DNA of 64,000 bases from Tuwongella immobilis. Lineage in GTDB: Bacteria; Planctomycetota; Planctomycetia; Gemmatales; Gemmataceae. The DNA is taken from NCBI RefSeq assembly GCF_901538355.1, contig NZ_LR593887.1:1526920-1590919 (forward strand). The letters run 5' to 3'. A model generated the notes under the pieces. It was not told the origin of the DNA. It did no database searches and saw nothing but the letters and a program-made list of their open reading frames with translations. Positions 1 through 64,000 of this stretch are shown here, piece after piece; positions within the stretch are counted from its first letter, which is position 1, and each line of letters begins with the position of its first letter. The position numbers and the translations under genes were made by a program.

Positions 1-724
1 ATCGGGCCTCCAGCAACTCGGCGTATTCCAAAGACTCCAGTCCGTAGGGGTTGAGTGAGTATCCCTCGTTGACCTCGACTAGCACCGTGCGGCCGTCGGT
101 CAGGACGCCGAAGTCGATCCCGTACCCGGCCGGAGCCGCCCGGCCAAGGGTCGCCACTGCCTCGCGGACCACGTTGGCGTCGGGGTAGCGGAACACATCC
201 CCCTGGTAGCGGGACAACTCGAGGATCTGCCCGTGCCGAACGAAACACCGCCACTCGGACACGAACGTGACGTACTCCGACACGAGCACCTCATGACCGT
301 CTGGCAGCGACGATGCCTCTGCGATGTCGGCCGCATCGTAAACGGCGAGTGACGGCGCGCCCTTGTTGCGTCGGAGCGACTTGACCCAGAGTGGCTCGGG
401 TGGCCCCGTCCGCCCGTATTGGTGGCGCAGTTCGCCCCATGTCGAGGTCCACACCCGGCGACCGCGGTACTTGGTCAGCGCCGTCGGCAAGTTGTCGGCT
501 GGTGGCACCGAAACCCCGAGTGCGGCGAGCGCTGCCTCCACAACGGGCACACCGCCAGCCACCAGCGTGTCGCGGGCAAGTGGTACAGTCCGTTGCTCGA
601 TCTGGGCCGGCTCGAACAGCTCGCAGCGGATGCCCCGCTTGCGGAACCCATCCCAGGCCCGATAGAACGGGTCAGCCGCGGGCATGCCGCGCTCGGCCTG
701 GATGTACGCCAGCTTCAACTTCAT
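1..724 (-). CDS. ATP-grasp domain protein (R2K-like), C-terminus cut by window edge
   Basis: The reading frame is open from an ATG at 724 to the window edge (241 codons), so the C-terminus is missing. It starts MKLKLAYIQAERG and has a middle part with WVKSLRRNKGAP, followed by LVSEYVTFVSEWRCFV and, near the edge, YGIDFGVLTDG and VLVEVNEGYSLNPYG. This order (basic nucleotide-binding strand, SEYV/EWR strand, then acidic metal-binding D and E..N residues) is that of ATP-grasp ligases, closest to the R2K clade. Such enzymes join an acid to an amine or thiol using ATP; the substrate here cannot be told. GC looks higher than in the neighbouring kdsB. It stands alone, divergent from kdsB across 450 bp. 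Confidence 0.75.
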   Translation of the reverse strand, partial: MKLKLAYIQAERGMPAADPFYRAWDGFRKRGIRCELFEPAQIEQRTVPLARDTLVAGGVPVVEAALAALGVSVPPADNLPTALTKYRGRRVWTSTWGELRHQYGRTGPPEPLWVKSLRRNKGAPSLAVYDAADIAEASSLPDGHEVLVSEYVTFVSEWRCFVRHGQILELSRYQGDVFRYPDANVVREAVATLGRAAPAGYGIDFGVLTDGRTVLVEVNEGYSLNPYGLESLEYAELLEAR

Positions 725-1173
725 GGCGAGAACCTCCGCCGCCAAACATGGAGTCGGCAGGAACCATTTCTGCCGATTTCCTCATTCCATTCTGCCTCAC
801 GCATTATTCGAAAATTCGTGAGACATTTGCGTTGATTGGTTGGATTAGATTACTCGGTCTCATGATGGCTGTGCAATGGAAAATTCGACCGCTTTTTCAT
901 TCGGCGGGCGGCCCTTCAATGCCAAAGGTGCCGGATCGTCTGCTTGCGAAACGATGGTGATTGCACCGCTCGCATCTGATTGATTAGATGGATGTATTGT
1001 AGTCGCTGTATTCTGGGAGTCAATACACTGATGCTGGGAAAATCGTGATGTCCTGTGGGGCGAATCGGGCCTGCTTCCGGGAACCGGATGAGTGGACTTG
1101 TCGCGGTGGGGCAAAGTTGGCAAGATGGAGAGTGACAGGATGTCACATTGCTTGCCGACACGAGGTTGGACCC
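725..1173. other. Intergenic region between divergent genes
   Basis: No convincing gene is seen. The stretch is AT-richer than its flanks and must hold the divergent promoters of the ATP-grasp gene (minus) and kdsB (plus). A weak GTATTG...CAATAC inverted pair lies near 990-1026. No clear -35/-10 pair can be defended. Confidence 0.4.
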
Positions 1174-1941
1174 ATGCGAACTGCGATTGTCATTCCGGCA
1201 CGGTACGGCTCGACCCGCCTTCATGCGAAGGCGCTGCTCAAATCGACGGGCAAGTATCTCATTCAGCATGTCTACGAGCAAGCGATTCAAGCCCGCTGTG
1301 CGGAACGGGTGCTGATTGCCACCGATGATATGCGCATTGAGGCGGCGGTGCGATCGTTCGGCGGGGAAGTCGTGATGACTCGCAAAGACCATCCCAGCGG
1401 CACGGATCGGATTGCGGAGGTCGCGCGTGGGTTGGATGTCGATATTCTGGTGAATGTGCAAGGTGATGAGCCGATGATCGATCCGGCGGCCATCGATCGG
1501 CTGGCGGATTTGCTCCGAGACAACCCCACGGCTGAAGTTGCGACCCTGGCGGTGCCGATCACTAGCGTAGAGGTTTATCGCAACCCCAATTGTGTGAAAG
1601 TGGTCTGCGATCAAGGTGGCCGCGCCCTGTATTTTAGCCGCAGCCCCATTCCCATGGTGCGTGACGGGGAGCCGGATTTCCAAAAACGGCCCGCCCAATT
1701 TCTGCATCACCTGGGACTGTATGCGTATCGCAAGCCGACGCTGTTGCAATTGGCGGCAACCCCGCCAGCGACCATCGAACAACTCGAAAAGTTGGAGCAA
1801 TTGCGGTTACTTGCCGGCGGTGGCACCATCCAAGTCGGGGTGGTCGGGCACGCGGCGGGTGGGGTGGACACCTTCGAGGATTATCAGCGATTCGTTCAAG
1901 CGTATCGTCATGCGAAGCAAGCCATTCGGCGAGCCGCTTGA
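1174..1941 (+). CDS. kdsB: 3-deoxy-manno-octulosonate cytidylyltransferase
   Basis: 255 aa, the normal family length. KdsB activates Kdo with CTP to give CMP-Kdo for lipopolysaccharide inner core synthesis in the cytoplasm. The start MRTAIVIPARYGSTRL is the nucleotide-binding loop of this nucleotidyltransferase family; HPSGTDRIAEV, VNVQGDEPMI and FSRSPIPMVR follow, then LEKLEQLRLL near the C-terminus, all family hallmarks. The ATG at 1174 was chosen over upstream in-frame codons because homology begins exactly there. It is followed 172 bp later by pyrG, whose product CTP is a KdsB substrate, so co-regulation makes sense. Its presence implies a Gram-negative, Kdo-containing envelope. Confidence 0.95.
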   Translation: MRTAIVIPARYGSTRLHAKALLKSTGKYLIQHVYEQAIQARCAERVLIATDDMRIEAAVRSFGGEVVMTRKDHPSGTDRIAEVARGLDVDILVNVQGDEPMIDPAAIDRLADLLRDNPTAEVATLAVPITSVEVYRNPNCVKVVCDQGGRALYFSRSPIPMVRDGEPDFQKRPAQFLHHLGLYAYRKPTLLQLAATPPATIEQLEKLEQLRLLAGGGTIQVGVVGHAAGGVDTFEDYQRFVQAYRHAKQAIRRAA

Positions 1942-2113
1942 TCCTTTCCTCTCCGCTGTCATTCCGGTCGCAGTCATTCATTTTGATGATGATTGCACGA
2001 TTCTCAGACGCTTCGGTTTTTTCGACCTACTGAGGTCGTCAAATGGCGTGGTCTCCCTAAGATAGAGCATCTGGGGAAGGACTTCGCCCAGATTTTTTCG
2101 CGGGGAATGGTGG

Positions 2114-3766
2114 ATGGCCAAGCACATTTTTGTCACGGGTGGGGTGGTGAGTTCGCTGGGGAAAGGGCTCACCTGTGCATCCATCGGAATGCTGTTAGAA
2201 CGCCGTGGCATCCGCGTCCGCTTGCAAAAGTTCGATCCGTACATCAATGTCGATCCCGGCACGATGAGCCCCTACCAGCACGGCGAAGTGTATGTGCTGG
2301 ATGATGGCACCGAGACGGATCTCGATCTCGGACACTACGAGCGATTCACCAACGCCCCGCTGACCAAAGATTGCAACTTTACCACGGGCAAAATCTACCT
2401 TTCCGTCATCGAAAAGGAACGTCGGGGCGACTATCGCGGACGCACCGTTCAGGTCATTCCGCACGTCACCAACGAAATCAAGCAGGCGATTCTCAAACTG
2501 GCCACCCCGGATGTCGATGTCGTCATCACCGAAATCGGTGGCACGGTCGGCGACATTGAAGGGGCACCGTTTCTGGAAGCGATTCGCCAATTTGCGCTGG
2601 ATGTCGGCAAGCACAATTGCATGTACATTCACCTGACGTTGGTGCCATACCTGAAAGCCGCCCGCGAATCGAAGACCAAGCCGACCCAACATTCCGTGGG
2701 CGAATTGCGAAAAATCGGCATCCAACCCGATGTCTTGATCTGTCGCACCGAGCGCGAGTTGGCCCCAGGCGACGCCGAGAAGATCGCACAATTCTGCAAC
2801 GTGGAATATCGGGCCGTCATCGAAGAACGCGACAAAGAATTCAGCATCTATGAAGTGCCGTTGAGCCTAGTCAACAACAAGCTGGATGAATTGGTGGTGG
2901 AGAAATTCCATCTCGATGCCAAACCGCTGGTCATCGACGATTGGAAAGACATGCTCGAACGCATTCGCAAGCCTGCACACGATGTCACGATTGCCGTGGT
3001 GGGCAAATACGTCCGCCATCATGATGCGTATAAATCGATCTACGAATCACTCGACCATGCGGGGATTGATCGCCATTGTCGCGTGCGGATTGTGAAAATC
3101 GAGGCGGAAACCATCGAACGCGAAGGTGCAGAAAAAGCCCTCAGCAACGTCGATGGGGTGCTCGTGCCCGGCGGCTTCGACGAACGTGGCATTCCGGGGA
3201 AAATCGCCGCCATCCGCCACGCTCGGGAACATGGGATTCCGTTCTTCGGAATCTGCCTGGGGCTGCAATGCGCGGTCGTCGAATTCGCTCGCCACGTCGC
3301 CCAATTGGATGGCGCCAACTCCACCGAATTCGACAAGAACACGCCGCACCCGGTGGTGGCGATGCTCGACGAGCAGCGCAATGTCACCATGTTGGGTGGC
3401 ACGATGCGCTTGGGGGCGTATGAATGTGTGCTGACGCCCGGCAGTCGGGCACACACCGCATTTGGCCAGGACCGCATTTCCGAACGCCACCGTCACCGCT
3501 ATGAAGTCAACAACGCCTACCGCGAGCGACTGATCGCTGCTGGCATGGCGATCACCGGCACCAGCCCCGATGGCAAGTTGGTGGAAGTGATCGAAGTCCC
3601 GAATCACCCGTGGTTTGTGGCGGTGCAATCGCACCCGGAATTCAAATCGAAACCGACTGCCGCCCACCCGTTATTCCGCGATTTCATCGCCGCCGCGATC
3701 ATCCATAGCGAGTCCGGCAAACGCAGCGAAACGCCCCGATCGCGCACCGCCGTCTCCGCCAGCTAA
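2114..3766 (+). CDS. pyrG: CTP synthase
   Basis: 550 aa, full length. It aminates UTP to CTP using glutamine and ATP, the last step of pyrimidine nucleotide synthesis. The N-terminal synthetase domain opens [18 protein letters not shown], with the P-loop-like [10 protein letters not shown] and [20 protein letters not shown] for UTP/CTP binding. The C-terminal class I glutamine amidotransferase domain (about residues 290-535) has [17 protein letters not shown] with the nucleophile Cys and SHPEFKS with the catalytic His-Glu. No residue is missing. The tail after the amidotransferase domain is short and Ser/Arg-rich. It follows kdsB in the same direction. Confidence 0.97.
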
Positions 3767-3870
3767 CCGCGACATTTCGCCTCCGGAATCGAACCCACGC
3801 TTGGCCCTCCTGGATGGACACCCCACTCCACGAGGGCCACTGATTTGCGCGATGATTCCGCTCATCGGAA

Positions 3871-4437
3871 TCAGTCGCCCCGATAAGCCGGCTCGATTTT
3901 GGCAAACGCCTCGGAATCCTTCAACGCTGCCTCGATGGCAACGCACCACTCTTTCGCCTCGCGGACATCGCGCTGATGGCCTTCGTCGGTTGTCAGCACT
4001 TCCCAACGGTACCCGCCCAGTTTCCGTTGCAATGTCGTGAAGGAGAGATCCAAAAACGTCTTCTCCACCAAGGTTTTCGGGGGCTTGGGACTGTTGGCGA
4101 GTTTGCGGAATACGGCGAGAATTCGTCGTGTTGTGTCAAGGTCCAAGTCATAGAATTCGTCTCCGCCGAAGCGGATTGCCACGCCAATCACTGATTCCTT
4201 CCCGCTGGAAATGCGGACGGCCCACGCCAGATCATTGAATCGTTGTTCTTTGTTGGCATAGTGCGAAGGCCCGATTTCTCGGACCAATTCGACGACTGAT
4301 GCTTCGGCCTCGGCGGGTTTGCGATCTTGCGCGATTCCGACGGTGGCTGTCAGATGCATGCCCAGAAGCAATGCTCCGCCCAGCAGCACGGGGATGCCAG
4401 CCATCATCAGCAGTTGCTTGGATTTCGATAATTGCAT
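3871..4437 (-). CDS. Hypothetical secreted or anchored protein
   Basis: 188 aa if started at the ATG at 4437, which has AAGGA 9 bases upstream; an upstream start (4482) is less likely. The N-terminus MQLSKSKQLLMMAGIPVLLGGALLLG is a signal peptide or single membrane anchor. The remainder is soluble and charged, with no motif I recognise (one stretch reads FGGDEFYDLDLDTTRRIL). It lies 97 bp downstream of another minus-strand membrane protein and the sigma/kinase pair, so it may be the distal gene of that transcript. Function unknown. Confidence 0.7.
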   Translation of the reverse strand: MQLSKSKQLLMMAGIPVLLGGALLLGMHLTATVGIAQDRKPAEAEASVVELVREIGPSHYANKEQRFNDLAWAVRISSGKESVIGVAIRFGGDEFYDLDLDTTRRILAVFRKLANSPKPPKTLVEKTFLDLSFTTLQRKLGGYRWEVLTTDEGHQRDVREAKEWCVAIEAALKDSEAFAKIEPAYRGD

Positions 4438-4534
4438 GGAATCAGTTCCTTTTCGAGATTCGATCGACTGACACGGGTTCATTCACTCGGCACAAACAGA
4501 ACGGTAGATGCGTTGCGGAGATGACAGCGGTCCA

Positions 4535-5287
4535 TCAAGAATCGCCGCGAAGGTTGCGACGCAGCAGTGGAATCATCAGAATGAAACTGATGACGCCGAT
4601 GGTGAGGCTGCCCAAAATGGCTTCCTTGCGGCCCATTGGTTTGGTGCCGGGGCGGAGGATTAAAATTTGGCCCAGCGATTGCCGAGACTCTGCGGAAATA
4701 CCGACCTCGGTTGCGATTTCGCTCTGGATGGCGGATGATTCGCGATCCAGTGTGCGCAACTCGCCGGAAATCGTCATCGGCAGTTGCGAAACTGTCTGCA
4801 CAGAGGGATCGGCCGTTTTGTCTTGCAACCGCAGTGCGGGGAAGTCGCGTTCGACTTGGTTGGGTTCCAGTGCCAGAAACAGCCGCGTTTGCCGCATGGG
4901 GAACGAATCATCGCCGTGCGATTTTTGCCAGCGATTCCAAATTTCCGAGCTGACCACCGGCACATAAATTTTCGTGACCGTCTTGGTCGTTTCGTTAGTC
5001 TTGCGATCGGTCCTGGTCATGATGTGCGTGAGCGCCTCGCTCCAACCAAGCACGCCATCTTGCAGATGCACCCATTCTTCGCGGGATGGATCGACGGCGG
5101 ATTGTTCCAATTCCAACGCCGTTTTCGGCAGCGGTGCCACGGGTTCGGGCTTGCTGAACGAGTCGATCAGCACGATTCCGGTCATCAGAAACCCCAACAC
5201 CCCGACGAAAAACAGAATCCGATTGCCAACCCGATGGGTCACCAGGAACTGCAACAGTTTCCAACCATTTACAATGAGATCGATCAT
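4535..5287 (-). CDS. Hypothetical membrane protein with two terminal membrane helices
   Basis: 250 aa from the ATG at 5287, which has GGAG 9 bases upstream; a longer form from 5326 is possible. A membrane helix lies near residues 24-43 (ILFFVGVLGFLMTGIVLI) and a second near the C-terminus (AILGSLTIGVISFILMIPLL) followed by a basic RRNLRG tail. The roughly 170 residues between them would be on one side, probably the periplasm. No known family is recognised. It sits 104 bp behind the large kinase gene in the same direction. Confidence 0.7.
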   Translation of the reverse strand: MIDLIVNGWKLLQFLVTHRVGNRILFFVGVLGFLMTGIVLIDSFSKPEPVAPLPKTALELEQSAVDPSREEWVHLQDGVLGWSEALTHIMTRTDRKTNETTKTVTKIYVPVVSSEIWNRWQKSHGDDSFPMRQTRLFLALEPNQVERDFPALRLQDKTADPSVQTVSQLPMTISGELRTLDRESSAIQSEIATEVGISAESRQSLGQILILRPGTKPMGRKEAILGSLTIGVISFILMIPLLRRNLRGDS

Positions 5288-5391
5288 CGAACGTATCTCC
5301 GGATTTGAGGTTCGAGCAATCTTCATCCCTGTGGGTGACTGCTTCGACCATCAGACGCAGAAATCGCTCCGTTGCCGACATGCGAACTTGG

Positions 5392-8300
5392 TTATTTTTT
5401 TGAGTTGTTGGCTTTCGTCGGTTTCGCTTTGGTTTGTGTCAGAATTGCTTCAAATTGCGGATGAGCCCGTAAGGGGGCGAAATCGGGATGATTGCGAAGG
5501 TTGGGCAGATTGGTGTAGCCGCGTTCCAATGCCATCCGAATCAGTTGCAGTCCGCGCTCGATGCGGATGGGGGCCGATTTTGGATCCGATTGGCTGGCCA
5601 AGCTGAAAATCCAGGCAAATTCGACGTAGTGCCAGTTCCAGAAGTCCGGTCGCCGCGAGACCGCCGAAATCTCCGCGATGGCCGCATCCGCTTGCCCCAA
5701 TTTCAACAGACAATAGGCTTTTTGCTGTCGGAAGGTCAGCCACTCATCATCGGTATCGAGCGAAATCGCCGCATCCCAAGCCTCGATGGCCGCCGGATAA
5801 TTCCCAACGGCCTGATACGCCCGCGCCCGGCCCCAATACGCATTCCGCAAAAACTGAGCGGCTGTGGCATCCTCGGCATTCTGCCGATAAACCCGTGTCA
5901 ACGCATTCACGGCCTGGGTGTACCACTCCAGTGATTCCGCTGGCTTGTCGAGTCGCAGCAAATTCCCCAAGTTACACAAACTCGCACCCAATCCCCGAAA
6001 ATGATCCGCGTTGGGGGATTGCTGGACAATCGCTTGAAATCGGCGAATTGCTTCCCGGTAATCTTGTTCGGCCAGTTCGTCTTCTTGCTGGGCTTCATAG
6101 GCCAATCCGCGATCATTGAATGACCACGCAACCGCCAGCCGATAGCTGATCTCGGCCGATTCATTGGCCACAAGCGGCAATTGAACCTTCAACGCATCGG
6201 TGAAATCGAGAATGGCGGCGGCGTGTTGCTTGGCATCTGCACGTGCCAGCCCGCGTTCATAGTAAAGACACCCACGTTCATAATTGCGACCTTTCTCGGA
6301 GGATTCGTCGAGTGCCTTCAAGGCTTTGGTAAACTGTTCAATCGCTTGGGCGTATTTGCCTTGCTCGCGAAGTCGAATCGCCAGTTGAGCCGCGGCCCGT
6401 GCCTCTTGCCAGCGTTGATCGGCATCGCTGGCTTTGGGGGCGAGCAGGGGATCGATATGGTCGCGCCAAAAGCGATCGATTGCCATAAAGGTTGAATTCT
6501 CAGTTACTTGCGGTCTCAAGAGCCATTGTTCGGCATCCACACGGAGCGATAGCCGTTGATATTCCAGACGATTGGGAGACTGTTTACGCAACTCATCGAC
6601 CAATGTTCGTGCTTGTCGAAGATCGTTTTGCAGCGATTGGAGATCGCCACGATCGAGATGCGAGGTGACTCGTTCGATGTAGTTGTTTGCAAGCGAATAC
6701 CGATAATCGACCATGAGTGGATTTTCTCGCAGCAATTCCTGATAGATGCGAATACTCGCGGAAAATCGATCAATCGCTTCTTGATGGCGATTGTGCTGCT
6801 GAAGCGACAAGGCAAACTGGAACAGCGAATCACCCAGCGCGGCCCGGATTGGCGGATCGGTCGGATCGGTTACCGATAATTCTTCGAGCAATGCAATCGC
6901 TTGCAAATGCTTCTTCTGAGAGGATTGAAAGTCCTTGGTGATGCTGAGGAGTAGCCCCTCGAGACTGTTTGCAATCGCCTGATAAATGATGAGATTGGGC
7001 GAATTTGGATTGGTCTTGGATTGTTGGCGGATGAGTTGCTCAATCTGTCGCAGGCGTTGTTGGCATTCGTCATATTCCCGATCGAGTAAGTGTTGCTCGG
7101 CGACAATTGTCAGTAAATCCACAATCACCGCCGCAAATGCTTCGGAGAGTTGGGGTTGCATCCCGAGCGGTGCGATATGTCCAAGAGCCGCTTGCTGATC
7201 GAGTCGGGCCAATTTCGGAGATTGATTCGCGCGGATCAGCGAGCGTTGTCGGTAGCCAGTGATCAGCAGCACGCGGTAGGTGGTCGGATCGACTGCGGAT
7301 GGGAGCAGTGCTTCCAGCCGCGAAATCGCATCGGTGAACGCGATTTCGGATTCTCGATATCGCCCCAGTAGCGATTCCAAATAGCCGACTTTCAGCCCGG
7401 CTTCGGCAATGCGCAATTGCACGTCGGGATCATTGTTTTGGTCGCCGGCCACCTCGCGGTAATACGTCAGCATGCGGCCCAGAAATTGCTGCTGTTCCGG
7501 TGTCAATTCTGGTTGTTTCACGAGATTGATGAGCGAATCCAAATTCAGCGTCGCGTCCAATGTCTCGCGAAGGCGATCGCGCGCTTGCTCGGCGGCTTTG
7601 CGTTGGAGCTTCTCGGCGATTTGTGCCTGTTGGGCGGATTCGGCGGCTTGCTCGGCGGCTTTGCGTTGTTTTTCTTCCGCGAGTTGGGCGATTTCGGCGG
7701 CTTGTTTCGCGGTGACGGCGGCGATGCGTTCCTGTTCTTCCCGCAGCGCGCGCTCGCTCGCCAGAGCCGCTTGCTCATTCGCAATCCACGCGAATCGCAG
7801 CGAAACCACCGTGGCGACGAGCAGTGTGACAACGGAAACGCCTAACCAGAAGGCTGCCAACGGGTTCCGTCGCGTCCATTTGATTGTTCGACCGATTGGG
7901 CCGATCGGACGAGCGAGAATCGGGCGATTGTCCAGAAATCGCTGCAAATCGTCGGCGAATGCTTCGATGCGGGGGTAACGTGCCTGCGGTGATTTTTCCA
8001 ACGCTTTGAGCAGGATGGTTTGCAACTCTTCGGGGATTTCCGCGGCCAATCGGCGGGGCGGAATCGGGTCGATCGCCGCCACATCACGCAGCACTTGCAG
8101 CAGGTCGGTCCCCTCGAACGGAGCGCGGCCGCAGACCAATCGGTACAGGGTCGCACCCATGCCATAGACATCCGCTGGCGGGCCGGCCTGATGCGCTTGG
8201 CCCGAGGCTTGTTCCGGAGCCAGATAGCCGGGCGAACCCAACAGCGAATGCTCGACGGTGAGCGGACGATCGGTTTGCAGTTGTCGCACCAGTCCAAAGT

Positions 8301-9210
8301 CGGCGACTTTCGGTGCTCCATCCGAGCCGATGAGGACGTTATCCGGCTTCAAATCTCGGTGAATCAGTCCGGCGGCATGCGCAGCCGCCACACCTTTGCA
8401 CGCCTGCACAATCCATTCGGTTGCTTCACGCGGTGCGAGTTTCCCGCCGTTGGCAACCCGATTCATCAGACTTCCCGCCGGGCAATACTCCATCGTGTAA
8501 TAGAGTATTCCCTGATGGCTGTCCGCCTCAAAGACTGGGGCGATATTCGGGTGATGCAGTTTGGCTGCCGCAATGGCTTCCTGGCGGAATCGCTGCTGGG
8601 CCGCGTGCTGCCAGTTGATTCCGGCCCGCAACACTTTCAGCGCCACCGGCCGTTGCAGTCGGGATTCAAACGCGAGATAGACATCGCCCATTCCGCCGCG
8701 TCCCAAACGCTTCTCAATGCGGTAGTTCGGGATCAGCGGCGCATCTGTCGATTCGATCGCATCGTGCAATTGATCGATTGGAAGCTGCGGAAATCGGGCT
8801 GCGTAATCGGCGACTTCGCAGTGCAGATTCCGCGCTCGCTTCGCGGCAACCTCGGCGTGGATGAGCCGTGTGATCGCCTCGGGATCGGTGGCCCATTCCC
8901 GTTCGCTGGCGAAGTATTGTTCGACTAACCAATCCTGACGGAGCTGCCACCGGCGTTCCAAATCGATGCATGCGAGTCGAATTCCGCATTGACGGCGGGT
9001 TTCGCCGCTGCCACGCAGATACTCGCGCCAATCCGGAATGGCCGATTCACCAATGGGCGGGGAAGTGGGTGCCGATTCGTCGGTTGGCGACGTGGTACGC
9101 ATGGCGAAAAAATTGCGCCATGCCCCTTCGAGCTGCACGGCACTGGTATCCACCACGCTCTCATCAAATGGAGTTTCCCCAGTCGAATTGCTCACAGAAT
9201 GGGAACGCAT
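5392..9210 (-). CDS. Large Ser/Thr protein kinase with membrane helix, coiled coil and TPR repeats
   Basis: 1272 aa. The kinase domain spans about residues 163-430: glycine loop LGRGGMGDVYL, lysine K192 in VALKVL, HRDLKPDN with D286, DFG at 304-306 and GSPGYLAPEQ. All catalytic residues are present, so it should be active. A membrane helix lies near 452-474, followed by an Ala/Glu/Gln-rich coiled coil (about 480-560) and some 700 residues of TPR-like helical repeats, presumably outside the cytoplasm. The first 160 residues are a less conserved N-terminal region common in planctomycete kinases. GGAG lies 8 bases before the ATG. It starts 49 bp after the sigma factor stops, so the two are almost surely co-transcribed; this sigma-kinase pairing is frequent in planctomycetes and suggests signal-dependent transcription. 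Confidence 0.93.
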   Translation of the reverse strand: MRSHSVSNSTGETPFDESVVDTSAVQLEGAWRNFFAMRTTSPTDESAPTSPPIGESAIPDWREYLRGSGETRRQCGIRLACIDLERRWQLRQDWLVEQYFASEREWATDPEAITRLIHAEVAAKRARNLHCEVADYAARFPQLPIDQLHDAIESTDAPLIPNYRIEKRLGRGGMGDVYLAFESRLQRPVALKVLRAGINWQHAAQQRFRQEAIAAAKLHHPNIAPVFEADSHQGILYYTMEYCPAGSLMNRVANGGKLAPREATEWIVQACKGVAAAHAAGLIHRDLKPDNVLIGSDGAPKVADFGLVRQLQTDRPLTVEHSLLGSPGYLAPEQASGQAHQAGPPADVYGMGATLYRLVCGRAPFEGTDLLQVLRDVAAIDPIPPRRLAAEIPEELQTILLKALEKSPQARYPRIEAFADDLQRFLDNRPILARPIGPIGRTIKWTRRNPLAAFWLGVSVVTLLVATVVSLRFAWIANEQAALASERALREEQERIAAVTAKQAAEIAQLAEEKQRKAAEQAAESAQQAQIAEKLQRKAAEQARDRLRETLDATLNLDSLINLVKQPELTPEQQQFLGRMLTYYREVAGDQNNDPDVQLRIAEAGLKVGYLESLLGRYRESEIAFTDAISRLEALLPSAVDPTTYRVLLITGYRQRSLIRANQSPKLARLDQQAALGHIAPLGMQPQLSEAFAAVIVDLLTIVAEQHLLDREYDECQQRLRQIEQLIRQQSKTNPNSPNLIIYQAIANSLEGLLLSITKDFQSSQKKHLQAIALLEELSVTDPTDPPIRAALGDSLFQFALSLQQHNRHQEAIDRFSASIRIYQELLRENPLMVDYRYSLANNYIERVTSHLDRGDLQSLQNDLRQARTLVDELRKQSPNRLEYQRLSLRVDAEQWLLRPQVTENSTFMAIDRFWRDHIDPLLAPKASDADQRWQEARAAAQLAIRLREQGKYAQAIEQFTKALKALDESSEKGRNYERGCLYYERGLARADAKQHAAAILDFTDALKVQLPLVANESAEISYRLAVAWSFNDRGLAYEAQQEDELAEQDYREAIRRFQAIVQQSPNADHFRGLGASLCNLGNLLRLDKPAESLEWYTQAVNALTRVYRQNAEDATAAQFLRNAYWGRARAYQAVGNYPAAIEAWDAAISLDTDDEWLTFRQQKAYCLLKLGQADAAIAEISAVSRRPDFWNWHYVEFAWIFSLASQSDPKSAPIRIERGLQLIRMALERGYTNLPNLRNHPDFAPLRAHPQFEAILTQTKAKPTKANNSKK

Positions 9211-9259
9211 CGCGGTTTCTCCAACATCTCCAAGCCAGTGCGAACGACATCTGAGCGAG

Positions 9260-9901
9260 TTATTCGCTTTCGTGTTCGGAAATCAGCCGTTTGGTACGGC
9301 GTCGCAATCGGGTAATCGTCGATTCGACGGTAGTCTCGGTGAGTGCCAGTTCCGCGGCGATTTCTCGGATCGTTCGGCCCGCCATTCGCAGTTGCAGAAC
9401 GTCCAATTCCATCGGCGAGAAGGAATCCAGCAGTTGTTTGACCAATTCGGCATACGCGATTTCGTCTTCGGCGGTCGGGCCGACGGAGGCCAGTTGCATC
9501 AATGCCTCGCCGGTTGAGGTGCCACTGGCGGCGTTCGGCTGGTTGCTTACGGCTGCAAGCGAGCGAATGCGATTGAGGCACTTATTGACGGTCATCCGAG
9601 CCAGCAGCCCGTACAGTTGCGCCCAACTGTCGATTTGGTAACTTTCGATGGTCAGCCGTTTTTGGTCCGGCAATTCCAAGAAGTCCTGCATCACCGATTG
9701 CACCACGCTTTCGGCGGTGATTTTGGCGCGGTAGGCATCGGGAATGCGTCGATCCGCACGTTGCACCAGTTGATCGACGAAGCGCCGATAGACTTCGCTC
9801 AACGCCACTCGATCGCCGGCCAGCAAACCTTCCACCACATCCGAGCAGCTTGTCGAGATGGGAGGCGAGGGCATGGGTTGATTGGATTTCGGGGCGGTCA
9901 T
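9260..9901 (-). CDS. ECF-type RNA polymerase sigma factor
   Basis: 213 aa from the ATG at 9901 (GGGGAG 8 bases upstream). Region 2 is seen around LSEVYRRFVDQLVQRADRRI to RMTVNKCLNRIR, and region 4 is the C-terminal helix-turn-helix, SPMELDVLQLRMAGRTIREI then TETTVESTITRLRRRTKRL. The spacing fits ECF sigma factors of the planctomycete kinase-linked groups, which recruit RNA polymerase to dedicated promoters. The following gene is a transmembrane Ser/Thr kinase, a likely regulator by phosphorylation (inference from the family, not seen here). No anti-sigma factor is adjacent. Confidence 0.92.
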   Translation of the reverse strand: MTAPKSNQPMPSPPISTSCSDVVEGLLAGDRVALSEVYRRFVDQLVQRADRRIPDAYRAKITAESVVQSVMQDFLELPDQKRLTIESYQIDSWAQLYGLLARMTVNKCLNRIRSLAAVSNQPNAASGTSTGEALMQLASVGPTAEDEIAYAELVKQLLDSFSPMELDVLQLRMAGRTIREIAAELALTETTVESTITRLRRRTKRLISEHESE

Positions 9902-10222
9902 TGGAGTTTCTCCCCGGATTGGTCGTTTCTCATGAACGAATCCAATCCCGTTTCGGTATGTGAGAATACGATATTCCGTCCGATGCGCCAAGCCTCAGGC
10001 GGTCGTTCGTGTCTCATGAACACCGATTCGGAGCATTCGCCGACAGATTGGCCCACGAAAAAAATCGAAAGTTGTCGCATCCGAGCATTCGGGTGATTCG
10101 GGGATCGAGAGGCGTTTTGAGAGATGAGTCTAGAAATGACCAATCTCGAAGAATTTGCTATTCTGCAGATTCTTCGAGATGCGATGGATTGCCGCATGTG
10201 ACCGCTGGTGGGTTCGGGATTC
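9902..10222. other. Intergenic region upstream of the sigma-kinase operon
   Basis: 321 bp with no gene. It lies between the end of the BBP7 gene and the start of the sigma-factor gene, both on the minus strand, so it should contain the operon promoter. It includes the 11-bp inverted repeat at 10144-10179 listed separately. No -35/-10 pair can be assigned with confidence. Confidence 0.5.
10144..10179. promoter_or_regulatory. Perfect 11-bp inverted repeat
   Basis: TCTCGAAGAAT and its exact complement ATTCTTCGAGA are separated by 14 bases. It lies 44 bp beyond the BBP7 stop codon and about 240 bp upstream of the sigma-factor start. There is no T-run on either side, so it is a poor intrinsic terminator. 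It could be a protein-binding site or an mRNA-stabilising hairpin. Confidence 0.45.
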
Positions 10223-11674
10223 TCAGTAGCGGAATTCCATGCCCAGGGTGATGCCTTGCAGCCAGAAGTCTTGCGTGACATCGCGGTGGGCGTTTTGCGG
10301 GGGGTAAATGCCGCTATCGGTGCCGAGCGTCGGCGGAATCGAGGCCAGCTCGATCTGGGCACCCGGTCGCTTGATGTTGTTCAGGTACAAGAAGTTATAG
10401 CCCAAGTATGCCTGAATATGGTCAGTAATCTGATAGCCAAACTTGCAATTGATTTCCGGCAGCACCGCGAAGTCGATGCCGTGACTGCTCCCCAGCGAAT
10501 TCGACGCGGAGTAGATGCCGCCGGGCAGTTTCACCAGTCCGCCGGTGGGGGTGAGAATCTCGCGCTCACCGTTGACGGTCAGCAGGTCGTGATTCACCCC
10601 GAAGGCGATTTTTCCGGTGACATCGAATCGGAAGTCCCGCCAGGCAAAGACGCTATTCAGACCGATCTGACCGCCGTGGAAATTATTCCGTGTGGTGAAA
10701 CGATCCAGGAACGACGCCGCCGAGCCACTCGGCAAGTCGGGTTGATCGCCCAACGACACCCGCTGGCCCATGAGCGTCAGCGATTCACCAACGCGGAAGT
10801 AGCGATAGCCCGCGAGGAAATCGAGCCGTAACGGCTTGCCACAAATGAGGTTCTGGCGATAGTTGGCTTCGGCTCCGATCAGGTCAATTTCACGCTGCAG
10901 GGTCAGCGTGCCCGCATAGCGATCATCGCCAGCAAACAGCCAGTTGCCCCACCCCTGCGTGCCGGGAATCACGAACGGCAGCCGCAAGTCTGGTCCGCCT
11001 GCGGATGCAAAGGTTTCATCCGTGCGGTCGCCTTCCATCAGAATCAACGCACCTTCCAGGCCAACCGTTTCGCATTGGTTCAACCACATGCCACCATGCA
11101 ATTGGAAGCCGGAACGAAAGTCGTTGGATCCGAGTTCCTGACCGACGATCGACGACAACAATCCCGATCGTTGGACTGCGTCACCCGTGCCGATCAATCC
11201 CGGCAGGTCGTCCGCCTTGGTGGTGCCGTAGAAGTAGCTCAGATCGACCCAAATCCTTCCCGTGGCGTCACATGCGCACTGCACGGTACGCCGGGGGGAA
11301 GGGGGGATGTAATCAGGCAGATACGAGTAGCTCGGGTTGTAATCGCCGATGCCACCGGGCAATCGGGATGTGGGGGGTCCCGCGGGCGCAGCGGGAGTGC
11401 TCGCACGATTGGGCGGAGCGATCAGCGGTGGGAGATCGACTTTCGGCAGCGAGTCGTCGGTCCGCGGCGGAACCGGGGCACTTGGCACGGGGCGCGGCGG
11501 GGTGAAGTCCGGCAACCGATCCGGGAGTTCGCCCAACGGAACGGTGGCCGGATTCGGCGATGAGGCCGACACGGGGATCAACAATCCTTCCAACGGAGAA
11601 AGTGGAGCCTCCGCCCAAACCGGACTGGTGCCCAGAAACCCCGCCAGTAATCCCGATAACCAGGTGCATCTCAT
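10223..11674 (-). CDS. BBP7 family outer-membrane beta-barrel protein
   Basis: 483 aa. The start is the ATG at 11674 with GTGAGG 6 bases upstream; an in-frame GTG lies 12 bases earlier. A signal peptide (MRCTWLSGLLAGFLGTSPVWA) is followed by a Pro-rich low-complexity linker (about residues 40-120) and a C-terminal domain made of alternating amphipathic strands ending in LGMEFRY, the aromatic-terminated last strand typical of outer-membrane barrels. Similar proteins are abundant in planctomycetes and named BBP7; their substrate is unknown. Transcribed alone, divergent from the DUF1571 gene. Confidence 0.85.
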   Translation of the reverse strand: MRCTWLSGLLAGFLGTSPVWAEAPLSPLEGLLIPVSASSPNPATVPLGELPDRLPDFTPPRPVPSAPVPPRTDDSLPKVDLPPLIAPPNRASTPAAPAGPPTSRLPGGIGDYNPSYSYLPDYIPPSPRRTVQCACDATGRIWVDLSYFYGTTKADDLPGLIGTGDAVQRSGLLSSIVGQELGSNDFRSGFQLHGGMWLNQCETVGLEGALILMEGDRTDETFASAGGPDLRLPFVIPGTQGWGNWLFAGDDRYAGTLTLQREIDLIGAEANYRQNLICGKPLRLDFLAGYRYFRVGESLTLMGQRVSLGDQPDLPSGSAASFLDRFTTRNNFHGGQIGLNSVFAWRDFRFDVTGKIAFGVNHDLLTVNGEREILTPTGGLVKLPGGIYSASNSLGSSHGIDFAVLPEINCKFGYQITDHIQAYLGYNFLYLNNIKRPGAQIELASIPPTLGTDSGIYPPQNAHRDVTQDFWLQGITLGMEFRY

Positions 11675-12020
11675 GTTTCGCCTCACTTGGAAGCGTCTAC
11701 GAATAGACTGCTACACCGAGCAATCGATCCTTGCGATTCTCGCTCCTCCCATCATCGACGCTTTCGAGGACATCGATCCGGCAGCAATTGGGCTTCGCCT
11801 TCGTGGGAGTCATTCCGGGGACGCCATCATCCACACAGGTCGGATGATTGCTGCAATCGGCGAATCGGTCGGAAATTTGCGAAAAAATCGCATGGAACTT
11901 GGTGAACGTGTCGATGCTCTGCCGAATGCAATGCAAGCGACTCCGCCTGATGGGTTGCCATCTCCCACCCAATCAATTAAAGTGACAGCATCCATGAGGC
12001 AAGCCGACAGGAACCGCCGC
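11675..12020. other. Divergent promoter region
   Basis: 346 bp between the BBP7 gene (minus) and the DUF1571 gene (plus). No additional gene is convincing; the reading frames crossing it have no ribosome binding site or family match. It must hold both promoters. Confidence 0.45.
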
Positions 12021-12842
12021 ATGACGCGTGCCGTGATTGCAATTCCCCTGGTCCTTTCGTTGGTAGCGATCTGTTTGAGTTCGCCGCCGCAGCGGAAGTA
12101 CCGCCCCAGCAACCGCCCCACGCAGCCGCTGGTCAAAGCGACTGCCGATCAGGTGACCCAAGACGCCGAGCTGGCGCAGACCGATCCAGTCGCGTTTCTG
12201 GAGCGGTGTATCGCCACCTGCCAGGCGGAAGTGCGGGGCTACCGCTGCACGCTGGAAAAACGCGAACGCATTGGCCGCACGCTCAAGCCGCGCGAACGAC
12301 TGCGCGTCGCGTTCCAAGAGCGACCCTTCAGCGTGTTGATGCGCTGGGAAGAAGGCGGCGGCATGGCGTCGGCGAGTCTCTACGTCGACGGGGAGCGCAA
12401 GAATCAACTGCTGGTTATGCCCGCTGGCGTGTTTTTGTCCCGATTGGGGCCGTTGACCAAATCGCTCTCCAGCCCGGATGTGGTCAGCACGTCGCGCTAT
12501 TCGATCCCCGAATTCGGTATCGAACGCGGCATGCAACGCACGCTATCGGCATTCCGCCGGGCAAAAGATGCGGGGACGCTGAATGTCTATTATGAGGGCA
12601 TCCGTCCGGTACCAGAGGCAGGCAATCGACTCTGTCATGTGCTGCGCCGCGAGGTCAATCCGCCTGAAGAACAGGGGCTGACTCGGGTGATTACCTACAT
12701 TGACGTGGCCACTCGGCTGCAGGTGAGTTCCCGACTGACGGCGGGCAACGATCTGGTGGGGGAGTATCACTTTCGTGACATCGAATTGAACCCCGTGTTC
12801 GCCCCCAACCAGTTCACACCCGAGGCGTTAAAGCGGCCCTGA
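12021..12842 (+). CDS. DUF1571 domain protein, exported
   Basis: 273 aa from the ATG at 12021, preceded by AGGA at about 8 bases; an alternative ATG is at 11994. A signal peptide or anchor is MTRAVIAIPLVLSLVAICLSS. The mature part has the DUF1571 pattern: FLERCIATCQAEVRGYRCTL, KRERIGRTLKPRE, VLMRWEEGGG, then VLRREVNPPEE and ITYIDVATRLQVSSRL. The fold resembles the outer-membrane lipoprotein carrier group (a concave beta sheet that binds lipids), but no function has been shown. It converges on the isomerase gene. Confidence 0.85.
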   Translation: MTRAVIAIPLVLSLVAICLSSPPQRKYRPSNRPTQPLVKATADQVTQDAELAQTDPVAFLERCIATCQAEVRGYRCTLEKRERIGRTLKPRERLRVAFQERPFSVLMRWEEGGGMASASLYVDGERKNQLLVMPAGVFLSRLGPLTKSLSSPDVVSTSRYSIPEFGIERGMQRTLSAFRRAKDAGTLNVYYEGIRPVPEAGNRLCHVLRREVNPPEEQGLTRVITYIDVATRLQVSSRLTAGNDLVGEYHFRDIELNPVFAPNQFTPEALKRP

Positions 12843-12884
12843 TGGGGCTGCCCCGCTGTGCGCTGGTTGGGATGCCAAACGCGA

Positions 12885-13727
12885 TCAATTGCTCGCCAGA
12901 CATTCCTTCAAGAATGCGATGCCGTGGGCGATGTCGGCAAAGCGTTGGTTCTGGTCGCCGACTTCGCGTTCGATGCAGAGCGGACCGGTGTAGCCGATTT
13001 TCTGCAACGCCTTGACGAATGCGCGGGTATTGGTTTGTCCCTGGCCCAAGGGAACTTCGCTGCCCCACTCGCCGGGGGTAGTCGGTCGGTTGGCGTCTTT
13101 CAGATGCACGCTGCGGATATCCGGTGCGAGCAATTCCACGGCCTTGAGCGGATCATCTTTGTCGTACAACAGCATATTCGCTGGATCAAAATTCACCTTC
13201 AAATTTGGCGCTTTCAGATCGTCAAGCGTGCGTCGGAGAAGAGCGCTGGATTCTTGGCCGGTCTCGAATGCGATGGTCACGCCGGCATCGCTGGCCAGCC
13301 GGGCGACGGTTGCGAGTGTATCCAAAAACGCATGTCGTTCCGGAGCACCGACTTCGGGAATAAATCCCGCATGCAGCATGAGATCCGACAGGCCCAGCGC
13401 TTTGGTCCGGGCGAGTGCCCACTTCAGCCGTTCGATGCGTTCGGGACGGGTGGCCGGGTCGCCGAAACCGCCGGTTTGTTGGATCGTGGCCGGGGTGGTA
13501 TAATCTTCGCCGGGGAATCCGAGCATCGCGCCGGACATCTGAAAGCCGGCAGCGAGCGCGGCTTGCGGCATGGAATCGCCTTCATCCCAGGCGGCATGGT
13601 GCGGATCGCCACACGCAATTTGCACCACGGAAATTCCCAGGCGATCCATGAAGCCTTTGAGTTCCGGAATCGAATGCACTTGCAACGACCAGGAACAAAC
13701 CCCAATCGCCAGCGGTTCTATCGGCAT
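12885..13727 (-). CDS. Sugar phosphate isomerase/epimerase (xylose-isomerase-like TIM barrel)
   Basis: 280 aa from the ATG at 13727 (AAGGA 8 bases upstream). The TIM-barrel family pattern is clear: LAIGVCSWSLQ at strand 1, LMLHAGFIPE, IAFETGQES with the metal-ligand Glu, LKVNFDPANM with the metal Asp, IRSVHLKDA, and CIEREVG near the C-terminus. These give the Glu-Asp-His-Glu divalent metal site of the isomerase/epimerase family. The substrate is a sugar or sugar derivative that cannot be specified; planctomycetes carry dozens of such paralogues. The next gene on the same strand, upstream, is clpS. Confidence 0.88.
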   Translation of the reverse strand: MPIEPLAIGVCSWSLQVHSIPELKGFMDRLGISVVQIACGDPHHAAWDEGDSMPQAALAAGFQMSGAMLGFPGEDYTTPATIQQTGGFGDPATRPERIERLKWALARTKALGLSDLMLHAGFIPEVGAPERHAFLDTLATVARLASDAGVTIAFETGQESSALLRRTLDDLKAPNLKVNFDPANMLLYDKDDPLKAVELLAPDIRSVHLKDANRPTTPGEWGSEVPLGQGQTNTRAFVKALQKIGYTGPLCIEREVGDQNQRFADIAHGIAFLKECLASN

Positions 13728-13804
13728 ATCTGCGGTCCTTTCAGCGATCCCAACGGCGTGCCCCGATCCCGAATCGATTCGCCGATTCGGGCGGGTGAGT
13801 GGAA

Positions 13805-14137
13805 TCAAACGGCGGGTTCGATGCGGCAGCCCAGCGGCCCCAAGTCACGGCCATCGGACCGCTTTTCATGGAAGCCAATGACCTGCTCGTATTTCAATTC
13901 CGCGACTTCTTTCGGGCCGGTCCAAATAATGGCCTGCCCGCTTTCGTGCGCGGTCATCATCAACTGATATGCCCGCTCGATGGAAACGCCCAGCACTTTC
14001 CGCAGCGTATCGATCACGAATTCCATCGAATGGAACTCGTCATTTTCCAGGATGACATGGAATGGCGGCAGTAGACGCGGCTGAATGTCCAGATCTGGCT
14101 TGGTGGTCGTGCCGGGCTGGGAGGAAGATGCGCTCAT
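13805..14137 (-). CDS. clpS: ATP-dependent Clp protease adaptor
   Basis: 110 aa from the ATG at 14137 (AGGA 8 bases upstream), normal family size. ClpS delivers N-degron substrates to ClpAP. The core PPFHVILENDEFHSMEFVI matches the N-degron-binding loop; AYQLMMTAHESGQAIIWTG and YEQVIGFHEK follow as in the family. The first 30 residues form the flexible tail needed for transfer to ClpA. No clpA is in the window. Confidence 0.92.
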   Translation of the reverse strand: MSASSSQPGTTTKPDLDIQPRLLPPFHVILENDEFHSMEFVIDTLRKVLGVSIERAYQLMMTAHESGQAIIWTGPKEVAELKYEQVIGFHEKRSDGRDLGPLGCRIEPAV

Positions 14138-14338
14138 TGATGAATTCCTGCAAGCGACAATCCACAAAACCGAATTCGCGGACATTTTAGAGCGGATTTA
14201 CCGACAATTCCAGCGATTCCTTGTGGAAATCAGAACAATTTCTCGTTTCAGATTCAGAATTCATGACGATTCTCCGACGTGTTCCGGCTTCGATGCCGAT
14301 TGCCGGGGATGATTCGGGGGACGCGGCAGGAGTTGCCT

Positions 14339-15745
14339 ATGTTCGTTTGGCAGTTCGTTTATGGATTCACGCGGCTGACCCGTGGAATTGGGCCGCGCCG
14401 CCTGCGGATTCTCGTTGCCCTGCTCATGCTGGGCACCACACCGCGACTCCTTGCCGAGAATCCGTCTGCGACGGTGTCGATTCCCGGGCCGGTCTCGGAG
14501 GAACTTCGTCGAGAATGGAAGCTCCCCGCGTTCTATCAGCGCCATTGCGATGCGGATGGGCTCCCGATTCTGGGATCGGCAAAGGTCAGCGACAATGCCC
14601 TGGCCGAAGCCGGTTATATCGTGCGGCAGATGCTCGAAGGCCGAGCCGACATTCGCCAGGCGATGATCCGACAGCGCGTTCGAGCGGTCATCATGGCCAG
14701 CAGCGAATACACCACCGATGTGCCGGAGCATGCCCGGTTGAAGCCGAAAGTTTACTGGGATCGTCGGGCACGCGGATTGGGCGCAACCCCTGCCGTGCCA
14801 GCGGTTTCCGGCGGGGAAGAAAATTTACTGCAATATCCGCGAGATCCGTACTCCAATGAGAACATCTTTCTGCACGAATTCGCCCACGCCATTCACGAAA
14901 CCGGCATGAATCGCGTCGATCCAACCTTTGATGGACGATTGCAGCAAGCGTTTCGCGCATCGCTGGATCGTGGCCTGTGGAAGAACACGTATGCGGCCAC
15001 GAATCGCCAGGAATATTGGGCGGAGGGGGTGCAATGCTGGTTCGATGCGAATGCGCCCAAAGATGAACTCCACAACGAAATTCGTACCCGCGACCAACTG
15101 AAACGATACGATCCCACGTTGGCGGCGCTCTGCAAGGAAGTATTCGGCGATCGACCCTGGCGATATGTGCCGCCGAAGTTGCGACCCGCTGCCGATCGTG
15201 CCCACTTGAAGGACTACGACCCGGCCAAACTGCCGCGATTTCGATGGCGGGAAGAGCCGATCGGGACCGCGCCGCGGGTCACCGTCCAGACCGCAGTCGG
15301 CGATTTCGACGTGGAATTGGCCCCCGAAGCTGCTCCAAACGCCGTCGCTCAATTTCTGTCAATCGCCTTGGATGGTGGCTACCACTCCGGGCAGTTTCGC
15401 CGCGTCGGGAACTCCGGAATCGGGGCAACCCCCAATCCCACTTGGCAACAACAATGGGCCCGCGAATTGCCGCCCGTCCGCATTGTCGTGCCCGCCGTCA
15501 AGCCAACCATTCAGTCGGGGACCGTTGCACTGGTGCAGCGGGATGGCGCATGGCTGGGCTGGGTGATCGCGCTCGAAGACGATGCGTCCCTTCCGGATGC
15601 CGAAATCGTGCCAATCGGGAGAGTGGTGATCCCCACGGGACAATCCGGGGCGGGGCGCGTCGTCACCGCCATCGGCAAGCAGCTTCCAGCCGACGGCCAG
15701 CCCGAAAAGCCGGTCGGAATTCGTCGGGTTATTCGAATGAATTGA
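14339..15745 (+). CDS. Exported HExxH metalloprotease-like protein fused to a cyclophilin-like domain
   Basis: 468 aa from the ATG at 14339, which has a strong AGGAG 7 bases upstream. A signal peptide or anchor covers about residues 1-40. The protease-like part (about 60-300) has FLHEFAHAIHETG, a HExxH zinc motif, then NRQEYWAEGVQCWFD, where a Glu could be the third ligand. From about residue 325 the sequence RVTVQTAVGDFDVELAPEAA begins a cyclophilin-type peptidyl-prolyl isomerase fold (strand then VAQFLSIALDGGYHSGQFRRVG), although the catalytic Arg/Phe region is shortened. The combination suggests an extracytoplasmic protein-processing enzyme. The domain boundary is inferred; the frame is continuous. 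Confidence 0.75.
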   Translation: MFVWQFVYGFTRLTRGIGPRRLRILVALLMLGTTPRLLAENPSATVSIPGPVSEELRREWKLPAFYQRHCDADGLPILGSAKVSDNALAEAGYIVRQMLEGRADIRQAMIRQRVRAVIMASSEYTTDVPEHARLKPKVYWDRRARGLGATPAVPAVSGGEENLLQYPRDPYSNENIFLHEFAHAIHETGMNRVDPTFDGRLQQAFRASLDRGLWKNTYAATNRQEYWAEGVQCWFDANAPKDELHNEIRTRDQLKRYDPTLAALCKEVFGDRPWRYVPPKLRPAADRAHLKDYDPAKLPRFRWREEPIGTAPRVTVQTAVGDFDVELAPEAAPNAVAQFLSIALDGGYHSGQFRRVGNSGIGATPNPTWQQQWARELPPVRIVVPAVKPTIQSGTVALVQRDGAWLGWVIALEDDASLPDAEIVPIGRVVIPTGQSGAGRVVTAIGKQLPADGQPEKPVGIRRVIRMN

Positions 15746-15871
15746 TGGCCATTTGGCCGATATTTCGTCGGTTTGGACGGTTCACGGCAGCGGATGCTTG
15801 ACGAGAGCAGGCAAGTCTGATCGAATCACAGGAGGCGGCGATTCTTCTCCTTGTTGATGGTTGTCTGACGT

Positions 15872-18292
15872 ATGAGCGATTCGGCCTTGCAACCGCTTTT
15901 GGAGCGGTTGACCTCTCAGAATGCCATCACCAGCAGCGAGGCGGGAATCGTCTCGTGGTGGTGGACGCTGGAACGGCGACCGCAGGAATCGCTCGAAGAG
16001 TTTTTAGAACGCAAGCATCTGCTCGATCCCCCGGAAATGGCTGCACTCCGCGAGGGACGCCCGATCAGCGAAGAAGCTGCCGAACAGATGCGCATGACCT
16101 TGCGTGCGTTGGTCGAACGCGGCGACGATGGTTCGCTCATTACGCAATCGTCGATGGCCCGCAGTTCCTCCATCGGCAAGCCCGGCTCCAGCATCCTGAC
16201 CAATAGCGCCTTGGTGCGGCGCTCGCTTCCCGGCGGCGAGGGGCTGCCGACGATTCAGCCCGGCAGCCGACTCGGAATCTACCAACTCACCGAGCGGTTG
16301 GGGCAGGGGACGCACGGCATCGTCTTTCGCGGCATGGACACCATTCGTCAGATGCCCGTGGCGGTGAAGGTGTTACGTCCGCAGTTTCGCTCCGATCCCG
16401 CGATTTACGCCCAACTCCAAGCCGAAATCCGCATCATCATGGGGCTGGAGCATCCCAACCTCACTCGAATCCTCCACTTGGGTGAAGAAGGCGAAACGGC
16501 GTTTCTGGTGATGGAATACGTCGAGGGGTTGAGCCTCGCGGAACTCATCAAGCAGACGGGCTATCTGCGACTCGACAAAGCATTGAATATCGTCAATCAG
16601 ATTGTGCTGGGATTGGCCCACGCCCACGCCGCCGGGGTGCTGCACCGCGACATCAAGCCGGCGAATATCCTCATCAATCGGGAAGGGGCGGCCAAGCTCG
16701 TCGATTTGGGGCTGAACCTGACGACGCCGGTCTCGGATTCGACGGCCACCGGGCGAGCGGATCGCAATGCCATGCCCTGGTATCTCTCCCCGGAAGCAGC
16801 CCGATCGTTCACGACGGCGGATCATCGTTCGGATATGTATGCGTTGGGGGCGGTCTTCTACCATGCGCTCACCGGTCGGCCGCCGTTCGATGGCGGCAGT
16901 CGCATCCAGTTGCTGATGCGGCACTTGCGCGAATTGCCCGTGCCACCCCATGACATTCGCCCCGAACTTCCCGTCGCGGCGTCGGTGATTGTGTTGCGCA
17001 TGCTGGCGAAGAAGCCCGAAGAGCGTTATACCACGTATGATGAATTGGCCATTGCTCTGGTCGATCTGCTGGTGTCGATCGAATCCGGCCCGGTGCGGAT
17101 GAAAGATTCGGCCATGACACCAGTGGGGCTGAGCTATTCCAGCGTCAATCGGCGTGTCGTGCAGCCGCCGTCGAGGATGGCACCCGAAACGGAGCCGGTG
17201 TCGCTGCAACGGCAGCCCGAGCCGATTCCGCCGCCGGACCCCTCGCGGATGGTCAAGCAGATTCTGCGAGACGGAATCGCCGCCGCGAAATCCGGCGATC
17301 GACCGAAAGCCGCCGGGCTGTTTCGGCAAGCGACCAGCTTGGATCCCAACAGCGAACTCGCGTGGTTGTGGTTGGCTGGGGTGGTGGATAACGCCGAAGA
17401 AAGCATTCCATGCTTGCAACGAGCGTTGGAGATTAACCCCGATTGTCAGCAGGCCAGCGATGCGTTGACCTGGTATCAATCGACGATGCCGCATCTGTTC
17501 GATAGTTGGGAGTGTCTCATCTGCGGACATCGCTGCAAACGACCGCGGGAACGCTGTCCGCATTGCAACTCGGTGGTTTCGCTGGAATTTCCGAATGCGC
17601 TGCTGGAGCCGCAAGCCCGCACGGAGATTGTGGTTGCGCAGATTAGCCGATTGGAAGAACAGGCCCGTCGGGTGCCGTCGGTGCCGGCGTATCGGGCGTT
17701 GGGGCTGGCGTTGCTGAATCTCAATCGCTTCGATGAGGGGATGCAGCAGTTGATGAATGCCCTCAAACTCCAACCCGATGACGAAGAGTTTAGCAAGCAG
17801 ATTCAAATCTTTGCCGAGCGGCATCTGCTCAAGCGTGCGGTGGCGGAGCGCGTGTTGGCCTCCATGACGCTGCCCCCGGCGCTGGGGCGACCGCTGCTGA
17901 TGGCGCGGCCCGACTCGGCAACGGTGCGGCGAATCTTCGTGTTGCACGAGCGTCTGATTATTCGGCTCGTCATGGAAAAGCTGCTCGCCCGGCAGGGGTA
18001 TGTCGTCTATACGGCCCCTGACTTGCAAACAATGTTTGAACAATTGAAGGTGGCGCGGCCATCGCTCATCCTCCTCAATTTTCATTTCCCGTCTTATAAC
18101 AGTCTCGAACTTTGTGAGATGTTCCGCAACGACCCCCGCACGGCCGATGCGCCAGTGGTGGTGATCGCCAATCCGGGAGTGGCCCCCGATCGGGTGCTGC
18201 TGCGGGATGTCGGCGTTTCGGAGCTGATTGTTCAACCGTTTGATCCACGCGATCTGGTCGAACTGGTCTCGCATTTGTGTCCGCGACTGTAA
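15872..18292 (+). CDS. Ser/Thr protein kinase with TPR, zinc ribbon and degenerate receiver domain
   Basis: 806 aa. The kinase domain (about 135-400) has LGQGTHGIVFRG, lysine K166 in VAVKVL, HRDIKPAN with D260, and a DLG instead of DFG at 278-280. After a linker, TPR-like repeats (about 460-530) are followed by a four-Cys zinc ribbon, CLICGHRCKRPRERCPHC, near 548-565. The last 120 residues have the fold pattern of a response-regulator receiver, but the phosphate-accepting Asp is Asn (LILLNFHFP, N736), the acidic pair of strand 1 is missing (FVLHERL), and the conserved Lys is Gln (VQPFDP, Q788). It should not be phosphorylated in the usual way. There is no membrane helix, so it is cytoplasmic. 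Confidence 0.9.
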   Translation: MSDSALQPLLERLTSQNAITSSEAGIVSWWWTLERRPQESLEEFLERKHLLDPPEMAALREGRPISEEAAEQMRMTLRALVERGDDGSLITQSSMARSSSIGKPGSSILTNSALVRRSLPGGEGLPTIQPGSRLGIYQLTERLGQGTHGIVFRGMDTIRQMPVAVKVLRPQFRSDPAIYAQLQAEIRIIMGLEHPNLTRILHLGEEGETAFLVMEYVEGLSLAELIKQTGYLRLDKALNIVNQIVLGLAHAHAAGVLHRDIKPANILINREGAAKLVDLGLNLTTPVSDSTATGRADRNAMPWYLSPEAARSFTTADHRSDMYALGAVFYHALTGRPPFDGGSRIQLLMRHLRELPVPPHDIRPELPVAASVIVLRMLAKKPEERYTTYDELAIALVDLLVSIESGPVRMKDSAMTPVGLSYSSVNRRVVQPPSRMAPETEPVSLQRQPEPIPPPDPSRMVKQILRDGIAAAKSGDRPKAAGLFRQATSLDPNSELAWLWLAGVVDNAEESIPCLQRALEINPDCQQASDALTWYQSTMPHLFDSWECLICGHRCKRPRERCPHCNSVVSLEFPNALLEPQARTEIVVAQISRLEEQARRVPSVPAYRALGLALLNLNRFDEGMQQLMNALKLQPDDEEFSKQIQIFAERHLLKRAVAERVLASMTLPPALGRPLLMARPDSATVRRIFVLHERLIIRLVMEKLLARQGYVVYTAPDLQTMFEQLKVARPSLILLNFHFPSYNSLELCEMFRNDPRTADAPVVVIANPGVAPDRVLLRDVGVSELIVQPFDPRDLVELVSHLCPRL

Positions 18293-18329
18293 CCACTGAT
18301 GATTTCACGACTTCCGGCCAGGGGAACCC

Positions 18330-19127
18330 ATGCGACGCAATCGGGCCAAGCAAGTGATGCGCGACGGTAAGGCAACCATTGGAACTTGGCTGTCGCTGGG
18401 GAATATCCCGTCAGCCCGGCTGATGGCGCGTGCCGGCTTCGATTGGCTGACGGTCGATGTGGAGCATAGTCTGGTCAATATCGAAACGACCACGCATATG
18501 ATGGCCGCGATCGCCGATGCGGGGTGTGTGGCGTTGGCGCGGGTGCCATCGAATCGGCACGATCATATCAAACGAATGTTGGATAACGGTGCCCACGGCA
18601 TTGTGGTGCCGATGGTCAACACGCGCGAAGAAGCCGAGGCTGCGGTGGCGGCGTGTCTGTATCCGCCGCGTGGGAATCGCAGTGTGGGTGGCAGCATGCA
18701 CGCGATCAATTTCGATGCCACGGCCACCGATTATTATGCCAACGTCAATGACGAACTGTTGATCGTGTTGCAGTGTGAGCATATCGATGCCGTTAATCGG
18801 GCCGATGATATTTTCAGCGTCCCGGGTATTGATGCGATTTTCGTTGGGCCAAACGACCTTGCCGCGAGTATGCGGGATCTCGATGGCAAACCCCCTTCGC
18901 CGGAAGCGTTTAGCGATGCGCTGCGTCGCATTCGCGAAGCCTGTGAGCGGCATGGACTTGCGGCGGGGCTGCATTGCGGAAGTGCGGCTGAGGCGAAGCT
19001 GCGATTGGCCGAAGGGTGGCGGATGCTGGCGGTGGCCAGCGAATTGAAGTTCATGGTCGATGGGGCCGCCAATGTGCTGCAAACCATCGGCTGGGACGGT
19101 GCCGCGAAAGATCTCGCGAAATATTGA
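18330..19127 (+). CDS. HpcH/HpaI family aldolase
   Basis: 265 aa, full family length. This family performs retro-aldol cleavage of 2-keto-3-deoxy or 4-hydroxy-2-oxo acids with a divalent metal. Visible family segments: GTWLSLGNIPSARLMARAGF, WLTVDVEH with the His, VALARVPSN, GAHGIVVPMVNTREEAE, CLYPPRGNRSVGG, LQCEHIDAVNRADDI (metal Glu) and IDAIFVGPNDLAASM (metal Asp). AGGGGAA precedes the ATG. It lies 37 bp after the kinase gene and may be read through from it, although a functional tie is not evident. The exact substrate is not determinable. Confidence 0.9.
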   Translation: MRRNRAKQVMRDGKATIGTWLSLGNIPSARLMARAGFDWLTVDVEHSLVNIETTTHMMAAIADAGCVALARVPSNRHDHIKRMLDNGAHGIVVPMVNTREEAEAAVAACLYPPRGNRSVGGSMHAINFDATATDYYANVNDELLIVLQCEHIDAVNRADDIFSVPGIDAIFVGPNDLAASMRDLDGKPPSPEAFSDALRRIREACERHGLAAGLHCGSAAEAKLRLAEGWRMLAVASELKFMVDGAANVLQTIGWDGAAKDLAKY

Positions 19128-19237
19128 TCGTTCGCGTGTTTTTCCCAAAATCTTCATCAAAAATGAGAGTCGCCCCAGGTGTCCATTCAGGAACTGGGGC
19201 GGATTCGTCTCAATTCTTGGAATGAATTCCGCGATTC

Positions 19238-19265
19238 TTTCCATCCGCTGGAATTCGGATGGAAA
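19238..19265. promoter_or_regulatory. 10-bp perfect hairpin upstream of the first DUF1559 gene
   Basis: TTTCCATCCG and CGGATGGAAA flank an 8-base loop. It lies about 110 bp after the aldolase stop and 130 bp before the DUF1559 start. No T-run follows on the plus strand, so it is a weak terminator or a regulatory hairpin. Confidence 0.4.
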
Positions 19266-19394
19266 CCATCGGTGCCCTTTCTATAATCAGCTTGTCATGC
19301 CATTCCGCATGGTGTGATCCGAACCTACCGAACTCACCGTTGGTTCCTGCCGAATTTGTTCTTCCACGTTTGTACCTGCCACAAGGATGGATCG

Positions 19395-20405
19395 ATGCGT
19401 TCTCTCCAAACCCAGAGACGGTCAGCGTTTACGCTGATCGAGCTTCTCGTCGTGATTGCAATTATTGCGATTCTCATCGGATTATTGCTGCCTGCCGTGC
19501 AGAAAGTGCGCGAAGCGGCGGCCCGAATGCAATGCCAGAACAATCTGAAACAGATTGGACTCGCGGCTCAAAATTACCACGATTCGAACAATCGCATGCC
19601 TCCCGGAGCGGCCACCGATCAAGCGCCGTTCGGCACCGGCGGTGGTTATGGCAGCAGTTGGATGATTTTCTTGCTGCCGTACATCGAACAAGACAACCTG
19701 TTTCGCCAGTGGCAATTCACGGGTAATTCCGGCTGGGGAAACGGCGTCAACGCCGCGATCTCGGTGCAGTCGCTGAAGACATACATTTGTCCGAGTTCGC
19801 CGCTGGATCTGCTGTGTAAGAGTCCTCCGGGCGTGCCTCGCATGGCGGGTGATTACGTGGCGATTGCTGGTGGCGCAAATATTGCCATCCCTGGTTTCAC
19901 CGAAACTCGCGTGGCGGTGTCGTCCGGTTCAGGCTGTTGCGGACCCGGGATCATGGGGGCAGGCGGGGTGATGCACTCCAACAGCCAAGTGCAGATCACC
20001 GGCATCACCGATGGCACCAGCAACACGATGATTGTCAGCGAAAACGGCGATTTCCTGTTCACCGCGAACGGAACGCGAGTCGATTGGCGACCCGGTGCGC
20101 AGCATGGCTTCGCCATGGGCGTCGCCTTCGGTGGATCGCTGAACGGAGGCGAACGGGCATTCAACACGACCACGATTCGCTATTCCATCAATCAGCGCCG
20201 CGGCTGGGCGGACGGAGCCGGGGATTGTTCGACGGGCGTTTGCCAAAATCAAGGGGCGAATACGCCGTTGCGATCGGCCCACACCGGCGGCGTGAATGCC
20301 GTGTTTGGGGATGGATCGGTGCGATTCCTGACCGAGAGCATTCCGTTGGCGACGTTGATTCAACTGTCGATCCGCGACGATGGTACGGTCATTAATCTGC
20401 CGTAA
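19395..20405 (+). CDS. DUF1559 domain protein with prepilin-type N-terminus (copy 1)
   Basis: 336 aa from the ATG at 19395 (AGGA 8 bases upstream). The N-terminus has the type IV prepilin cleavage/methylation signal, [19 protein letters not shown], followed by [20 protein letters not shown] and, near the C-terminus, the planctomycete H-X9-DG motif ([17 protein letters not shown]). Prepilin peptidase processing and assembly into a surface or periplasmic pseudopilus-like structure is inferred from the signal. Gly/Asn-rich middle. It forms a tandem pair of equal length with the next gene, followed by a lipoprotein gene. Confidence 0.92.
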
Positions 20406-20614
20406 TGCATTGATTTCCTTCGCGTGGTTGTTGCGCCGATGGAACGGTGCCGAACGGTTCGACTCATTCGCACACTGATGATTCATGTGAAATCGATGAG
20501 AGAATCTTTCGGCTCTTGAACTGTTAGCATGCGACGACAACAATGATGCGTCACCGGGAGACGATTCGCTCCTGGTGGCGTCTCATCATTCCGAAGGTAT
20601 TGTTGGAGGCGACG

Positions 20615-21625
20615 ATGCACTCTCCAAATCTTCGACGACGATCGGCATTTACGCTGATCGAACTTCTCGTCGTGATTGCGATTATTGCCATTTTGATTGG
20701 CCTGCTGTTGCCTGCCGTGCAAAAAGTGCGCGAAGCGGCGGCTCGGATGCAATGCCAGAATAATCTGAAGCAGATTGGACTCGCGGCTCAAAATTACCAC
20801 GATTCGAACAATCGCATGCCTCCCGGTGGGGCGAGCGATGTGGCACCGTTCGGTACCGGTGGTGGTTATGGTAGCAGTTGGATGATTTTCCTGTTGCCAT
20901 ACATCGAACAAGACAACCTGTATCGGCAATGGCAATTCAATGGGAATTCCGGCTGGCAAAATAGCGTCAATATGAACATTTCCGTGTTGTCGCTGAAGTC
21001 GTACATCTGTCCGAGTTCACCGTTGGATGTGCTTTGTCCGGGACCGCCGGGCGTGCCCCGCATGGGTGGTGATTACGTCGCCATTGCCGGAGGGGTGAAT
21101 CTGCCCGTGCAGGGATTTGTCGAAACTCGCATTGCGACATCGTCGGGCACCGGCTGCTGCGGACCCGGGATCATGGGGGCGGGCGGGGTGATGCACTCCA
21201 ACAGCCAAGTGCAGATCACCGGCATTACCGACGGCACCAGCAACACGATGATTGTCAGCGAAGACGGCAACTTCCTGTTCACGGCCAATGGCTCGCGCGT
21301 CAACTGGCGAGCGGGTGGGCCGCATGGCTTTGCCATGGGCGTCGGCTATGGCGGGTCGCTGAGCGGGGGCGATCGTCCGTTCAATATGACGACCATTCGC
21401 TATGCGATCAATCAGGTGCGTGGCTGGCCGAATTCGCCCGGCGATTGCTCGTTGGGTGTTTGCGAAAATACCGGTGGGAACACGCCGTTGCGATCGGCCC
21501 ACACGGGTGGCGTCAATGCCGTGTTCGCCGATGGTTCGGTGCGATTCCTGACCGACAGTTTGCCCGTCGAAACGCTCATTCAGTTGGGCATTCGAGACGA
21601 TGGAACGGTCATTAACTTGCCGTAA
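20615..21625 (+). CDS. DUF1559 domain protein with prepilin-type N-terminus (copy 2)
   Basis: 336 aa from the ATG at 20615 (GGAGG upstream). It is a close paralogue of the gene before it, same length, with long identical stretches around the prepilin signal ([19 protein letters not shown]), the [12 protein letters not shown] and [19 protein letters not shown] segments, and the end ([10 protein letters not shown]). Divergence is concentrated in the middle. This is a recent tandem duplication. An H-X9-DG motif ([17 protein letters not shown]) is present. The following lipoprotein gene begins 88 bp later and is probably in the same transcript. Confidence 0.92.
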   Translation: MHSPNLRRRSAFTLIELLVVIAIIAILIGLLLPAVQKVREAAARMQCQNNLKQIGLAAQNYHDSNNRMPPGGASDVAPFGTGGGYGSSWMIFLLPYIEQDNLYRQWQFNGNSGWQNSVNMNISVLSLKSYICPSSPLDVLCPGPPGVPRMGGDYVAIAGGVNLPVQGFVETRIATSSGTGCCGPGIMGAGGVMHSNSQVQITGITDGTSNTMIVSEDGNFLFTANGSRVNWRAGGPHGFAMGVGYGGSLSGGDRPFNMTTIRYAINQVRGWPNSPGDCSLGVCENTGGNTPLRSAHTGGVNAVFADGSVRFLTDSLPVETLIQLGIRDDGTVINLP

Positions 21626-21712
21626 TGGATCGGATTGGTTCTTAATCCGCGATCGATTCTGGAACCCGCAGGGCGACGGCTCGGCGGGTTCTCTCTCCGA
21701 GGAGCGATGGTC

Positions 21713-22120
21713 ATGATGCGTTTGCGATGGAGCGTGGCGGCGTTGATTCTGATGACCGCGATTGGGTGCGGTGGTGGCACCAACGCGCTGGATGCTCGCA
21801 CGACCGTGACCGGCAACGTCACGCTCGACGGGCAACCGTTGCCAGAGGGCACCATTAGTTTCGATGCCAACGATGGGGCTGCCCCGGGGAATGCCACGAT
21901 CGTCAACGGCGCGTACAAGTTGGAAGCGCGACCGGGGAAGAACATCGTCAAAATTAATTCGTACAAAGTCGATCCGAAGATTAAGCCATCGAATGATCCG
22001 ATTCGGCCCGTGGATAATCGCGTGAACGTGATTCCGAAACGCTACAATGTGCAGAGCGAATTGACGGCCGAGGTCGGCGACAAAACGTCGTTCGATTTCT
22101 CGCTCTCGACGAAAAAGTAA
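21713..22120 (+). CDS. Small lipoprotein with transthyretin-like beta-sandwich
   Basis: 135 aa. ATG 21713 is preferred because GAGGAG lies 8 bases upstream, while the ATG at 21707 would be only 2 bases away. The signal peptide ends in a lipobox, LMTAIGC, so the mature protein is lipid-anchored. The rest (TVTGNVTLDGQPLPEGTISF) is a carboxypeptidase-regulatory-like beta sandwich. Such lipoproteins commonly follow DUF1559 genes in planctomycetes, and one also precedes the DUF1559 gene at 52-53 kb in this window, so a shared surface assembly is likely. A terminator hairpin follows. Confidence 0.88.
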   Translation: MMRLRWSVAALILMTAIGCGGGTNALDARTTVTGNVTLDGQPLPEGTISFDANDGAAPGNATIVNGAYKLEARPGKNIVKINSYKVDPKIKPSNDPIRPVDNRVNVIPKRYNVQSELTAEVGDKTSFDFSLSTKK

Positions 22121-22144
22121 TCATTCGGCTGAATCTGCTGATCG

Positions 22145-22190
22145 GCAGCCTTGCTGTGGGATTCCCTGTGCAAGGCTGCGTTCGTTTTCG
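22145..22190 (+). terminator. Rho-independent terminator after the lipoprotein gene
   Basis: GCAGCCTTGC and GCAAGGCTGC form a perfect 10-bp stem with a 15-base loop, followed by the T-rich GTTCGTTTTC. It starts 24 bp after the stop codon and ends the DUF1559-lipoprotein transcript. Confidence 0.7.
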
Positions 22191-22391
22191 GGGCGATCGG
22201 CCTTTCCAACGGAGATTGCGTTTCGGGAGTCGAATGATTGGAATGACGCGATGATTTGCTGACGATTGGTCCGGAGTCTGCCGATAATCGAAACCATGGG
22301 CGATCGATTGCGGCCCCACCCGAATCATCACCCCAATTCCGAGATGCGGAATCGAATTCCGAATCGCACACTCTCAATCGGAAACTCTCCC

Positions 22392-22868
22392 ATGCGAATC
22401 ACTTGGAACGAATTGACCGTATCCATGGATGGGGTCGATCTGGAGCAACTGCTCAGCGAATGGCGGTGGTTGGTGCAGGATTCGGTTCAGCCCGTGCTGA
22501 TTAGCTCACTGGGCGATTTATTTCTTCGCCATGAGGATGGGCGGATTCTGTGGCTGGATACCGGGACCGCCGAGCTGTGCGAAGTGGCCAGCGATGCGGC
22601 AGAATTCAAGGAATTGATGGTGCAGCCCGAAAACGCGAACAGTTGGTTCATTCCGCAACTGGTGGGCGACATCCTCAGTCAGGGGAAGCAACTCGCGCCG
22701 GGGGAATGCTTTAGCTATCAAGTGCTGCCCGCGTTGGGCGGGAAAATGGAGCCGGATAATTTCGAGGCGACGGATTTGCAGGTGCATTTCAGTATTGCGG
22801 GCCAAATCCATCGCCAACTCCACGACTTGCCACCGGGAACCCCCATCGGCGATATTTCGTTCGAGTGA
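22392..22868 (+). CDS. DUF1851/Tdi1-like domain protein
   Basis: 158 aa from the ATG at 22392; no strong ribosome binding site is seen. The pattern SSLGDLFLRHEDGRILWLDTGTAELCEVA, then FKELMVQPENANSWFIPQLVGDIL and LAPGECFSYQVLPALGGKME, resembles the DUF1851 (T6SS immunity Tdi1-type) family. These act as immunity proteins in some systems, but planctomycetes carry isolated copies with no toxin, as here. Cytoplasmic, no signal peptide. Function uncertain. Confidence 0.7.
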   Translation: MRITWNELTVSMDGVDLEQLLSEWRWLVQDSVQPVLISSLGDLFLRHEDGRILWLDTGTAELCEVASDAAEFKELMVQPENANSWFIPQLVGDILSQGKQLAPGECFSYQVLPALGGKMEPDNFEATDLQVHFSIAGQIHRQLHDLPPGTPIGDISFE

Positions 22869-22941
22869 ATCGCACCGATTCCCGTGTCGATGGCTTGGCC
22901 CATCAGAGTGACCCACACCATCGACATTGGACCGGGGCGAC

Positions 22942-23448
22942 CTATTTACCCATCTGTTCGCCGAGAATCATGATCGATTTCACTTTGTAATCGATGCTTT
23001 TCTCTTTGATTTCTTCTTTGGTTTGTCCCAGTTCGATCATCACAATCAGTCCGCCGCGAAGGTCTTCCGCTTTGGCTTCGTAGCCGGGCAGACGCGGGTT
23101 GGGCCCCTTGAGTTTCTTCAGCTCTTCGCGGGTGTAGCGGGCCGGCTTGTTGGGATTATCGCTCGGCTTTGGAGGTAAGACGTGGGTGCGAATGACGGTT
23201 TCGGGCGAGACTTGGAAGGTCATTTTCTCGGTGCGGGGCATGCGATTGCGGCCACCAGCGGCCCCGACATAGGCTTTCACGGTCAGTTGGCCACTTTTCT
23301 CGAATTTTTCGAGTTCGCCCTGAACTTGTCGAACGGTGACATACGGCGATTTCTTGGGGTCGGTCTTGTCGGCGGCCAGGGTCATGCCCAAAAACAGCCC
23401 CCAAATGCCCAGAAACAAGCCGATTCGAGCGAGAATTCGTGGTGACAT
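22942..23448 (-). CDS. Hypothetical exported protein
   Basis: 168 aa from the ATG at 23448, with GGGGGA about 8 bases upstream. Signal peptide MSPRILARIGLFLGIWGLFLGMTLAA. The mature part is Lys-rich and mixed alpha/beta (SPYVTVRQVQGELEKFEK, VKAYVGAAGGRNRMPRTEK, DLRGGLIVMIELGQTKEE). It may be a small periplasmic protein. No family is recognised. It converges on the DUF1851 gene. Confidence 0.75.
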   Translation of the reverse strand: MSPRILARIGLFLGIWGLFLGMTLAADKTDPKKSPYVTVRQVQGELEKFEKSGQLTVKAYVGAAGGRNRMPRTEKMTFQVSPETVIRTHVLPPKPSDNPNKPARYTREELKKLKGPNPRLPGYEAKAEDLRGGLIVMIELGQTKEEIKEKSIDYKVKSIMILGEQMGK

Positions 23449-23605
23449 GAGCAATCCCCCCCGCGAGCAAGCGATTTCGATTGGCCGATGGTGAATCATC
23501 CTGCCAGGGAGTATATGCGAAGTGCGATGCGATTGCGAGCAGCGAGTTGGAAGCATCCACCTTGCCGGGTGCATCAGCAGCGACCCGACAAGGCCGATTC
23601 GCGGG

Positions 23606-23986
23606 TTATCGGGAGCCGGGATAAATCGGCGCCAACGGCACGAATGAATTCGGATAATAGGTGCTTTCATACGCGCTGGGCGGCGGCAGATTGCTGCTGC
23701 CTTGTTGCCCAAATCGCGGGAAAATGCTGGTCAGCGAGCCGGTTCGATTGAAGATCCGGCTGAGCAATCCGCCCTGCGAAACCGATTGCGGCCCAGCAGC
23801 GGATACCGGGGTGACAATGTTCCCGGTGTTGAATTGTTGAAATTGCAAGCGCGGGCTGTTTCCGCCCAAAATCCCGGCGCTACTGCCGGAAATATTGGAG
23901 GTTTGCCCCAGATATTGTGCGGATGCCGATTCGTTGACCGTGAGCCACACCAACAGTGCAGCGCATGCGATTCCCAATCGTTTCAT
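23606..23986 (-). CDS. Small exported low-complexity protein
   Basis: 126 aa from the ATG at 23986 (GGGGG run upstream). Signal peptide MKRLGIACAALLVWLTVNESASA with cleavage before QYLG. The mature chain is rich in Ser, Gly, Asn, Gln and Pro and contains RIFNRTGSLTSIFPRFG. No cysteine or known domain in it; perhaps a secreted structural protein. Same strand as the preceding hypothetical gene, 157 bp apart. Confidence 0.7.
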   Translation of the reverse strand: MKRLGIACAALLVWLTVNESASAQYLGQTSNISGSSAGILGGNSPRLQFQQFNTGNIVTPVSAAGPQSVSQGGLLSRIFNRTGSLTSIFPRFGQQGSSNLPPPSAYESTYYPNSFVPLAPIYPGSR

Positions 23987-24211
23987 GAATCCCCCTTCTC
24001 CCATGTGGGAGTGTGGGCCGAGAACTTCCCCCGTCTCGACACCGGGGGGAGACCATACCCGCCTTGGTGAGGCTGTCAAGCAGATTCTTCCGGAATTCAC
24101 GCCGCCGATCACCGGCAACCGGCATCTGGCGGAGTCGCGCAAAATCGGGGAAAATCGGCGAGAATCGGAGGATGCCGCGATTCGACGGGGCCAGCCGCCG
24201 CATGCCGCGAC

Positions 24212-24556
24212 TTATCCCGGTGGCCAGCCCAGATTGCGACCGCCGAGCAGGTGCATGTGCAGATGCGGCACGGTTTGCCCGCCGCTATCTTTGCAGTTGA
24301 TGACCAATCGGTACCCATCGGTGAGATTCAACTGCTTGGCAATCTGATTCGCGGCCCAGTGCATGCGGCCCAAGATCGCTTGATCCGCCTCGGTCAGATC
24401 GTCATGCGTGGGGATTTCTTTCTTGGGGATAATCAGAATGTGCGTGGGGGCTTGCGGGTGAATGTCCCGAAAGGCGAGCACCAGGTCATCTTCAAAGACG
24501 ATCTGGGCGGGAATCGAACGGTCGATGACTTTCAAGAAGATATTCGTACTCAGCAT
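24212..24556 (-). CDS. HIT family nucleotide-binding protein (HinT-like)
   Basis: 114 aa from the ATG at 24556 (GGAG 6 bases upstream; an ATG at 24562 would overlap it too closely). The histidine triad is VPHLHMHLLGG. Other family marks are FEDDLVLAFRDIHPQAPTHILIIPKK and YRLVINCKDSGGQ. These proteins hydrolyse adenosine phosphoramidates and acyl-AMPs. Full length. Divergent from the RNase-HII-like gene across 110 bp. Confidence 0.93.
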   Translation of the reverse strand: MLSTNIFLKVIDRSIPAQIVFEDDLVLAFRDIHPQAPTHILIIPKKEIPTHDDLTEADQAILGRMHWAANQIAKQLNLTDGYRLVINCKDSGGQTVPHLHMHLLGGRNLGWPPG

Positions 24557-24666
24557 GCGCATCTCCGAGAGGTCGCGGCGGGGTGGGGCATTGGTGCCGC
24601 GCCGATTCCCGATAGGATAGCCCGCAGCGATGCAACAGCCAACCCGCAGCAACGGAGAAGATGGCA

Positions 24667-25623
24667 ATGCCCTGGGTGATTGGCCTGGATGAAGCGGGAT
24701 ATGGTCCAAACTTGGGGCCACTGGTGCAGGCCGCCTCCGCGGTGTGGGTGCCGCAGCCAACAGATTGCGTCTGGCAAAAACTGGCCAGCGTGGTGGCCAA
24801 AGTCGCCGATGCCCGCCGGGGCGATGCCCGAATCTGGGTGGACGATTCCAAGAAAGTGCATGCCCATCCGCAGGGCGATGAACGGCTCGAACGCACCGTG
24901 TTGACGTTGACCACCGGCCAGGCGACAACCTGGGAGCAATGGCTTGGCCGACACGCAATCGGCGATTCGCTGGCGGATCTTCGCGGGGAATCGTGGTTCG
25001 ATGGCGCGTTCGATTTGCCCTGGGCTGCCTCCACATCAGAAATCGCGGCTGGGCATGCGGCGTTTGTCGATGCCTGCGCTACGGCGGGGATTCAGCTTGG
25101 CGGAATCTGGGCGGTCATCACGCCTACGCCGCGATTCAATGCCTGGCTGGATCAGGACACCAGCAAAGGTGCGGTGCTCGCGCGCGGGGTGATGGCGCTG
25201 TTGCAAGCGACTCGGCAGGCGATTCCCGGTGAGGATGCCCTGGAATATGCCATCGATAAGCAGGGCGGGCGACATTTCTACGCGCCGATGCTGCAAACGG
25301 CGTTTCCCGATGCCTGGGTGACGCCGATTTCCGAGCGGGCCAGCGGTAGTCGCTATCGATTGGATGGTGTCGAACGCACGATCCATCTCAATTTCGAGCC
25401 AAAAGCGGATGGCCATCACTGGACGGTGGCGCTGGCGTCGATGGTGTGCAAATATCTGCGGGAACTCAGCATGCACCAGTTCAACCGCTTCTGGCAATCG
25501 CATGTTTCGCCGTTGACGGTCACAGCCGGGTATCCGGTCGATGCAAAACGCTTCTATGCGCAGATTCAACCCGCCATGGCCCGACTCGGACTCAGCGAAG
25601 CCCAAGTCTGGCGCAGGAAGTGA
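24667..25623 (+). CDS. Divergent RNase HII-like protein
   Basis: 318 aa from the ATG at 24667 (GGAG 9 bases upstream; the ATG at 24661 is too close). The N-terminus WVIGLDEAGYGPNLGPLVQA matches the RNase HII/HIII active-site strand (family form DEAGRGP with D and E metal ligands). WVDDSKKVHAH matches the DSKKL segment, AIDKQGGRHFYAP supplies a possible third Asp, and ASMVCKYLRELSMHQFNRFW matches the later SIxAKxxRD helix. It is longer than RNase HII (about 200 aa) and the Arg of DEAGRG is Tyr. Hydrolysis of RNA in RNA-DNA hybrids is inferred and not certain. Confidence 0.65.
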   Translation: MPWVIGLDEAGYGPNLGPLVQAASAVWVPQPTDCVWQKLASVVAKVADARRGDARIWVDDSKKVHAHPQGDERLERTVLTLTTGQATTWEQWLGRHAIGDSLADLRGESWFDGAFDLPWAASTSEIAAGHAAFVDACATAGIQLGGIWAVITPTPRFNAWLDQDTSKGAVLARGVMALLQATRQAIPGEDALEYAIDKQGGRHFYAPMLQTAFPDAWVTPISERASGSRYRLDGVERTIHLNFEPKADGHHWTVALASMVCKYLRELSMHQFNRFWQSHVSPLTVTAGYPVDAKRFYAQIQPAMARLGLSEAQVWRRK

Positions 25624-25704
25624 AAGTCGGCGGCAGGTCTGCAAAGTCGCCTCAAAAATCGGCATTGCGGAACGGAGGGCAGATCTGGAGCCGACTTGGA
25701 GCGG

Positions 25705-26955
25705 TTACTGCTGGCCGGGTAGATCGGCCTGGAATTCGATGCGTTGGCCGGGGACCAGTCGATCGCTTTCGATGGTGAGTTTGGGTGCGGCGGATGTCGT
25801 TCGCAGAACATACGTGCGCTTTTCGCCGGGAAGTAACCCACGGAGCGATTGTTTGGCCCGCACGCCGTCCAACGCAACATACGCATCATGAAACGGCGGC
25901 GCGATGCCGGTATTGGTGATTTCCACGCGGGCGTGTGTGCCGTTGCTGGCGAATTGAGTCACCTGCAAACGGTAGCCCAATGCCTTGCCGGCCTCGGCGA
26001 TTCGGGACAGCGGTTGATACTTGGGCTGGTCGTTGGCGATGATGAAACTCAGGTGATATTCCCGCGCCAACGTCTCGAAGGCGATTCCGTGCGGGCCATT
26101 GGGGGCGAGTGCCATTTTTTGATCATGATCGGAATAGTAACTGAACTCTCCCCCGCGAGGCTGCGTTTTCCAACGGTCGAGCCCCAAGAACTTCCAATTC
26201 TTCGCGTTCCATTTCGCATGATCTTTGCCCAGAAACGAATCATCGAACTGGCCAAACGGCAGATTCAGCAACTCCGATTCCTCGGCGAGCGGCGTCCGGG
26301 CTTCGGCGGCCACATCAATCGACATCAGCCACGGTGTGCGCTCGAATTGATTGCTCAGATGCTTGAAGAAATCTCGCTGAAATGCCTTATCCGGGAAGGT
26401 TTGGCCCAATTTCATCGGGCCATCGTAAATGTGATATTCGGCCCAGAGACCGAATCCGGTTTCCAGGTAGGCCAATCGCGGATCGCGGTCGAATTTCCGG
26501 GCGAATTGGGTGTAGAAATCCAGCGTCATGCGCTTCAATTCGGGGTGGGACCAATCCGCAAATCCGGTGCGTTTCCCCTCACTTTTGCCGGTGATGGGGC
26601 GATAATCGGGCAAGTCGTTGAGGTACTTCGGGGCACCGGAGGGTTTGCCGGGATAATCGAAGTAAAAGCGCAACACGCCCTGATGCCCACGGGCGGCGGC
26701 ACCGGCTAAAAATCGCTCCACGGGCGACCAATCGAAGGTGTCTTTGGCGGTCACGATTTCGGAATATGCGAAATAGCGAAATTCCAGCGACACGGCATCG
26801 GTTTTTACGGACTCGGAGGTGTCCCAGAGTACCAAACCCGTCCAGGGCTGCACGCGAGTGATTTGCGATTGCAGCGGAATCGGGCGGAAATCCTGGCCGA
26901 TGCCCGGAGTGGGGATGAGAGCGCAACCAAGCAACACCAGAAGTAGACGCGGCAT
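25705..26955 (-). CDS. Exported DUF4832 domain protein
   Basis: 416 aa from the ATG at 26955, with GGAGGG 6 bases upstream. Signal peptide MPRLLLVLLGCALIPTPGIGQ. The sequence has a (beta/alpha) barrel feel, with TGLVLWDTSES, FAYSEIVTAKDTFDWSPVERFL, GVLRFYFDYPGKPSG, and LAYLETGFGLWAEYHIYDG (likely acid residues of a glycoside-hydrolase-like site), then a C-terminal beta domain with VEITNTGIAPPFHDAYVAL. DUF4832 proteins of this layout are thought to be glycosidase-like; activity is unproven. Confidence 0.8.
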   Translation of the reverse strand: MPRLLLVLLGCALIPTPGIGQDFRPIPLQSQITRVQPWTGLVLWDTSESVKTDAVSLEFRYFAYSEIVTAKDTFDWSPVERFLAGAAARGHQGVLRFYFDYPGKPSGAPKYLNDLPDYRPITGKSEGKRTGFADWSHPELKRMTLDFYTQFARKFDRDPRLAYLETGFGLWAEYHIYDGPMKLGQTFPDKAFQRDFFKHLSNQFERTPWLMSIDVAAEARTPLAEESELLNLPFGQFDDSFLGKDHAKWNAKNWKFLGLDRWKTQPRGGEFSYYSDHDQKMALAPNGPHGIAFETLAREYHLSFIIANDQPKYQPLSRIAEAGKALGYRLQVTQFASNGTHARVEITNTGIAPPFHDAYVALDGVRAKQSLRGLLPGEKRTYVLRTTSAAPKLTIESDRLVPGQRIEFQADLPGQQ

Positions 26956-27031
26956 GCGCATCCCTCCAGACACGGGGGAGTTGGGATGGAGATTGGAGAC
27001 GATTCGCCGCAACTGCTTGCCCAGAACGGAG

Positions 27032-28339
27032 TTAGTCCCACTTGGGTTGAAAGACTTCTTCCTTCTGGCGCTGGCGATTGTACGATTGAGCCAGGATGAC
27101 CAACGCCCGATACGACGCCCGCAGGGCATCGGCGAGGTGATTGGCTTTGCGTTGCGATTGCACCTGATCCATATACGAGGAGAACGCCTCCCAGGAGACA
27201 TTCCAGCTCTTTTGTTCGAGGTGCTGCTTGAGTGTGGTGATGACTTTGCCGATGCGCTCAATTTGAGTGAGATCGACTGGGCAGGGGTGCTTGCGATAAA
27301 TGCTCTGGCGGGGCGAATGCGGTTCTTCTTCCTCTTCGGGCTGATCGGCCTGGGCGGTGAATTCCATGCCCAACCCGATGAGGCCGATGATGATGCTAAT
27401 CAACGCCAGCACCAGCAGCACGGATCGACCGGGAATTTCGGTGAACGAGGCGGCAAAGAATCCCGCCGCTAGCAAGAAACCGCTGCCCAGTGCCCACATC
27501 GGCCACGGCACGGCGCGGATGATTTTGCGGCCCAATTCCCGAAGCGGATTCGGGCGAATGGCGGTCATGGTGCGGCTGCCGGTGAGATCGGTGCCCACGC
27601 GAGCAATCACGACTGTGATATTGTCCGGGCCGCCCTTGAGATTCGCCAATTCGACGAGCATTTCGCAGGCTTCTTTGGGCGGAAATAGGCCGATCACCAG
27701 GCCGATTTCTTCCGGAGAGAGCGGGTTGCTCAAGCCGTCGCTGCACAGCAAGAAGACATCGCCGGGTTGGACGGGGTGCGGCCCTTCGACATCCACTTGA
27801 ACCAGGGAATCGGGTCCAAGCGAACGGACGATGACGTTTTTGCGAATGTCGGTGAGTTCGTCGGGGTCAACGCCTTGTTGCCGGGCGAGCATCCAGGCCA
27901 GGGAGTGATCGTAACTGAGCTGCTCCATGACGCCGTTGCGAAGTCGGTAGCAGCGACTATCGCCGACGTGGCCGACCCAGGCACCATCCGGGCGGATGAC
28001 CAGCGCGGTAGCGGTGGTGCCCAATCCTTTGAATTCGGGATTTTGCTGACCGATGGCGAAGATGCCCGCATTGGTTTCTTGGAATGCCCGTCGGAGTGCG
28101 GAAGAGGCACCTTCGTGAGCGTATTTGATGTAGGTGTGGGGGATTTCGCGTTTGGCCTTGGCCGAGGCTTTCTCCCCAACCGCGTGCCCACCCATGCCAT
28201 CCGCCACCAGGAAGACATGCCCGGTGGTTTGCCAATTGCTGGCATCGGGGGCGGGTTGGATTTCAAACGTGTCCTGATTGTGGCTTCGCCGCACGCCGAC
28301 ATCGGATAGGCCAGCGTACTGGATTTGATCGAATTCCAC
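27032..28339 (-). CDS. PP2C family Ser/Thr protein phosphatase with membrane helices
   Basis: 435 aa. The start is a GTG at 28339 with AAGGA 6 bases upstream. The PP2C domain (about 1-250) has VRRSHNQDTFEI, VADGMGGHAVGE (metal Asp), GHVGDSRCYRL, LLCSDGLSNPL and GGPDNITVVIA, all metal ligands present. Two membrane helices follow (about 286-330), then a 100-residue cytoplasmic Gln/Lys-rich tail. It would dephosphorylate Ser/Thr-kinase targets and so oppose kinases such as the two in this window. The gene upstream on the same strand is an unknown protein 170 bp away. Confidence 0.93.
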   Translation of the reverse strand: MEFDQIQYAGLSDVGVRRSHNQDTFEIQPAPDASNWQTTGHVFLVADGMGGHAVGEKASAKAKREIPHTYIKYAHEGASSALRRAFQETNAGIFAIGQQNPEFKGLGTTATALVIRPDGAWVGHVGDSRCYRLRNGVMEQLSYDHSLAWMLARQQGVDPDELTDIRKNVIVRSLGPDSLVQVDVEGPHPVQPGDVFLLCSDGLSNPLSPEEIGLVIGLFPPKEACEMLVELANLKGGPDNITVVIARVGTDLTGSRTMTAIRPNPLRELGRKIIRAVPWPMWALGSGFLLAAGFFAASFTEIPGRSVLLVLALISIIIGLIGLGMEFTAQADQPEEEEEPHSPRQSIYRKHPCPVDLTQIERIGKVITTLKQHLEQKSWNVSWEAFSSYMDQVQSQRKANHLADALRASYRALVILAQSYNRQRQKEEVFQPKWD

Positions 28340-28508
28340 GACAGTTCCTTACGCGGGGAGTTCCAACAACATCCCTGGCATCGTACCAACCAAACGCACC
28401 GGCGGACAGCAGCGAGTTGCCTGGCTGCTCCGATTTTTTCGGGGCGAATCTCGGGGAATGCGCCGGGCCAGTGTCGCGGTTCGCAATCCCCGGGAAAATC
28501 ACGGGCGG

Positions 28509-29963
28509 TCACACCCAAATTTGCAGCAGTTTTTCCAGGGCTTTGCCCCACGCATCGGGCGCATCTTCCGCTTCGAGGTCCATCACCGGATCATCGCCCA
28601 TGGCCAGTTCTGGGTAGGCCGAGCGAATCCGCAAATGCTCCACCAGCGTTAGATCGGCATGCAACTGATACGGCTCCGTGCTGGTCACCAAGCAATGACA
28701 CAGACTGCGGGCGGCCCGGTTGCGGCAATGTTTCGCCAGATCGTCTCGGGAGAGCGTCTGAATCACGACTGTACCATTTTCGATCTGCTCGCGCAACAGT
28801 CGTTCCAGCAATTCTCGCTCATGGGCTAATGGCGAAGCGGAGTCGGATTCAGTAATCAACAAGAATTCAAACGTCAACGCATCATCGCCGAGCCATTCGG
28901 TGAGTTTCTCCACGGCGGCCAGCAGGGTGGCGAGCATCATCACGCCGCGCTGACACGGCAGTTCCGGATCTTTGAATCGAGTTTGAGTCAATTCCGGTAA
29001 CAGTGCAAATAAAAATGTTCGCCGACGCCGTAAAAATTGATTCTCATCGCGGCTATAATAATACAGCTCATCGCGGACATATTTGATGTCGAAGAGGTCC
29101 GGCCCGTCGTCATTCTCCATGAATGCCAACTGCGAATGCAGCAGACTTTCGATGCTACCACGGTTGGAAATGCTGCTGAACCCGCCCACGGGGTAGGTAT
29201 CTTCATCCAGCACGCGGGTCGGGACTTCCTGGCGACCAGCTAATGGTTTGAGCTTCTGGCGCGGAAGCGATTCTTCTAATCGACGCACCATCTGCACGAC
29301 TTGCCGGTGGGCGACATACTGCCCCAGATCCGCCAGGGCGGTCCGCTGCTCCAACGCCAGAATGTCTTCCAGGCCCAAGATTTCCGCCATCGCCCGCGAT
29401 GCCGCAATCAGCTCCTCGTACATCGCTTTGAGTCGCGGCAAGGGGCCATTGGTTTGCAGCGATTCCCACGCGCGGGCCAGCAAATCTTCGGGCTTTTCTT
29501 CCAAGAGCGAACGAATCAAGCCGGGAGCCAGTTCCACGCTCGAGAGTTTCGCCCGTTCCCGAAATTGCTTGACGATATACGCTAGCCCTTTGGCGCGGTC
29601 GCGCTCGCGTTCCTCGCCTTGATAGCGTCGCAGGGCATCGCCCGCGCGTTCAAAGGTCCAATCGGCGTAAAATTTGCCCAGCACATAATCTTCGTATCGT
29701 GGGGCGATCTCGCGGGTCCACCCGGGCACGGTCACCCCTTCGCGGGCACCGCGGCCGTCTCGATCCATCGCCAGGGCGATGAATCCGATGTCGCCGATCC
29801 ACCCTGTGGGGCTCAGCGATTGCCCCGAGGCGATGATTTCCAGTGCCCATTGCAGGGTTGGGCGAACCGTCGCGGCGCTGGGGGCGACGGCACGATGAAA
29901 CCACAATCCCTGAATGAGGAAGAGTTGGGCCTCATCGCGGTCGCGGATTTCTTCGACGGACAT
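28509..29963 (-). CDS. Conserved protein of unknown function
   Basis: 484 aa from the ATG at 29963, which has a strong GGAGGT 6 bases upstream; the longer upstream frame is antisense to another gene and is rejected. No signal peptide or membrane helix. Charged, helical protein starting MSVEEIRDRDEAQLFLIQGL; a central region reads RTFLFALLPELTQTRFKDPE and a C-terminal segment LARNLSRD-like (QTLSRDDLAKHCRNRAARS) before an acidic tail. No family is recognised. It precedes the PP2C gene on the same strand and might be co-transcribed, suggesting a link to phospho-signalling (inference). Confidence 0.75.
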   Translation of the reverse strand: MSVEEIRDRDEAQLFLIQGLWFHRAVAPSAATVRPTLQWALEIIASGQSLSPTGWIGDIGFIALAMDRDGRGAREGVTVPGWTREIAPRYEDYVLGKFYADWTFERAGDALRRYQGEERERDRAKGLAYIVKQFRERAKLSSVELAPGLIRSLLEEKPEDLLARAWESLQTNGPLPRLKAMYEELIAASRAMAEILGLEDILALEQRTALADLGQYVAHRQVVQMVRRLEESLPRQKLKPLAGRQEVPTRVLDEDTYPVGGFSSISNRGSIESLLHSQLAFMENDDGPDLFDIKYVRDELYYYSRDENQFLRRRRTFLFALLPELTQTRFKDPELPCQRGVMMLATLLAAVEKLTEWLGDDALTFEFLLITESDSASPLAHERELLERLLREQIENGTVVIQTLSRDDLAKHCRNRAARSLCHCLVTSTEPYQLHADLTLVEHLRIRSAYPELAMGDDPVMDLEAEDAPDAWGKALEKLLQIWV

Positions 29964-30215
29964 TGCGCCACCTCCCATCTGGGCGAGCCGAGCATCCATT
30001 CCAGAATCATACCCCCCCTGAAGTCGATCTCCCAGATGGCCTGGACAAATTTTCTGGAACTGGGCATGAAACCGATCCGATCCGAATTTTTGGTTAAAGC
30101 GGTGAATTCGGCACAATCGGAATGCCGATACCACTGTTGACATCGTCTCTTGGCCAAACGGAACGGACCTGTGGGGACTCAGGCTAAGATACGCAGGTGC
30201 AATCGTGAGGTGGGC

Positions 30216-31283
30216 ATGAACGCGAAATACGTCTTTGGCTTGGCGGCGTTGCTGGTCGGCAGCAGCCTGATGAGCGCGACCGCTCAGACGCCAGCGATCC
30301 CCGCGATCGGCTCGACGCCGACCCCCGGCAGCAGTTCGCCCTTTGCCGGTCTTCCGGGCTTTGGCATCTCCATGATGCAGCCCTCGCCGGTGGCACCTCC
30401 CACCGTGCCCGGCGCACCCATGCAGCCCGCTCCCATGGCGCAACCGATGACGCCGCCGATGGCACCCATGCCCATGGCGCAACCGATGACGCCGCCGATG
30501 GCACCCATGCCCATGATGCCGATGACGCAACCGCCGATGACGCAAACGGAAACGATGCCTGCGATGAATTTCAACAACCCGATCCAACCCGCTGCCTATC
30601 AAGGTTCGCGGGCACCCGGCGATGGCCTGCATGCCGCCCACTGGGTGACCGATTCGCCGCCCGATGCCCTGGGACCAGTGGGCCGGAATGGTTCTATTGG
30701 CGAAGAAATTTATGTCCGCGTCGGGCCATCATTCGGCATCAGCGGCGCGAAATTGGACAACCTGACCCAGACCGGCATCGCCGTCAACCTGGGGTTGAAG
30801 ACGTTGTTCTTCAATCCCGCGGAAGATCGTGCGTGGACTGTCGATGTGGGGGTGTTGTACCAACGCAATAACGGCGAAGCGGATGAAATCGGCATGCCGC
30901 AATTCGATGGCCGAGTGAATCTGCGAGCCTTGACCCGCACCAGTGTGAATATCGGTGTTGGCCGCGAATGGTGGATGTGGGCACCCGCCACGAATCGCGA
31001 CATCACCAACTGGCGATTCGGGCTCGACTTGGGCGGTCGCTACGGGGCTGGTCACGGCGATTTCGGCGTCATCGGCAACCCGATCGCCTATTATCGCAAA
31101 GAAGATGTCTTCGGCGGATTCTATCTGGGCATCAACAATACCCTGGAAATTCCGATGAATGGCTGGTGGGCACTCATCGGCTTCCGAACCGAATACGGCG
31201 TCACCTGGGGCGATTTTATTCCGTCAGGCGGAACGCAAATTCACGAAATCAACGCCTGGTTGACCGCCGGTTTGCGATTCTAA
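30216..31283 (+). CDS. Outer-membrane beta-barrel protein with Pro/Met-rich linker
   Basis: 355 aa from the ATG at 30216 (GAGGTG upstream). Signal peptide MNAKYVFGLAALLVGSSLMSATA. Residues about 40-125 are a Pro/Met/Ala low-complexity linker encoded in part by a 39-bp tandem repeat. The C-terminal 200 residues alternate polar/hydrophobic like barrel strands (EEIYVRVGPSFGISG, WRFGLDLGGRYGAGHGDFG, GFYLGINNTLEIP) and end in AWLTAGLRF, a terminal aromatic strand. It is related in design to the BBP7 protein at 10-11.7 kb. A terminator follows. Confidence 0.8.
   Translation: MNAKYVFGLAALLVGSSLMSATAQTPAIPAIGSTPTPGSSSPFAGLPGFGISMMQPSPVAPPTVPGAPMQPAPMAQPMTPPMAPMPMAQPMTPPMAPMPMMPMTQPPMTQTETMPAMNFNNPIQPAAYQGSRAPGDGLHAAHWVTDSPPDALGPVGRNGSIGEEIYVRVGPSFGISGAKLDNLTQTGIAVNLGLKTLFFNPAEDRAWTVDVGVLYQRNNGEADEIGMPQFDGRVNLRALTRTSVNIGVGREWWMWAPATNRDITNWRFGLDLGGRYGAGHGDFGVIGNPIAYYRKEDVFGGFYLGINNTLEIPMNGWWALIGFRTEYGVTWGDFIPSGGTQIHEINAWLTAGLRF
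30432..30509 (+). repeat. 39-bp tandem repeat, two perfect copies
   Basis: Two exact 39-bp units (30432-30470 and 30471-30509) inside the Pro/Met linker of the beta-barrel gene, followed by a partial third. The unit is in frame (13 codons, PMAQPMTPPMAPM) so copy number could vary without frameshift. Confidence 0.85.
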
Positions 31284-31335
31284 TCCCGCGAATATCGGGA
31301 ATCGGATCCGAAATTCGTCTGCTCGAACGTTCCAG

Positions 31336-31370
31336 CACCCCAAGGATGCCCACCCTTGGGGTGTTTGCGT
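31336..31370 (+). terminator. Rho-independent terminator after the beta-barrel gene
   Basis: CACCCCAAGG and CCTTGGGGTG pair as a perfect 10-bp stem with an 8-base loop, followed by TTTGCGT. It lies about 50 bp after the stop codon. Confidence 0.6.
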
Positions 31371-31482
31371 TGGTGGGGGAGGATTCTCGGGTGGATCCCA
31401 ATTTTCCGGTAGCGGGGGCGAGGAATTTCCCCGTATCATAAAGAGGGATGCGGTTGCGGTTCGCGTTTCGGAGTTTTGGTCC

Positions 31483-32637
31483 ATGAAACGTTTGGCCATT
31501 CTAACACTGCTGATGGGGATGTGGGGGCAGACCACCACAGAAACGGCCGCTGCCGAGACCAACGCGGAGGCGAGCCAGAAGCAAGCGAAAGCAACGCAAC
31601 TCGTTTCGCAGTTGGGAGATCCGCTTTGGCGAAAGCGAGAGGCGGCATCGTTAGAATTGGTAAAACTCGGACGCTATGCCAAAGAGGCGCTCGTGACCGG
31701 GTCGGATTCGGGTGATCCGGAAGTGAGCCGTCGTTGCCAGCAGATTTTGCCGTTGGCGTTGCAGGCCGATCGGAAATCGCGAGTGGAACGCTTCCTGGCC
31801 GATCCCAAGAGCATTGATCCGAAGGATGTTCCCGGATTATCCCGATTTCTCAAAGAAGTCGGCGAAGATGAAGGCGCCCGCGACCTCTATGTCGAAATGC
31901 TGCGCAAGCATGACAATCTGTTGGAATTGCTTGATGGCGATGTGATCAAACTGTCGCAGACCTTCAATCAACGGGTTCAGCAACTCTACAACCAAGTCTT
32001 TGGCGGTGTGCAAGGGCGCGTGAATCCCGAAGCTATTGATATTGCCACGCTGATGTTCATTGGTACCGATGTGGAACAGACCGAGAATCGCGTCTTTCAC
32101 TCGTACCTGGGTAACCTGCTGTTCCAACAGACGTTCCGGAATGCGATCAGCGACCCCAAAAACTCCGCAATGCGCCGGGTGATGTTCAATTGGTTGGATA
32201 AGCGTCAAGATCCAGGGGCATTGTCGCAAGCGATTTCATTGGCGGTTCAGACGAATATCAAAGAAATGCTGCCATTGGCAGTGAAGACACTCGAAAACAA
32301 GAATGTCCAGCCGCACGTTCGGGCGATGTCGATGCTGGCGGTCGGCAAATTCGGCGGCAAAGAGCAAATTCCGCTGCTACTCAAACAGATCGAAGATAAG
32401 ACGACGCTGAGTCAGTTCCAAATCAACGGCGTCAACGGCACCACGCAATTCGGCGATGTCGCGTTGGCCATGGCGATTCATCTCAAAGGCTTGTCCCCCA
32501 AGGACTTCGGCTTTGACATGCTCCAGAATCAGCCGTTGAATTTTACCTATTTTTACAACCTTGGCTTTAGCAGTCAGGCGAATCGGGACAAAGCCCTCAA
32601 GAAGTGGCAAGAATCTCACACTGGTCAGCCGAAATAA
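31483..32637 (+). CDS. Exported HEAT-like repeat protein (paralogue 1)
   Basis: 384 aa; GGAG lies about 10 bases before the ATG. Signal peptide MKRLAILTLLMGMWGQ. The mature protein starts with a helical repeat, QLVSQLGDPLWRKREAASLELVKLG, of a type seen in many planctomycete exported proteins, and has a late HEAT-like element, VRAMSMLAVGKFGGKEQIPLLLKQIED. It is a paralogue of the next gene (shared VGKFGG/VLGKFGG and FYNLGF/YYNYGF segments). Role unknown; scaffold-like protein contacts are typical of HEAT folds. Confidence 0.82.
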   Translation: MKRLAILTLLMGMWGQTTTETAAAETNAEASQKQAKATQLVSQLGDPLWRKREAASLELVKLGRYAKEALVTGSDSGDPEVSRRCQQILPLALQADRKSRVERFLADPKSIDPKDVPGLSRFLKEVGEDEGARDLYVEMLRKHDNLLELLDGDVIKLSQTFNQRVQQLYNQVFGGVQGRVNPEAIDIATLMFIGTDVEQTENRVFHSYLGNLLFQQTFRNAISDPKNSAMRRVMFNWLDKRQDPGALSQAISLAVQTNIKEMLPLAVKTLENKNVQPHVRAMSMLAVGKFGGKEQIPLLLKQIEDKTTLSQFQINGVNGTTQFGDVALAMAIHLKGLSPKDFGFDMLQNQPLNFTYFYNLGFSSQANRDKALKKWQESHTGQPK

Positions 32638-32749
32638 TCCAATGCCATCCATCCGGTAGGAGCGGCCCAATCTGGCCATTCGTCGGCCATTCCGGGCCAC
32701 CTCTTCGCTCCTGCCACCGTTGCTGTTTCGATCGCGGAGGGCATCCACC

Positions 32750-33913
32750 ATGCGATGCACGCCTCAATGCTTCTGGACCAAGCGGGTCGGTAGTTGGCTG
32801 TTCGGGTTGTTGTTGGTGGTTGGCACGGCGCACGCCGAACCGCCCGCACCAAACCCCGATCAACTCGTGCAACAACTCGGCCACCCATCCTTCCGAATGC
32901 GGGAAGAAGCGGGTAAATCGTTGCAGGCCATGGGCTTAGCTGCCCGCGCTGCACTCACCAGCGGCTGCCAACATTCCGATCCCGAGATTCGCCAGCGATC
33001 CAATCGGATTTTAATGCAAATTTTAGAGCGGGACTTGCAGAAACGAGTGCAAGCATTCCTAAACGATCCGCAACATCAATCCCCACAAGGACTTCCGGGA
33101 ATCGAAATCTACCAAGCGGCGGTCGGTAACGCGCCCAAAGCGGTAACGCTGTATGCCGAGATGATTCGCAATCACGCCGCCCTGTTGGATTCGGTCGAAC
33201 GCTCTCCCGAACAAGTCGGCAAACGCTACGCGGCAGCCTGCCAGGAATTGTTCATTCGTATGAAGCCGAGTCGATTGTTTGATGCTCCCACGGTTTGCGA
33301 GCAGGCCGAAGTCGCCGCGCTACTCGTGATGGGGTGTCACGCTCAGGCGGCGGATGCGGATGTGCCGTATGCGCAACTCTCGAATCTGCTTCGAGTTCCG
33401 GCATTAGCGCATGCGCTCAATCCCAATAGTGGCGACGATGGCGAACCAATGCGCCGGCTGTTCACGGCCTGGGCCAACAAACAGACCAACCCGCAACTCG
33501 CACCGCGATTATTCCTGTTGGCCATCGATTCGCAATTGACTGCCATGTTGCCGTTGGCCCGCAAACAACTCGATGATCCGAAAGCGTGCCCACGCGGCAA
33601 AGGGCAGGCGATTCTCGTGCTGGGTAAATTCGGTGGACCTGACGATCGACCGCGATTGATTCGGTTGTTAGATGATGCGACCGTGGTGCACGAGGTGATT
33701 GTCAACGACACGCGCAGCAGTATCGAACTGCGAGATATTGCGCTGGCCATGCTGATTGCCAGCGACGGCGATGCGATTGAACAATATCCGTTCGATCGTG
33801 TGGGGCGAAAGGCGCTGAGTTATCGCGATTATTACAACTATGGCTTTACCGGAGACGCGGCCCGCCAGAAGGCGCAAACCCTTTGGCGGAACCAACATCT
33901 GCCGATGAAGTAA
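32750..33913 (+). CDS. Exported HEAT-like repeat protein (paralogue 2)
   Basis: 387 aa from the ATG at 32750 (GGAGG 10 bases upstream). Signal peptide around VGSWLFGLLLVVGTAHA. Begins with QLVQQLGHPSFRMREEAGKSLQAMG and ends with a domain matching the previous gene over its whole length, so this is a tandem duplication that has diverged strongly. No catalytic motif. The two genes are 112 bp apart and probably form one transcript. Confidence 0.82.
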   Translation: MRCTPQCFWTKRVGSWLFGLLLVVGTAHAEPPAPNPDQLVQQLGHPSFRMREEAGKSLQAMGLAARAALTSGCQHSDPEIRQRSNRILMQILERDLQKRVQAFLNDPQHQSPQGLPGIEIYQAAVGNAPKAVTLYAEMIRNHAALLDSVERSPEQVGKRYAAACQELFIRMKPSRLFDAPTVCEQAEVAALLVMGCHAQAADADVPYAQLSNLLRVPALAHALNPNSGDDGEPMRRLFTAWANKQTNPQLAPRLFLLAIDSQLTAMLPLARKQLDDPKACPRGKGQAILVLGKFGGPDDRPRLIRLLDDATVVHEVIVNDTRSSIELRDIALAMLIASDGDAIEQYPFDRVGRKALSYRDYYNYGFTGDAARQKAQTLWRNQHLPMK

Positions 33914-33932
33914 TCGCGAACCGGCTCCAATC

Positions 33933-33961
33933 CCCGTCGAGGTAAGCTCACCCTCGACGGG
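33933..33961. terminator. Hairpin between convergent genes
   Basis: CCCGTCGAGG and CCTCGACGGG form a perfect 10-bp stem with a 9-base loop, placed between the ends of the HEAT-like gene (plus) and the ABC-F gene (minus). There is no T-run, so it is a possible bidirectional or factor-assisted terminator. Confidence 0.5.
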
Positions 33962-33972
33962 AAGGGCGTCGC

Positions 33973-35796
33973 TCATTCGGTGGTGCCGCTGCGTTTGGCT
34001 TCGAGTTCCTGCCAACGTGCGTAAAGCTGTTCGACTTTGGCTTGGGCGGCTTCCAAGGCTTGACAGGCGGCCGTGAGTGCGGCGTGTGGCCCGGTTGCGG
34101 CGGACTCCACCTGAGCTTGTAGTTCGACGACCGATTCTTCCGCGGTAGCAATCGCCGATTCGATGCCGTCGAGTTCCTGCTGCTCCCGATAGCTGAGTTT
34201 GACCGTCTTGGACTTGGTGGATTTGGCAGGCTCGGATTTCGTTGCCCGTTCCGTAACTGCTGACTGCGATTGACTTTCGGCGCGTTCCATGGCGGTGAGC
34301 CATTGGCTAACGCTACCGAACATGCCGCAGCCGCCTTTGCCATCGAATCCGACATATTCCGTGCACAGTCGGTCCATCAATTCGCGATCGTGGCTGACGA
34401 GAACCACCGCGCCGGGAAATTCCGACAGACTATCTTCCAATACTTCGAGTGCGGGAATATCCAGGTCGTTGGTTGGTTCGTCGAGCAGGAGCAAATCGGC
34501 GGGTTGCAGCATCAGTTGGGCAATGCGCACGCGGGCCTGTTCGCCCCCGGAGAGGGCCGAAATTTCCAGATCGAGTTGTTCGGGATGGAACAGAAATTGC
34601 TTGGCCCAGGCGATGATGTGCATCGGGCGATCGCGGTAAATCACGGTATCGCTATTGGCACAAAGGGCACGCCGCAGCGGGATGTTGGGATCGAGCGCGG
34701 AACGGCCTTGCTCGAAGGTGGCGACGCGCAGGCCATCGGCCCGAAGGACTTCGCCGGTATCGGTTTGCAGCTCGCCGCTGAATAATTTGAGCAGGGTCGA
34801 TTTGCCGCTACCGTTGGCACCCAGCAGGCCGAGTTTGGTGCCGGGCGCGAGAATCAAATCCAGGCCCGAGAATAAACGGCGACCGCCCAGCGATTTGCTT
34901 AAATTGTTGCCCGTAATGAGCTTGCGCGTCTGCCGACCCGTGCCGACGAAATCGATTCCCGCCGAGCCGGTGGCTTGGTTGCGACTCCGCAGGTCGGCCA
35001 ATTCGTCGCGGCGGTTCATGGCGTCTTCGATGCGGCTGCTGGCCTTGCGAGTCCGAGCGGCGGCTTTGCGGCCCAGCCATTCGGTTTCGCGGCGCACTTG
35101 ATTCGCAACCGATGTCTCCCGTTGGGCTTGCGCTTCCAGGAACCGCTCTTTCCGATCGGCAAAGGTGTCGTAATTGCCATCCGATCGGAAGTAGCCACCG
35201 GGATAAATGCGGCTAATTTCGATGATCTCATCCGCAATGGCCCGCAAGAATGCGCGATCGTGCGTGATGGCAAGATAGGCAAATGGCGATGACCGGAGCA
35301 GCTGTTCTAGCCAAACGACGCCGGGCAGGTCGAGGTGGTTGGTCGGTTCGTCCATCAGCAGCAAATCCGGCTGCCGGGCGAGTTGGCAGGCGATGGAGAG
35401 CCGCTTGCGCCAGCCGCCGGAGAGCGTGGCGGCGGGTTGGTCAATATCCGCGAACCCGACTTGATCGAGCACAATTTGCGCCCGCGTCAGTTTCTCATGA
35501 TCTTCCAGCGGCTCCTTCGCCAGACTGGAAACAACGATCGAACAAACGCTTTGGCCTGCTGGGAAGGTATCATCCTGGGCGACGTAGCCAATGCGAATGC
35601 CCCGACGGACGGTGCGGGTGCCATCATCGGGAGTTTCGAGGTCGGCCAAAATTTTCAGCAGCGTCGATTTGCCCGCACCGTTGGGGCCGATCAGGCCGAC
35701 GCGTTCCCCCGCTTTGAGGTCCAGCGACAGATCGGAGAAGAGTACGCCCCGGCCATAATTTTTCGAGATTCCCTGAACACTGACGAGCAAACTCAT
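33973..35796 (-). CDS. ABC-F family ATP-binding protein (Uup-like)
   Basis: 607 aa from the ATG at 35796. Two ABC ATPase domains: Walker A GPNGAGKST with signature LSGGWRKRLSIA and Walker B LLLMDEPTNHLDL; then GANGSGKST with LSGGEQARVRIA and LLLLDEPTNDLDI. The linker between them is Arg/Ala-rich, as in ABC-F proteins, and the last 90 residues form a coiled coil (YREQQELDGIESAIATAEE) as in Uup. No membrane domain, so it acts on ribosomes or DNA rather than in transport. Both ATP sites look intact. Confidence 0.93.
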   Translation of the reverse strand: MSLLVSVQGISKNYGRGVLFSDLSLDLKAGERVGLIGPNGAGKSTLLKILADLETPDDGTRTVRRGIRIGYVAQDDTFPAGQSVCSIVVSSLAKEPLEDHEKLTRAQIVLDQVGFADIDQPAATLSGGWRKRLSIACQLARQPDLLLMDEPTNHLDLPGVVWLEQLLRSSPFAYLAITHDRAFLRAIADEIIEISRIYPGGYFRSDGNYDTFADRKERFLEAQAQRETSVANQVRRETEWLGRKAAARTRKASSRIEDAMNRRDELADLRSRNQATGSAGIDFVGTGRQTRKLITGNNLSKSLGGRRLFSGLDLILAPGTKLGLLGANGSGKSTLLKLFSGELQTDTGEVLRADGLRVATFEQGRSALDPNIPLRRALCANSDTVIYRDRPMHIIAWAKQFLFHPEQLDLEISALSGGEQARVRIAQLMLQPADLLLLDEPTNDLDIPALEVLEDSLSEFPGAVVLVSHDRELMDRLCTEYVGFDGKGGCGMFGSVSQWLTAMERAESQSQSAVTERATKSEPAKSTKSKTVKLSYREQQELDGIESAIATAEESVVELQAQVESAATGPHAALTAACQALEAAQAKVEQLYARWQELEAKRSGTTE

Positions 35797-35981
35797 GGCC
35801 GACCATACTCCGAACAGCGGCGATTCCGTGACGCTGTCCCGCATTATATCGGAATCGTTGGCAAATCGGCAGAGAATCCCGCGGATGCCTTCGGAATGGT
35901 CGATGGGCAGGGGGGAAATCGAACCCGTTCGACGCATCCCCAATGAACGAAGTGGGATGCGTCGAAGGATGCGAAAATCGT

Positions 35982-37439
35982 TCAGACTGCAGTGCGAAGG
36001 ATCGACGGGGCTGGTCGAGGGGATTCGACGGCAACATCATCACCCTCGGCGGAGCTTGGGTTGCGCTCCGACGCGGAGACGCGGTCGATCATTGGCTCGG
36101 GCACTGGCTCCGTAATTCCGGCATTCGGAATTGTCGGCACCTGGCGATAATTTTCCATCAGCCATTCGCTCATTCGGGTCATGCCTTCACGGAGTCGGCC
36201 ATCTTCCGCCGCGAAGCTGAGCCGCACGAAATTCAGGCCGCTGGGACCAAAGACATCGCCGGGGCCAAGCAGCACGCGCTTATCGCGCAGCAGTCGGGTT
36301 GCGAACTCACGGCCGGTCAGTCCAAGTGGTTGCGTGGAGATCCACAGGGAATACCCGACGCCCGTAGGAGTGGCCGGAAGTCCCAGCAGTGCAAGGCGTT
36401 CCGTCAGATATCGGCGGCGGGAATCGAGCGTCTGTTGCAGTTCGGCGAAGCGGTCGCCATTGGCCCGTAACACCGACAACGCCATTTCTTGGCACGGTAG
36501 CGGCACGCCGGCGGTGTTTAGCCCGGCGGTTAAGGTGGCAGCCCGAATCAGCGGTTTGGCCCCGATCAACCAGCCCGCTCGCAACGCACCTTGACCGTGA
36601 CTTTTGCCCAGCGAGTTGGCCAACAGAAGGCGACCGGCCGTCTCGGGAATCGCCGCCAGATGTCGGGTGGCAGGAATGGTGCGATAGCGTGCCAGCGTTT
36701 CGTCCAGATAAATCAGCACATCGTGCCGCTTGGCCCACCAGGCGATTTGTTCGAGATCTTCGCTGGCCAGACAACCACCGTGCGGAATCGCCGGGTCGGC
36801 CAGCATCAGCATCCGCGCTCCCCGCATCGCCTTGGCGAAGCGATCCAACGGGAACCGCAGGCGGCCATCGGATTCCACCCAGGCGGGCACCGTGCGAATT
36901 CGCCCCCGCCGCGAACGCACGCCGACCGAAAACAGCGGTGAGGTGGGATCGAACACGACGACCGATTGGCCGGGATTCAGGAAGCTATCCAAGGCAATGC
37001 TCAACGCGCCGGTGGCCCCCGGTGTGATGAGAATCTCATCGTCCGCCGAAATGCTCATCTCGGTGTTGCGTTCGGTCTGGTCGGCAATCACTTGCCGTAA
37101 CTCGGGGATTCCCCGAGACATGCGGCCAATTTCCTGCATCCGCAGCGGGCGTGATGGCATCGCTTCCATACGTGGGGCGGCCAAATCCAAGTGCAAAACG
37201 TCCGGGCTGTTACTCTCCGGGAACGTCGCTTCGTCCAAGAGCGCATCCAGCGGGGCACCAATGACCCGATCGCTGTAGAACCGCAGATATTCGGGTTGCT
37301 GCTGCATCAGTTGCCGCACGGAAGGGAACCACTGGGCAATCCCCGTGCGAACGAGAAATTTCGTCCAAAGAAATGCTGCCACCAGAGTCCCCTCCTTGGG
37401 ATCGCGCACCCACACCCCGCCAAGATCCATCCCCCGCAT
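35982..37439 (-). CDS. PLP-dependent class I/II aminotransferase
   Basis: 485 aa if started at the ATG at 37439; an ATG at 37430 also fits. The fold type I pattern is clear: ISADDEILITPGATGALSIAL, VVVFDPTSPLFS, LMLADPAIPHGG, LIYLDETLARYR and the PLP-lysine segment LANSLGKSHGQGALRAGW, followed by FVRLSFAAEDGRLREGM near the C-terminus. The N-terminal 60 residues and a Pro/Ser-rich tail are extensions to the usual 400-residue core. The amino-acid substrate is not evident. It is the last ordinary gene before the toxin island. Confidence 0.85.
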   Translation of the reverse strand: MRGMDLGGVWVRDPKEGTLVAAFLWTKFLVRTGIAQWFPSVRQLMQQQPEYLRFYSDRVIGAPLDALLDEATFPESNSPDVLHLDLAAPRMEAMPSRPLRMQEIGRMSRGIPELRQVIADQTERNTEMSISADDEILITPGATGALSIALDSFLNPGQSVVVFDPTSPLFSVGVRSRRGRIRTVPAWVESDGRLRFPLDRFAKAMRGARMLMLADPAIPHGGCLASEDLEQIAWWAKRHDVLIYLDETLARYRTIPATRHLAAIPETAGRLLLANSLGKSHGQGALRAGWLIGAKPLIRAATLTAGLNTAGVPLPCQEMALSVLRANGDRFAELQQTLDSRRRYLTERLALLGLPATPTGVGYSLWISTQPLGLTGREFATRLLRDKRVLLGPGDVFGPSGLNFVRLSFAAEDGRLREGMTRMSEWLMENYRQVPTIPNAGITEPVPEPMIDRVSASERNPSSAEGDDVAVESPRPAPSILRTAV

Positions 37440-37566
37440 TGTGCCACCCCACCCAGGGGGCCTGTCAAGCCGAACCCGGATTCGCTGCCCCGCCCCGCCC
37501 GCATGATGAAGCCAGCCCCACCACCAGCGATCCACCGCTGATCGCCACCGCTGAACGGCCCCCCCT

Positions 37567-38171
37567 CGACGCAGCCGAAGAACCTGCCGAATGATGCGGT
37601 GGCAACTGCCGCGTCGCAGAGTGGCACACCTACTTCGTCGGTGACGACGGCTGGGGCTGGAGTGTTTGGGCACATCATCAATCGAGGATTAAAATTGGCA
37701 CCTAACGCAAAGCACTTCGTTCGCCTTGAAACAGTGAATTCGACCCGGGAAGAAGCGATGCACGGTGTTATTATCTTGCTAGTTGGTGGTCAGAACTGGA
37801 TCTATGATCCCAACATCTTTCTGGAGCCTTTTCAGAAACGCTGGCCGACTGCGCGAGTTCGGCTGGGTCAAAACACGACCCGATCGGGAAGAATAATCGC
37901 ATGGTCGTGGTCTTTTTATTCAGGACCGAATGAAGATGGTCTCTATGAAGGGTGGTTTCCCAGGGATGGCCGATATGTGTAAGTTGAAGGTACTCCGGCG
38001 GGATGCATCACGTTTGCTTTGTGGGTGCGAGGATTTGTCGCGCCAGAGGTATTGATCCAGCTTGCGGATGAGCATGGTCGACAGTTAGACATCACGACCG
38101 ATCTTGAACAAGGATACGCGAACGATTATTTTGGGATTGATTGTTGGGGGGAGCCCGCTGAGGAGGTATGA
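37567..38171 (+). pseudogene. Toxin cassette A: HINT C-terminal fragment plus broken payload
   Basis: The HINT tail NCRVAEWHTYFVGDDGWGWSVWAH (here cut into two blocks NCRVAEWHTYF and VGDDGWGWSVWAH) is readable from about 37604, but a TGA sits just before it and a short insertion near 37670 shifts the frame. The payload continues in another frame (LAPNAKHFVRLETVNSTRE, GGQNWIYDPNIFLEP, then GLYEGWFPRDGRYV), is stopped by TAA at 37980-37982, and then continues in the same frame through GTPAGCITFALWVRGF to the TGA at 38169. Three lesions make this a dead cassette. I cannot assign the payload to a toxin family. It follows the aminotransferase on the other strand. Confidence 0.65.
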
Positions 38172-38201
38172 GAGTCAGCTCGATTGTCACCTGCTGGCTG
38201 A

Positions 38202-39149
38202 GGGCTTCTGTTCCGCGGGAGGCTCGATGTTCTGGACCCTCCTACCAGCGACCACCTTGGCGAAACGCTGCAGCCCAGCGACTTGGTTTACTCGCGCGAT
38301 GAACACGATCCGCACGCTCCGATCGAAGCCCGCGTCATCGAGGAGATCTTCACGCGCTACACCCGCGTGCTGCACCTTACCGTCGCCGGCGAGACCATCC
38401 GCACCACCGGCGAGCACTCCTTCTGGAGCGACCGCAGCGAGCGAGGTATCGGCTGGGCCAAAGCGAGCGAACTCGTCGCCGGTGATCGACTGCTCGCAGC
38501 AAGTGGCGAATGGCTCACCATCGACGCAGCCGAAGAACCCGCCGATGATGAGGTCGTCTACAACTGCCGAGTCGCGGAGTGGCACACCTACTTCGTCGGC
38601 GATGACGCCTGGGGCTGGGCCGTCTGGGCGCATAATGCGTATGTGAGTCTGACAGAAGAATCCCAGCAATTTGTTCTTCGCTATTCCGAAACAGCGGAGA
38701 TTTTGCGGGAAAGAAATTCTGCGGTCCTTCCATTTCACAACAAACAAGCAGCGATTGACTTTGCCGAAAAATGGGGTCATGAAATCGTATCACGACCAGG
38801 CTGGTTAAATCCCGGGAATTCTCCAACCTCCTTATCCTTAGATTGTTCCACATGGGCTAAGAAATCTGTAGAGTGTGATGGTGGGGCCGTTTGGCACTTA
38901 AAGCCGAAGCCAGGTGGCCTTGAGCGCGTTCTTCACAAATTGCCTGGGGAAAATCCCTATGTCTTTAACTATGCCTATCATAGCGTAGCAATTCGAGGTA
39001 GCCTCCTTTTTGATGAGTTACATCCAAATGGTATTGATGTGAACGAATGGTTGACTCTATACAAATCTCTTAATGAATGGACAGATCAAGAGTTTTTGGC
39101 TTACTATGACTTTGATCAACAACCTGCTCCCGGGACACTATCCAAATGA
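38202..39149 (+). CDS. Toxin cassette B: HINT remnant with papain-like payload
   Basis: The frame is open for about 315 codons. From ETLQPSDLVYSRDEHD onward it matches the HINT modules of cassettes C and D, with TTGEHSFWSDR, GIGWAKASELVAGDRLL and ending VWAHN, the cleavage point. Upstream, the HINT start with the nucleophile Cys (GCFAAGT in cassette D) is scrambled by small indels, so autocleavage is doubtful and no start codon has a good site. After VWAHN comes a 175-residue payload with LSLDCSTWAKKS, then NYAYHSVAIRGSLLFDELHP; this Cys...His...Asp order resembles papain-fold toxins (inference). The stop overlaps the next gene by 4 bases. Only the payload with an unknown internal start might be expressed. 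Confidence 0.6.
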   Translation, partial: GLLFRGRLDVLDPPTSDHLGETLQPSDLVYSRDEHDPHAPIEARVIEEIFTRYTRVLHLTVAGETIRTTGEHSFWSDRSERGIGWAKASELVAGDRLLAASGEWLTIDAAEEPADDEVVYNCRVAEWHTYFVGDDAWGWAVWAHNAYVSLTEESQQFVLRYSETAEILRERNSAVLPFHNKQAAIDFAEKWGHEIVSRPGWLNPGNSPTSLSLDCSTWAKKSVECDGGAVWHLKPKPGGLERVLHKLPGENPYVFNYAYHSVAIRGSLLFDELHPNGIDVNEWLTLYKSLNEWTDQEFLAYYDFDQQPAPGTLSK

Positions 39150-39535
39150 ATGCGGAAAAAATAGTTCGTAACATTCAGCAGTACGTCGAGCACCTTTATC
39201 AAAAGTTAGCAACACGCCCTACTCATGTTGGTTTAGACCAGCGGTTAGGACCGTTAATTCTGGTTTTAGAGGTGATCGTTGACATTCTCGAAGATGACTG
39301 CTCAAGAGCAAATAGCTATGATACGTTCCTTCAACATCTCGGGTATGGAATGCATCGGTTCGACTCAAAATTCGACGCAGTTAATCAGTGCCTGATTGTC
39401 TATCAGTCTCGTGAGATACCGGAATCTCAAGATTCATCTGAACTAAGAGAACTCTACTTGAAAGAGTTCAAAGACTGTTGGATACGGTATCTGGAGTGGA
39501 GAAAGCAAAAAATGATGGATGCGAAGGCAGATTAG
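39146..39535 (+). CDS. Candidate immunity protein for cassette B
   Basis: 129 aa, all-helical, no signal peptide, starts MNAEKIVRNIQQYVEHLYQKL. Its ATG overlaps the toxin stop (ATGA), the classic toxin-immunity arrangement, so it should neutralise the cassette B payload in the cytoplasm. No named family is recognised. AT-rich compared with the chromosome. Its TAG stop is also the first bases of a decayed copy of the 96-bp palindrome. Confidence 0.7.
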   Translation: MNAEKIVRNIQQYVEHLYQKLATRPTHVGLDQRLGPLILVLEVIVDILEDDCSRANSYDTFLQHLGYGMHRFDSKFDAVNQCLIVYQSREIPESQDSSELRELYLKEFKDCWIRYLEWRKQKMMDAKAD

Positions 39536-39640
39536 TGGACTGACAACATCGAGTTGCTGGGTAGAGTCGGCGGAGTTTGATTCTGGCGTCTGCGGTGGTG
39601 AATCGCCGATCTACCCTCGCACTTTGATCGTTCCGTTCGT
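39533..39640 (+). repeat. Degenerate copy of the 96-bp palindromic element
   Basis: The left arm reads TAGTGGACTGACAACATCGA, clearly like the TAGTGGACCAACAACGTCGA of the intact copies, and continues GTTGCTGGG. The right arm is decayed; CCCTCGCACTTTGATCGTT near 39613 may be what remains. It lies between the cassette B immunity gene and the cassette C HINT fragment. The right boundary is a guess. Confidence 0.45.
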
Positions 39641-39699
39641 TCTGCCAGGCATCCAGCTCTGCCGCCAGCTTCTCGGACGAGTCGATCCGCCGATCCAGG

Positions 39700-40566
39700 C
39701 ACTGTCTCGTCGAGTCGCTGCAGCCTGGCGACTTGGTCTACTCGCGCGATGAACACGATCCGCACGCCCCGATCGAAGCCCGCGTCATCGAGGAGATCTT
39801 CACGCGCTACACCCGCGTGCTGCACCTTACCGTCGCCGGCGAGACGATCCGCACCACCGGCGAGCATCCCTTCTGGAGCGACCGCAGCGACCGCAGCGAG
39901 CGAGTCGGCGGCTGAGCCAAGGCAAGCGAACTCGTCGCCGGCGATCGACTGCTCGCAGCAAGCGGCGAATGGCTCACCATCGACGCAGCCGAAGAAACCG
40001 CCGATGATGAGGTCGTCTACAACTGCCGAGTCGCGGAGTGGCACACCTATTTCGTCGGCGATGACGCCTGCGGCTGGGCCGTCTGGGCGCATAACAGCTA
40101 TCTCCAGGAAGTTGTCCGTCGTCTTCAACAGGAGGGCAAGATCGCGGCAGACGGCAAGATCCCTTACCTAGACCATCTCACGAATACGATCAAGTATGCC
40201 GAGCGTACTGCGTTATCCGGTGATCATGTGCTGCCTCAGTCAGCATTCAAGGATGCGATCAAGCGATTCCGAGATGCGGGTCACACCCTGAGTGCAGAGA
40301 ATGAACGACTTCTGCTGACGGCACTTCAGGATAGCCCAGACAATTTGCGGGCCGCCGCCAGAAAGTTCGATAATGAGATAAAGCAAAACTTCAACGCGGC
40401 AGAAACTCGGGCAGAGGCAGCAAGAAGAGGAGTCCCTGTCAGCGAAGGATATATCAAGGGCATAGAGTCTATACAGCGCAAAATCGCGCGTGAGGCCAAC
40501 GAGTTTCTGAACGGCCTCATTCCGGGCAATACCGCGCCGACCGATTTCTTCCCTAAGTTCAGCTAG
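39700..40566 (+). pseudogene. Toxin cassette C: HINT fragment with HNH-like payload, interrupted by TGA
   Basis: HINT homology begins at about 39713 (LQPGDLVYSRDEHD) without the N-terminal Cys region. The frame runs to a TGA at 39913-39915, where cassette B has TGG (Trp) in GIGWAKASEL, then continues in the same frame through ASELVAGDRLLAASGEW and VAEWHTYFVGDDACGW to VWAHN and a 155-residue payload ending at 40566. The payload has GDHVLPQSAFKDAI, later DSPDNLRAAARKFDNEIKQ; a DH...N...N/K order like HNH-type nucleases (inference). Part of the payload could start at an internal codon near 40228. The next gene is an ankyrin-SUKH protein, a typical immunity partner of nuclease toxins. Confidence 0.65.
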
Positions 40567-40649
40567 TCTCATGATCTTGGCGTGCGCTCACTCGCAACTG
40601 GTCTCGCATAATGTCCAGATGCGAGACGCATTTGAAGGTAGAGGTACTG

Positions 40650-41783
40650 ATGAGTGACAAGAATCCCCTCTACGCTGCAATCATGGAAGGGCGTATAGAC
40701 GAGGTACTCGTCATACTTTCCACTGGCGTTAGTCCTGACGCGGCCCTAACGCCGGATGGCAAGACGCCACTCATGTGTGCCGCCGAATTCGGACAGGTTG
40801 AGGCTGCTGCTGCAATAGTGAAATCTGGTGCTGACGTAAATCGCCTGAGTGTGGCTGGCCTTTCGGCCCTCTGTGAAGCGGGCCGGAATGGGTCTGACGA
40901 AGCTATAGAAATCATCCGGATGCTGATAAATGCTGGAGCCGATGTCGAAGGCGGAGGGCCATCCAGTCCGCTGATGTGTGCGTCTGCGGATTCCGTCGCA
41001 GGGATGGAGGTGCTTCTCGACGCAAATGCCAACCCCAACGCCATTCGCCCCAAGCGGGGTACCCCTCTCCATGTCTGCACTGAATATAACAACTACTTGG
41101 GTGTCAGGCTACTCTTGGCTCATGGAGCAGACTCATCCATCCGGAATTCATCTACCGGTCAAACGGCTCTAGAAGAAGCCCGGCAGAGACGGCGTTTCGT
41201 AATCTCTGCCCTGTTGGAGGACAAGCCGTTACCTGTACTCAGCCGGCAACAGATATTGGAACGCCTTGAGAGCCTGGCGGCGAATCCAGAATATAACCTG
41301 CGGAGTGGGGCGGCTGATTCGCTGATCTCTGAGTCCGTTGAAGTGATGGATATTGACGGCACGCATCTACTATTCGATATGTACCGTCATGCCAACGGAC
41401 AGGAACTCTCAGCCAGCCTCCCCCTGATCCCCGCTTCGGACGAACAGCCGAACCGGGAGTGGCTGCTACTGCCACTTGAAGAGGTGGTCATTCGCTGGAG
41501 AGAGCTAACTGAAGCTCTTGACAATGGAGCATTCCTTGGTCAACGGAACCTTAAACACGACCCAGGCATAACTAGGGCGTGGTGGAATCGAAAGTGGATT
41601 CCCTTCCTGACCGACGAATCCGGCGGCTACATCTGCCTCGACTTGGTCCCGACTAGCAGGGGGACAGCCGGTCAGATAATTCTCTTTGAACACGACAGCC
41701 CGGCTCGACGATTGCTGTCAAACGACTTGCAACAGTTCTTGTCGATATCAAGCGATGCTGGCAGAGATATAAGTATAATATGA
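40650..41783 (+). CDS. Ankyrin-repeat/SUKH (SMI1-KNR4) fusion, candidate immunity protein
   Basis: 377 aa from the ATG at 40650 (GAGGT 5 bases upstream). Residues about 5-200 are ankyrin repeats (DGKTPLMCAAEFGQVEAAA, KRGTPLHVCTEYNNYLGV, STGQTALEEARQRRR). The C-terminal half is a SMI1/KNR4 domain: LLLPLEEVVIRWRELTEAL, then AWWNRKWIPFLTDESGGYIC, LDLVPTSRGTAGQIILFEHD, and a final amphipathic helix. SUKH proteins are the commonest immunity proteins of bacterial polymorphic toxins, often with nuclease partners, matching the HNH-like payload 84 bp upstream. Both domain types occur as immunity modules; their fusion in one protein is less usual. No frameshift. Confidence 0.85.
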   Translation: MSDKNPLYAAIMEGRIDEVLVILSTGVSPDAALTPDGKTPLMCAAEFGQVEAAAAIVKSGADVNRLSVAGLSALCEAGRNGSDEAIEIIRMLINAGADVEGGGPSSPLMCASADSVAGMEVLLDANANPNAIRPKRGTPLHVCTEYNNYLGVRLLLAHGADSSIRNSSTGQTALEEARQRRRFVISALLEDKPLPVLSRQQILERLESLAANPEYNLRSGAADSLISESVEVMDIDGTHLLFDMYRHANGQELSASLPLIPASDEQPNREWLLLPLEEVVIRWRELTEALDNGAFLGQRNLKHDPGITRAWWNRKWIPFLTDESGGYICLDLVPTSRGTAGQIILFEHDSPARRLLSNDLQQFLSISSDAGRDISII

Positions 41784-42046
41784 CATTCTGCTGTGTCTCA
41801 GCGCTGCAATCATGTAGATGTGCGGCGTTTTGCATTGGGGTCGGTCATGCTGCTTGGCCCTGGCCCCGCCGGGATTTTCTGCTTCCGCCGCCGGCAAACT
41901 TGGAACTTGGTGGGCGTCTTCCAGCACCTCGTCCTGGCCGTCCTTGATGCCCACGCCGACGCCGTTCTCGATCTTGCAGAACCTGGGCGACAAGAACCGC
42001 GCGAAAACAATTCGGGTGCAAAAAGGTCTGGCGGGCCAGGGACTCC
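41784..42046. other. Non-coding spacer with no assignable gene
   Basis: About 260 bp between the ankyrin-SUKH gene and a minus-strand gene fragment. Minus-strand frames here are open but low in conserved sequence and overlap each other; none has a ribosome binding site or recognisable motif. It may be the decayed downstream flank of the inserted sigma-like fragment. Confidence 0.4.
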
Positions 42047-42136
42047 TCACCCTTGCGTTCCCTTTCTTTCTTGGGACTCCAGCCGCCCCATCAGAAGGCC
42101 GGCAGCCACCACCACGGTGACGATCAACCGGACCAT
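42047..42136 (-). CDS. Possible tiny membrane peptide
   Basis: 29 codons, MVRLIVTVVVAAGLLMG then RLESQERKGTQG: one hydrophobic helix and a charged tail. Its start overlaps the end of the sigma-like fragment by 13 bases, as if translationally coupled. Weak evidence; may be chance. Confidence 0.25.
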   Translation of the reverse strand: MVRLIVTVVVAAGLLMGRLESQERKGTQG

Positions 42137-42747
42137 TCCTCCACTCTCCGGGCCGGGGATAATAACCGCTCCATCGCCCGCACGAACTCGTCGTCGTGCT
42201 GCTGACGGGCGAACTCCATGGCGGCTTCCCGTACACGGCGGACCAGACGCCGCACTGCCCAGGCGTTGACGCCGACGCCCTGGTCGCCCGCTAGTTGACG
42301 CAGGGAGACGCCGTCGAGCCGGCGATCCAGAAGCCGGACGGCATCTCCTCCTACCTCACGCCGCAGGTAGGCCCGGAACGCCACCAGCACCTCGTCGTCG
42401 TCATCGTGGTGCAGCCGGCTGGGGACCACACCGGCCACGATCTCGGCGTCCTAGCCGCTGCCGATGGCCCTGAAGGGTTCCTGCCGCCGGAGGGTGCGGA
42501 CGACGTTCCTGACGGCGTTCTGCACCGCCACCCGGAACCGGCCCTCCATCGGGCCGTTGGCGGCGGGGTCGTAACCGGCGAACAGTTGGCCGGGCCGGAC
42601 GAGCAGGTGGACGACCACGTCGTGGGCGGCTTCCTCCCGCTCGCCCTGGTCCGTGATCCCGCCGTTCCGCAGTGCGGCCAGGATGTAGCCGACGAAGTCG
42701 AACTCCCGCATGCGGTCGAGGCTGGCCCGGCGGTCGGGGTCGGGTGC
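42124..42747 (-). pseudogene. Truncated sigma-factor-like gene with an in-frame TAG
   Basis: One minus-strand frame runs from the junction at about 42747 to a TGA at 42124, interrupted by a single TAG at about 42451. Before the stop: MREFDFVGYILAALRNGG, REEAAHDVVVHLLVRPG and FRVAVQNAVRNVVRTLRR, like sigma region 2. After it: VLVAFRAYLRREVGG, LAGDQGVGVNAWAVRRLVRRVREAA, a helix-turn-helix like region 4. The 5' end is cut off where the toxin fragment begins (upstream codons APDPDRRASLDR are still readable). GC is far above the flanking cassette genes, so this is a foreign fragment dropped into the island. Confidence 0.55.
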
Positions 42748-43112
42748 GTCATCTGTACGGCGGCGTGACGCGCATCGCTGAGGTCGTGCCGAAACTGAAC
42801 GAGGAGCCAGGCGTAGAGATCGACTTTCAGACCAGCTCGCACCTGTTCGAGGTTGGCATCAGTTTTCACGGTAAACTGAACCAACTGATCCGATTATGCA
42901 TCACTGCTCGCATGCGAGGGCAGAAGGTGATTGGCATCCATCAGGAGGATAACCCAGGCCGCTTCCGCGGACTCACCAATGACATCAACGCTAGGCGGTT
43001 CAATAGCTCCGATGTGGTGAGCCTCATGCAAACACTGGTAGCTAACCCTACGCAGTACATTGACGACACGCCTTTATTAGACTACTTCGATGGCTTCAGG
43101 AGGGTGCTATAA
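42748..43112 (+). pseudogene. Truncated toxin domain (family T, copy 1)
   Basis: The last 119 codons of a toxin whose fuller copy is at 47791-48360, about 95% identical in DNA over the shared part. It begins abruptly at LYGGVTRIAEVVPKLNEE right at the edge of the sigma-like fragment, so its HINT and N-terminal half were lost. It has EIDFQTSSHLFEVGISFHGK then LCITARMRGQKVIGIH. The ID...E-x-G pattern after an Ile-Asp strand resembles restriction-endonuclease-fold nucleases (inference). Its TAA stop overlaps the start of the immunity gene by one base. No start codon; probably silent. Confidence 0.7.
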
Positions 43113-43822
43113 TGGACCCCTACTTTCTGCTTCTCCAACCCGCCCCCGGCCGGAGGCTCGACTTGATCGCCGGTCTCAAAGCTTGGCTCGCAGAGAAGGG
43201 CGATTTTCTCTATCCGACCGCGTACCGGCTCGACGAGTGGGATCCGACCGATTCGATGGACGCTCCATTCGGCACAATTGGCGACCACCTGAAGTTTGAC
43301 ACTGCGGACCCGGATTCGCTGGCGGCCTTCATCAATGGCAAGTGTGCGAAGGTACACCTTTATGCGCCGTTCTACACTCCGAGCATCGAAGTATACTATT
43401 ACCCGTATGCCCCGATCGACCCGCTGATCGAGTGGGTCTACCACTACCCGCACCGCTGGGGGCTGGGTGAGGGGGGGCTGACCGCCGCGTACCGTGCCTT
43501 CTTCGCGTTCGCCCACGCTGCTGGGGCGGCATATGTGCTCACCAGTCATGCCTATGGTTACGACCGGATGAGTCAGCAGTTTGTGCAAGATCAGGGGCAG
43601 TTCTGTTTCGCGCTGGATGCGATGCGGGCGGAGCGAGGCCATTCCATGTTGGCGCTGGACATCAACATTGCGCTGGGGGCCAAACTTCCGCGGGATACCC
43701 CGACGCTCTGCAGGGAATCGATGCCTTCCGGCTACACCCGACACTGGCTGAGCGGACATAGCCCACCTGGGCTGAGCGACGATTGGCCAAGGCTGAAGCG
43801 CCCCGGTCCTCGACCTCTTTAG
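43112..43822 (+). CDS. Immunity-like protein (family T partner, copy 1)
   Basis: 236 aa, start at the ATG overlapping the toxin stop (TAATG), with AGGAGG 8 bases upstream. It begins MDPYFLLLQPAPGRRLDLIAG and has YTPSIEVYYYPYAPIDPLI and HRWGLGEGGLTAAYRAFFAFAHA. Its last 145 residues are almost identical to the copy at 48360-49070, while the first 85 differ by about a third. A more distant homologue follows cassette D (45146-45790). No known family. Intact although its toxin is truncated, consistent with protection against siblings. Confidence 0.75.
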   Translation: MDPYFLLLQPAPGRRLDLIAGLKAWLAEKGDFLYPTAYRLDEWDPTDSMDAPFGTIGDHLKFDTADPDSLAAFINGKCAKVHLYAPFYTPSIEVYYYPYAPIDPLIEWVYHYPHRWGLGEGGLTAAYRAFFAFAHAAGAAYVLTSHAYGYDRMSQQFVQDQGQFCFALDAMRAERGHSMLALDINIALGAKLPRDTPTLCRESMPSGYTRHWLSGHSPPGLSDDWPRLKRPGPRPL

Positions 43823-43927
43823 CCCTGGCGGAGTTGGGCACCATCGGGTGGGCCGGCCCCTCGCACGCATCCTGAGCGCAGCCCCAGGGGAGTGTCGAGC
43901 AGCGAAGCATAGAAGCCAGCAAGCGCG

Positions 43928-45149
43928 TTGAACAAGCGAGTGGGGCAACAACCGCAGGTGGGCGATCTGAAGTTGCAGGTGACGCTCCAGAAGGATGTGC
44001 TGAGGCTGGAAGAAGCGGCGCAATCGCATATCGCGAACAACGCCTGCACGTTGCTGGGACAAGGCTGCTTCGCCGCTGGCACCAAGCTCTGGACGCCCGA
44101 TGGCTACCGCACCGTCGAAACGCTGCAGCCCGGCGACTTGGTTTACTCGCGCGATGAACACGATCCGCACGCTCCGATCGAAGCCCGCGTCATCGAGGAG
44201 ATCTTCACTCGCTACACCCGCGTGCTGCACCTCACCGTCGCCGGCGAGACGATCCGCACCACCGGCGAGCACCCCTTCTGGAGCGACCGCAGCGACCGCA
44301 GCGAGCGAGTCGGCGGCTGAGCCAAGGCAAGCGAACTCGTCGCCGGTGATCGACTGCTCGCAGCAAGCGGCGAATGGCTCACCATCGACGCTGCCGAAGA
44401 AACCGCCGATGATGAGGTCTTCTACAATTGCCGAGTCGCAGAGTGGCACACCTACTTCGTTGGCGACGACGGCTGGGGCTGGGCCGTCTGGGCGCATAAT
44501 GAGTACATTGTGCGTCACCTCAAGCAAGGATCGCGTCCAAAAGGGATTATCTTCCAGGACGGAAACTGGGTTGTTCTCAAGAACCAGCCGAATACGCCTA
44601 CTTTTGATGGCTTGTTCGATCGTGATATTCGATCCGCGCCCGGACTAGGTATTTTTATCTATCCTACTTTAGCGACGGCTATCAAAGGATGTCAAGATCA
44701 ACAGACGGCTGAGCAAAAGGCTCTTCGTGGCCAAGAGGATGGCGACAGATACGAACGTAAACTTCGTGCTCGGACTACTGGGGTAAGCAGATTCGCAGAA
44801 ATGGTTCCCAGGATCAGCGACTTTGAAGCCGCGGCAGAAATTGACTTCGAGACATCAGAGTTTCTGTTTGAGTGCGGCACAAGTTTCGCCGGCAAGGATG
44901 CTCAATTGAAGCGGTTATGCGTTATCGCCCGGTTAAGTGGCAAGATGGTGATAGGGCTTCATCGAATCTCCGATCCAACAGATCTACCTCGACTTGCTAG
45001 TTACAAACAAGCTCTTGATAACACAACATTTTGGTCTGGCAATTGGGGTCCACTTCACTCTCCTGCGATCGCTCGTGCCGAACCCTGATCAGTACTTTGA
45101 CGACAAACCGCTTTCCGCATACTTTCTACGTTTCGAGTACAGAGCATGA
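43928..45149 (+). pseudogene. Toxin cassette D: most complete HINT module with family T payload, twice broken
   Basis: Reads LRLEEAAQSHIANNACTLLG, then a full HINT domain: nucleophile segment GQGCFAAGTKLWTPDGYRTV, GDLVYSRDEHDPHAPIEARV, TTGEHPFWSDRSDR, then TGA at 44318-44320 at the same Trp position as in cassette C, continuing in frame through ASELVAGDRLL to GWGWAVWAHN. The payload (NEYIVRHLKQGSRPKG, RFAEMVPRISDFEAAAEIDF, FLFECGTSFAGKDAQLKRLC) is homologous to the family T toxins. Near 45025 a one-base shift occurs: the true end LVPNPDQYFDDKPLSAYF lies in the +1 frame and stops at 45147-45149, overlapping the immunity ATG. As written the frame ends at 45088. Confidence 0.7.
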
Positions 45150-45790
45150 GCGATAGCTGTATCACAATCTACTACCCAATGCCTGGTCGTCAACTCGATC
45201 TTGAAGCTGGTATTCAAGCTTGGATGTCTTGGGGGGGGCGCCTCGCTTCAGAATTTGCATACGAGCTTGCACCACTTGATCCAGAGACACACTTGGAGCC
45301 TGAGCGTGTTCGACTCCACCGGCTTGATCTTCGTAAAATAAGTCCATTGCGATTGTTGGCAGAGCGTTATTCTTTGGCTTTGACAATCAAGTCATTACAT
45401 TGCTCGATGGACACTTTTTTGATCAGCTATCACCTACATCAATCGGAAGCTCACATCAGTTGGGTGTGCGACCCTGTGTTCTGCTGTGAAGAAAATGCTG
45501 TCCAGTGGAATCTCGAGAGACTATCGTTTGCCAAAGGAGCAAACGCGCCTTACATCGTCAGTACATTTGGTGTCGGTTTCGACAAGCTACGAACGCGGTT
45601 TATTGCCGAGGGTGATGGGTATCGATTGCAACTTGCCAAGCGAGATAACTGGTATCGTAATCAGATCAAATCTATTGATGTTTGCGAGGAAATCGGCGGA
45701 TTGCAGCCACAGGGAACGACGGATCGTTCGCTATATGGGCTGCCGCTAGGGTATGTTCGGTATACTGTCAATCCTATGAGGCCTCCTTGA
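45146..45790 (+). CDS. Immunity-like protein (family T partner, divergent copy)
   Basis: 214 aa; the ATG overlaps the shifted toxin stop (ATGA). It aligns with the 43112 and 48360 proteins: MSDSCITIYYPMPGRQLDLEAGIQAWM (here given as MSDSCITIYYPMPGRQ and LDLEAGIQAW) matches MDPYFLLLQPAPGRRLDLIAG, and GANAPYIVSTFGVGFDKL matches GAAYVLTSHAYGYDRM. Identity is low, so it probably serves the divergent cassette D payload. Clearly AT-richer than the chromosome. The 96-bp palindrome begins 18 bp after its stop. Confidence 0.75.
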   Translation: MSDSCITIYYPMPGRQLDLEAGIQAWMSWGGRLASEFAYELAPLDPETHLEPERVRLHRLDLRKISPLRLLAERYSLALTIKSLHCSMDTFLISYHLHQSEAHISWVCDPVFCCEENAVQWNLERLSFAKGANAPYIVSTFGVGFDKLRTRFIAEGDGYRLQLAKRDNWYRNQIKSIDVCEEIGGLQPQGTTDRSLYGLPLGYVRYTVNPMRPP

Positions 45791-45807
45791 GGAGGTGAGC
45801 GGTTAGG

Positions 45808-45903
45808 TAGTGGATCAACCATGTCGATTTGCAGGGCTACTCTTCTGCCCCAGCCGAAAAATTACTTCGATATACCCCGCAATTCGACGTTTTCGGTCCA
45901 GTA
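45808..45903 (-). repeat. 96-bp palindromic element, copy 1 (inverted orientation)
   Basis: Starts TAGTGGATCAACCATGTCGA and ends TCGACGTTTTCGGTCCAGTA. Reverse-complemented it aligns with copies 2 and 3 over all 96 bp at roughly 80%. The outer 29 bases of each end pair with about six mismatches, so it can fold into a long hairpin with a loop of about 38. It lies between the cassette D immunity gene and the orphan gene at 45971. Confidence 0.8.
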
Positions 45904-45970
45904 GTTTTGTCGAGATTCGACTGGAATCTCAGTCAGACTGATCCAGTTGCTAATATCGGAGAGCAGGAAA

Positions 45971-46609
45971 ATGGACCCGGTGACTTTTGAGATGGTCGGT
46001 GGGCCACTCACCCGGCTGCGTGCCGACCGGGGCTGTTTATGGCTCGCCAGCCACGTTTGTGAGCCTCCTCGATTCGCGTCTTATAAACTAGGGGATTTGT
46101 GCTTGGAATATGGAAAGCTGATTTCGTTAACCGCGAACTGGGGTGAGCAACTGGCCCATGAGGTCATGTTGGGGCGTGCAATTGAGTTTACAGTGAGGGT
46201 GAATAATCTGGAGCACACATTTGAGATTGGCTCCAGCGGGTCGTGGCTGCCTTGGATTGGGGTTTCTCGCCTTCGAGGCTATGATTCTTTGGACATCGTG
46301 AAACGCAGTCAAGTTCAGCAGTGGTTGCTCGAGTTTGCTCGTGCTGCGGATGTCTCATGTATTGTTGAGTCCACCTGTTTGTTTTTGCAAGAAAGTAAGT
46401 GGGCGGTGTGGGATCAGGGAGTACTCCATGTGTTCACAGCACCGGGGAAAGAGGAATGGACGTCGTTGCGGCGGATTTATGTTCACGATGGTTTAGGTGC
46501 CGATGTGCGAGGACATGAGGTTAATTTCGTGGGTCATCAGGCACGGTTTGGATACAGGGAGTACGAGTTTCCGTTTGGTCCTGAACTCAACTCGTGGGGT
46601 GATCGTTAG
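45971..46609 (+). CDS. Orphan immunity-like protein
   Basis: 212 aa from the ATG at 45971 (GGAG 9 bases upstream). MDPVTFEMVGGPLTRLRADR, then WLPWIGVSRLRGYDSLDIVK and a C-terminal SLRRIYVHDGLGADVRGHEV. Mixed alpha/beta, no signal peptide, no recognised domain. It stands between two copies of the 96-bp palindrome with no toxin left beside it. Placement and AT-rich composition suggest an immunity gene that outlived its toxin; this is inference only. Confidence 0.6.
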   Translation: MDPVTFEMVGGPLTRLRADRGCLWLASHVCEPPRFASYKLGDLCLEYGKLISLTANWGEQLAHEVMLGRAIEFTVRVNNLEHTFEIGSSGSWLPWIGVSRLRGYDSLDIVKRSQVQQWLLEFARAADVSCIVESTCLFLQESKWAVWDQGVLHVFTAPGKEEWTSLRRIYVHDGLGADVRGHEVNFVGHQARFGYREYEFPFGPELNSWGDR

Positions 46610-46657
46610 GGTTTAGCCGTAACAGTGGTGGTAGAAGGGCTGCAAGATGCAGTAAAG

Positions 46658-46753
46658 TAGTGGACCAACAACGTCGAATTGCGGGGGATAGCGAAGTATA
46701 TTTCAGTCTACAGCAGAAGCGTAGCCCTGCAAATCGACATCGTTAATCCACTA
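46658..46753 (+). repeat. 96-bp palindromic element, copy 2
   Basis: Starts TAGTGGACCAACAACGTCGA and ends CATCGTTAATCCACTA. Left arm TAGTGGA..AAC..GTCGA.TTGC.GGG pairs with the complement of the right arm over 29 bases. It lies 48 bp after the orphan gene and directly before a toxin stump. The inner part reads GCAGAAGCGTAGCCCTGCAA. Confidence 0.85.
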
Positions 46754-47002
46754 TTGACAGCTTACAACCAGAGGGCCGCAGCGAAGGGAATTGCCATTCA
46801 TCAGAAAATGCAGTCCGAGTTTGATAATGATGGTTTCGACGTTTCTCATGAGGACGTCGACATCCGTCATCGAGAGAATGGCATCTGCTTTGAGATCCTC
46901 AGGGATATTCCGGAATCGTGGAATGCTCACTCCCGACCAATGCTTGGGGGGAACTCCATGGCGAGCAATTGTATATGTTTGAGCAGATATGAGATAGTGT
47001 AA
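46754..47002 (+). pseudogene. Toxin stump before the pentapeptide-like gene
   Basis: An open frame enters from the palindrome and reads LLTAYNQRAAAKGIAIHQK, then DIRHRENGICFEILRDIPES and MASNCICLSRYEIV before TAA, with the next gene's ATG directly after. Its position (immediately upstream of a candidate immunity gene, 5' end replaced by the palindrome) fits the C-terminal stump of a payload. No family match and no HINT. Confidence 0.4.
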
Positions 47003-47704
47003 ATGGACGAAATAGAATTGCCGCAACAGAATGAGCGAGTGGATCGAAGTCGATACCCCAAACCGGACTATTCCGTAGATGATGAGCGGATCCGCATCAT
47101 CAACACAACGGTATCCGGACTCGTGCTCGACCTCGGCACTCGGAAATATTCAGACGTCATCAAGTGGGGAGCGTATGTCTCAGATTCTGTGTTTCATCTC
47201 CACGATTCAAGCAAGTGCCATTTTTACTGCGCGACTCTCGAGCGGTGTCGATTGGTAGCAATAACCCCTCAGACGGATCCGAATTGGGGCAATCTACACT
47301 GTATCGATTGTATTTTTGAGGGGGTGTTCCGATACTGTTTGTTTGGTCGCGCATCAACTGTCAAGTGCCATCACACCCCCTTGACTCGGATCCAGCACTG
47401 CGATTTCTCCCATGCCCGCTTGGATAATTGCATTTTTCTGGACATCGATGTCAACTCGGTTGTGTGGCCGAAACAACCACACATCATCATTCACGAACCT
47501 TGGCGTCACGCGGCATCGATTCTTGGTATTTCCTCCAAACAGTCACTTCTGGGGTTCTTGCAGGACTTGGCACTGGCCAACTCGGATTTGACCGTGCGAG
47601 CCCTTTCGCTTGATTGGCTAATAACTAATAAGCTCGGCGAAAGGGATCTTGACGAATTCGTCAATTCTTGTCGGAAACTGGACTTCATCCGTGTGAACTT
47701 TTGA
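47003..47704 (+). CDS. Candidate immunity protein with pentapeptide-like repeats
   Basis: 233 aa, ATG directly after the stop of the upstream stump (TAAATG). The middle part has irregular repeats such as CHFYCATLERCRLVA, CIDCIFEGVFRYCLFG and HCDFSHARLDNCIFLDIDV, like pentapeptide or right-handed beta-helix proteins with Cys and Phe at repeat positions. The C-terminus is helical (SKQSLLGFLQDLALANSDLT). No signal peptide. Likely immunity by position; family unnamed. Confidence 0.6.
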   Translation: MDEIELPQQNERVDRSRYPKPDYSVDDERIRIINTTVSGLVLDLGTRKYSDVIKWGAYVSDSVFHLHDSSKCHFYCATLERCRLVAITPQTDPNWGNLHCIDCIFEGVFRYCLFGRASTVKCHHTPLTRIQHCDFSHARLDNCIFLDIDVNSVVWPKQPHIIIHEPWRHAASILGISSKQSLLGFLQDLALANSDLTVRALSLDWLITNKLGERDLDEFVNSCRKLDFIRVNF

Positions 47705-47790
47705 TTGCGAACCATCACCAGGAATCTGATGGCGTAAACGTGTTCACGTTGATCGCAGGGCTTGCACATCTCCAGTTCTATGGCCACTCA

Positions 47791-48360
47791 ATGTTCAAAA
47801 TCGACGGCTGGACGGTGCTTAACCGCAACGAGCAACTTCCCAGCACCAATCGGGTCATCCAGTACGCCGATGCGGGTGGCTTGTTCCAGTTTGGGACATA
47901 CCCCAACGCCCGGTCCCTTGCGGAGTATCAAGCTCGAAAAGAGCGGGAGGCCACGCAGGGCACTGATGCTGGCCAGTTGTACGAGCAGAAGGTTCGTCGT
48001 CTGTACGGCGGCGTGACGCGCATCGCTGAGGTCGTGCCGAAACTGAACGAGGAGCCAGGCGGAGAGATCGACTTTCAGACCGGCTCGCACCTGTTCGAGG
48101 TTGGCATCAGTTTTCACGGTAAACTGAACCAACAGATCCGATTATGCATCATTGCACGCATGCGAGGGCAGAAGGTGATTGGCATCCATCAGGAGGATAA
48201 CCCAGGCCGCTTCCGCGGACTCACCAATGACATCAACGCTAGGCGGTTCAATAGCCCCGATGTGGTGAGCCTCATGCAAACACTGGTAGCAAACCCTACG
48301 CCGTACATAGACGATACGCCTTTGTCGGACTGCTTCGATGGCTTCCAAAGAGTAGAGTAA
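47791..48360 (+). CDS. Family T toxin domain without HINT (copy 2, most complete)
   Basis: 189 aa if started at the ATG at 47791; the frame is open back to 47668 but overlaps the previous gene. It reads MFKIDGWTVLNRNEQLPS, then YEQKVRRLYGGVTRIAEVVP, GGEIDFQTGSHLFEVGISFH, QIRLCIIARMRGQKVIGIH and ends DDTPLSDCFDGFQRVE. It aligns with the cassette D payload throughout (IIFQDGNWVVLKNQPN matches the start), so the HINT upstream is lost. The invariant ID...E-x-G core and following basic helix suggest an endonuclease-like fold. Stop overlaps the immunity start by one base. Confidence 0.65.
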   Translation: MFKIDGWTVLNRNEQLPSTNRVIQYADAGGLFQFGTYPNARSLAEYQARKEREATQGTDAGQLYEQKVRRLYGGVTRIAEVVPKLNEEPGGEIDFQTGSHLFEVGISFHGKLNQQIRLCIIARMRGQKVIGIHQEDNPGRFRGLTNDINARRFNSPDVVSLMQTLVANPTPYIDDTPLSDCFDGFQRVE

Positions 48361-49070
48361 TGGACCCCTACATCTTGCACCTGTACCCCGCCCCTGGTGG
48401 GCGGCTTGACCTCATCGCTGGACTCAAAGCCTGGATTGCGGCCAAGGGCAGGATTGAGTACCCGGCTGCATACCGACTCGACCAGTGGGATCCGGCTGAC
48501 TCGGTGGATGCCCCATTCGCCACAGTCGGCGATCGCTTGGAGTTTAATAGCGCGGACCCCGACTCGCTGGCGGGCTTCATCGATGGCAAGTGCGTCGAGG
48601 TATGTCTTGACGCACCATTCTACACGCCGAGCATCGAAGTCTACTACTATCCGTATGCCCCGATCGACCCGCTGATCCAGTGGGTCTACCACTACCCGCA
48701 CCGCTGGGGGCTGGGTGAGGGGGGGCTGACCGCCGCGTACCGTGCCTTCTTCGCGTTCGCCCACGCTGCTGGGGCGGCATATGTGCTCACCAGTCATGCC
48801 TATGGTTACGACCGGATGAGTCAGCAGTTCGTGCAAGATCAGGGGCAGTTCTGTTTCGCGCTGGATGCGATGCGGGCGGAGCGAGGCCATTCCATGTTGG
48901 CGCTGGACATCAACATTGCGCTGGGGGCCAAACTTCCGCGGGATACCCCGACGCTCTGCAGGGAATCGATGCCTTCCGGCTACACCCGACACTGGCTGAA
49001 AGGCCATAGCCCACCTGGGCTGAGCGACGATTGGCCAAGGCTGAAGCGCCCCGGTCCTCGACCTCTCTAG
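48360..49070 (+). CDS. Immunity-like protein (family T partner, copy 2)
   Basis: 236 aa, start overlapping the toxin stop (TAATG). Same layout as the copy at 43112: MDPYILHLYPAPGGRLDLIAG start, a variable first third, then a C-terminal 430 bp differing by only a handful of bases. This mosaic suggests gene conversion between cassettes with the N-terminal part under different constraint, perhaps carrying specificity. The TAG stop coincides with the first three bases of palindrome copy 3. Confidence 0.75.
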   Translation: MDPYILHLYPAPGGRLDLIAGLKAWIAAKGRIEYPAAYRLDQWDPADSVDAPFATVGDRLEFNSADPDSLAGFIDGKCVEVCLDAPFYTPSIEVYYYPYAPIDPLIQWVYHYPHRWGLGEGGLTAAYRAFFAFAHAAGAAYVLTSHAYGYDRMSQQFVQDQGQFCFALDAMRAERGHSMLALDINIALGAKLPRDTPTLCRESMPSGYTRHWLKGHSPPGLSDDWPRLKRPGPRPL

Positions 49071-49163
49071 TGGACCAAGAACGTCGAATTGCGGGGGATA
49101 GCGAAGTATATTTCAGTCTACAGCAGAAGAGAAACCCTGCAAATTGACACGGTTGATCCAGTA
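49068..49163 (+). repeat. 96-bp palindromic element, copy 3
   Basis: Starts TAGTGGACCAAGAACGTCGA and ends CGGTTGATCCAGTA. Nearly identical to copy 2 in the left and central part. Its first three bases are the stop codon of the preceding immunity gene, and it is followed at once by a toxin stump. Confidence 0.85.
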
Positions 49164-49240
49164 GCTTAAGTTTCTCACATTTTGGTCTGGCAATTGAAGG
49201 CCACTTTACCCCCTTGCGTCTGGTCGCTCTAAACCCTTAA
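49164..49240 (+). pseudogene. Family T toxin stump
   Basis: CACATTTTGGTCTGGCAATTG at about 49180 (only 20 of these bases are diagnostic: ACATTTTGGTCTGGCAATTG) is shared exactly with the cassette D payload near 45025, and the following 40 bp also align. It is the last part of another family T toxin, cut off at its 5' end by the palindrome. No usable frame. Confidence 0.6.
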
Positions 49241-49252
49241 AGGAGGTCGTTG

Positions 49253-49555
49253 ATGAATGGCCCACCAGCCGAGTTGCTTGAGAAGATATGCTTTCTGATA
49301 CACCGAGGCTGTGTAGAGATTCGGCAATTCATCGGCGAAGGGCGGCCGGAACAAGCGTTTGCTCTCGCTGATGCGATTGAACACATTCCAGGGTACTTGC
49401 CATCGTGGAAAGATGAATACTTGGCGATCATCGCTGATTCATTTCAACGGTATCAGGCGAAGTATCACAACAAAGCGTTCGACTATTACGGCATCTTGCT
49501 CAGTGACGCCAGTACCTTTCAACATGAACTTGGCCGATGGCGGGGGGACAGGTAG
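49253..49555 (+). CDS. Small helical immunity-like protein, tandem copy 1
   Basis: 100 aa from the ATG at 49253 with AGGAGG 6 bases upstream. All-helical: LLEKICFLIHRGCVEIRQFI, then ALADAIEHIPGYLPSWKDEY and DSFQRYQAKYHNKAF. It follows a family T toxin stump and is paralogous to the next gene. No recognised family; role as immunity protein is inferred from position. Confidence 0.65.
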   Translation: MNGPPAELLEKICFLIHRGCVEIRQFIGEGRPEQAFALADAIEHIPGYLPSWKDEYLAIIADSFQRYQAKYHNKAFDYYGILLSDASTFQHELGRWRGDR

Positions 49556-49558
49556 GCA

Positions 49559-49864
49559 GTGAGCAGCGACCTGCGAACCATCCATGACAAGCTACTGCAT
49601 ATCGTGCATCTTGTGTGCTCCGATATTCGGAGGCTGTCACAGACCGCGCTGACCAAGCAGATTTACGACATGGCCGATGCGATCGAATTCGTCCCTCAAG
49701 TTCTGATTAACTGGAGGCCCGAGGCATTGTCTACCATTCGGTGGGTACTCGTCAATTTGCAGGGCAAGTATCCCGATTTGGGCGTAAAGTACACCCGAAT
49801 TCTCGACATGGACGATGTGGAATTTTTCAACAGCTATGTGCGAGTTCCGCCTGATGAAGAGTGA
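49559..49864 (+). CDS. Small helical immunity-like protein, tandem copy 2
   Basis: 101 aa starting at a GTG 3 bases after the previous stop, so probably translationally coupled. KLLHIVHLVCSDIRRLSQ and DMADAIEFVPQVLINWRPEA match the neighbour's segments at the same positions; overall identity is low, an old duplication. Acidic C-terminus (VPPDEE). Confidence 0.6.
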   Translation: MSSDLRTIHDKLLHIVHLVCSDIRRLSQTALTKQIYDMADAIEFVPQVLINWRPEALSTIRWVLVNLQGKYPDLGVKYTRILDMDDVEFFNSYVRVPPDEE

Positions 49865-50007
49865 GCGAGCAATCGAGCAAATCCGGCTCTGATTTTGGTC
49901 GATGTCTTTGTTCGTTGGCTCGAAATCCTCGCCGTTGCCGTCACGGTCAAGGGGAAGGAAGCTCCGCACAGCGAGCAATCGAGCTAGATCTCGCCATTCC
50001 GCCGGTT

Positions 50008-50069
50008 GATGGCTACCGCACCGTCGAAACGCTGCAGCCCGGCGACTTGGTTTACTCGCGCGATGAGCA
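50008..50069 (+). pseudogene. HINT fragment E
   Basis: 62 bp nearly identical to cassette D 44099-44160 (encoding DGYRTVETLQPGDLVYSRDE), flanked by unrelated sequence on both sides. It marks the right edge of the island, 75 bp before the end of modB. A short open frame from 49861 to 50154 crosses it but has no support as a gene. Confidence 0.75.
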
Positions 50070-50144
50070 TGTTTCACTCCGATCTGCTGAAATCGTACGA
50101 TGCTTCTTTCGCTCGATTTGTCGGTGTGTTTTCGGGGTCGTGCT

Positions 50145-50933
50145 TCATGTCTGATGGGGGCGGGTGAAGCGGAGGGTGAGCAGGACGGAGGTGGCGACGA
50201 TTGCCAGCAGGAGTGCGACGGCGAGGGCGGCGTCGAGTTGGCCGGTGGACCATTCGAGGTAGACGGAGGTGGCGAGGACTTCCGTGCGGAATCGGGTTAC
50301 GCCGCAGAGGACGAGAATCGGGCCGAATTCGCCGAGTGCGCGCGTCCAGGCGAGCAGGCTAGCGGCGAGAATTCCAGATTTCGCTTCGGGAAGCACGATT
50401 CGGGTGACGGCCTGCCAGCGGGTGCAGCCCAGCGTGCGGGCGACGTGTTCGGTGCGGGGATCGAGCTGTCGGAAGGTGGTTTGCAGGCTATGCACCGCGA
50501 ACGCAGTAATGACGGTGACTTGAGCGACGATGATTCCGGGGACGGCATACGTCACGGGGATGATGGTTTGCACGATGCGGCCCCATGGTGATTCGAACAG
50601 CACCAGCAGACTGAGTCCGACGACGGTGGGGGGCAGCACCAGCGGGATTTCGACAATGGCCTGAAGGATTGGCCGCCCCATAAAGCGTTCTCGGGCAAGG
50701 AGATAGCCCAGCGGAATGGCCACGGTGAGCGCGATCAGTGTAGAAGTGGTGGCGGTGGCCAGCGAGAGCCGCAGTGCGTATCGGATGGCGGGATCTTGCA
50801 GGATTTGCAGCATGCGATTCCACGGGGTGGAAAGCACATCGGCCACCAACATCGCCGCAATCAACAGCAAATACCAACCGCCCATGACGGCGAGTGCGAC
50901 GAGAAATCGGCGATCCTGGCGTGCGGGAATCAT
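50145..50933 (-). CDS. modB: Molybdate-type ABC transporter permease
   Basis: 262 aa from the ATG at 50933, which overlaps the modA stop (ATGA). Five to six membrane helices. The cytoplasmic EAA loop that contacts the ATPase is seen as EHVARTLGCTRWQAVTRIVLPEAKSG (key part ARTLGCTRWQAVTRIVLP), and ALGEFGPILVL near the C-terminus is typical of ModB/CysT permeases. It moves molybdate (or tungstate) inward with ModA and an ATPase. No modC follows: the toxin island begins right after it. Confidence 0.88.
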   Translation of the reverse strand: MIPARQDRRFLVALAVMGGWYLLLIAAMLVADVLSTPWNRMLQILQDPAIRYALRLSLATATTSTLIALTVAIPLGYLLARERFMGRPILQAIVEIPLVLPPTVVGLSLLVLFESPWGRIVQTIIPVTYAVPGIIVAQVTVITAFAVHSLQTTFRQLDPRTEHVARTLGCTRWQAVTRIVLPEAKSGILAASLLAWTRALGEFGPILVLCGVTRFRTEVLATSVYLEWSTGQLDAALAVALLLAIVATSVLLTLRFTRPHQT

Positions 50934-51709
50934 GGTTGTGGCATCTCGCGGAGCGGAAAGCCGGCGGCAGTCCAGATCGATCGCGCGGCAGGGGCGGTGG
51001 CGATCCATTGGGCCAATCGCGTGGCCGATTCGGGCTGAGTGGTTGTCTGAAGCACGGCGACATCCACCTGAGCGGAAATCGGGGCGAGTTCGGGGAGTTC
51101 GATGGCGGTCAGTGTGGGCAGTTGCCGGACGACCGCGTCCCAGACAATGCCCGCATCGACCGTGCCCAGTTCGATGGCGGTTGCCGAATCCAGCACAGTG
51201 GGCGTGGTGATGACGAGTCGCTTGGCCAGTGCGGGCCAGTGACCGCTGCGGGTGAGTTCGTCTTGGGTGCGTTTGCCGATGGCGGCCAGTTTCGGCTCGG
51301 CCAAGGCCAGGCGTCGCGGAGCGGCCACCAGCTCGGACCACTGGCGAGGCACGTTCCCGGCATCGGCACGAACTGCAACTACGGCCCGCATTTGTGTGAT
51401 GGGGATGCGTTCCCGAATGAGCGGAACCGCTGATGGCAATTGCAGATACGAATCATCGGCTGGGAGAAAGATGTCGCCTTGGCCGGTCTGTTCGATTTGG
51501 CTGAGGAGCATTTGTGAGCCGCCGAATCGGAGTTCGCAGGCGATTCCGGTTTGCGCCGTGAACGCATCGCAGATGGTCTGAATGGGGCGGCGAAGTGAAG
51601 CGGCGACGTGAATGACCAGGCCCGATGGGGCGTGAGCGGTGGGCCAAATTAGCCAGATTCCGGCGAGCAGAACGAGCAGCAGCAGAAGCAATTGCCGCAG
51701 GGGTCGCAT
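50930..51709 (-). CDS. modA: Molybdate-type ABC transporter substrate-binding protein
   Basis: 259 aa from the ATG at 51709; longer starts (51748) are possible because no strong ribosome binding site is seen. N-terminal signal or anchor RQLLLLLLVLLAGIWLIWP. Family pattern: VIHVAASLRRPIQTICDAF (oxyanion-binding AAS loop), GIACELRFGGSQMLLSQI, GQGDIFLPADDSYL, and VTTPTV-type LVITTPTVLDSATAIELG. Binds molybdate in the periplasm and passes it to ModB. Confidence 0.85.
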   Translation of the reverse strand: MRPLRQLLLLLLVLLAGIWLIWPTAHAPSGLVIHVAASLRRPIQTICDAFTAQTGIACELRFGGSQMLLSQIEQTGQGDIFLPADDSYLQLPSAVPLIRERIPITQMRAVVAVRADAGNVPRQWSELVAAPRRLALAEPKLAAIGKRTQDELTRSGHWPALAKRLVITTPTVLDSATAIELGTVDAGIVWDAVVRQLPTLTAIELPELAPISAQVDVAVLQTTTQPESATRLAQWIATAPAARSIWTAAGFPLREMPQP

Positions 51710-51817
51710 GACGAGTGGCCCGTGAATCGTTGGAGCAAACCGAGCCATTCCGAAGAATGGCCCTGCTTTGGAGCATATGATTCGGGATCGCAATTGGCCA
51801 ATCGAAGCGAGGTGCGG

Positions 51818-52261
51818 TTATTTGCTGGTGATCGCCAGATCGCCGGTTGCGGTGGGGAACTTGACCTCGTACTTCAGCGGGCTGTCTTTGGGCGAGCTGA
51901 ATTTCTTGGGTAGCACGTTGGTGGCGTTGCCGGTCATGGCGAGTTGGGCCATGTCCATGCCTTCGCCGACGGTCATTTTGGAACCCTTTTTGAGTTCGTA
52001 CTTGGCAGCGGTAACGGTGTAGCTGCCGGTGGGCAAGTTGGCATCGCCCGGAATGATCGCCTCGAAGGTGCCATCGTCTTTGGTGTTGACCGAAAACGCG
52101 GGGACGGTGGCATTGGGCGGATAAAACTGCAACGCGCCGTTGGGCATGGGGCTGCCATCCAACGTGACTTTGCCGGTGAGCTTATTGGTGCCCGGTCCGC
52201 CGCACCCGATCACTGTTACGAACAAGCCGAAGAGAAGACCGACACAAACCAATTGACGCAT
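51818..52261 (-). CDS. Small lipoprotein with transthyretin-like beta-sandwich
   Basis: 147 aa from the ATG at 52261. Signal peptide MRQLVCVGLLFGLFVTVIGC with a lipobox ending in Cys. Mature part KLTGKVTLDGSPMPNGALQF matches the lipoprotein at 21713 in type and repeats its arrangement beside a DUF1559 gene, here 120 bp upstream on the same strand. Probably exported with and bound to the same surface structure. Confidence 0.85.
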   Translation of the reverse strand: MRQLVCVGLLFGLFVTVIGCGGPGTNKLTGKVTLDGSPMPNGALQFYPPNATVPAFSVNTKDDGTFEAIIPGDANLPTGSYTVTAAKYELKKGSKMTVGEGMDMAQLAMTGNATNVLPKKFSSPKDSPLKYEVKFPTATGDLAITSK

Positions 52262-52381
52262 GAGAGATTCTCTTTCCCAAAATCCAAATCCATGGATGAA
52301 GGCAAGCATCGAGAGATTCGGCTGAATGTCTCGATGCTTCCGAATGAATCCGCGAATGTGACGAGCGGACATCGCCCCGGG

Positions 52382-53371
52382 TTATTCGCTGATGACTTCG
52401 CCGCCAGCTTTGGTGTTCATCGCAACCAGGGTGGCGTAGTTCATGCTGCTGGTGAGAAAGCGCACCGAGCCATCGCACATGACGAAGTTGGCTCCGCCGG
52501 TGTGATACGAGCTAAACACCCAGGCGTAAACACATGCTGGTCCGTTGGTGCACGTGGAATCGAATCGGGCGTTGATATGGAATCGGGCATCGCCAGCAGG
52601 CGTGCGACCATGCACCGAAGTATGCGTGCCATAACCCCAATATGGGCCGAAGACGTTGCTGGTGCCCGTGCCGGTCTTCACTTGAACGGATTCACCCACG
52701 GCGATGGTGGAGGAGGTGCCATCAATAATATCCGCCATCTTGGTCTTGCTGTTGTTGCCAAACGCACCCGCAGCGGCGGAACTATTCGCCGATTCCGCAT
52801 CGTAGTCGGTGAAAGCGCCCGTACCGAACAGGTAGTTCGATCGATAGCCGATACCCGAGTAGAAATCGGCACCCAAGCCGCGATTGACCAGTTCGGGGTC
52901 TTTATCCGACGGGCAGGTGTAAATGGGCACTTTGGTGCTGGCAACGGTGACGTTGGGATGCCCGGACGCCAGCCCCGGGGCCAAGGCATTGCCGGAGACG
53001 TTGGAGTTCGAGCCGGGCACCGTCATCACATAGAGCCGGAAGAGGTTTTCTTGCTCGATGTACGGTAGCAAGAAGACGAAACCGGTGTGGTTATATGTGG
53101 CCCACGGTTGGCCGGGGTAAAACGCCGACGTCGCACCTGCGGGGGCACGACCGGAATTCACCAGTGCGGGCGGGAAGAGGTTATTGGCCGATTCGTAGTT
53201 GTGAATCGCCAGTCCCATTTGTTTCAGGTTGTTTTGGCAGCGCATCCGGGCTGCCGCTTCACGAACCTTTTGCACGGCAGGCAGCAACAAGCCGATCAAA
53301 ATGGCAATAATCGCAATCACAACGAGGAGTTCGATAAGGGTGAACGCTCGTCGGAGTCGGAACAACGACAT
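52382..53371 (-). CDS. DUF1559 domain protein with prepilin-type N-terminus (copy 3)
   Basis: 329 aa from the ATG at 53371 with AGGAGG 6 bases upstream. Prepilin signal [20 protein letters not shown] followed by [19 protein letters not shown]-terminal H-X9-DG motif YHTGGANFVMCDGSVRFL. The middle differs from the tandem pair at 19-21 kb, so it is not a recent copy of them. Co-directional with the lipoprotein gene downstream. Confidence 0.92.
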   Translation of the reverse strand: MSLFRLRRAFTLIELLVVIAIIAILIGLLLPAVQKVREAAARMRCQNNLKQMGLAIHNYESANNLFPPALVNSGRAPAGATSAFYPGQPWATYNHTGFVFLLPYIEQENLFRLYVMTVPGSNSNVSGNALAPGLASGHPNVTVASTKVPIYTCPSDKDPELVNRGLGADFYSGIGYRSNYLFGTGAFTDYDAESANSSAAAGAFGNNSKTKMADIIDGTSSTIAVGESVQVKTGTGTSNVFGPYWGYGTHTSVHGRTPAGDARFHINARFDSTCTNGPACVYAWVFSSYHTGGANFVMCDGSVRFLTSSMNYATLVAMNTKAGGEVISE

Positions 53372-53691
53372 GCCTGGCCTCCTGAGATCGACCAAATAAG
53401 GAAGAGTGTGTGTCAGATGGGAGCGAATGGACACTTGAGAAGAAGCGTTCCGCTCGGCGACACGCCTATCATTCATGCAAGTGTGGTGCCGTCTGCTGGA
53501 TTCTCAGTGATTTTTCACGGTTCCACGCGAAATTCCATCGAAATGACGCGGAATCCGCTGCTTTGAATGCGGCGGCATTGTCACAAACCGGCGATCCGCG
53601 GCGCGCAATTGCACAGGAGTCGGGCAGTCTCTGTTGGGTTCCATGCACGATCGTCGACAATACTCGTCTGTGGGTGTCGTTGGATCATTCC
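53372..53691. other. Intergenic region upstream of DUF1559 copy 3
   Basis: 320 bp without a convincing gene. It lies upstream of the DUF1559 gene and downstream of the TPR gene, all on the minus strand, and must hold the DUF1559 promoter. No terminator-like hairpin with a T-run was seen. Confidence 0.4.
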
Positions 53692-54924
53692 TTATGGCTT
53701 CGATTGTGACGTCGATGGAAGTTGTTCCAGGGCGTCCCGTGCGGCGGCATAATCGGGGCGAATTTGCAGCGAGGCCTGAAATGCATCGCGGGCCGCCGTC
53801 AGATTCCCCAGCCGTTTCTGCGTGTGACCCCGATTGAATGCCGCCAGCGCATGATCCGGCTTTAGCGACAACACCCGCTCGAACGCCGCGTCGGCACCGG
53901 CGAAATCCCCCCGCTGAAAGGCGACCACGCCGCGCTGAAACCAGACCTCCACCGCTCGGGGATGATCCGACAGCCAGCGTTGCAAGACAGCGTCTGCCTC
54001 GGCTAGATCCCCTTGTTTGGCATGGACTTGCGCGAGCATGCGCGTCGCAGTTTCGGCTTGCGGATGATTCGGCGGAAACTGGCGAAGTTGCGCGATGGCC
54101 CGACGGGTATCGTTGGCGGCGAGCTGATCGGCGATCCCGGCCAAATCGCGATCAATCGAACGGCCCAATTGTTCGACTTTCGCAACAATCGGATCGTCCC
54201 AGGGTGAATCCGGCGGAAGTTGGGCTGCCTCTTGGCGGAGCTGCTCCGCTCGGGAGGATTGTCCCTGCCGGTCGAGCGCATCGGCGGCCAGCAATCGGGC
54301 TTTGCGTTGGGCGGCGGGGGCGTCCCAGGCGAGTTCGCAGGCGGCGAGCGCGGCGGGCCAATCATCGCGATCGGCGGCCAGTCGCGCTTGCAACCAAGCC
54401 CGTCGGGGCGATCGGGCGACGGGGAGTGGATGCTTCGCCAAGAGCGATTCTGCCAATTGGAATTCACCGCGTTCCAACAGCAATTCGACAGTGCGTTCCA
54501 ATGGTTGCGGACGATCTGCGGTGGCGAGTTCGGCGGCTCGCTTCAAGTCGGCCAAGCCCATCTCGGGATGTTGCAGCAGTCGCGTTAATCCCAGCAGATA
54601 CGGCCAGCGGAGGTCGGTCGGGTTCAACCGCTCGGCTTGGGCGAAGGCGGCGATGCATTGCGGCTCCCAATCGTCGGCCCGCAGCCGCATGCCCAGCGCT
54701 CCCCATGCCTCGGCGGATGTCGGGGTTTGACGCACGCGGTCGGCGGCTTGCTCGGTGGGGATCCGCAGGTCGGCGGGCAGATGCTCCAACGGCGGCAGCG
54801 GAATTTCGATCGGTGGCACCGACCGAGTTACCGGTTGGGACTGCCAGAGCAACACTCCCGCGATGCTCAGGATTCCCAGAATGCCGAGGATTCCCAGAGT
54901 CCGCCAACCCGCGCGACGCATCAT
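53692..54924 (-). CDS. Membrane-anchored TPR protein
   Basis: 410 aa. An N-terminal membrane anchor (RTLGILGILGILSIAGVLLW) is followed by a Pro-rich stretch and TPR repeats, for example EAWGALGMRLRADDWEPQCI, AVEVWFQRGVVAFQRGDFAGAD and ALAAFNRGHTQKRLGNLTAA. Starts one base before the CRTAC1 gene's stop region ends, so the two are co-transcribed and likely translationally coupled. TPR proteins next to CRTAC1 proteins are common in planctomycetes; joint work at the cell surface is inferred. Confidence 0.88.
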   Translation of the reverse strand: MMRRAGWRTLGILGILGILSIAGVLLWQSQPVTRSVPPIEIPLPPLEHLPADLRIPTEQAADRVRQTPTSAEAWGALGMRLRADDWEPQCIAAFAQAERLNPTDLRWPYLLGLTRLLQHPEMGLADLKRAAELATADRPQPLERTVELLLERGEFQLAESLLAKHPLPVARSPRRAWLQARLAADRDDWPAALAACELAWDAPAAQRKARLLAADALDRQGQSSRAEQLRQEAAQLPPDSPWDDPIVAKVEQLGRSIDRDLAGIADQLAANDTRRAIAQLRQFPPNHPQAETATRMLAQVHAKQGDLAEADAVLQRWLSDHPRAVEVWFQRGVVAFQRGDFAGADAAFERVLSLKPDHALAAFNRGHTQKRLGNLTAARDAFQASLQIRPDYAAARDALEQLPSTSQSKP

Positions 54925-56817
54925 TTATTGCACTCCTTTGCCGCGTCCCCGTTCCAAGCGGATGGTGAGAATCTGCCCGGGTGCCAGATCGACAGCGGCG
55001 AAGGACTCGACGAATCCGTCCGGCCATTGCACCTGGATGGAATCGACCCGTGCGAGTGTGCCCAAGCCGAAACTGGCGACAGGTTCACCGGAACTGCCGT
55101 AACTTTGGCCGGGCAGAATCTCGCCAATCCAGCGTTGCTCGCCTGCGATGAGCGTGATGCGTGCATTGATCGCATCGCGGCGATAGCGGGGATCGCTGGC
55201 ACGCACCCGCAAGCCGGTATGCTCGCCCAGCGGGGCTTGGTTGCGCATCACCCGCAATTTGCCTTGCAGGGAGTTGATGACGAGATCGGTTTGCCCATCG
55301 CCGTCGATGTCGCCCCAAGCCAGGCCGCGATCGATGCGCGGGAATCCGCACAGGCCGCCTTCTGCGGGCGTGCGATCGCGAAAGCCTTTGGACGATCCGG
55401 CGAATACCTGATTCATTTCCCGATAGTCGAAGAGTGGATCTTTGGCCGACATCTGGGACCGATCGCGGCGGCGCATCACCCGGCCATTGACGACAACGAG
55501 ATCGGGCCAACCATCGGCATCGAAATCGTTGGCGACGGTGCCGAATCCCGTGCCACGGAACACCGGTGTGCCCAATCCCATCGTGGCGGTGGCGTCGCGG
55601 AAGCGGCCCGGTCGATCTTGCTTCCAGAGCGTGTGCAATTCTTCGGCGAGATGCGTGATGAAGCAATCCATGCGGCCATCGCGGTCCAGATCGGCCCAGG
55701 CGATGCCCATGTTCGCTTGCGGATTGCCCGCGCCATTGAAGGCAATTCCGCGCGAGACCGCATCTTCGCGGAAGGTCCCATCTTTCTGATTGATCCACAA
55801 ATGATTGGCCTGCGCATCGTTGGCGATGAGCAGATCCGGCCAGCCGTCGCCATCCGCATCGGTCGCCACTGCCCCCAGGCCATTCGACGGTTTGGCGGCC
55901 AGCCCCGATTCAGCGGTGACATCCTGATAGCCTTGCCAGGTGCCATCCTTGACACCGCGATTGCGGTAGAGCCGACTGGCGGTGCCTTTGAATTGATTGG
56001 GGTGACAAAAATCGGCCAGCCCCGACCCGGAGATGCAGCGATGCGAGGGATCGTAATCGACGTAGTGGGCGACGAGCAGGTCGAGCCAGCCATCGCGGTC
56101 GAAGTCGACAAAGGTCGCTGAGACACCCCAGCGCGGGTTCTTCACGCTGGCGGAATCGGTGACATCGTCGAAATGCCCATCCCCGCGATTGCGGAACAGC
56201 CGCCCACCCGCATATTGGGCGAGGTAAACATCCACATCGCCATCGTTATCGAAATCGCCGCACGCCACGCCCATTCCGTGACCGGCAATATCCAGGCCGC
56301 AATTGTCGAGCCGACGAAATTGCCCGTTGGGCTGCTGCATCCACAAGGCGTGTTTGGCCGAAGCCGTTGGCCCACCGTTGGTTAGGGCGAGAATATCAAG
56401 CCGACCATCGCCATTGGCGTCGAAGACCGCGACGCCGCTGCCCATAATGTCGGGCATGAAATATTCGTCGATGGGTGAGGAGGTGCTGTGCGTCCAATCG
56501 ATGCCCAACGCGGCGGTCACGTCGTGGAACCAAGGTGCCCCGAGCTCGTTGACCGAAGGCGGCAAGGTGACGCTGCTGGCATCCCGCGGTTGATTCCAAT
56601 CTGGGGGAAACGGCGGGGCATCGCTGGAGACGATGCGCGGAGCCTCGCCATCGGCCGCGCCGTTGGATGCCGGCGCGGTCGATTGTTGACAGGCCAGTGA
56701 CAGCGGCATCGTGGCGCATGCCAGCAGCATGCACCAGAATGACCGCGCTTGGGACCATGATGGGTACCACCCGATTCTCGGGAGCGGATGTCGAATCTGC
56801 CGCGAATCAGCCTTCAT
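54925..56817 (-). CDS. CRTAC1 family protein (FG-GAP/VCBS repeats with ASPIC/UnbV C-terminus)
   Basis: 630 aa from the ATG at 56817. An N-terminal signal sequence with a possible lipobox (MLLACATMPLSLAC) precedes at least six Ca-binding beta-propeller repeats, e.g. VAVFDANGDGRLDILAL, GDFDNDGDVDVYLAQY, VDFDRDGWLDLLVAHY, ATDADGDGWPDLLIAND, ADLDRDGRMDCFITH, FDADGWPDLVVVNG, GDIDGDGQTDLVIN. The C-terminal ASPIC/UnbV domain has GSSGEPVASFGLGTLARVDS and VQWPDG. Likely extracellular or surface-bound; ligand unknown. Upstream member of the pair with the TPR gene. Confidence 0.92.
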   Translation of the reverse strand: MKADSRQIRHPLPRIGWYPSWSQARSFWCMLLACATMPLSLACQQSTAPASNGAADGEAPRIVSSDAPPFPPDWNQPRDASSVTLPPSVNELGAPWFHDVTAALGIDWTHSTSSPIDEYFMPDIMGSGVAVFDANGDGRLDILALTNGGPTASAKHALWMQQPNGQFRRLDNCGLDIAGHGMGVACGDFDNDGDVDVYLAQYAGGRLFRNRGDGHFDDVTDSASVKNPRWGVSATFVDFDRDGWLDLLVAHYVDYDPSHRCISGSGLADFCHPNQFKGTASRLYRNRGVKDGTWQGYQDVTAESGLAAKPSNGLGAVATDADGDGWPDLLIANDAQANHLWINQKDGTFREDAVSRGIAFNGAGNPQANMGIAWADLDRDGRMDCFITHLAEELHTLWKQDRPGRFRDATATMGLGTPVFRGTGFGTVANDFDADGWPDLVVVNGRVMRRRDRSQMSAKDPLFDYREMNQVFAGSSKGFRDRTPAEGGLCGFPRIDRGLAWGDIDGDGQTDLVINSLQGKLRVMRNQAPLGEHTGLRVRASDPRYRRDAINARITLIAGEQRWIGEILPGQSYGSSGEPVASFGLGTLARVDSIQVQWPDGFVESFAAVDLAPGQILTIRLERGRGKGVQ

Positions 56818-56881
56818 GGAAACTCTCACCTGGGCCAAACAATCGGATCGATCCGCCGGCGAATCTCGAGTGGGTTGCGAC

Positions 56882-57667
56882 TTATTTGTCGGCAAACACC
56901 GATTTCAACAGGGTTTGCATCGATTGCCACGACTTCTGATCGGCAGCGGCATTGTATCCCATCCCCTTGATGCCGTGCGAATCTGCGCTGGGAACCGTAA
57001 AGCTATGCACCGCTCCAGGATACGATTCGAAGGTGTACTTCACTTTGTTGCTGTCATACGCCTTGCGAAGGCCGGTGATGGCCTTTTCCGGAATGAACGA
57101 ATCATCCGCCCCGTGGCAGATCAGCACTTCGGCTTTGACGGCCTTGGCTTGGCTGTCGCTGGGCACCGGCAAGGCTCCATGGAAGCTGACGACGGCCTTC
57201 AGATCGGTCCCGGCGTGGGCCAATTGCAGGGCGGTGCTGCCGCCGAAGCAGTAGCCGATGGCCGCGAGTTTGCTCGAATCGACTTTTTCATGTTTGGACA
57301 GGATTTCCAGCCCGGCCTTGGCGCGGCCCAGCCAGTTGTCGAGATTCTTGCGGACGGTACCGGCCATTTCGCTGGCCTCCATCGGGTGCTTGGCGACTTT
57401 CCCCTCGCCGTACATATCCGCGGCGAACGCGACATAGCCCAGTTCCGCCAACATGGTGGCGCGCTTGCGGGCGTAGTCGTCCAGCCCCCACCATTCATGA
57501 ACTACCATCACTCCGGGGCGCTTGCCCGTGGCGGCATCATCGTAAGCCAGGAATCCCTTCAATTTCGTGCCGTTGTAGGTGTATTCCACCACTTCGGTCT
57601 TGACCGCAGCGGGGGCGGAAACGGTGGTGAGCATCAGGACAGCGCTGGCGAACCAGAATGGACGCAT
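56882..57667 (-). CDS. Dienelactone hydrolase family protein, exported
   Basis: 261 aa from the ATG at 57667 (GAGGAA 5 bases upstream). Signal peptide MRPFWFASAVLMLTTVSAPA. Alpha/beta hydrolase: VMVVHEWWGLDDYARKRA, nucleophile GYCFGGST with Cys, acid ICHGADDSF, and catalytic His AVHSFTVP. The Cys-Asp-His triad is complete. Dienelactone hydrolases open cyclic enol-lactones; exported planctomycete versions have unknown substrates. Divergent from the CPBP gene across about 200 bp. Confidence 0.9.
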   Translation of the reverse strand: MRPFWFASAVLMLTTVSAPAAVKTEVVEYTYNGTKLKGFLAYDDAATGKRPGVMVVHEWWGLDDYARKRATMLAELGYVAFAADMYGEGKVAKHPMEASEMAGTVRKNLDNWLGRAKAGLEILSKHEKVDSSKLAAIGYCFGGSTALQLAHAGTDLKAVVSFHGALPVPSDSQAKAVKAEVLICHGADDSFIPEKAITGLRKAYDSNKVKYTFESYPGAVHSFTVPSADSHGIKGMGYNAAADQKSWQSMQTLLKSVFADK

Positions 57668-57863
57668 GGTCTTCCTCGATTGGGGCAATCTTGTTCGGGC
57701 GAATGATCCGGTCGCCAGTATTGTAGGGATTCTTTTGCCGCTCGGGCCACCGGAAACCATCCCGCAAAAGCTGCGACTGACACATCTGGCCAAGTGTGGT
57801 ATGGTTGCAACGCACCCGAATGGGCCGCTTCGCCCGTGGCGATCCTTTGGCGAGAATCACGCG

Positions 57864-58616
57864 ATGCTTGGATCAGCGAATACCCAGTCGCCGGGATATT
57901 TTTCCGCGACCAAACATGCTTGGCCGACGCTTCTGTTTCTGCTGCCATTATTGGGAGCTTACGAAGGCGGGGTCATCTGGATGGGCGGCGAACAATCCGA
58001 AGCACTCCGCAACGGGGCCGATGCGTGGCTCCGCTGGGCGCTGCAAGTCTTTGGCCTGAAGCACATTCTGCTCATGCCGATGATTGTGTTGGGCTGGTTG
58101 CTGTTGCGTTCCGTACTCGGCTGGGGAAGTCGGCCCAGCGGGAATTTGGGCATCGTCTTGGGCATGGCCGTCGAGAGCGGCATCTTCGCGCTCGGGCTAT
58201 GGTCGCTGAGTCGAAATTTCGGACCGCTGCTGGAGCATTTCGGCATCCCGCTGCAAGTCCCCGCACAATGGACCGCCAACGAATTGGCCATGGCACGGAT
58301 CATTACCTTTGTCGGGGCTGGGATTTACGAAGAAGTCTTGTTCCGATTGCTCATTTTCAGCGGCATGGTGTTGATGCTGCGGATTATCTTTTTCCCGAAA
58401 TTCTTGGCCATTCCCATCGCTGCGATTGGCTCCGCGCTACTGTTTGCGGCCGCCCATCATATTGGAACATATGGCGAACCATTCGATCGCTATGTGTTCC
58501 TGTTCCGGGCCGCCGCTGGGCTGTACTTCGCGTTCCTGTATCAATTCCGGGGCTTTGGCGTCGCGGTGGGAACCCACGCCGGGTACGATGTCCTCGTTGG
58601 GTTGCAACTCGGTTAA
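57864..58616 (+). CDS. CPBP family intramembrane metalloprotease
   Basis: 250 aa from the ATG at 57864; a start at 57801 is possible. About seven membrane helices. The family's motifs are present: GIYEEVLFRLL (EExxxR), LLFAAAHHIG (His), and GTHAGYDVL (second His region). These enzymes cleave within the membrane, for example CAAX-type proteins or bacteriocin precursors. It converges on the TIGR02996 gene with a 4-base overlap at the ends. Confidence 0.87.
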   Translation: MLGSANTQSPGYFSATKHAWPTLLFLLPLLGAYEGGVIWMGGEQSEALRNGADAWLRWALQVFGLKHILLMPMIVLGWLLLRSVLGWGSRPSGNLGIVLGMAVESGIFALGLWSLSRNFGPLLEHFGIPLQVPAQWTANELAMARIITFVGAGIYEEVLFRLLIFSGMVLMLRIIFFPKFLAIPIAAIGSALLFAAAHHIGTYGEPFDRYVFLFRAAAGLYFAFLYQFRGFGVAVGTHAGYDVLVGLQLG

Positions 58617-59206
58617 TCGCAAGCGGTTGCGTCGTCAGCGGGCTGATCCGTGTGCGGATTCGCGAGGGGATCTGTGGGCCGATCGTCTGGCGCATTCGCT
58701 GCCAACCCATCGGCATCGCAATCGGCACCATCCCGGAGCGTTTGCAATTCTTCGGGTGTCAGATGATGCAAATCTCGCAGTGTTTCGGAGGAGTAGCGGT
58801 AGTTGGCATGACGCGATTTGCTGTAGAGTCGCATCGCCGATGCCAGTTGGGCGGCTCGACTGGGTTTGCGAAGATGTTTGGGCGGTGCTGGGCGATGGCG
58901 CGGATTGTAAAAATCGGAAATCGGACGGGGTGGCTCGTCGTCCCCACTCGGCAGCGGCACCCCGCGGTGCATGCTGGCCACCCAGAAGGCGTCCAGCACG
59001 AGCAATTCCCGCAACTCGCGCAATTGCTGGTGCCAAGCCCGACGGTGGGATTCCGGCTGAGTCGTGTCTTGCAGGGCAACCAGCAGCCGCAGATACCCAC
59101 CACGGGCATCCCCGTGATCGTCCAGCCAATCGGCGTAAATCAATCGAAGCGTTGGATCGTGTGGGTTCGCAACAATGGCGCGAATGGCCGTCGATTCATC
59201 CAGCAT
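58613..59206 (-). CDS. TIGR02996 domain protein
   Basis: 197 aa from the ATG at 59206 (GAGGA upstream). The N-terminal TIGR02996 signature is AIRAIVANPHDPTLRLIYAD followed by WLDDHGDARGGYLRLLVAL, a short domain found almost only in Gemmata-like planctomycetes, usually at the start of repeat proteins. Here no repeats follow, only a charged helical region and an Asp-rich tail. Function unknown; a good lineage marker. Confidence 0.85.
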   Translation of the reverse strand: MLDESTAIRAIVANPHDPTLRLIYADWLDDHGDARGGYLRLLVALQDTTQPESHRRAWHQQLRELRELLVLDAFWVASMHRGVPLPSGDDEPPRPISDFYNPRHRPAPPKHLRKPSRAAQLASAMRLYSKSRHANYRYSSETLRDLHHLTPEELQTLRDGADCDADGLAANAPDDRPTDPLANPHTDQPADDATACD

Positions 59207-59299
59207 CGCAATCCTCGAACCATGATGGGGATGGTCACCACTTCCTGGAGTGGCGACGAGCATCCTCGGTTCGCGCGGCCGGAATTTCCCGTGGGAGTG

Positions 59300-59500
59300 T
59301 CAGTCCGATTTGGGCCGGGGTTTGCGCCGGTAACGGTTCTTGCGTTCCTCGTCTTCGCGCTTCAGATCGCGGCTGATTTTCCAGGTGAACAATCCCAGCC
59401 CCGCGCCGATGATGGCGAAGATTCCGACCAGGCCCCAGGCGATTGGATCACCGCGGCCCAGTGCTTCGATGAATCGAAAAATTGCTTCCACGCGGTACAT
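59300..59500 (-). CDS. Small single-pass membrane protein
   Basis: 66 aa from the ATG at 59500. One membrane helix (WGLVGIFAIIGAGLGLFTW) and a strongly charged C-terminus (KREDEERKNRYRRKPRPKSD). No family. It sits between the TIGR02996 gene and the histidine kinase, on the same strand. Confidence 0.6.
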   Translation of the reverse strand: MYRVEAIFRFIEALGRGDPIAWGLVGIFAIIGAGLGLFTWKISRDLKREDEERKNRYRRKPRPKSD

Positions 59501-59661
59501 GAGGCACCATCTTTCAGAGAGGGAGCCAATGTCGCTCCCCATCTTCTTCAACATCATCATCGATCGCCAATTGACAAGACGATGTTACCGACTCCTGATT
59601 GTTCGCACCAGACGATTTTCGATTGATCGTCGATGCCGATTCGGAATCGGGCAGTCGGGGA

Positions 59662-61836
59662 TCATGCGTCGCTGCTGGCGAGCGGTGCTTGGCGGATGGC
59701 GTGTGGAATCTCCAACCGAAAGCACGCTCCGGCGGAATCGCAGGCGACCAAGTGCAGCGATCCACCCAACGCGGTGGCCCAGCGTTGAGCCAACGCCAGC
59801 CCCAGACCGACGCCGCCGGCGGTGACATCGGCATCGCGGCCTCGTCGGAATGGGTGGAAGATGCGTCGCTGTTCACGCGAGGCGATGCCGGGACCGAAAT
59901 CGCGGACATCCACCCGCAGGGTCGTATCGTGAGCGGTCAGGGTGACCAGGATTCGCGGATCGGTGGCTTCGCGGGAGTATTTCCGGGCATTGTCGATGAA
60001 GTTGCCGACGATTTGGGACAAATAGCGGCCATCGGTATGAATACGCCAGCCGGGCCGCAGTTCGTGATGGAATTCGAGCTGTTTGCCGTCGAGTCGGCAG
60101 CGTTCGCCCCAATCCCGCTCCCAATCCATCAGCAGCGAATCGGCATTGCAATCCTGACATTCCAAAGCGGTGCGGTGATTCTCCAGCCGGGCAAAATCCA
60201 AGACGTTGCCGATGAGCCGATGCAGCCGATCGGCCTCCAGATGCAGCGTGCGGAGATATTCGTCGCGCTTGGCCTCATCACGCACCAATCCGCTGGTGAG
60301 CAGGTCGAGATACAACCGCAGGGTGGTCAACGGTGTCCGTAATTCGTGCGTGACGGCGGACACGAAATGGATGCGCCGTTCGGATAATTCCAGCAGACTC
60401 CACCCGCCCAGGCCGACGGCGATGAGCGCGAGAATGGCGGCAATCCAAGCCGCACCCAGGCCGAGTCGCAGCGTCGTCAGCCCGACCGGGGGCAGGGGCG
60501 TCGGCGGGCCGGGCACCAGATCCACCGGCAGCGTGGTCATGGCACGATCCGGCGCGGTGGGGGTGTCGTTCAGCCGCGCTTGCAGCGTCGCTTCGGGGAA
60601 TAAATCGACGATTTCGGCCCGCAATAAGGTTTCGAGTCGGCCCCAATCCAACAGCACGCCTTGGATCAAATCGGAATTCCCGACTTGCACCCGTCGCAAC
60701 AGCATCAGTTCATGCGTGCCGTTGGCGGACGTCAACCAGTGGGGGATGATCGACCCGACGCGCAGCGCCATGGGAATGGCGGAGTTTTGCAGCCCATCTT
60801 TGAGCGAACTGACGCGGATTTGCGGGTAGTTGGTCAGGTCGTTGCCGTAGGCTTGTTTTCCTTCTTGAAAGCCCCGTTGCGAGGCATTCGAGCGAATGTT
60901 GAATTCCAGATTCGCGGCTTCTCGGGCGGCTCGCCCTTGTTCGATCAGGGGCGCAAGCTGCTGCTTGCCCTGGGCAAACGCCGAATTCTGCCCCGGTGGG
61001 ACCATGCCAGGAGGCGATGGCATCTGCGAAACGCCCGCATATTGTCCCTGTTGCCGGGGATCGTCGTTTCGCGCATTTCGACTTGTCGCGGTGGGGCGGG
61101 GCGGCTGCGGCGATTGCTGCGGAATCGCCGTCATTCCGGGGGGCGAGACGGTCTGCGCGGGCGACTGGGGTTCCTCCAGTGGAACGGCTTGACCGATCGG
61201 GCGGGAATCATCGGGCGTGGGGCCGACGTTGGATTGGGCGAGTGTCGTGGGCGATTCCAACGGGCGGGTCGCTTCTTCGGAGGTTTCCGGGGCAGGCATC
61301 CGCACGATGCACTGCTGCAGCGTTTCGCGGGCGGGGAACAGCGTGCAGAGCCGGTCGAGTTCGTGGCGACGTTCCGGCGTGACATTGCGCAGATCCATCC
61401 CCTGAGCGACGCTCACGAATCGCTCAATCACCCCTTGCGGCACCTGCGGCGATTGCCAACCTTGCTTGGAATCCAACTGAAAATGCAATTGCATCCAGTC
61501 CGGCAGTTCCGCACTCAACAGTGGCGAGGGCAGCCAAACTGCGGAAGCTCCCCAGGGCGTGCCGATGTTGGTGAATGCGCTGGTGGGGCTGGAAATGGTG
61601 AGAAAATTGGCGAACGGGCGGCTTTCTTCGCGGGCCAAGGCGGGGGTCATTCGGGAATCGAGTCGCCACAGCGCCAGACGGAGTTGTTCCGCCTGCGCCG
61701 CTTGATGCAGCGATTCCAGCTGAGCGGATTCCAATCGCAACGCGGCAACGGTGGCATAACTCAGCCCACCGAAGACGAGCAACGCGACACCCGCCAGCAC
61801 CAATCCGCCACGGAGCGTTAAGCTGACCCGTTTCAT
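59662..61836 (-). CDS. Sensor histidine kinase with large extracytoplasmic domain
   Basis: 724 aa, start ATG overlapping the response-regulator stop (ATGA). Membrane helix near 10-32, then about 430 residues of sensor region containing a Pro/Gln/Ser-rich stretch (about 190-290), and a second helix (AAWIAAILALIAVGLGGWSL). The transmitter has H-box FVSAVTHELRTPLTTLRLYL, N-box QIVGNFIDNARKYS, G1 VDVRDFGPGIA and G2 GGVGLGLALAQRWA, all intact. There is no clear HAMP domain. Phosphorylates the co-transcribed OmpR-type regulator; signal unknown. Confidence 0.93.
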   Translation of the reverse strand: MKRVSLTLRGGLVLAGVALLVFGGLSYATVAALRLESAQLESLHQAAQAEQLRLALWRLDSRMTPALAREESRPFANFLTISSPTSAFTNIGTPWGASAVWLPSPLLSAELPDWMQLHFQLDSKQGWQSPQVPQGVIERFVSVAQGMDLRNVTPERRHELDRLCTLFPARETLQQCIVRMPAPETSEEATRPLESPTTLAQSNVGPTPDDSRPIGQAVPLEEPQSPAQTVSPPGMTAIPQQSPQPPRPTATSRNARNDDPRQQGQYAGVSQMPSPPGMVPPGQNSAFAQGKQQLAPLIEQGRAAREAANLEFNIRSNASQRGFQEGKQAYGNDLTNYPQIRVSSLKDGLQNSAIPMALRVGSIIPHWLTSANGTHELMLLRRVQVGNSDLIQGVLLDWGRLETLLRAEIVDLFPEATLQARLNDTPTAPDRAMTTLPVDLVPGPPTPLPPVGLTTLRLGLGAAWIAAILALIAVGLGGWSLLELSERRIHFVSAVTHELRTPLTTLRLYLDLLTSGLVRDEAKRDEYLRTLHLEADRLHRLIGNVLDFARLENHRTALECQDCNADSLLMDWERDWGERCRLDGKQLEFHHELRPGWRIHTDGRYLSQIVGNFIDNARKYSREATDPRILVTLTAHDTTLRVDVRDFGPGIASREQRRIFHPFRRGRDADVTAGGVGLGLALAQRWATALGGSLHLVACDSAGACFRLEIPHAIRQAPLASSDA

Positions 61837-62573
61837 GCGTGAGACTCCGCTTCGATGCGAATTTCCGGCCCCGCCATGTAGCCGCAATTGCGCACGGTGA
61901 CAATCGCTTCGGGGGTGGGGTGCCCCTGCGGATCGCGGAGTTTCGCCCGCAATCGCACAATGTGCATATCAATCGTTCGCGTTTCTAATCCAGTGGCCTG
62001 AATGCCCCAGACGCGCATGAGCAATTCTTCGCGAGAGACGGCCCGATTGCGATGTTGCAGCAAAAATTGCAAGACGGCCGATTCCGTTTCGGAGAGTTCC
62101 ACGCGGTCGGTTTCGTCCCAGAGAATCTCGCGGCGGTTCAGGTCGATGCGGCCTCGACCGAGCATGGCCGCGTAGATTGGCACCGGGCGGGAGACGGTGC
62201 GTCGCAGCACGGCTTCCACGCGAGCCAGCAGTTCGCGGGCGGAAAATGGTTTGACCACGTAATCGTCGGCACCCAATTTCAGTCCGCGAACGCGGTCTTC
62301 TTCCGTGCCGCGCGCGGTAAGGATAATCACCGGCCGCTCGGGGCAAGCGCGACGAATTTCCGCCAGCACTTCCAACCCGTCGCGCTTGGGCAGCAGCAGA
62401 TCCAGCAGCACCAAATCGACTCCCGGTTGCACCCCGGCGACAATTCCAGCAAGCCCATCGCCGGCTTCCAGCACTTCGTAACCGGTCAAGCGCAGCGCAT
62501 CCACCACCCCGCGACGAATGGCTGGTTCATCTTCCACCACGGCCACGCGATGCACAATTGCTGCCGTTGTCAT
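61833..62573 (-). CDS. OmpR-family response regulator
   Basis: 246 aa from the ATG at 62573 (GGGAG 8 bases upstream). Receiver domain with VAVVEDEPAIRRG (acidic pair), LVLLDLLLPKRDG (phospho-Asp) and DDYVVKPFSARELL (Lys). The C-terminal winged helix is of the Trans_Reg_C type: VELSETESAVLQFLLQHRNR, SREELLMRVWG, RTIDMHIVRLRAKL. A DNA-binding partner of the histidine kinase that follows with a 4-base overlap. Confidence 0.95.
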   Translation of the reverse strand: MTTAAIVHRVAVVEDEPAIRRGVVDALRLTGYEVLEAGDGLAGIVAGVQPGVDLVLLDLLLPKRDGLEVLAEIRRACPERPVIILTARGTEEDRVRGLKLGADDYVVKPFSARELLARVEAVLRRTVSRPVPIYAAMLGRGRIDLNRREILWDETDRVELSETESAVLQFLLQHRNRAVSREELLMRVWGIQATGLETRTIDMHIVRLRAKLRDPQGHPTPEAIVTVRNCGYMAGPEIRIEAESHA

Positions 62574-62671
62574 GCTTTGCACTCCCGGGTCAGTTCACGC
62601 AGGCATCCCCATGGGCATTCGTAAGGAACCCCACGGGGAAAGACGGGTTTCGCCAGCCAATCGTTTGTCAA

Positions 62672-64000
62672 TTACCGCGATTGGAATGACCCAATCGACA
62701 CATTCAACGCCATTTCTAATCGATAAGTGTAATCGATGACCAATGGTTTGTCGGTATTTTGGCCCGGCTGCACGTTCACATCCCACCGCAGAAGGTTCTT
62801 CGGAAGTTCATCCCGAACATACACCGGATCTTTCGACAATTCTGGTTTTTGCGTCATCATGGTCACGGCGATGGCGTTGCCATCCGCATACGGCACCCGG
62901 TCCCACACTTGCAGCGTCACCGGCGTGGACTTGAAGGATTGCACCATGATTCGGTAGTCGAACTTAATGAGCTGATTGCCGCCCTGGGTGGTTCGGGTGC
63001 GATCGACCAGTTGCCGCGTCACCTGAATCTGCGGATCGACTCCGAATCCGACCGTGAATTGCTTGCCGATTGCCACCAACGGCAGTTGCAGCCGACCGAC
63101 GAAATCGGTGCCCATGTACATCGTCGATTCGCCAGGCAGAAGCACATATTCGCTCTTGTTCACCAGCGTGGCTTGACGGTAGACATGCGGCGACAGCACC
63201 GGAATGGCCTTGTAGTAAAATTCCGGGGTCAGTTCCAATCGGGTGATCTCGACAACTTGTTCATCCGATCGAGAGGGGAGCGAGACGCGGCCTTTCAGGG
63301 TGTAGGTCACACTGGGGCCATCTTCGACGCGGCTGCTCGTGTCGCGGGTCAGGGCATCCTTGGGCGTCAGCAATTCGCGGAAGGAATCGAGCGCGGCGGC
63401 CGAGTTGGCCAATCGGCTGCCATCTTCCGTCTTCAGATTGTTGTAGTTCATCTGGGCGGCGGCCCGTTGCTGACGCGATTGATCCGTTAATTGCTTGAGT
63501 TGCTCATCGGCCACTTTGCCACCCGGGAAATAAGCCCCCGGCGGCATTCCATTTTGGCCACCCGGCCCGGTCGGCCCCAACGGAACCGCCGCGACATCCA
63601 GCACTTTCAAATCGGGCGGGGCCGCATTCAGCATCGGTTGAGCGGTGGAGAGCTTGATTTCCACACCCGTCCAGTCTTCGCCGGTCATCTGCGTGAGCAT
63701 TGCCAGATATTCCACCGTGACCGGTTCTTTGTCTTTGCCGCTGCGGATCTTGTACTGCGGACGCCAGGCGACATTGTTGACCAGATAGTTCAGTTGGATT
63801 TTTCCCGGGGCGGCGTTCCCTTTATCCAGCGTGATGATGGCATCGCGTTCGGTGCGGCTGCTGCCGGCGGCTTTCTCGCTCCGTTGGCGTTGCAACAGCG
63901 ATAAATCCACCTTGCTGGCTTCGATCGATTGCGCCAGCGTGAGTTGCTCTTTGGCCATTTTCCCGCGGGTTTCCAGCACAAAATTCGCCAGTTCCAGCGT
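62672..64000 (-). CDS. DUF4139 (MuiA-like) protein, N-terminus outside the window
   Basis: 443 codons are visible, open through the window edge, so the start and N-terminal DUF4140 part are missing. It has a coiled coil (EQLTLAQSIEASKVDLSLLQ), then the DUF4139 core: GKIQLNYLVNNVAWRPQYKI, VEYLAMLTQMTGEDWTGVEI with LSTAQP, and near the end LLPGESTMYMGTDFVG and YVRDELPKNLLRWDVNVQPG. The family is called mucoidy inhibitor A-like; the molecular role is unknown, probably envelope-associated. Pro/Gly-rich insert near GPTGPGGQNGMPPGAYFPGG. Confidence 0.85.
   Translation of the reverse strand, partial: TLELANFVLETRGKMAKEQLTLAQSIEASKVDLSLLQRQRSEKAAGSSRTERDAIITLDKGNAAPGKIQLNYLVNNVAWRPQYKIRSGKDKEPVTVEYLAMLTQMTGEDWTGVEIKLSTAQPMLNAAPPDLKVLDVAAVPLGPTGPGGQNGMPPGAYFPGGKVADEQLKQLTDQSRQQRAAAQMNYNNLKTEDGSRLANSAAALDSFRELLTPKDALTRDTSSRVEDGPSVTYTLKGRVSLPSRSDEQVVEITRLELTPEFYYKAIPVLSPHVYRQATLVNKSEYVLLPGESTMYMGTDFVGRLQLPLVAIGKQFTVGFGVDPQIQVTRQLVDRTRTTQGGNQLIKFDYRIMVQSFKSTPVTLQVWDRVPYADGNAIAVTMMTQKPELSKDPVYVRDELPKNLLRWDVNVQPGQNTDKPLVIDYTYRLEMALNVSIGSFQSR

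What the first reader, a model, noticed from the sequence alone, without database searches (positions are those of the whole stretch)
15872..18292. Ser/Thr kinase with a pseudo-receiver domain
The C-terminal domain keeps the receiver fold pattern but lacks the phospho-Asp (N736), the acidic pair and the Lys (Q788). It is fused to an active-looking kinase with TPR and a zinc ribbon. A receiver that cannot be phosphorylated could act as a binding module linking two signalling types.
Basis: partly seen in the sequence, partly recalled or inferred. Interest (0 to 1): 0.5.

Follow-up and report, generated by a model that had tools for sequence, protein, structure and literature searches.

The report
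Kinase with a disabled receiver tail
A bacterial Ser/Thr kinase has picked up a scaffold-plus-receiver module of chemosensory origin whose phosphate-accepting site is lost but whose fold is kept, so the tail probably works as a docking or control part.

Summary
The ORF at 15872-18292 encodes an 806-aa Hanks-type kinase joined to TPR, a four-Cys zinc ribbon, TPR and a receiver fold. All five receiver signature positions are changed: H692/E693, N736, A766, Q788. One acid survives in the pair (E693, or D681 in an alternative register). The C-terminal half descends from a stand-alone TPR-ribbon-TPR-REC protein of Gemmataceae. Several copies of that protein sit beside chemosensory genes (CheW, MCP and/or CheA). 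Relatives are mostly intact: 43 of 45 examined keep the Asp and 39 of 45 keep all five residues. The loss is therefore lineage-specific, and none of the module relatives examined carries a kinase. Simple decay does not fit. The TPR-ribbon part diverges at the normal rate while the receiver is far more diverged (26% vs 51% identity). Yet 38-39 of 41 hydrophobic core positions are kept (at most 85% in 600 neutral simulations), and the model folds as a complete receiver (pLDDT 92, Z 20). Most likely it is a phosphorylation-independent docking or regulatory tail; that function is inferred, not shown. The same genome has a second kinase-pseudo-receiver fusion, and fungal Rim15 has a similar layout, so this is a new variant of a known kind.

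The parts
15872..18292 (+). whole ORF, 806 aa: N-terminal region, Ser/Thr kinase, TPR, zinc ribbon, TPR, pseudo-receiver
15872..16261 (+). N-terminal region (aa 1-130), shared with stand-alone kinases in this genome and in other Gemmataceae
   Evidence: G033:C188 41% over aa 9-404; G000:C1:1101755-1102993 36% over aa 3-405
16280..17035 (+). Hanks-type kinase domain, aa 137-388, catalytic motifs present
17273..17470 (+). TPR region 1, aa 468-533 (shorter than in the stand-alone relatives)
17513..17566 (+). zinc ribbon C548-x2-C551-x10-C562-x2-C565; the Cys are invariant in the 12 aligned rows
17687..17791 (+). TPR region 2, aa 606-640
17894..17944 (+). aa 675-691, a segment resembling the family's beta1-DDSATVR receiver start; possible displaced or remnant copy next to the modelled beta1
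17927..18286 (+). pseudo-receiver domain, aa 686-805, complete (beta-alpha)5 in the models
17945..17950 (+). H692-E693, in place of the acidic pair (modelled register)
18077..18079 (+). N736, in place of the phospho-accepting Asp
18167..18169 (+). A766, in place of the conserved Thr/Ser
18233..18235 (+). Q788, in place of the conserved Lys

Best explanation
A stand-alone Gemmataceae kinase (N-terminal region plus Hanks-type kinase) became fused to a TPR-zinc ribbon-TPR-receiver protein whose relatives serve, or served, as response regulators of a type-IV-pilus-like chemosensory system. After the fusion the receiver no longer needed a histidine-kinase input. It lost all five phosphotransfer positions and the switch residues (K-3 = Leu, T+1 = Asn), but it was kept folded. 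It most likely works as a phosphorylation-independent docking module: with the TPRs and the ribbon it brings a partner or substrate to the kinase, or places the kinase at a site, so that control is exerted by binding rather than by Asp phosphorylation. Shown here: architecture, ancestry, residue loss, retention of the core, intact relatives. Inferred: kinase activity, order of events, docking function, partner.
For: Architecture and residues. The receiver is sister to the 11 stand-alone relatives' receivers (support 97/88) on a branch of 1.65 against 0-0.51 for theirs. The TPR-ribbon part is 31% identical to relatives (relatives among themselves 34%), but the receiver is only 26% (relatives 51%; the 40 pairs equally far apart in the TPR part 49%, minimum 36%); in the other register 27% vs 50%. 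Hydrophobic core kept at 39 of 41 columns vs mean 67%, maximum 85% in 600 neutral simulations; 38 of 41 in the other register, for which the simulations were not rerun. Models pLDDT 91.5 and 91.8; Z 20.1 to Spo0F. Chemosensory neighbours of relatives: REC, CheW, MCP and/or CheA. Precedent for docking: the FrzS pseudo-receiver binds SgmX (PMC12632262, section 19 read).
Against: No binding partner, genetics or expression data. The fusion is seen in one genome only, so conservation of the pseudo-receiver state cannot be measured with orthologues. The stop-codon test is weak: 9.5% of neutral simulations had no stop, and 9 of 600 scored as well on the family HMM. The simulations start from present-day relatives, not from a reconstructed ancestor. 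The tree place of a long branch is unsure and its bootstrap had not settled. The chemosensory story is imperfect: four genomes (G050, G055, G068, G094) have intact relatives but no matching MCP was found in them (several are drafts, 10 candidates per genome scored).
Confidence: 0.55

Rival explanations
1. The pseudo-receiver is a cis-regulatory lid on the kinase that senses a small molecule such as a nucleotide second messenger. Ligand binding releases or imposes inhibition, as c-di-GMP does through the pseudo-receiver of ShkA.
For: ShkA precedent (PMC7010744, abstract and passages seen). A second kinase-pseudo-receiver protein in this genome carries an HD domain (Pfam HD_5/HD, read here as HD-GYP from its motifs). 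The core is conserved.
Against: ShkA is a histidine kinase with the lid between the catalytic domain and a second receiver; here about 300 residues (linker, TPR, ribbon) separate kinase and tail. No ligand motif was tested.
Confidence: 0.2
2. Orphaned relic: the receiver lost its donor, is under weak constraint, and is only a passive C-terminal cap on its way to loss.
For: Very long branch. No match in this genome to the MCP that 7 of the 11 genomes with a ribbon-type relative have. In G045 one orphan copy has lost the receiver altogether and its neighbour has a degenerate one. Neutral drift gives no stop in 9.5% of runs.
Against: Core retention of 38-39 of 41 columns against a simulated maximum of 85%; high-confidence fold.
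Confidence: 0.17
3. The tail is still covalently switched, but on Ser/Thr by its own or another Ser/Thr kinase instead of on Asp, like plant pseudo-response regulators.
For: It lies in cis to a kinase with intact motifs. Plant PRR precedent as told in PMC12632262 (section 4 read).
Against: No phosphosite evidence; plant PRRs act through DNA binding and the clock (same section).
Confidence: 0.08

Closest known systems
Stand-alone TPR-zinc ribbon-TPR-receiver proteins of Gemmataceae, several beside chemosensory genes (PilG-like; name recalled)
   Same: TPR-ribbon-TPR-REC order, four invariant Cys, 25-32% identity in the 12-row alignment; the receivers form one group with this one
   Different: They have no kinase, most have more TPR before the ribbon, and 14 of the 15 Gemmataceae ribbon-type members in the residue table keep the phospho-Asp
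Fungal Rim15 kinases
   Same: Ser/Thr kinase with a C-terminal receiver whose Asp is replaced in Ascomycota (Glu, Ala or Gly) and intact in Basidiomycota and Mucoromycota (PMC8510515, passages seen)
   Different: Fungal, with other accessory domains and no TPR-ribbon module (recalled); there the degenerate state is general across a phylum
Gemmataceae kinase-receiver-HD fusions
   Same: Hanks kinase fused to a receiver; 5 of 26 examined lack the Asp, including one in this genome
   Different: Receiver in the middle, HD output domain, no ribbon; 18 of 26 keep both Asp and Lys
Bacterial pseudo-receivers FrzS and ShkA REC1
   Same: Receiver fold without the phosphorylation site, used for protein or c-di-GMP binding (PMC12632262 section 19; PMC1974792 start of abstract in the listing; PMC7010744 passages)
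   Different: Not fused to a Ser/Thr kinase (ShkA is a histidine kinase; FrzS recalled)
PhoB- and Spo0F-type receiver domains
   Same: Same complete (beta-alpha)5 fold
   Different: They keep the phosphorylation residues (recalled); 14-30% identity in the listed receiver rows

Membership tests
Receiver domain fold (PF00072) | profile match above the curated cut-off and (beta-alpha)5 fold | tested here: met
   41.8 bits against cut-off 30.2; five strands and five helices, Z 20.1
Phosphorylatable receiver | acidic pair, phospho-Asp, Thr/Ser and Lys | tested here: not met
   H-E, N, A, Q; one acid of the pair at most in either register
Bacterial pseudo-receiver (PsR) | recognised as a receiver but lacking key phosphotransfer residues (definition in PMC12632262, abstract) | tested here: met
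   none of the five canonical residues in the modelled register
Bacterial pseudo-receiver (PsR) | function without Asp phosphorylation | not testable with these tools
   needs biochemistry or genetics
Hanks-type Ser/Thr kinase | glycine loop, VAxK, HRD, DxG and xPE motifs | tested here: met
   the DFG position reads DLG
Hanks-type Ser/Thr kinase | catalytic activity | not testable with these tools
   needs an assay
TPR-ribbon-TPR-REC chemosensory family | common descent of the whole C-terminal module | tested here: met
   single-sequence search finds relatives at E 5e-32 over 1-288 of 290; receiver tree 97/88; profile match 399 bits, but the query was in the profile
TPR-ribbon-TPR-REC chemosensory family | stand-alone protein | tested here: not met
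   fused to a kinase; in L044-L165 no other ORF that matches the module matches the kinase at E 1e-10
TPR-ribbon-TPR-REC chemosensory family | linkage to chemosensory genes | tested here: not met
   the genome's four CheW matches lie at 2.07 and 2.75 Mb, the window at 1.53-1.59 Mb; none recognised by eye in the nearby ORFs. Not a strict criterion: L200 and L075 also show no MCP or CheA gene nearby, by eye
Rim15-like kinases | Ser/Thr kinase with C-terminal receiver | tested here: met
   layout only; compared with PMC8510515
Rim15-like kinases | common descent with fungal Rim15 | not tested
   the relatives found are bacterial; Rim15 itself was not compared

The most novel reading that the evidence does not exclude
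In Gemmataceae, Ser/Thr kinases repeatedly capture two-component receivers and switch off their phosphotransfer chemistry while keeping the fold, making a class of phosphorylation-independent control tails for Ser/Thr kinases. This would be a bacterial parallel to fungal Rim15 and a route by which histidine-kinase circuits become Ser/Thr-kinase circuits. The protein here and the disabled kinase-receiver-HD proteins (a group in G050, G033 and G030, and one in this genome) would be separate cases of the same trend.
Probability: 0.3. Interest if true: 0.62.

Novelty: new variant of a known kind. Interest (0 to 1): 0.4.

Why it matters
A 2025 review says that pseudo-receivers are common but that how bacterial ones are activated and inactivated remains a mystery (PMC12632262, abstract). 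Here the ancestor state is readable: intact receivers in chemosensory relatives, one disabled copy fused to a kinase, and the fold preserved. That gives a tractable pair (intact stand-alone protein vs disabled fused one) for asking what a receiver does once Asp phosphorylation is gone. It also gives a bacterial counterpart to Rim15, the role of whose receiver PMC8510515 describes as apparently not yet studied.

Tried and rejected
Conserved pseudo-receiver family: rejected, 43 of 45 relatives keep the Asp.

Receiver borrowed from an unrelated response regulator: not favoured, since it groups with the stand-alone family against 48 other receivers of the genome (97/88). The branch is long and the bootstrap had not settled.

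Kinase-fused orthologues elsewhere: none seen in 95 family genomes (single sequence), 102 order and 397 class genomes (module profile), or 392 phylum genomes (whole protein). These sets overlap. At most 25, 17, 4 and 2 candidates per genome were scored, so absence is not proven, least of all.

Stop-free frame as proof of selection: too weak (9.5% of neutral runs). An earlier version of the simulation with another target gave 8.3% without stops, and 20 of 360 at or above the observed HMM score.

Loss of the MCP as sufficient cause: not supported, because in four genomes without a match to it the relatives are intact.

Enrichment of Asp loss among kinase-fused receivers of this genome: 2 of 3 vs 2 of 46, but one of the two is the protein that brought me here, so this is not evidence.

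Recent tandem duplication as the source of the extra beta1-like segment: the two 36-base stretches share only 15 of 36 bases. A first test on too short a linker missed the segment.

Literature: no description of a planctomycete kinase-receiver fusion came up in the listings (titles and starts of abstracts); held no paper. The library is open-access only. The Planctomycetota kinase paper PMC11032199 has 0 occurrences of 'receiver' in its main text; its supplements could not be read.

Not done: nucleotide dN/dS (no close orthologue), kinase-tail contacts (no PAE output), docking, Pfam annotation of the window's neighbouring genes.

Full report
WHAT IS THERE. The ORF at 15872-18292 (+) encodes 806 aa without interruption. 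Pfam finds a protein kinase at 137-388, TPRs around 468-533 and 606-640, and a receiver at 692-799 scoring 41.8 bits against a cut-off of 30.2. Kinase motifs are complete, so activity is likely but not shown. Between the TPRs lies C548-x2-C551-x10-C562-x2-C565, invariant in the 12 aligned rows, window included. The window lies in a 6.69-Mb single-contig genome.

THE RECEIVER. Against intact relatives, the five signature positions read H-E-N-A-Q instead of D-D-D-T/S-K. Other positions tied to phospho-switching are also changed: T+1 is Asn767, K-3 is Leu785 and D+8 is Ser744, while Pro740 at D+4 is kept (meaning of the positions from PMC12632262, section 7 read). So N736 and Q788 in the finding are right. 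The acidic pair is not wholly gone, because E693 is acidic. A complication was found: aa 675-691 match the family's beta1-DDS-alpha1 start with score 23.75, against 11.0 for the start that the HMM and models use. Only 22 of 104,227 17-mers reach 23.75 in ORFs of the window and 43 fetched loci (42 of this genome, one of G033). That list includes this segment itself and two entries that come from overlapping loci; most of the rest look like real receiver starts, at least two do not. 7 of 20,000 shuffles of the region reach it. Either a remnant copy sits beside the working strand, or the domain carries a 12-residue insertion. Both AlphaFold2 models use RIFVL (687-691) as strand 1; the construct contained no other candidate. 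In both registers the Asp, Thr and Lys changes are the same and the first acid is missing.

FOLD. The 353-residue C-terminal model (36 sequences, alignment A2) has mean pLDDT 91.5, with five strands and five helices in the receiver. The domain alone (30 sequences, alignment A3) has pLDDT 91.8 and pTM 0.87. Foldseek's best matches are PhoB and other receivers, TM by target 0.83-0.88 for the first seven. VIA-align gives Z 20.1, rmsd 1.7 over 119 residues to Spo0F.

WHERE IT COMES FROM. A search of 95 family genomes with the C-terminal 290 aa finds stand-alone proteins covering the whole module at 26-34% identity. Reading 11 of them shows TPR-ribbon-TPR-REC proteins in stop-to-stop frames of 417-505 residues, and one of 662. 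Their receivers keep the acidic pair, the Asp and the Lys, and one (L021) lacks the Thr/Ser. A receiver tree with 48 other receivers of the genome puts the window receiver next to these 11 (97/88), on a branch of 1.65 against 0-0.51 for the 11 (the tool warns that the place of long rows is unsure and that the bootstrap had not settled). Neighbourhoods of relatives contain a second CheY-like receiver and CheW, MCP and/or CheA genes (L197/L241, L199, L077, L198; Pfam was run on L197/L241 only, the others rest on BLAST to them or on reading). This is the arrangement of a type-IV-pilus-like chemosensory system (name recalled). Others (L200, L075, L201) show no MCP or CheA gene nearby, by eye. The kinase half has its own stand-alone relatives: N-terminal region plus kinase, 36-41% identity over about 380-400 residues; the one scanned with Pfam has the kinase only (protein 8). 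So the gene is a fusion of two families. Of the ORFs in L044-L165 that match the module, only this protein also matches the kinase at E 1e-10.

IS THE LOSS CONSERVED? No. I aligned 45 relatives whose match reaches from TPR or ribbon into the receiver. Left out were repeat fetches of the same genes, receiver-only matches such as L098, L101 and L154-L165, and copies without a receiver. 43 of 45 keep the Asp, 44 of 45 the Lys and 39 of 45 all five (recounted). Exceptions are L061 (Asp to Ala), L060, L062 and L063 (second acid and Thr changed, Asp kept), L021 (Met for Thr) and L070 (all five changed). L070 is one of two tandem copies in G045 (contig C79), away from contig C142, which holds that genome's intact copy and an MCP match; the other tandem copy has lost its receiver. 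Loss has therefore also happened in a copy away from the operon. In the window genome 45 of 49 receivers keep the Asp and 41 keep all five.

DECAY OR RETENTION? The TPR-ribbon part is 31% identical to relatives, like relatives among themselves (34%). The receiver is 26% against 51%, or 27% against 50% in the other register. Constraint has changed in the receiver alone. But of 41 columns that are hydrophobic in the relatives, 39 are still hydrophobic. Neutral simulations run to the same distance from the consensus keep 67% on average and at most 85% (600 runs). In the other register it is 38 of 41, with columns defined anew and the simulations not rerun. On the family HMM the domain scores 60.8 bits against a neutral mean of 36.9, reached by 9 of 600. 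A stop-free frame is weak evidence (9.5% of runs). The phospho-site is lost and the fold is retained.

CONTEXT IN THE GENOME. The genome has four CheW-domain matches. Three belong to one cluster with CheR- and CheB-like genes, an MCP and CheA at 2.07 Mb; the fourth is a lone DUF11/CARDB-CheW gene at 2.755 Mb (CheR, CheB and the MCP recognised by eye). The MCP type that accompanies the module in relatives was found in 11 of 95 family genomes at E 1e-45, not in this one (10 candidates per genome scored). Of the 11 other genomes with a ribbon-type module (from the full-length rows), 7 have that MCP; in 4 (G050, G055, G068, G094) it was not found although their receivers are intact. Loss of the donor is thus a plausible but not sufficient cause.

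A SECOND EXAMPLE. Three proteins of this genome join a Hanks kinase to a receiver. One has an intact receiver (C1:220755). One, at C1:2677733-2680153, is kinase-receiver-HD with the Asp replaced by Glu and the Lys by Trp. A search with its receiver-HD part matches in 76 of 95 family genomes, though some rows cover the HD part only. In 26 examined, 5 lack the Asp and 8 lack Asp and/or Lys; 22 of the 26 were scored as carrying the kinase. G050, G033 and G030 form a supported group (99/97) in which all three lack the Asp; over the whole tree the eight need at least four changes, so they are not one clade. Disabled receivers in Ser/Thr kinases are therefore not a one-off here.

MECHANISM. Committed reading: a phosphorylation-independent docking tail working with the TPR-ribbon scaffold (confidence 0.55). 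Rivals: ligand-sensing lid (0.20), relic (0.17), Ser/Thr-switched tail (0.08). Shown: architecture, ancestry, residue changes, core retention. Inferred: kinase activity, fusion order, function.

KNOWN WORK. A review gives about 6% pseudo-receivers among bacterial receivers and says that most fungal ones are in Rim15p kinases, with a C-terminal pseudo-receiver (PMC12632262; abstract and sections 4, 7, 19 read). PMC8510515 (passages) describes Rim15 receivers with Glu, Ala or Gly for Asp in Ascomycota and intact Asp in Basidiomycota and Mucoromycota. PMC7010744 (passages) shows c-di-GMP acting through a pseudo-receiver. PMC4395418 was seen as passages only. Gemmataceae have 98-140 Ser/Thr kinases, and kinases with TPR occur among them (PMC11032199, passages). 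The layout is thus a new variant of a known kind: disabled receiver on a Ser/Thr kinase, here with a TPR-ribbon module of chemosensory descent.

Noticed in passing
L187:1734-4154 (G000:C1:2677733-2680153): Second Ser/Thr kinase with a disabled receiver, followed by an HD domain; Asp replaced by Glu, Lys by Trp. A related group in G050, G033 and G030 all lack the Asp.
   Followed up: partly
window 17894-17944 (aa 675-691): Segment that matches the family's receiver start (beta1-DDSATVR) better than the strand used in the models; a remnant copy or a 12-residue insertion.
   Followed up: partly
L194:6223-7218 and L194:7497-8906 (G045:C79): Two tandem TPR-ribbon copies, one without a receiver and one with all five receiver residues changed, while an intact copy lies on another contig (C142) that also carries an MCP match.
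   Followed up: partly
L056:1389-2867 (G034:C294): TPR-ribbon-TPR protein whose receiver is replaced by a different C-terminal region (no Pfam match listed there at E 0.001).
   Followed up: no
L240:8313-9971 (G000:C1:2754312-2755970): Lone DUF11/CARDB-CheW gene, resembling the DUF11-CheW gene of a relative's chemosensory operon; possible leftover of a dismantled operon.
   Followed up: partly
L186:12905-17108 (G000:C1, minus strand): Three adjacent Ser/Thr kinase genes; at least two of them are among the listed matches to the kinase half of this protein, one (C1:1101755-1102993) also over its N-terminal region.
   Followed up: no
L186:5368-7728 (G000:C1, minus strand): Histidine-kinase-like protein with two receiver-like regions; the C-terminal one lacks the phospho-Asp (Gln there).
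   Followed up: no
window 19314-20405 and 20543-21625: Two adjacent, very similar genes starting with a pilin-like N-terminus ([16 protein letters not shown]), of the DUF1559 type (name recalled).
   Followed up: no
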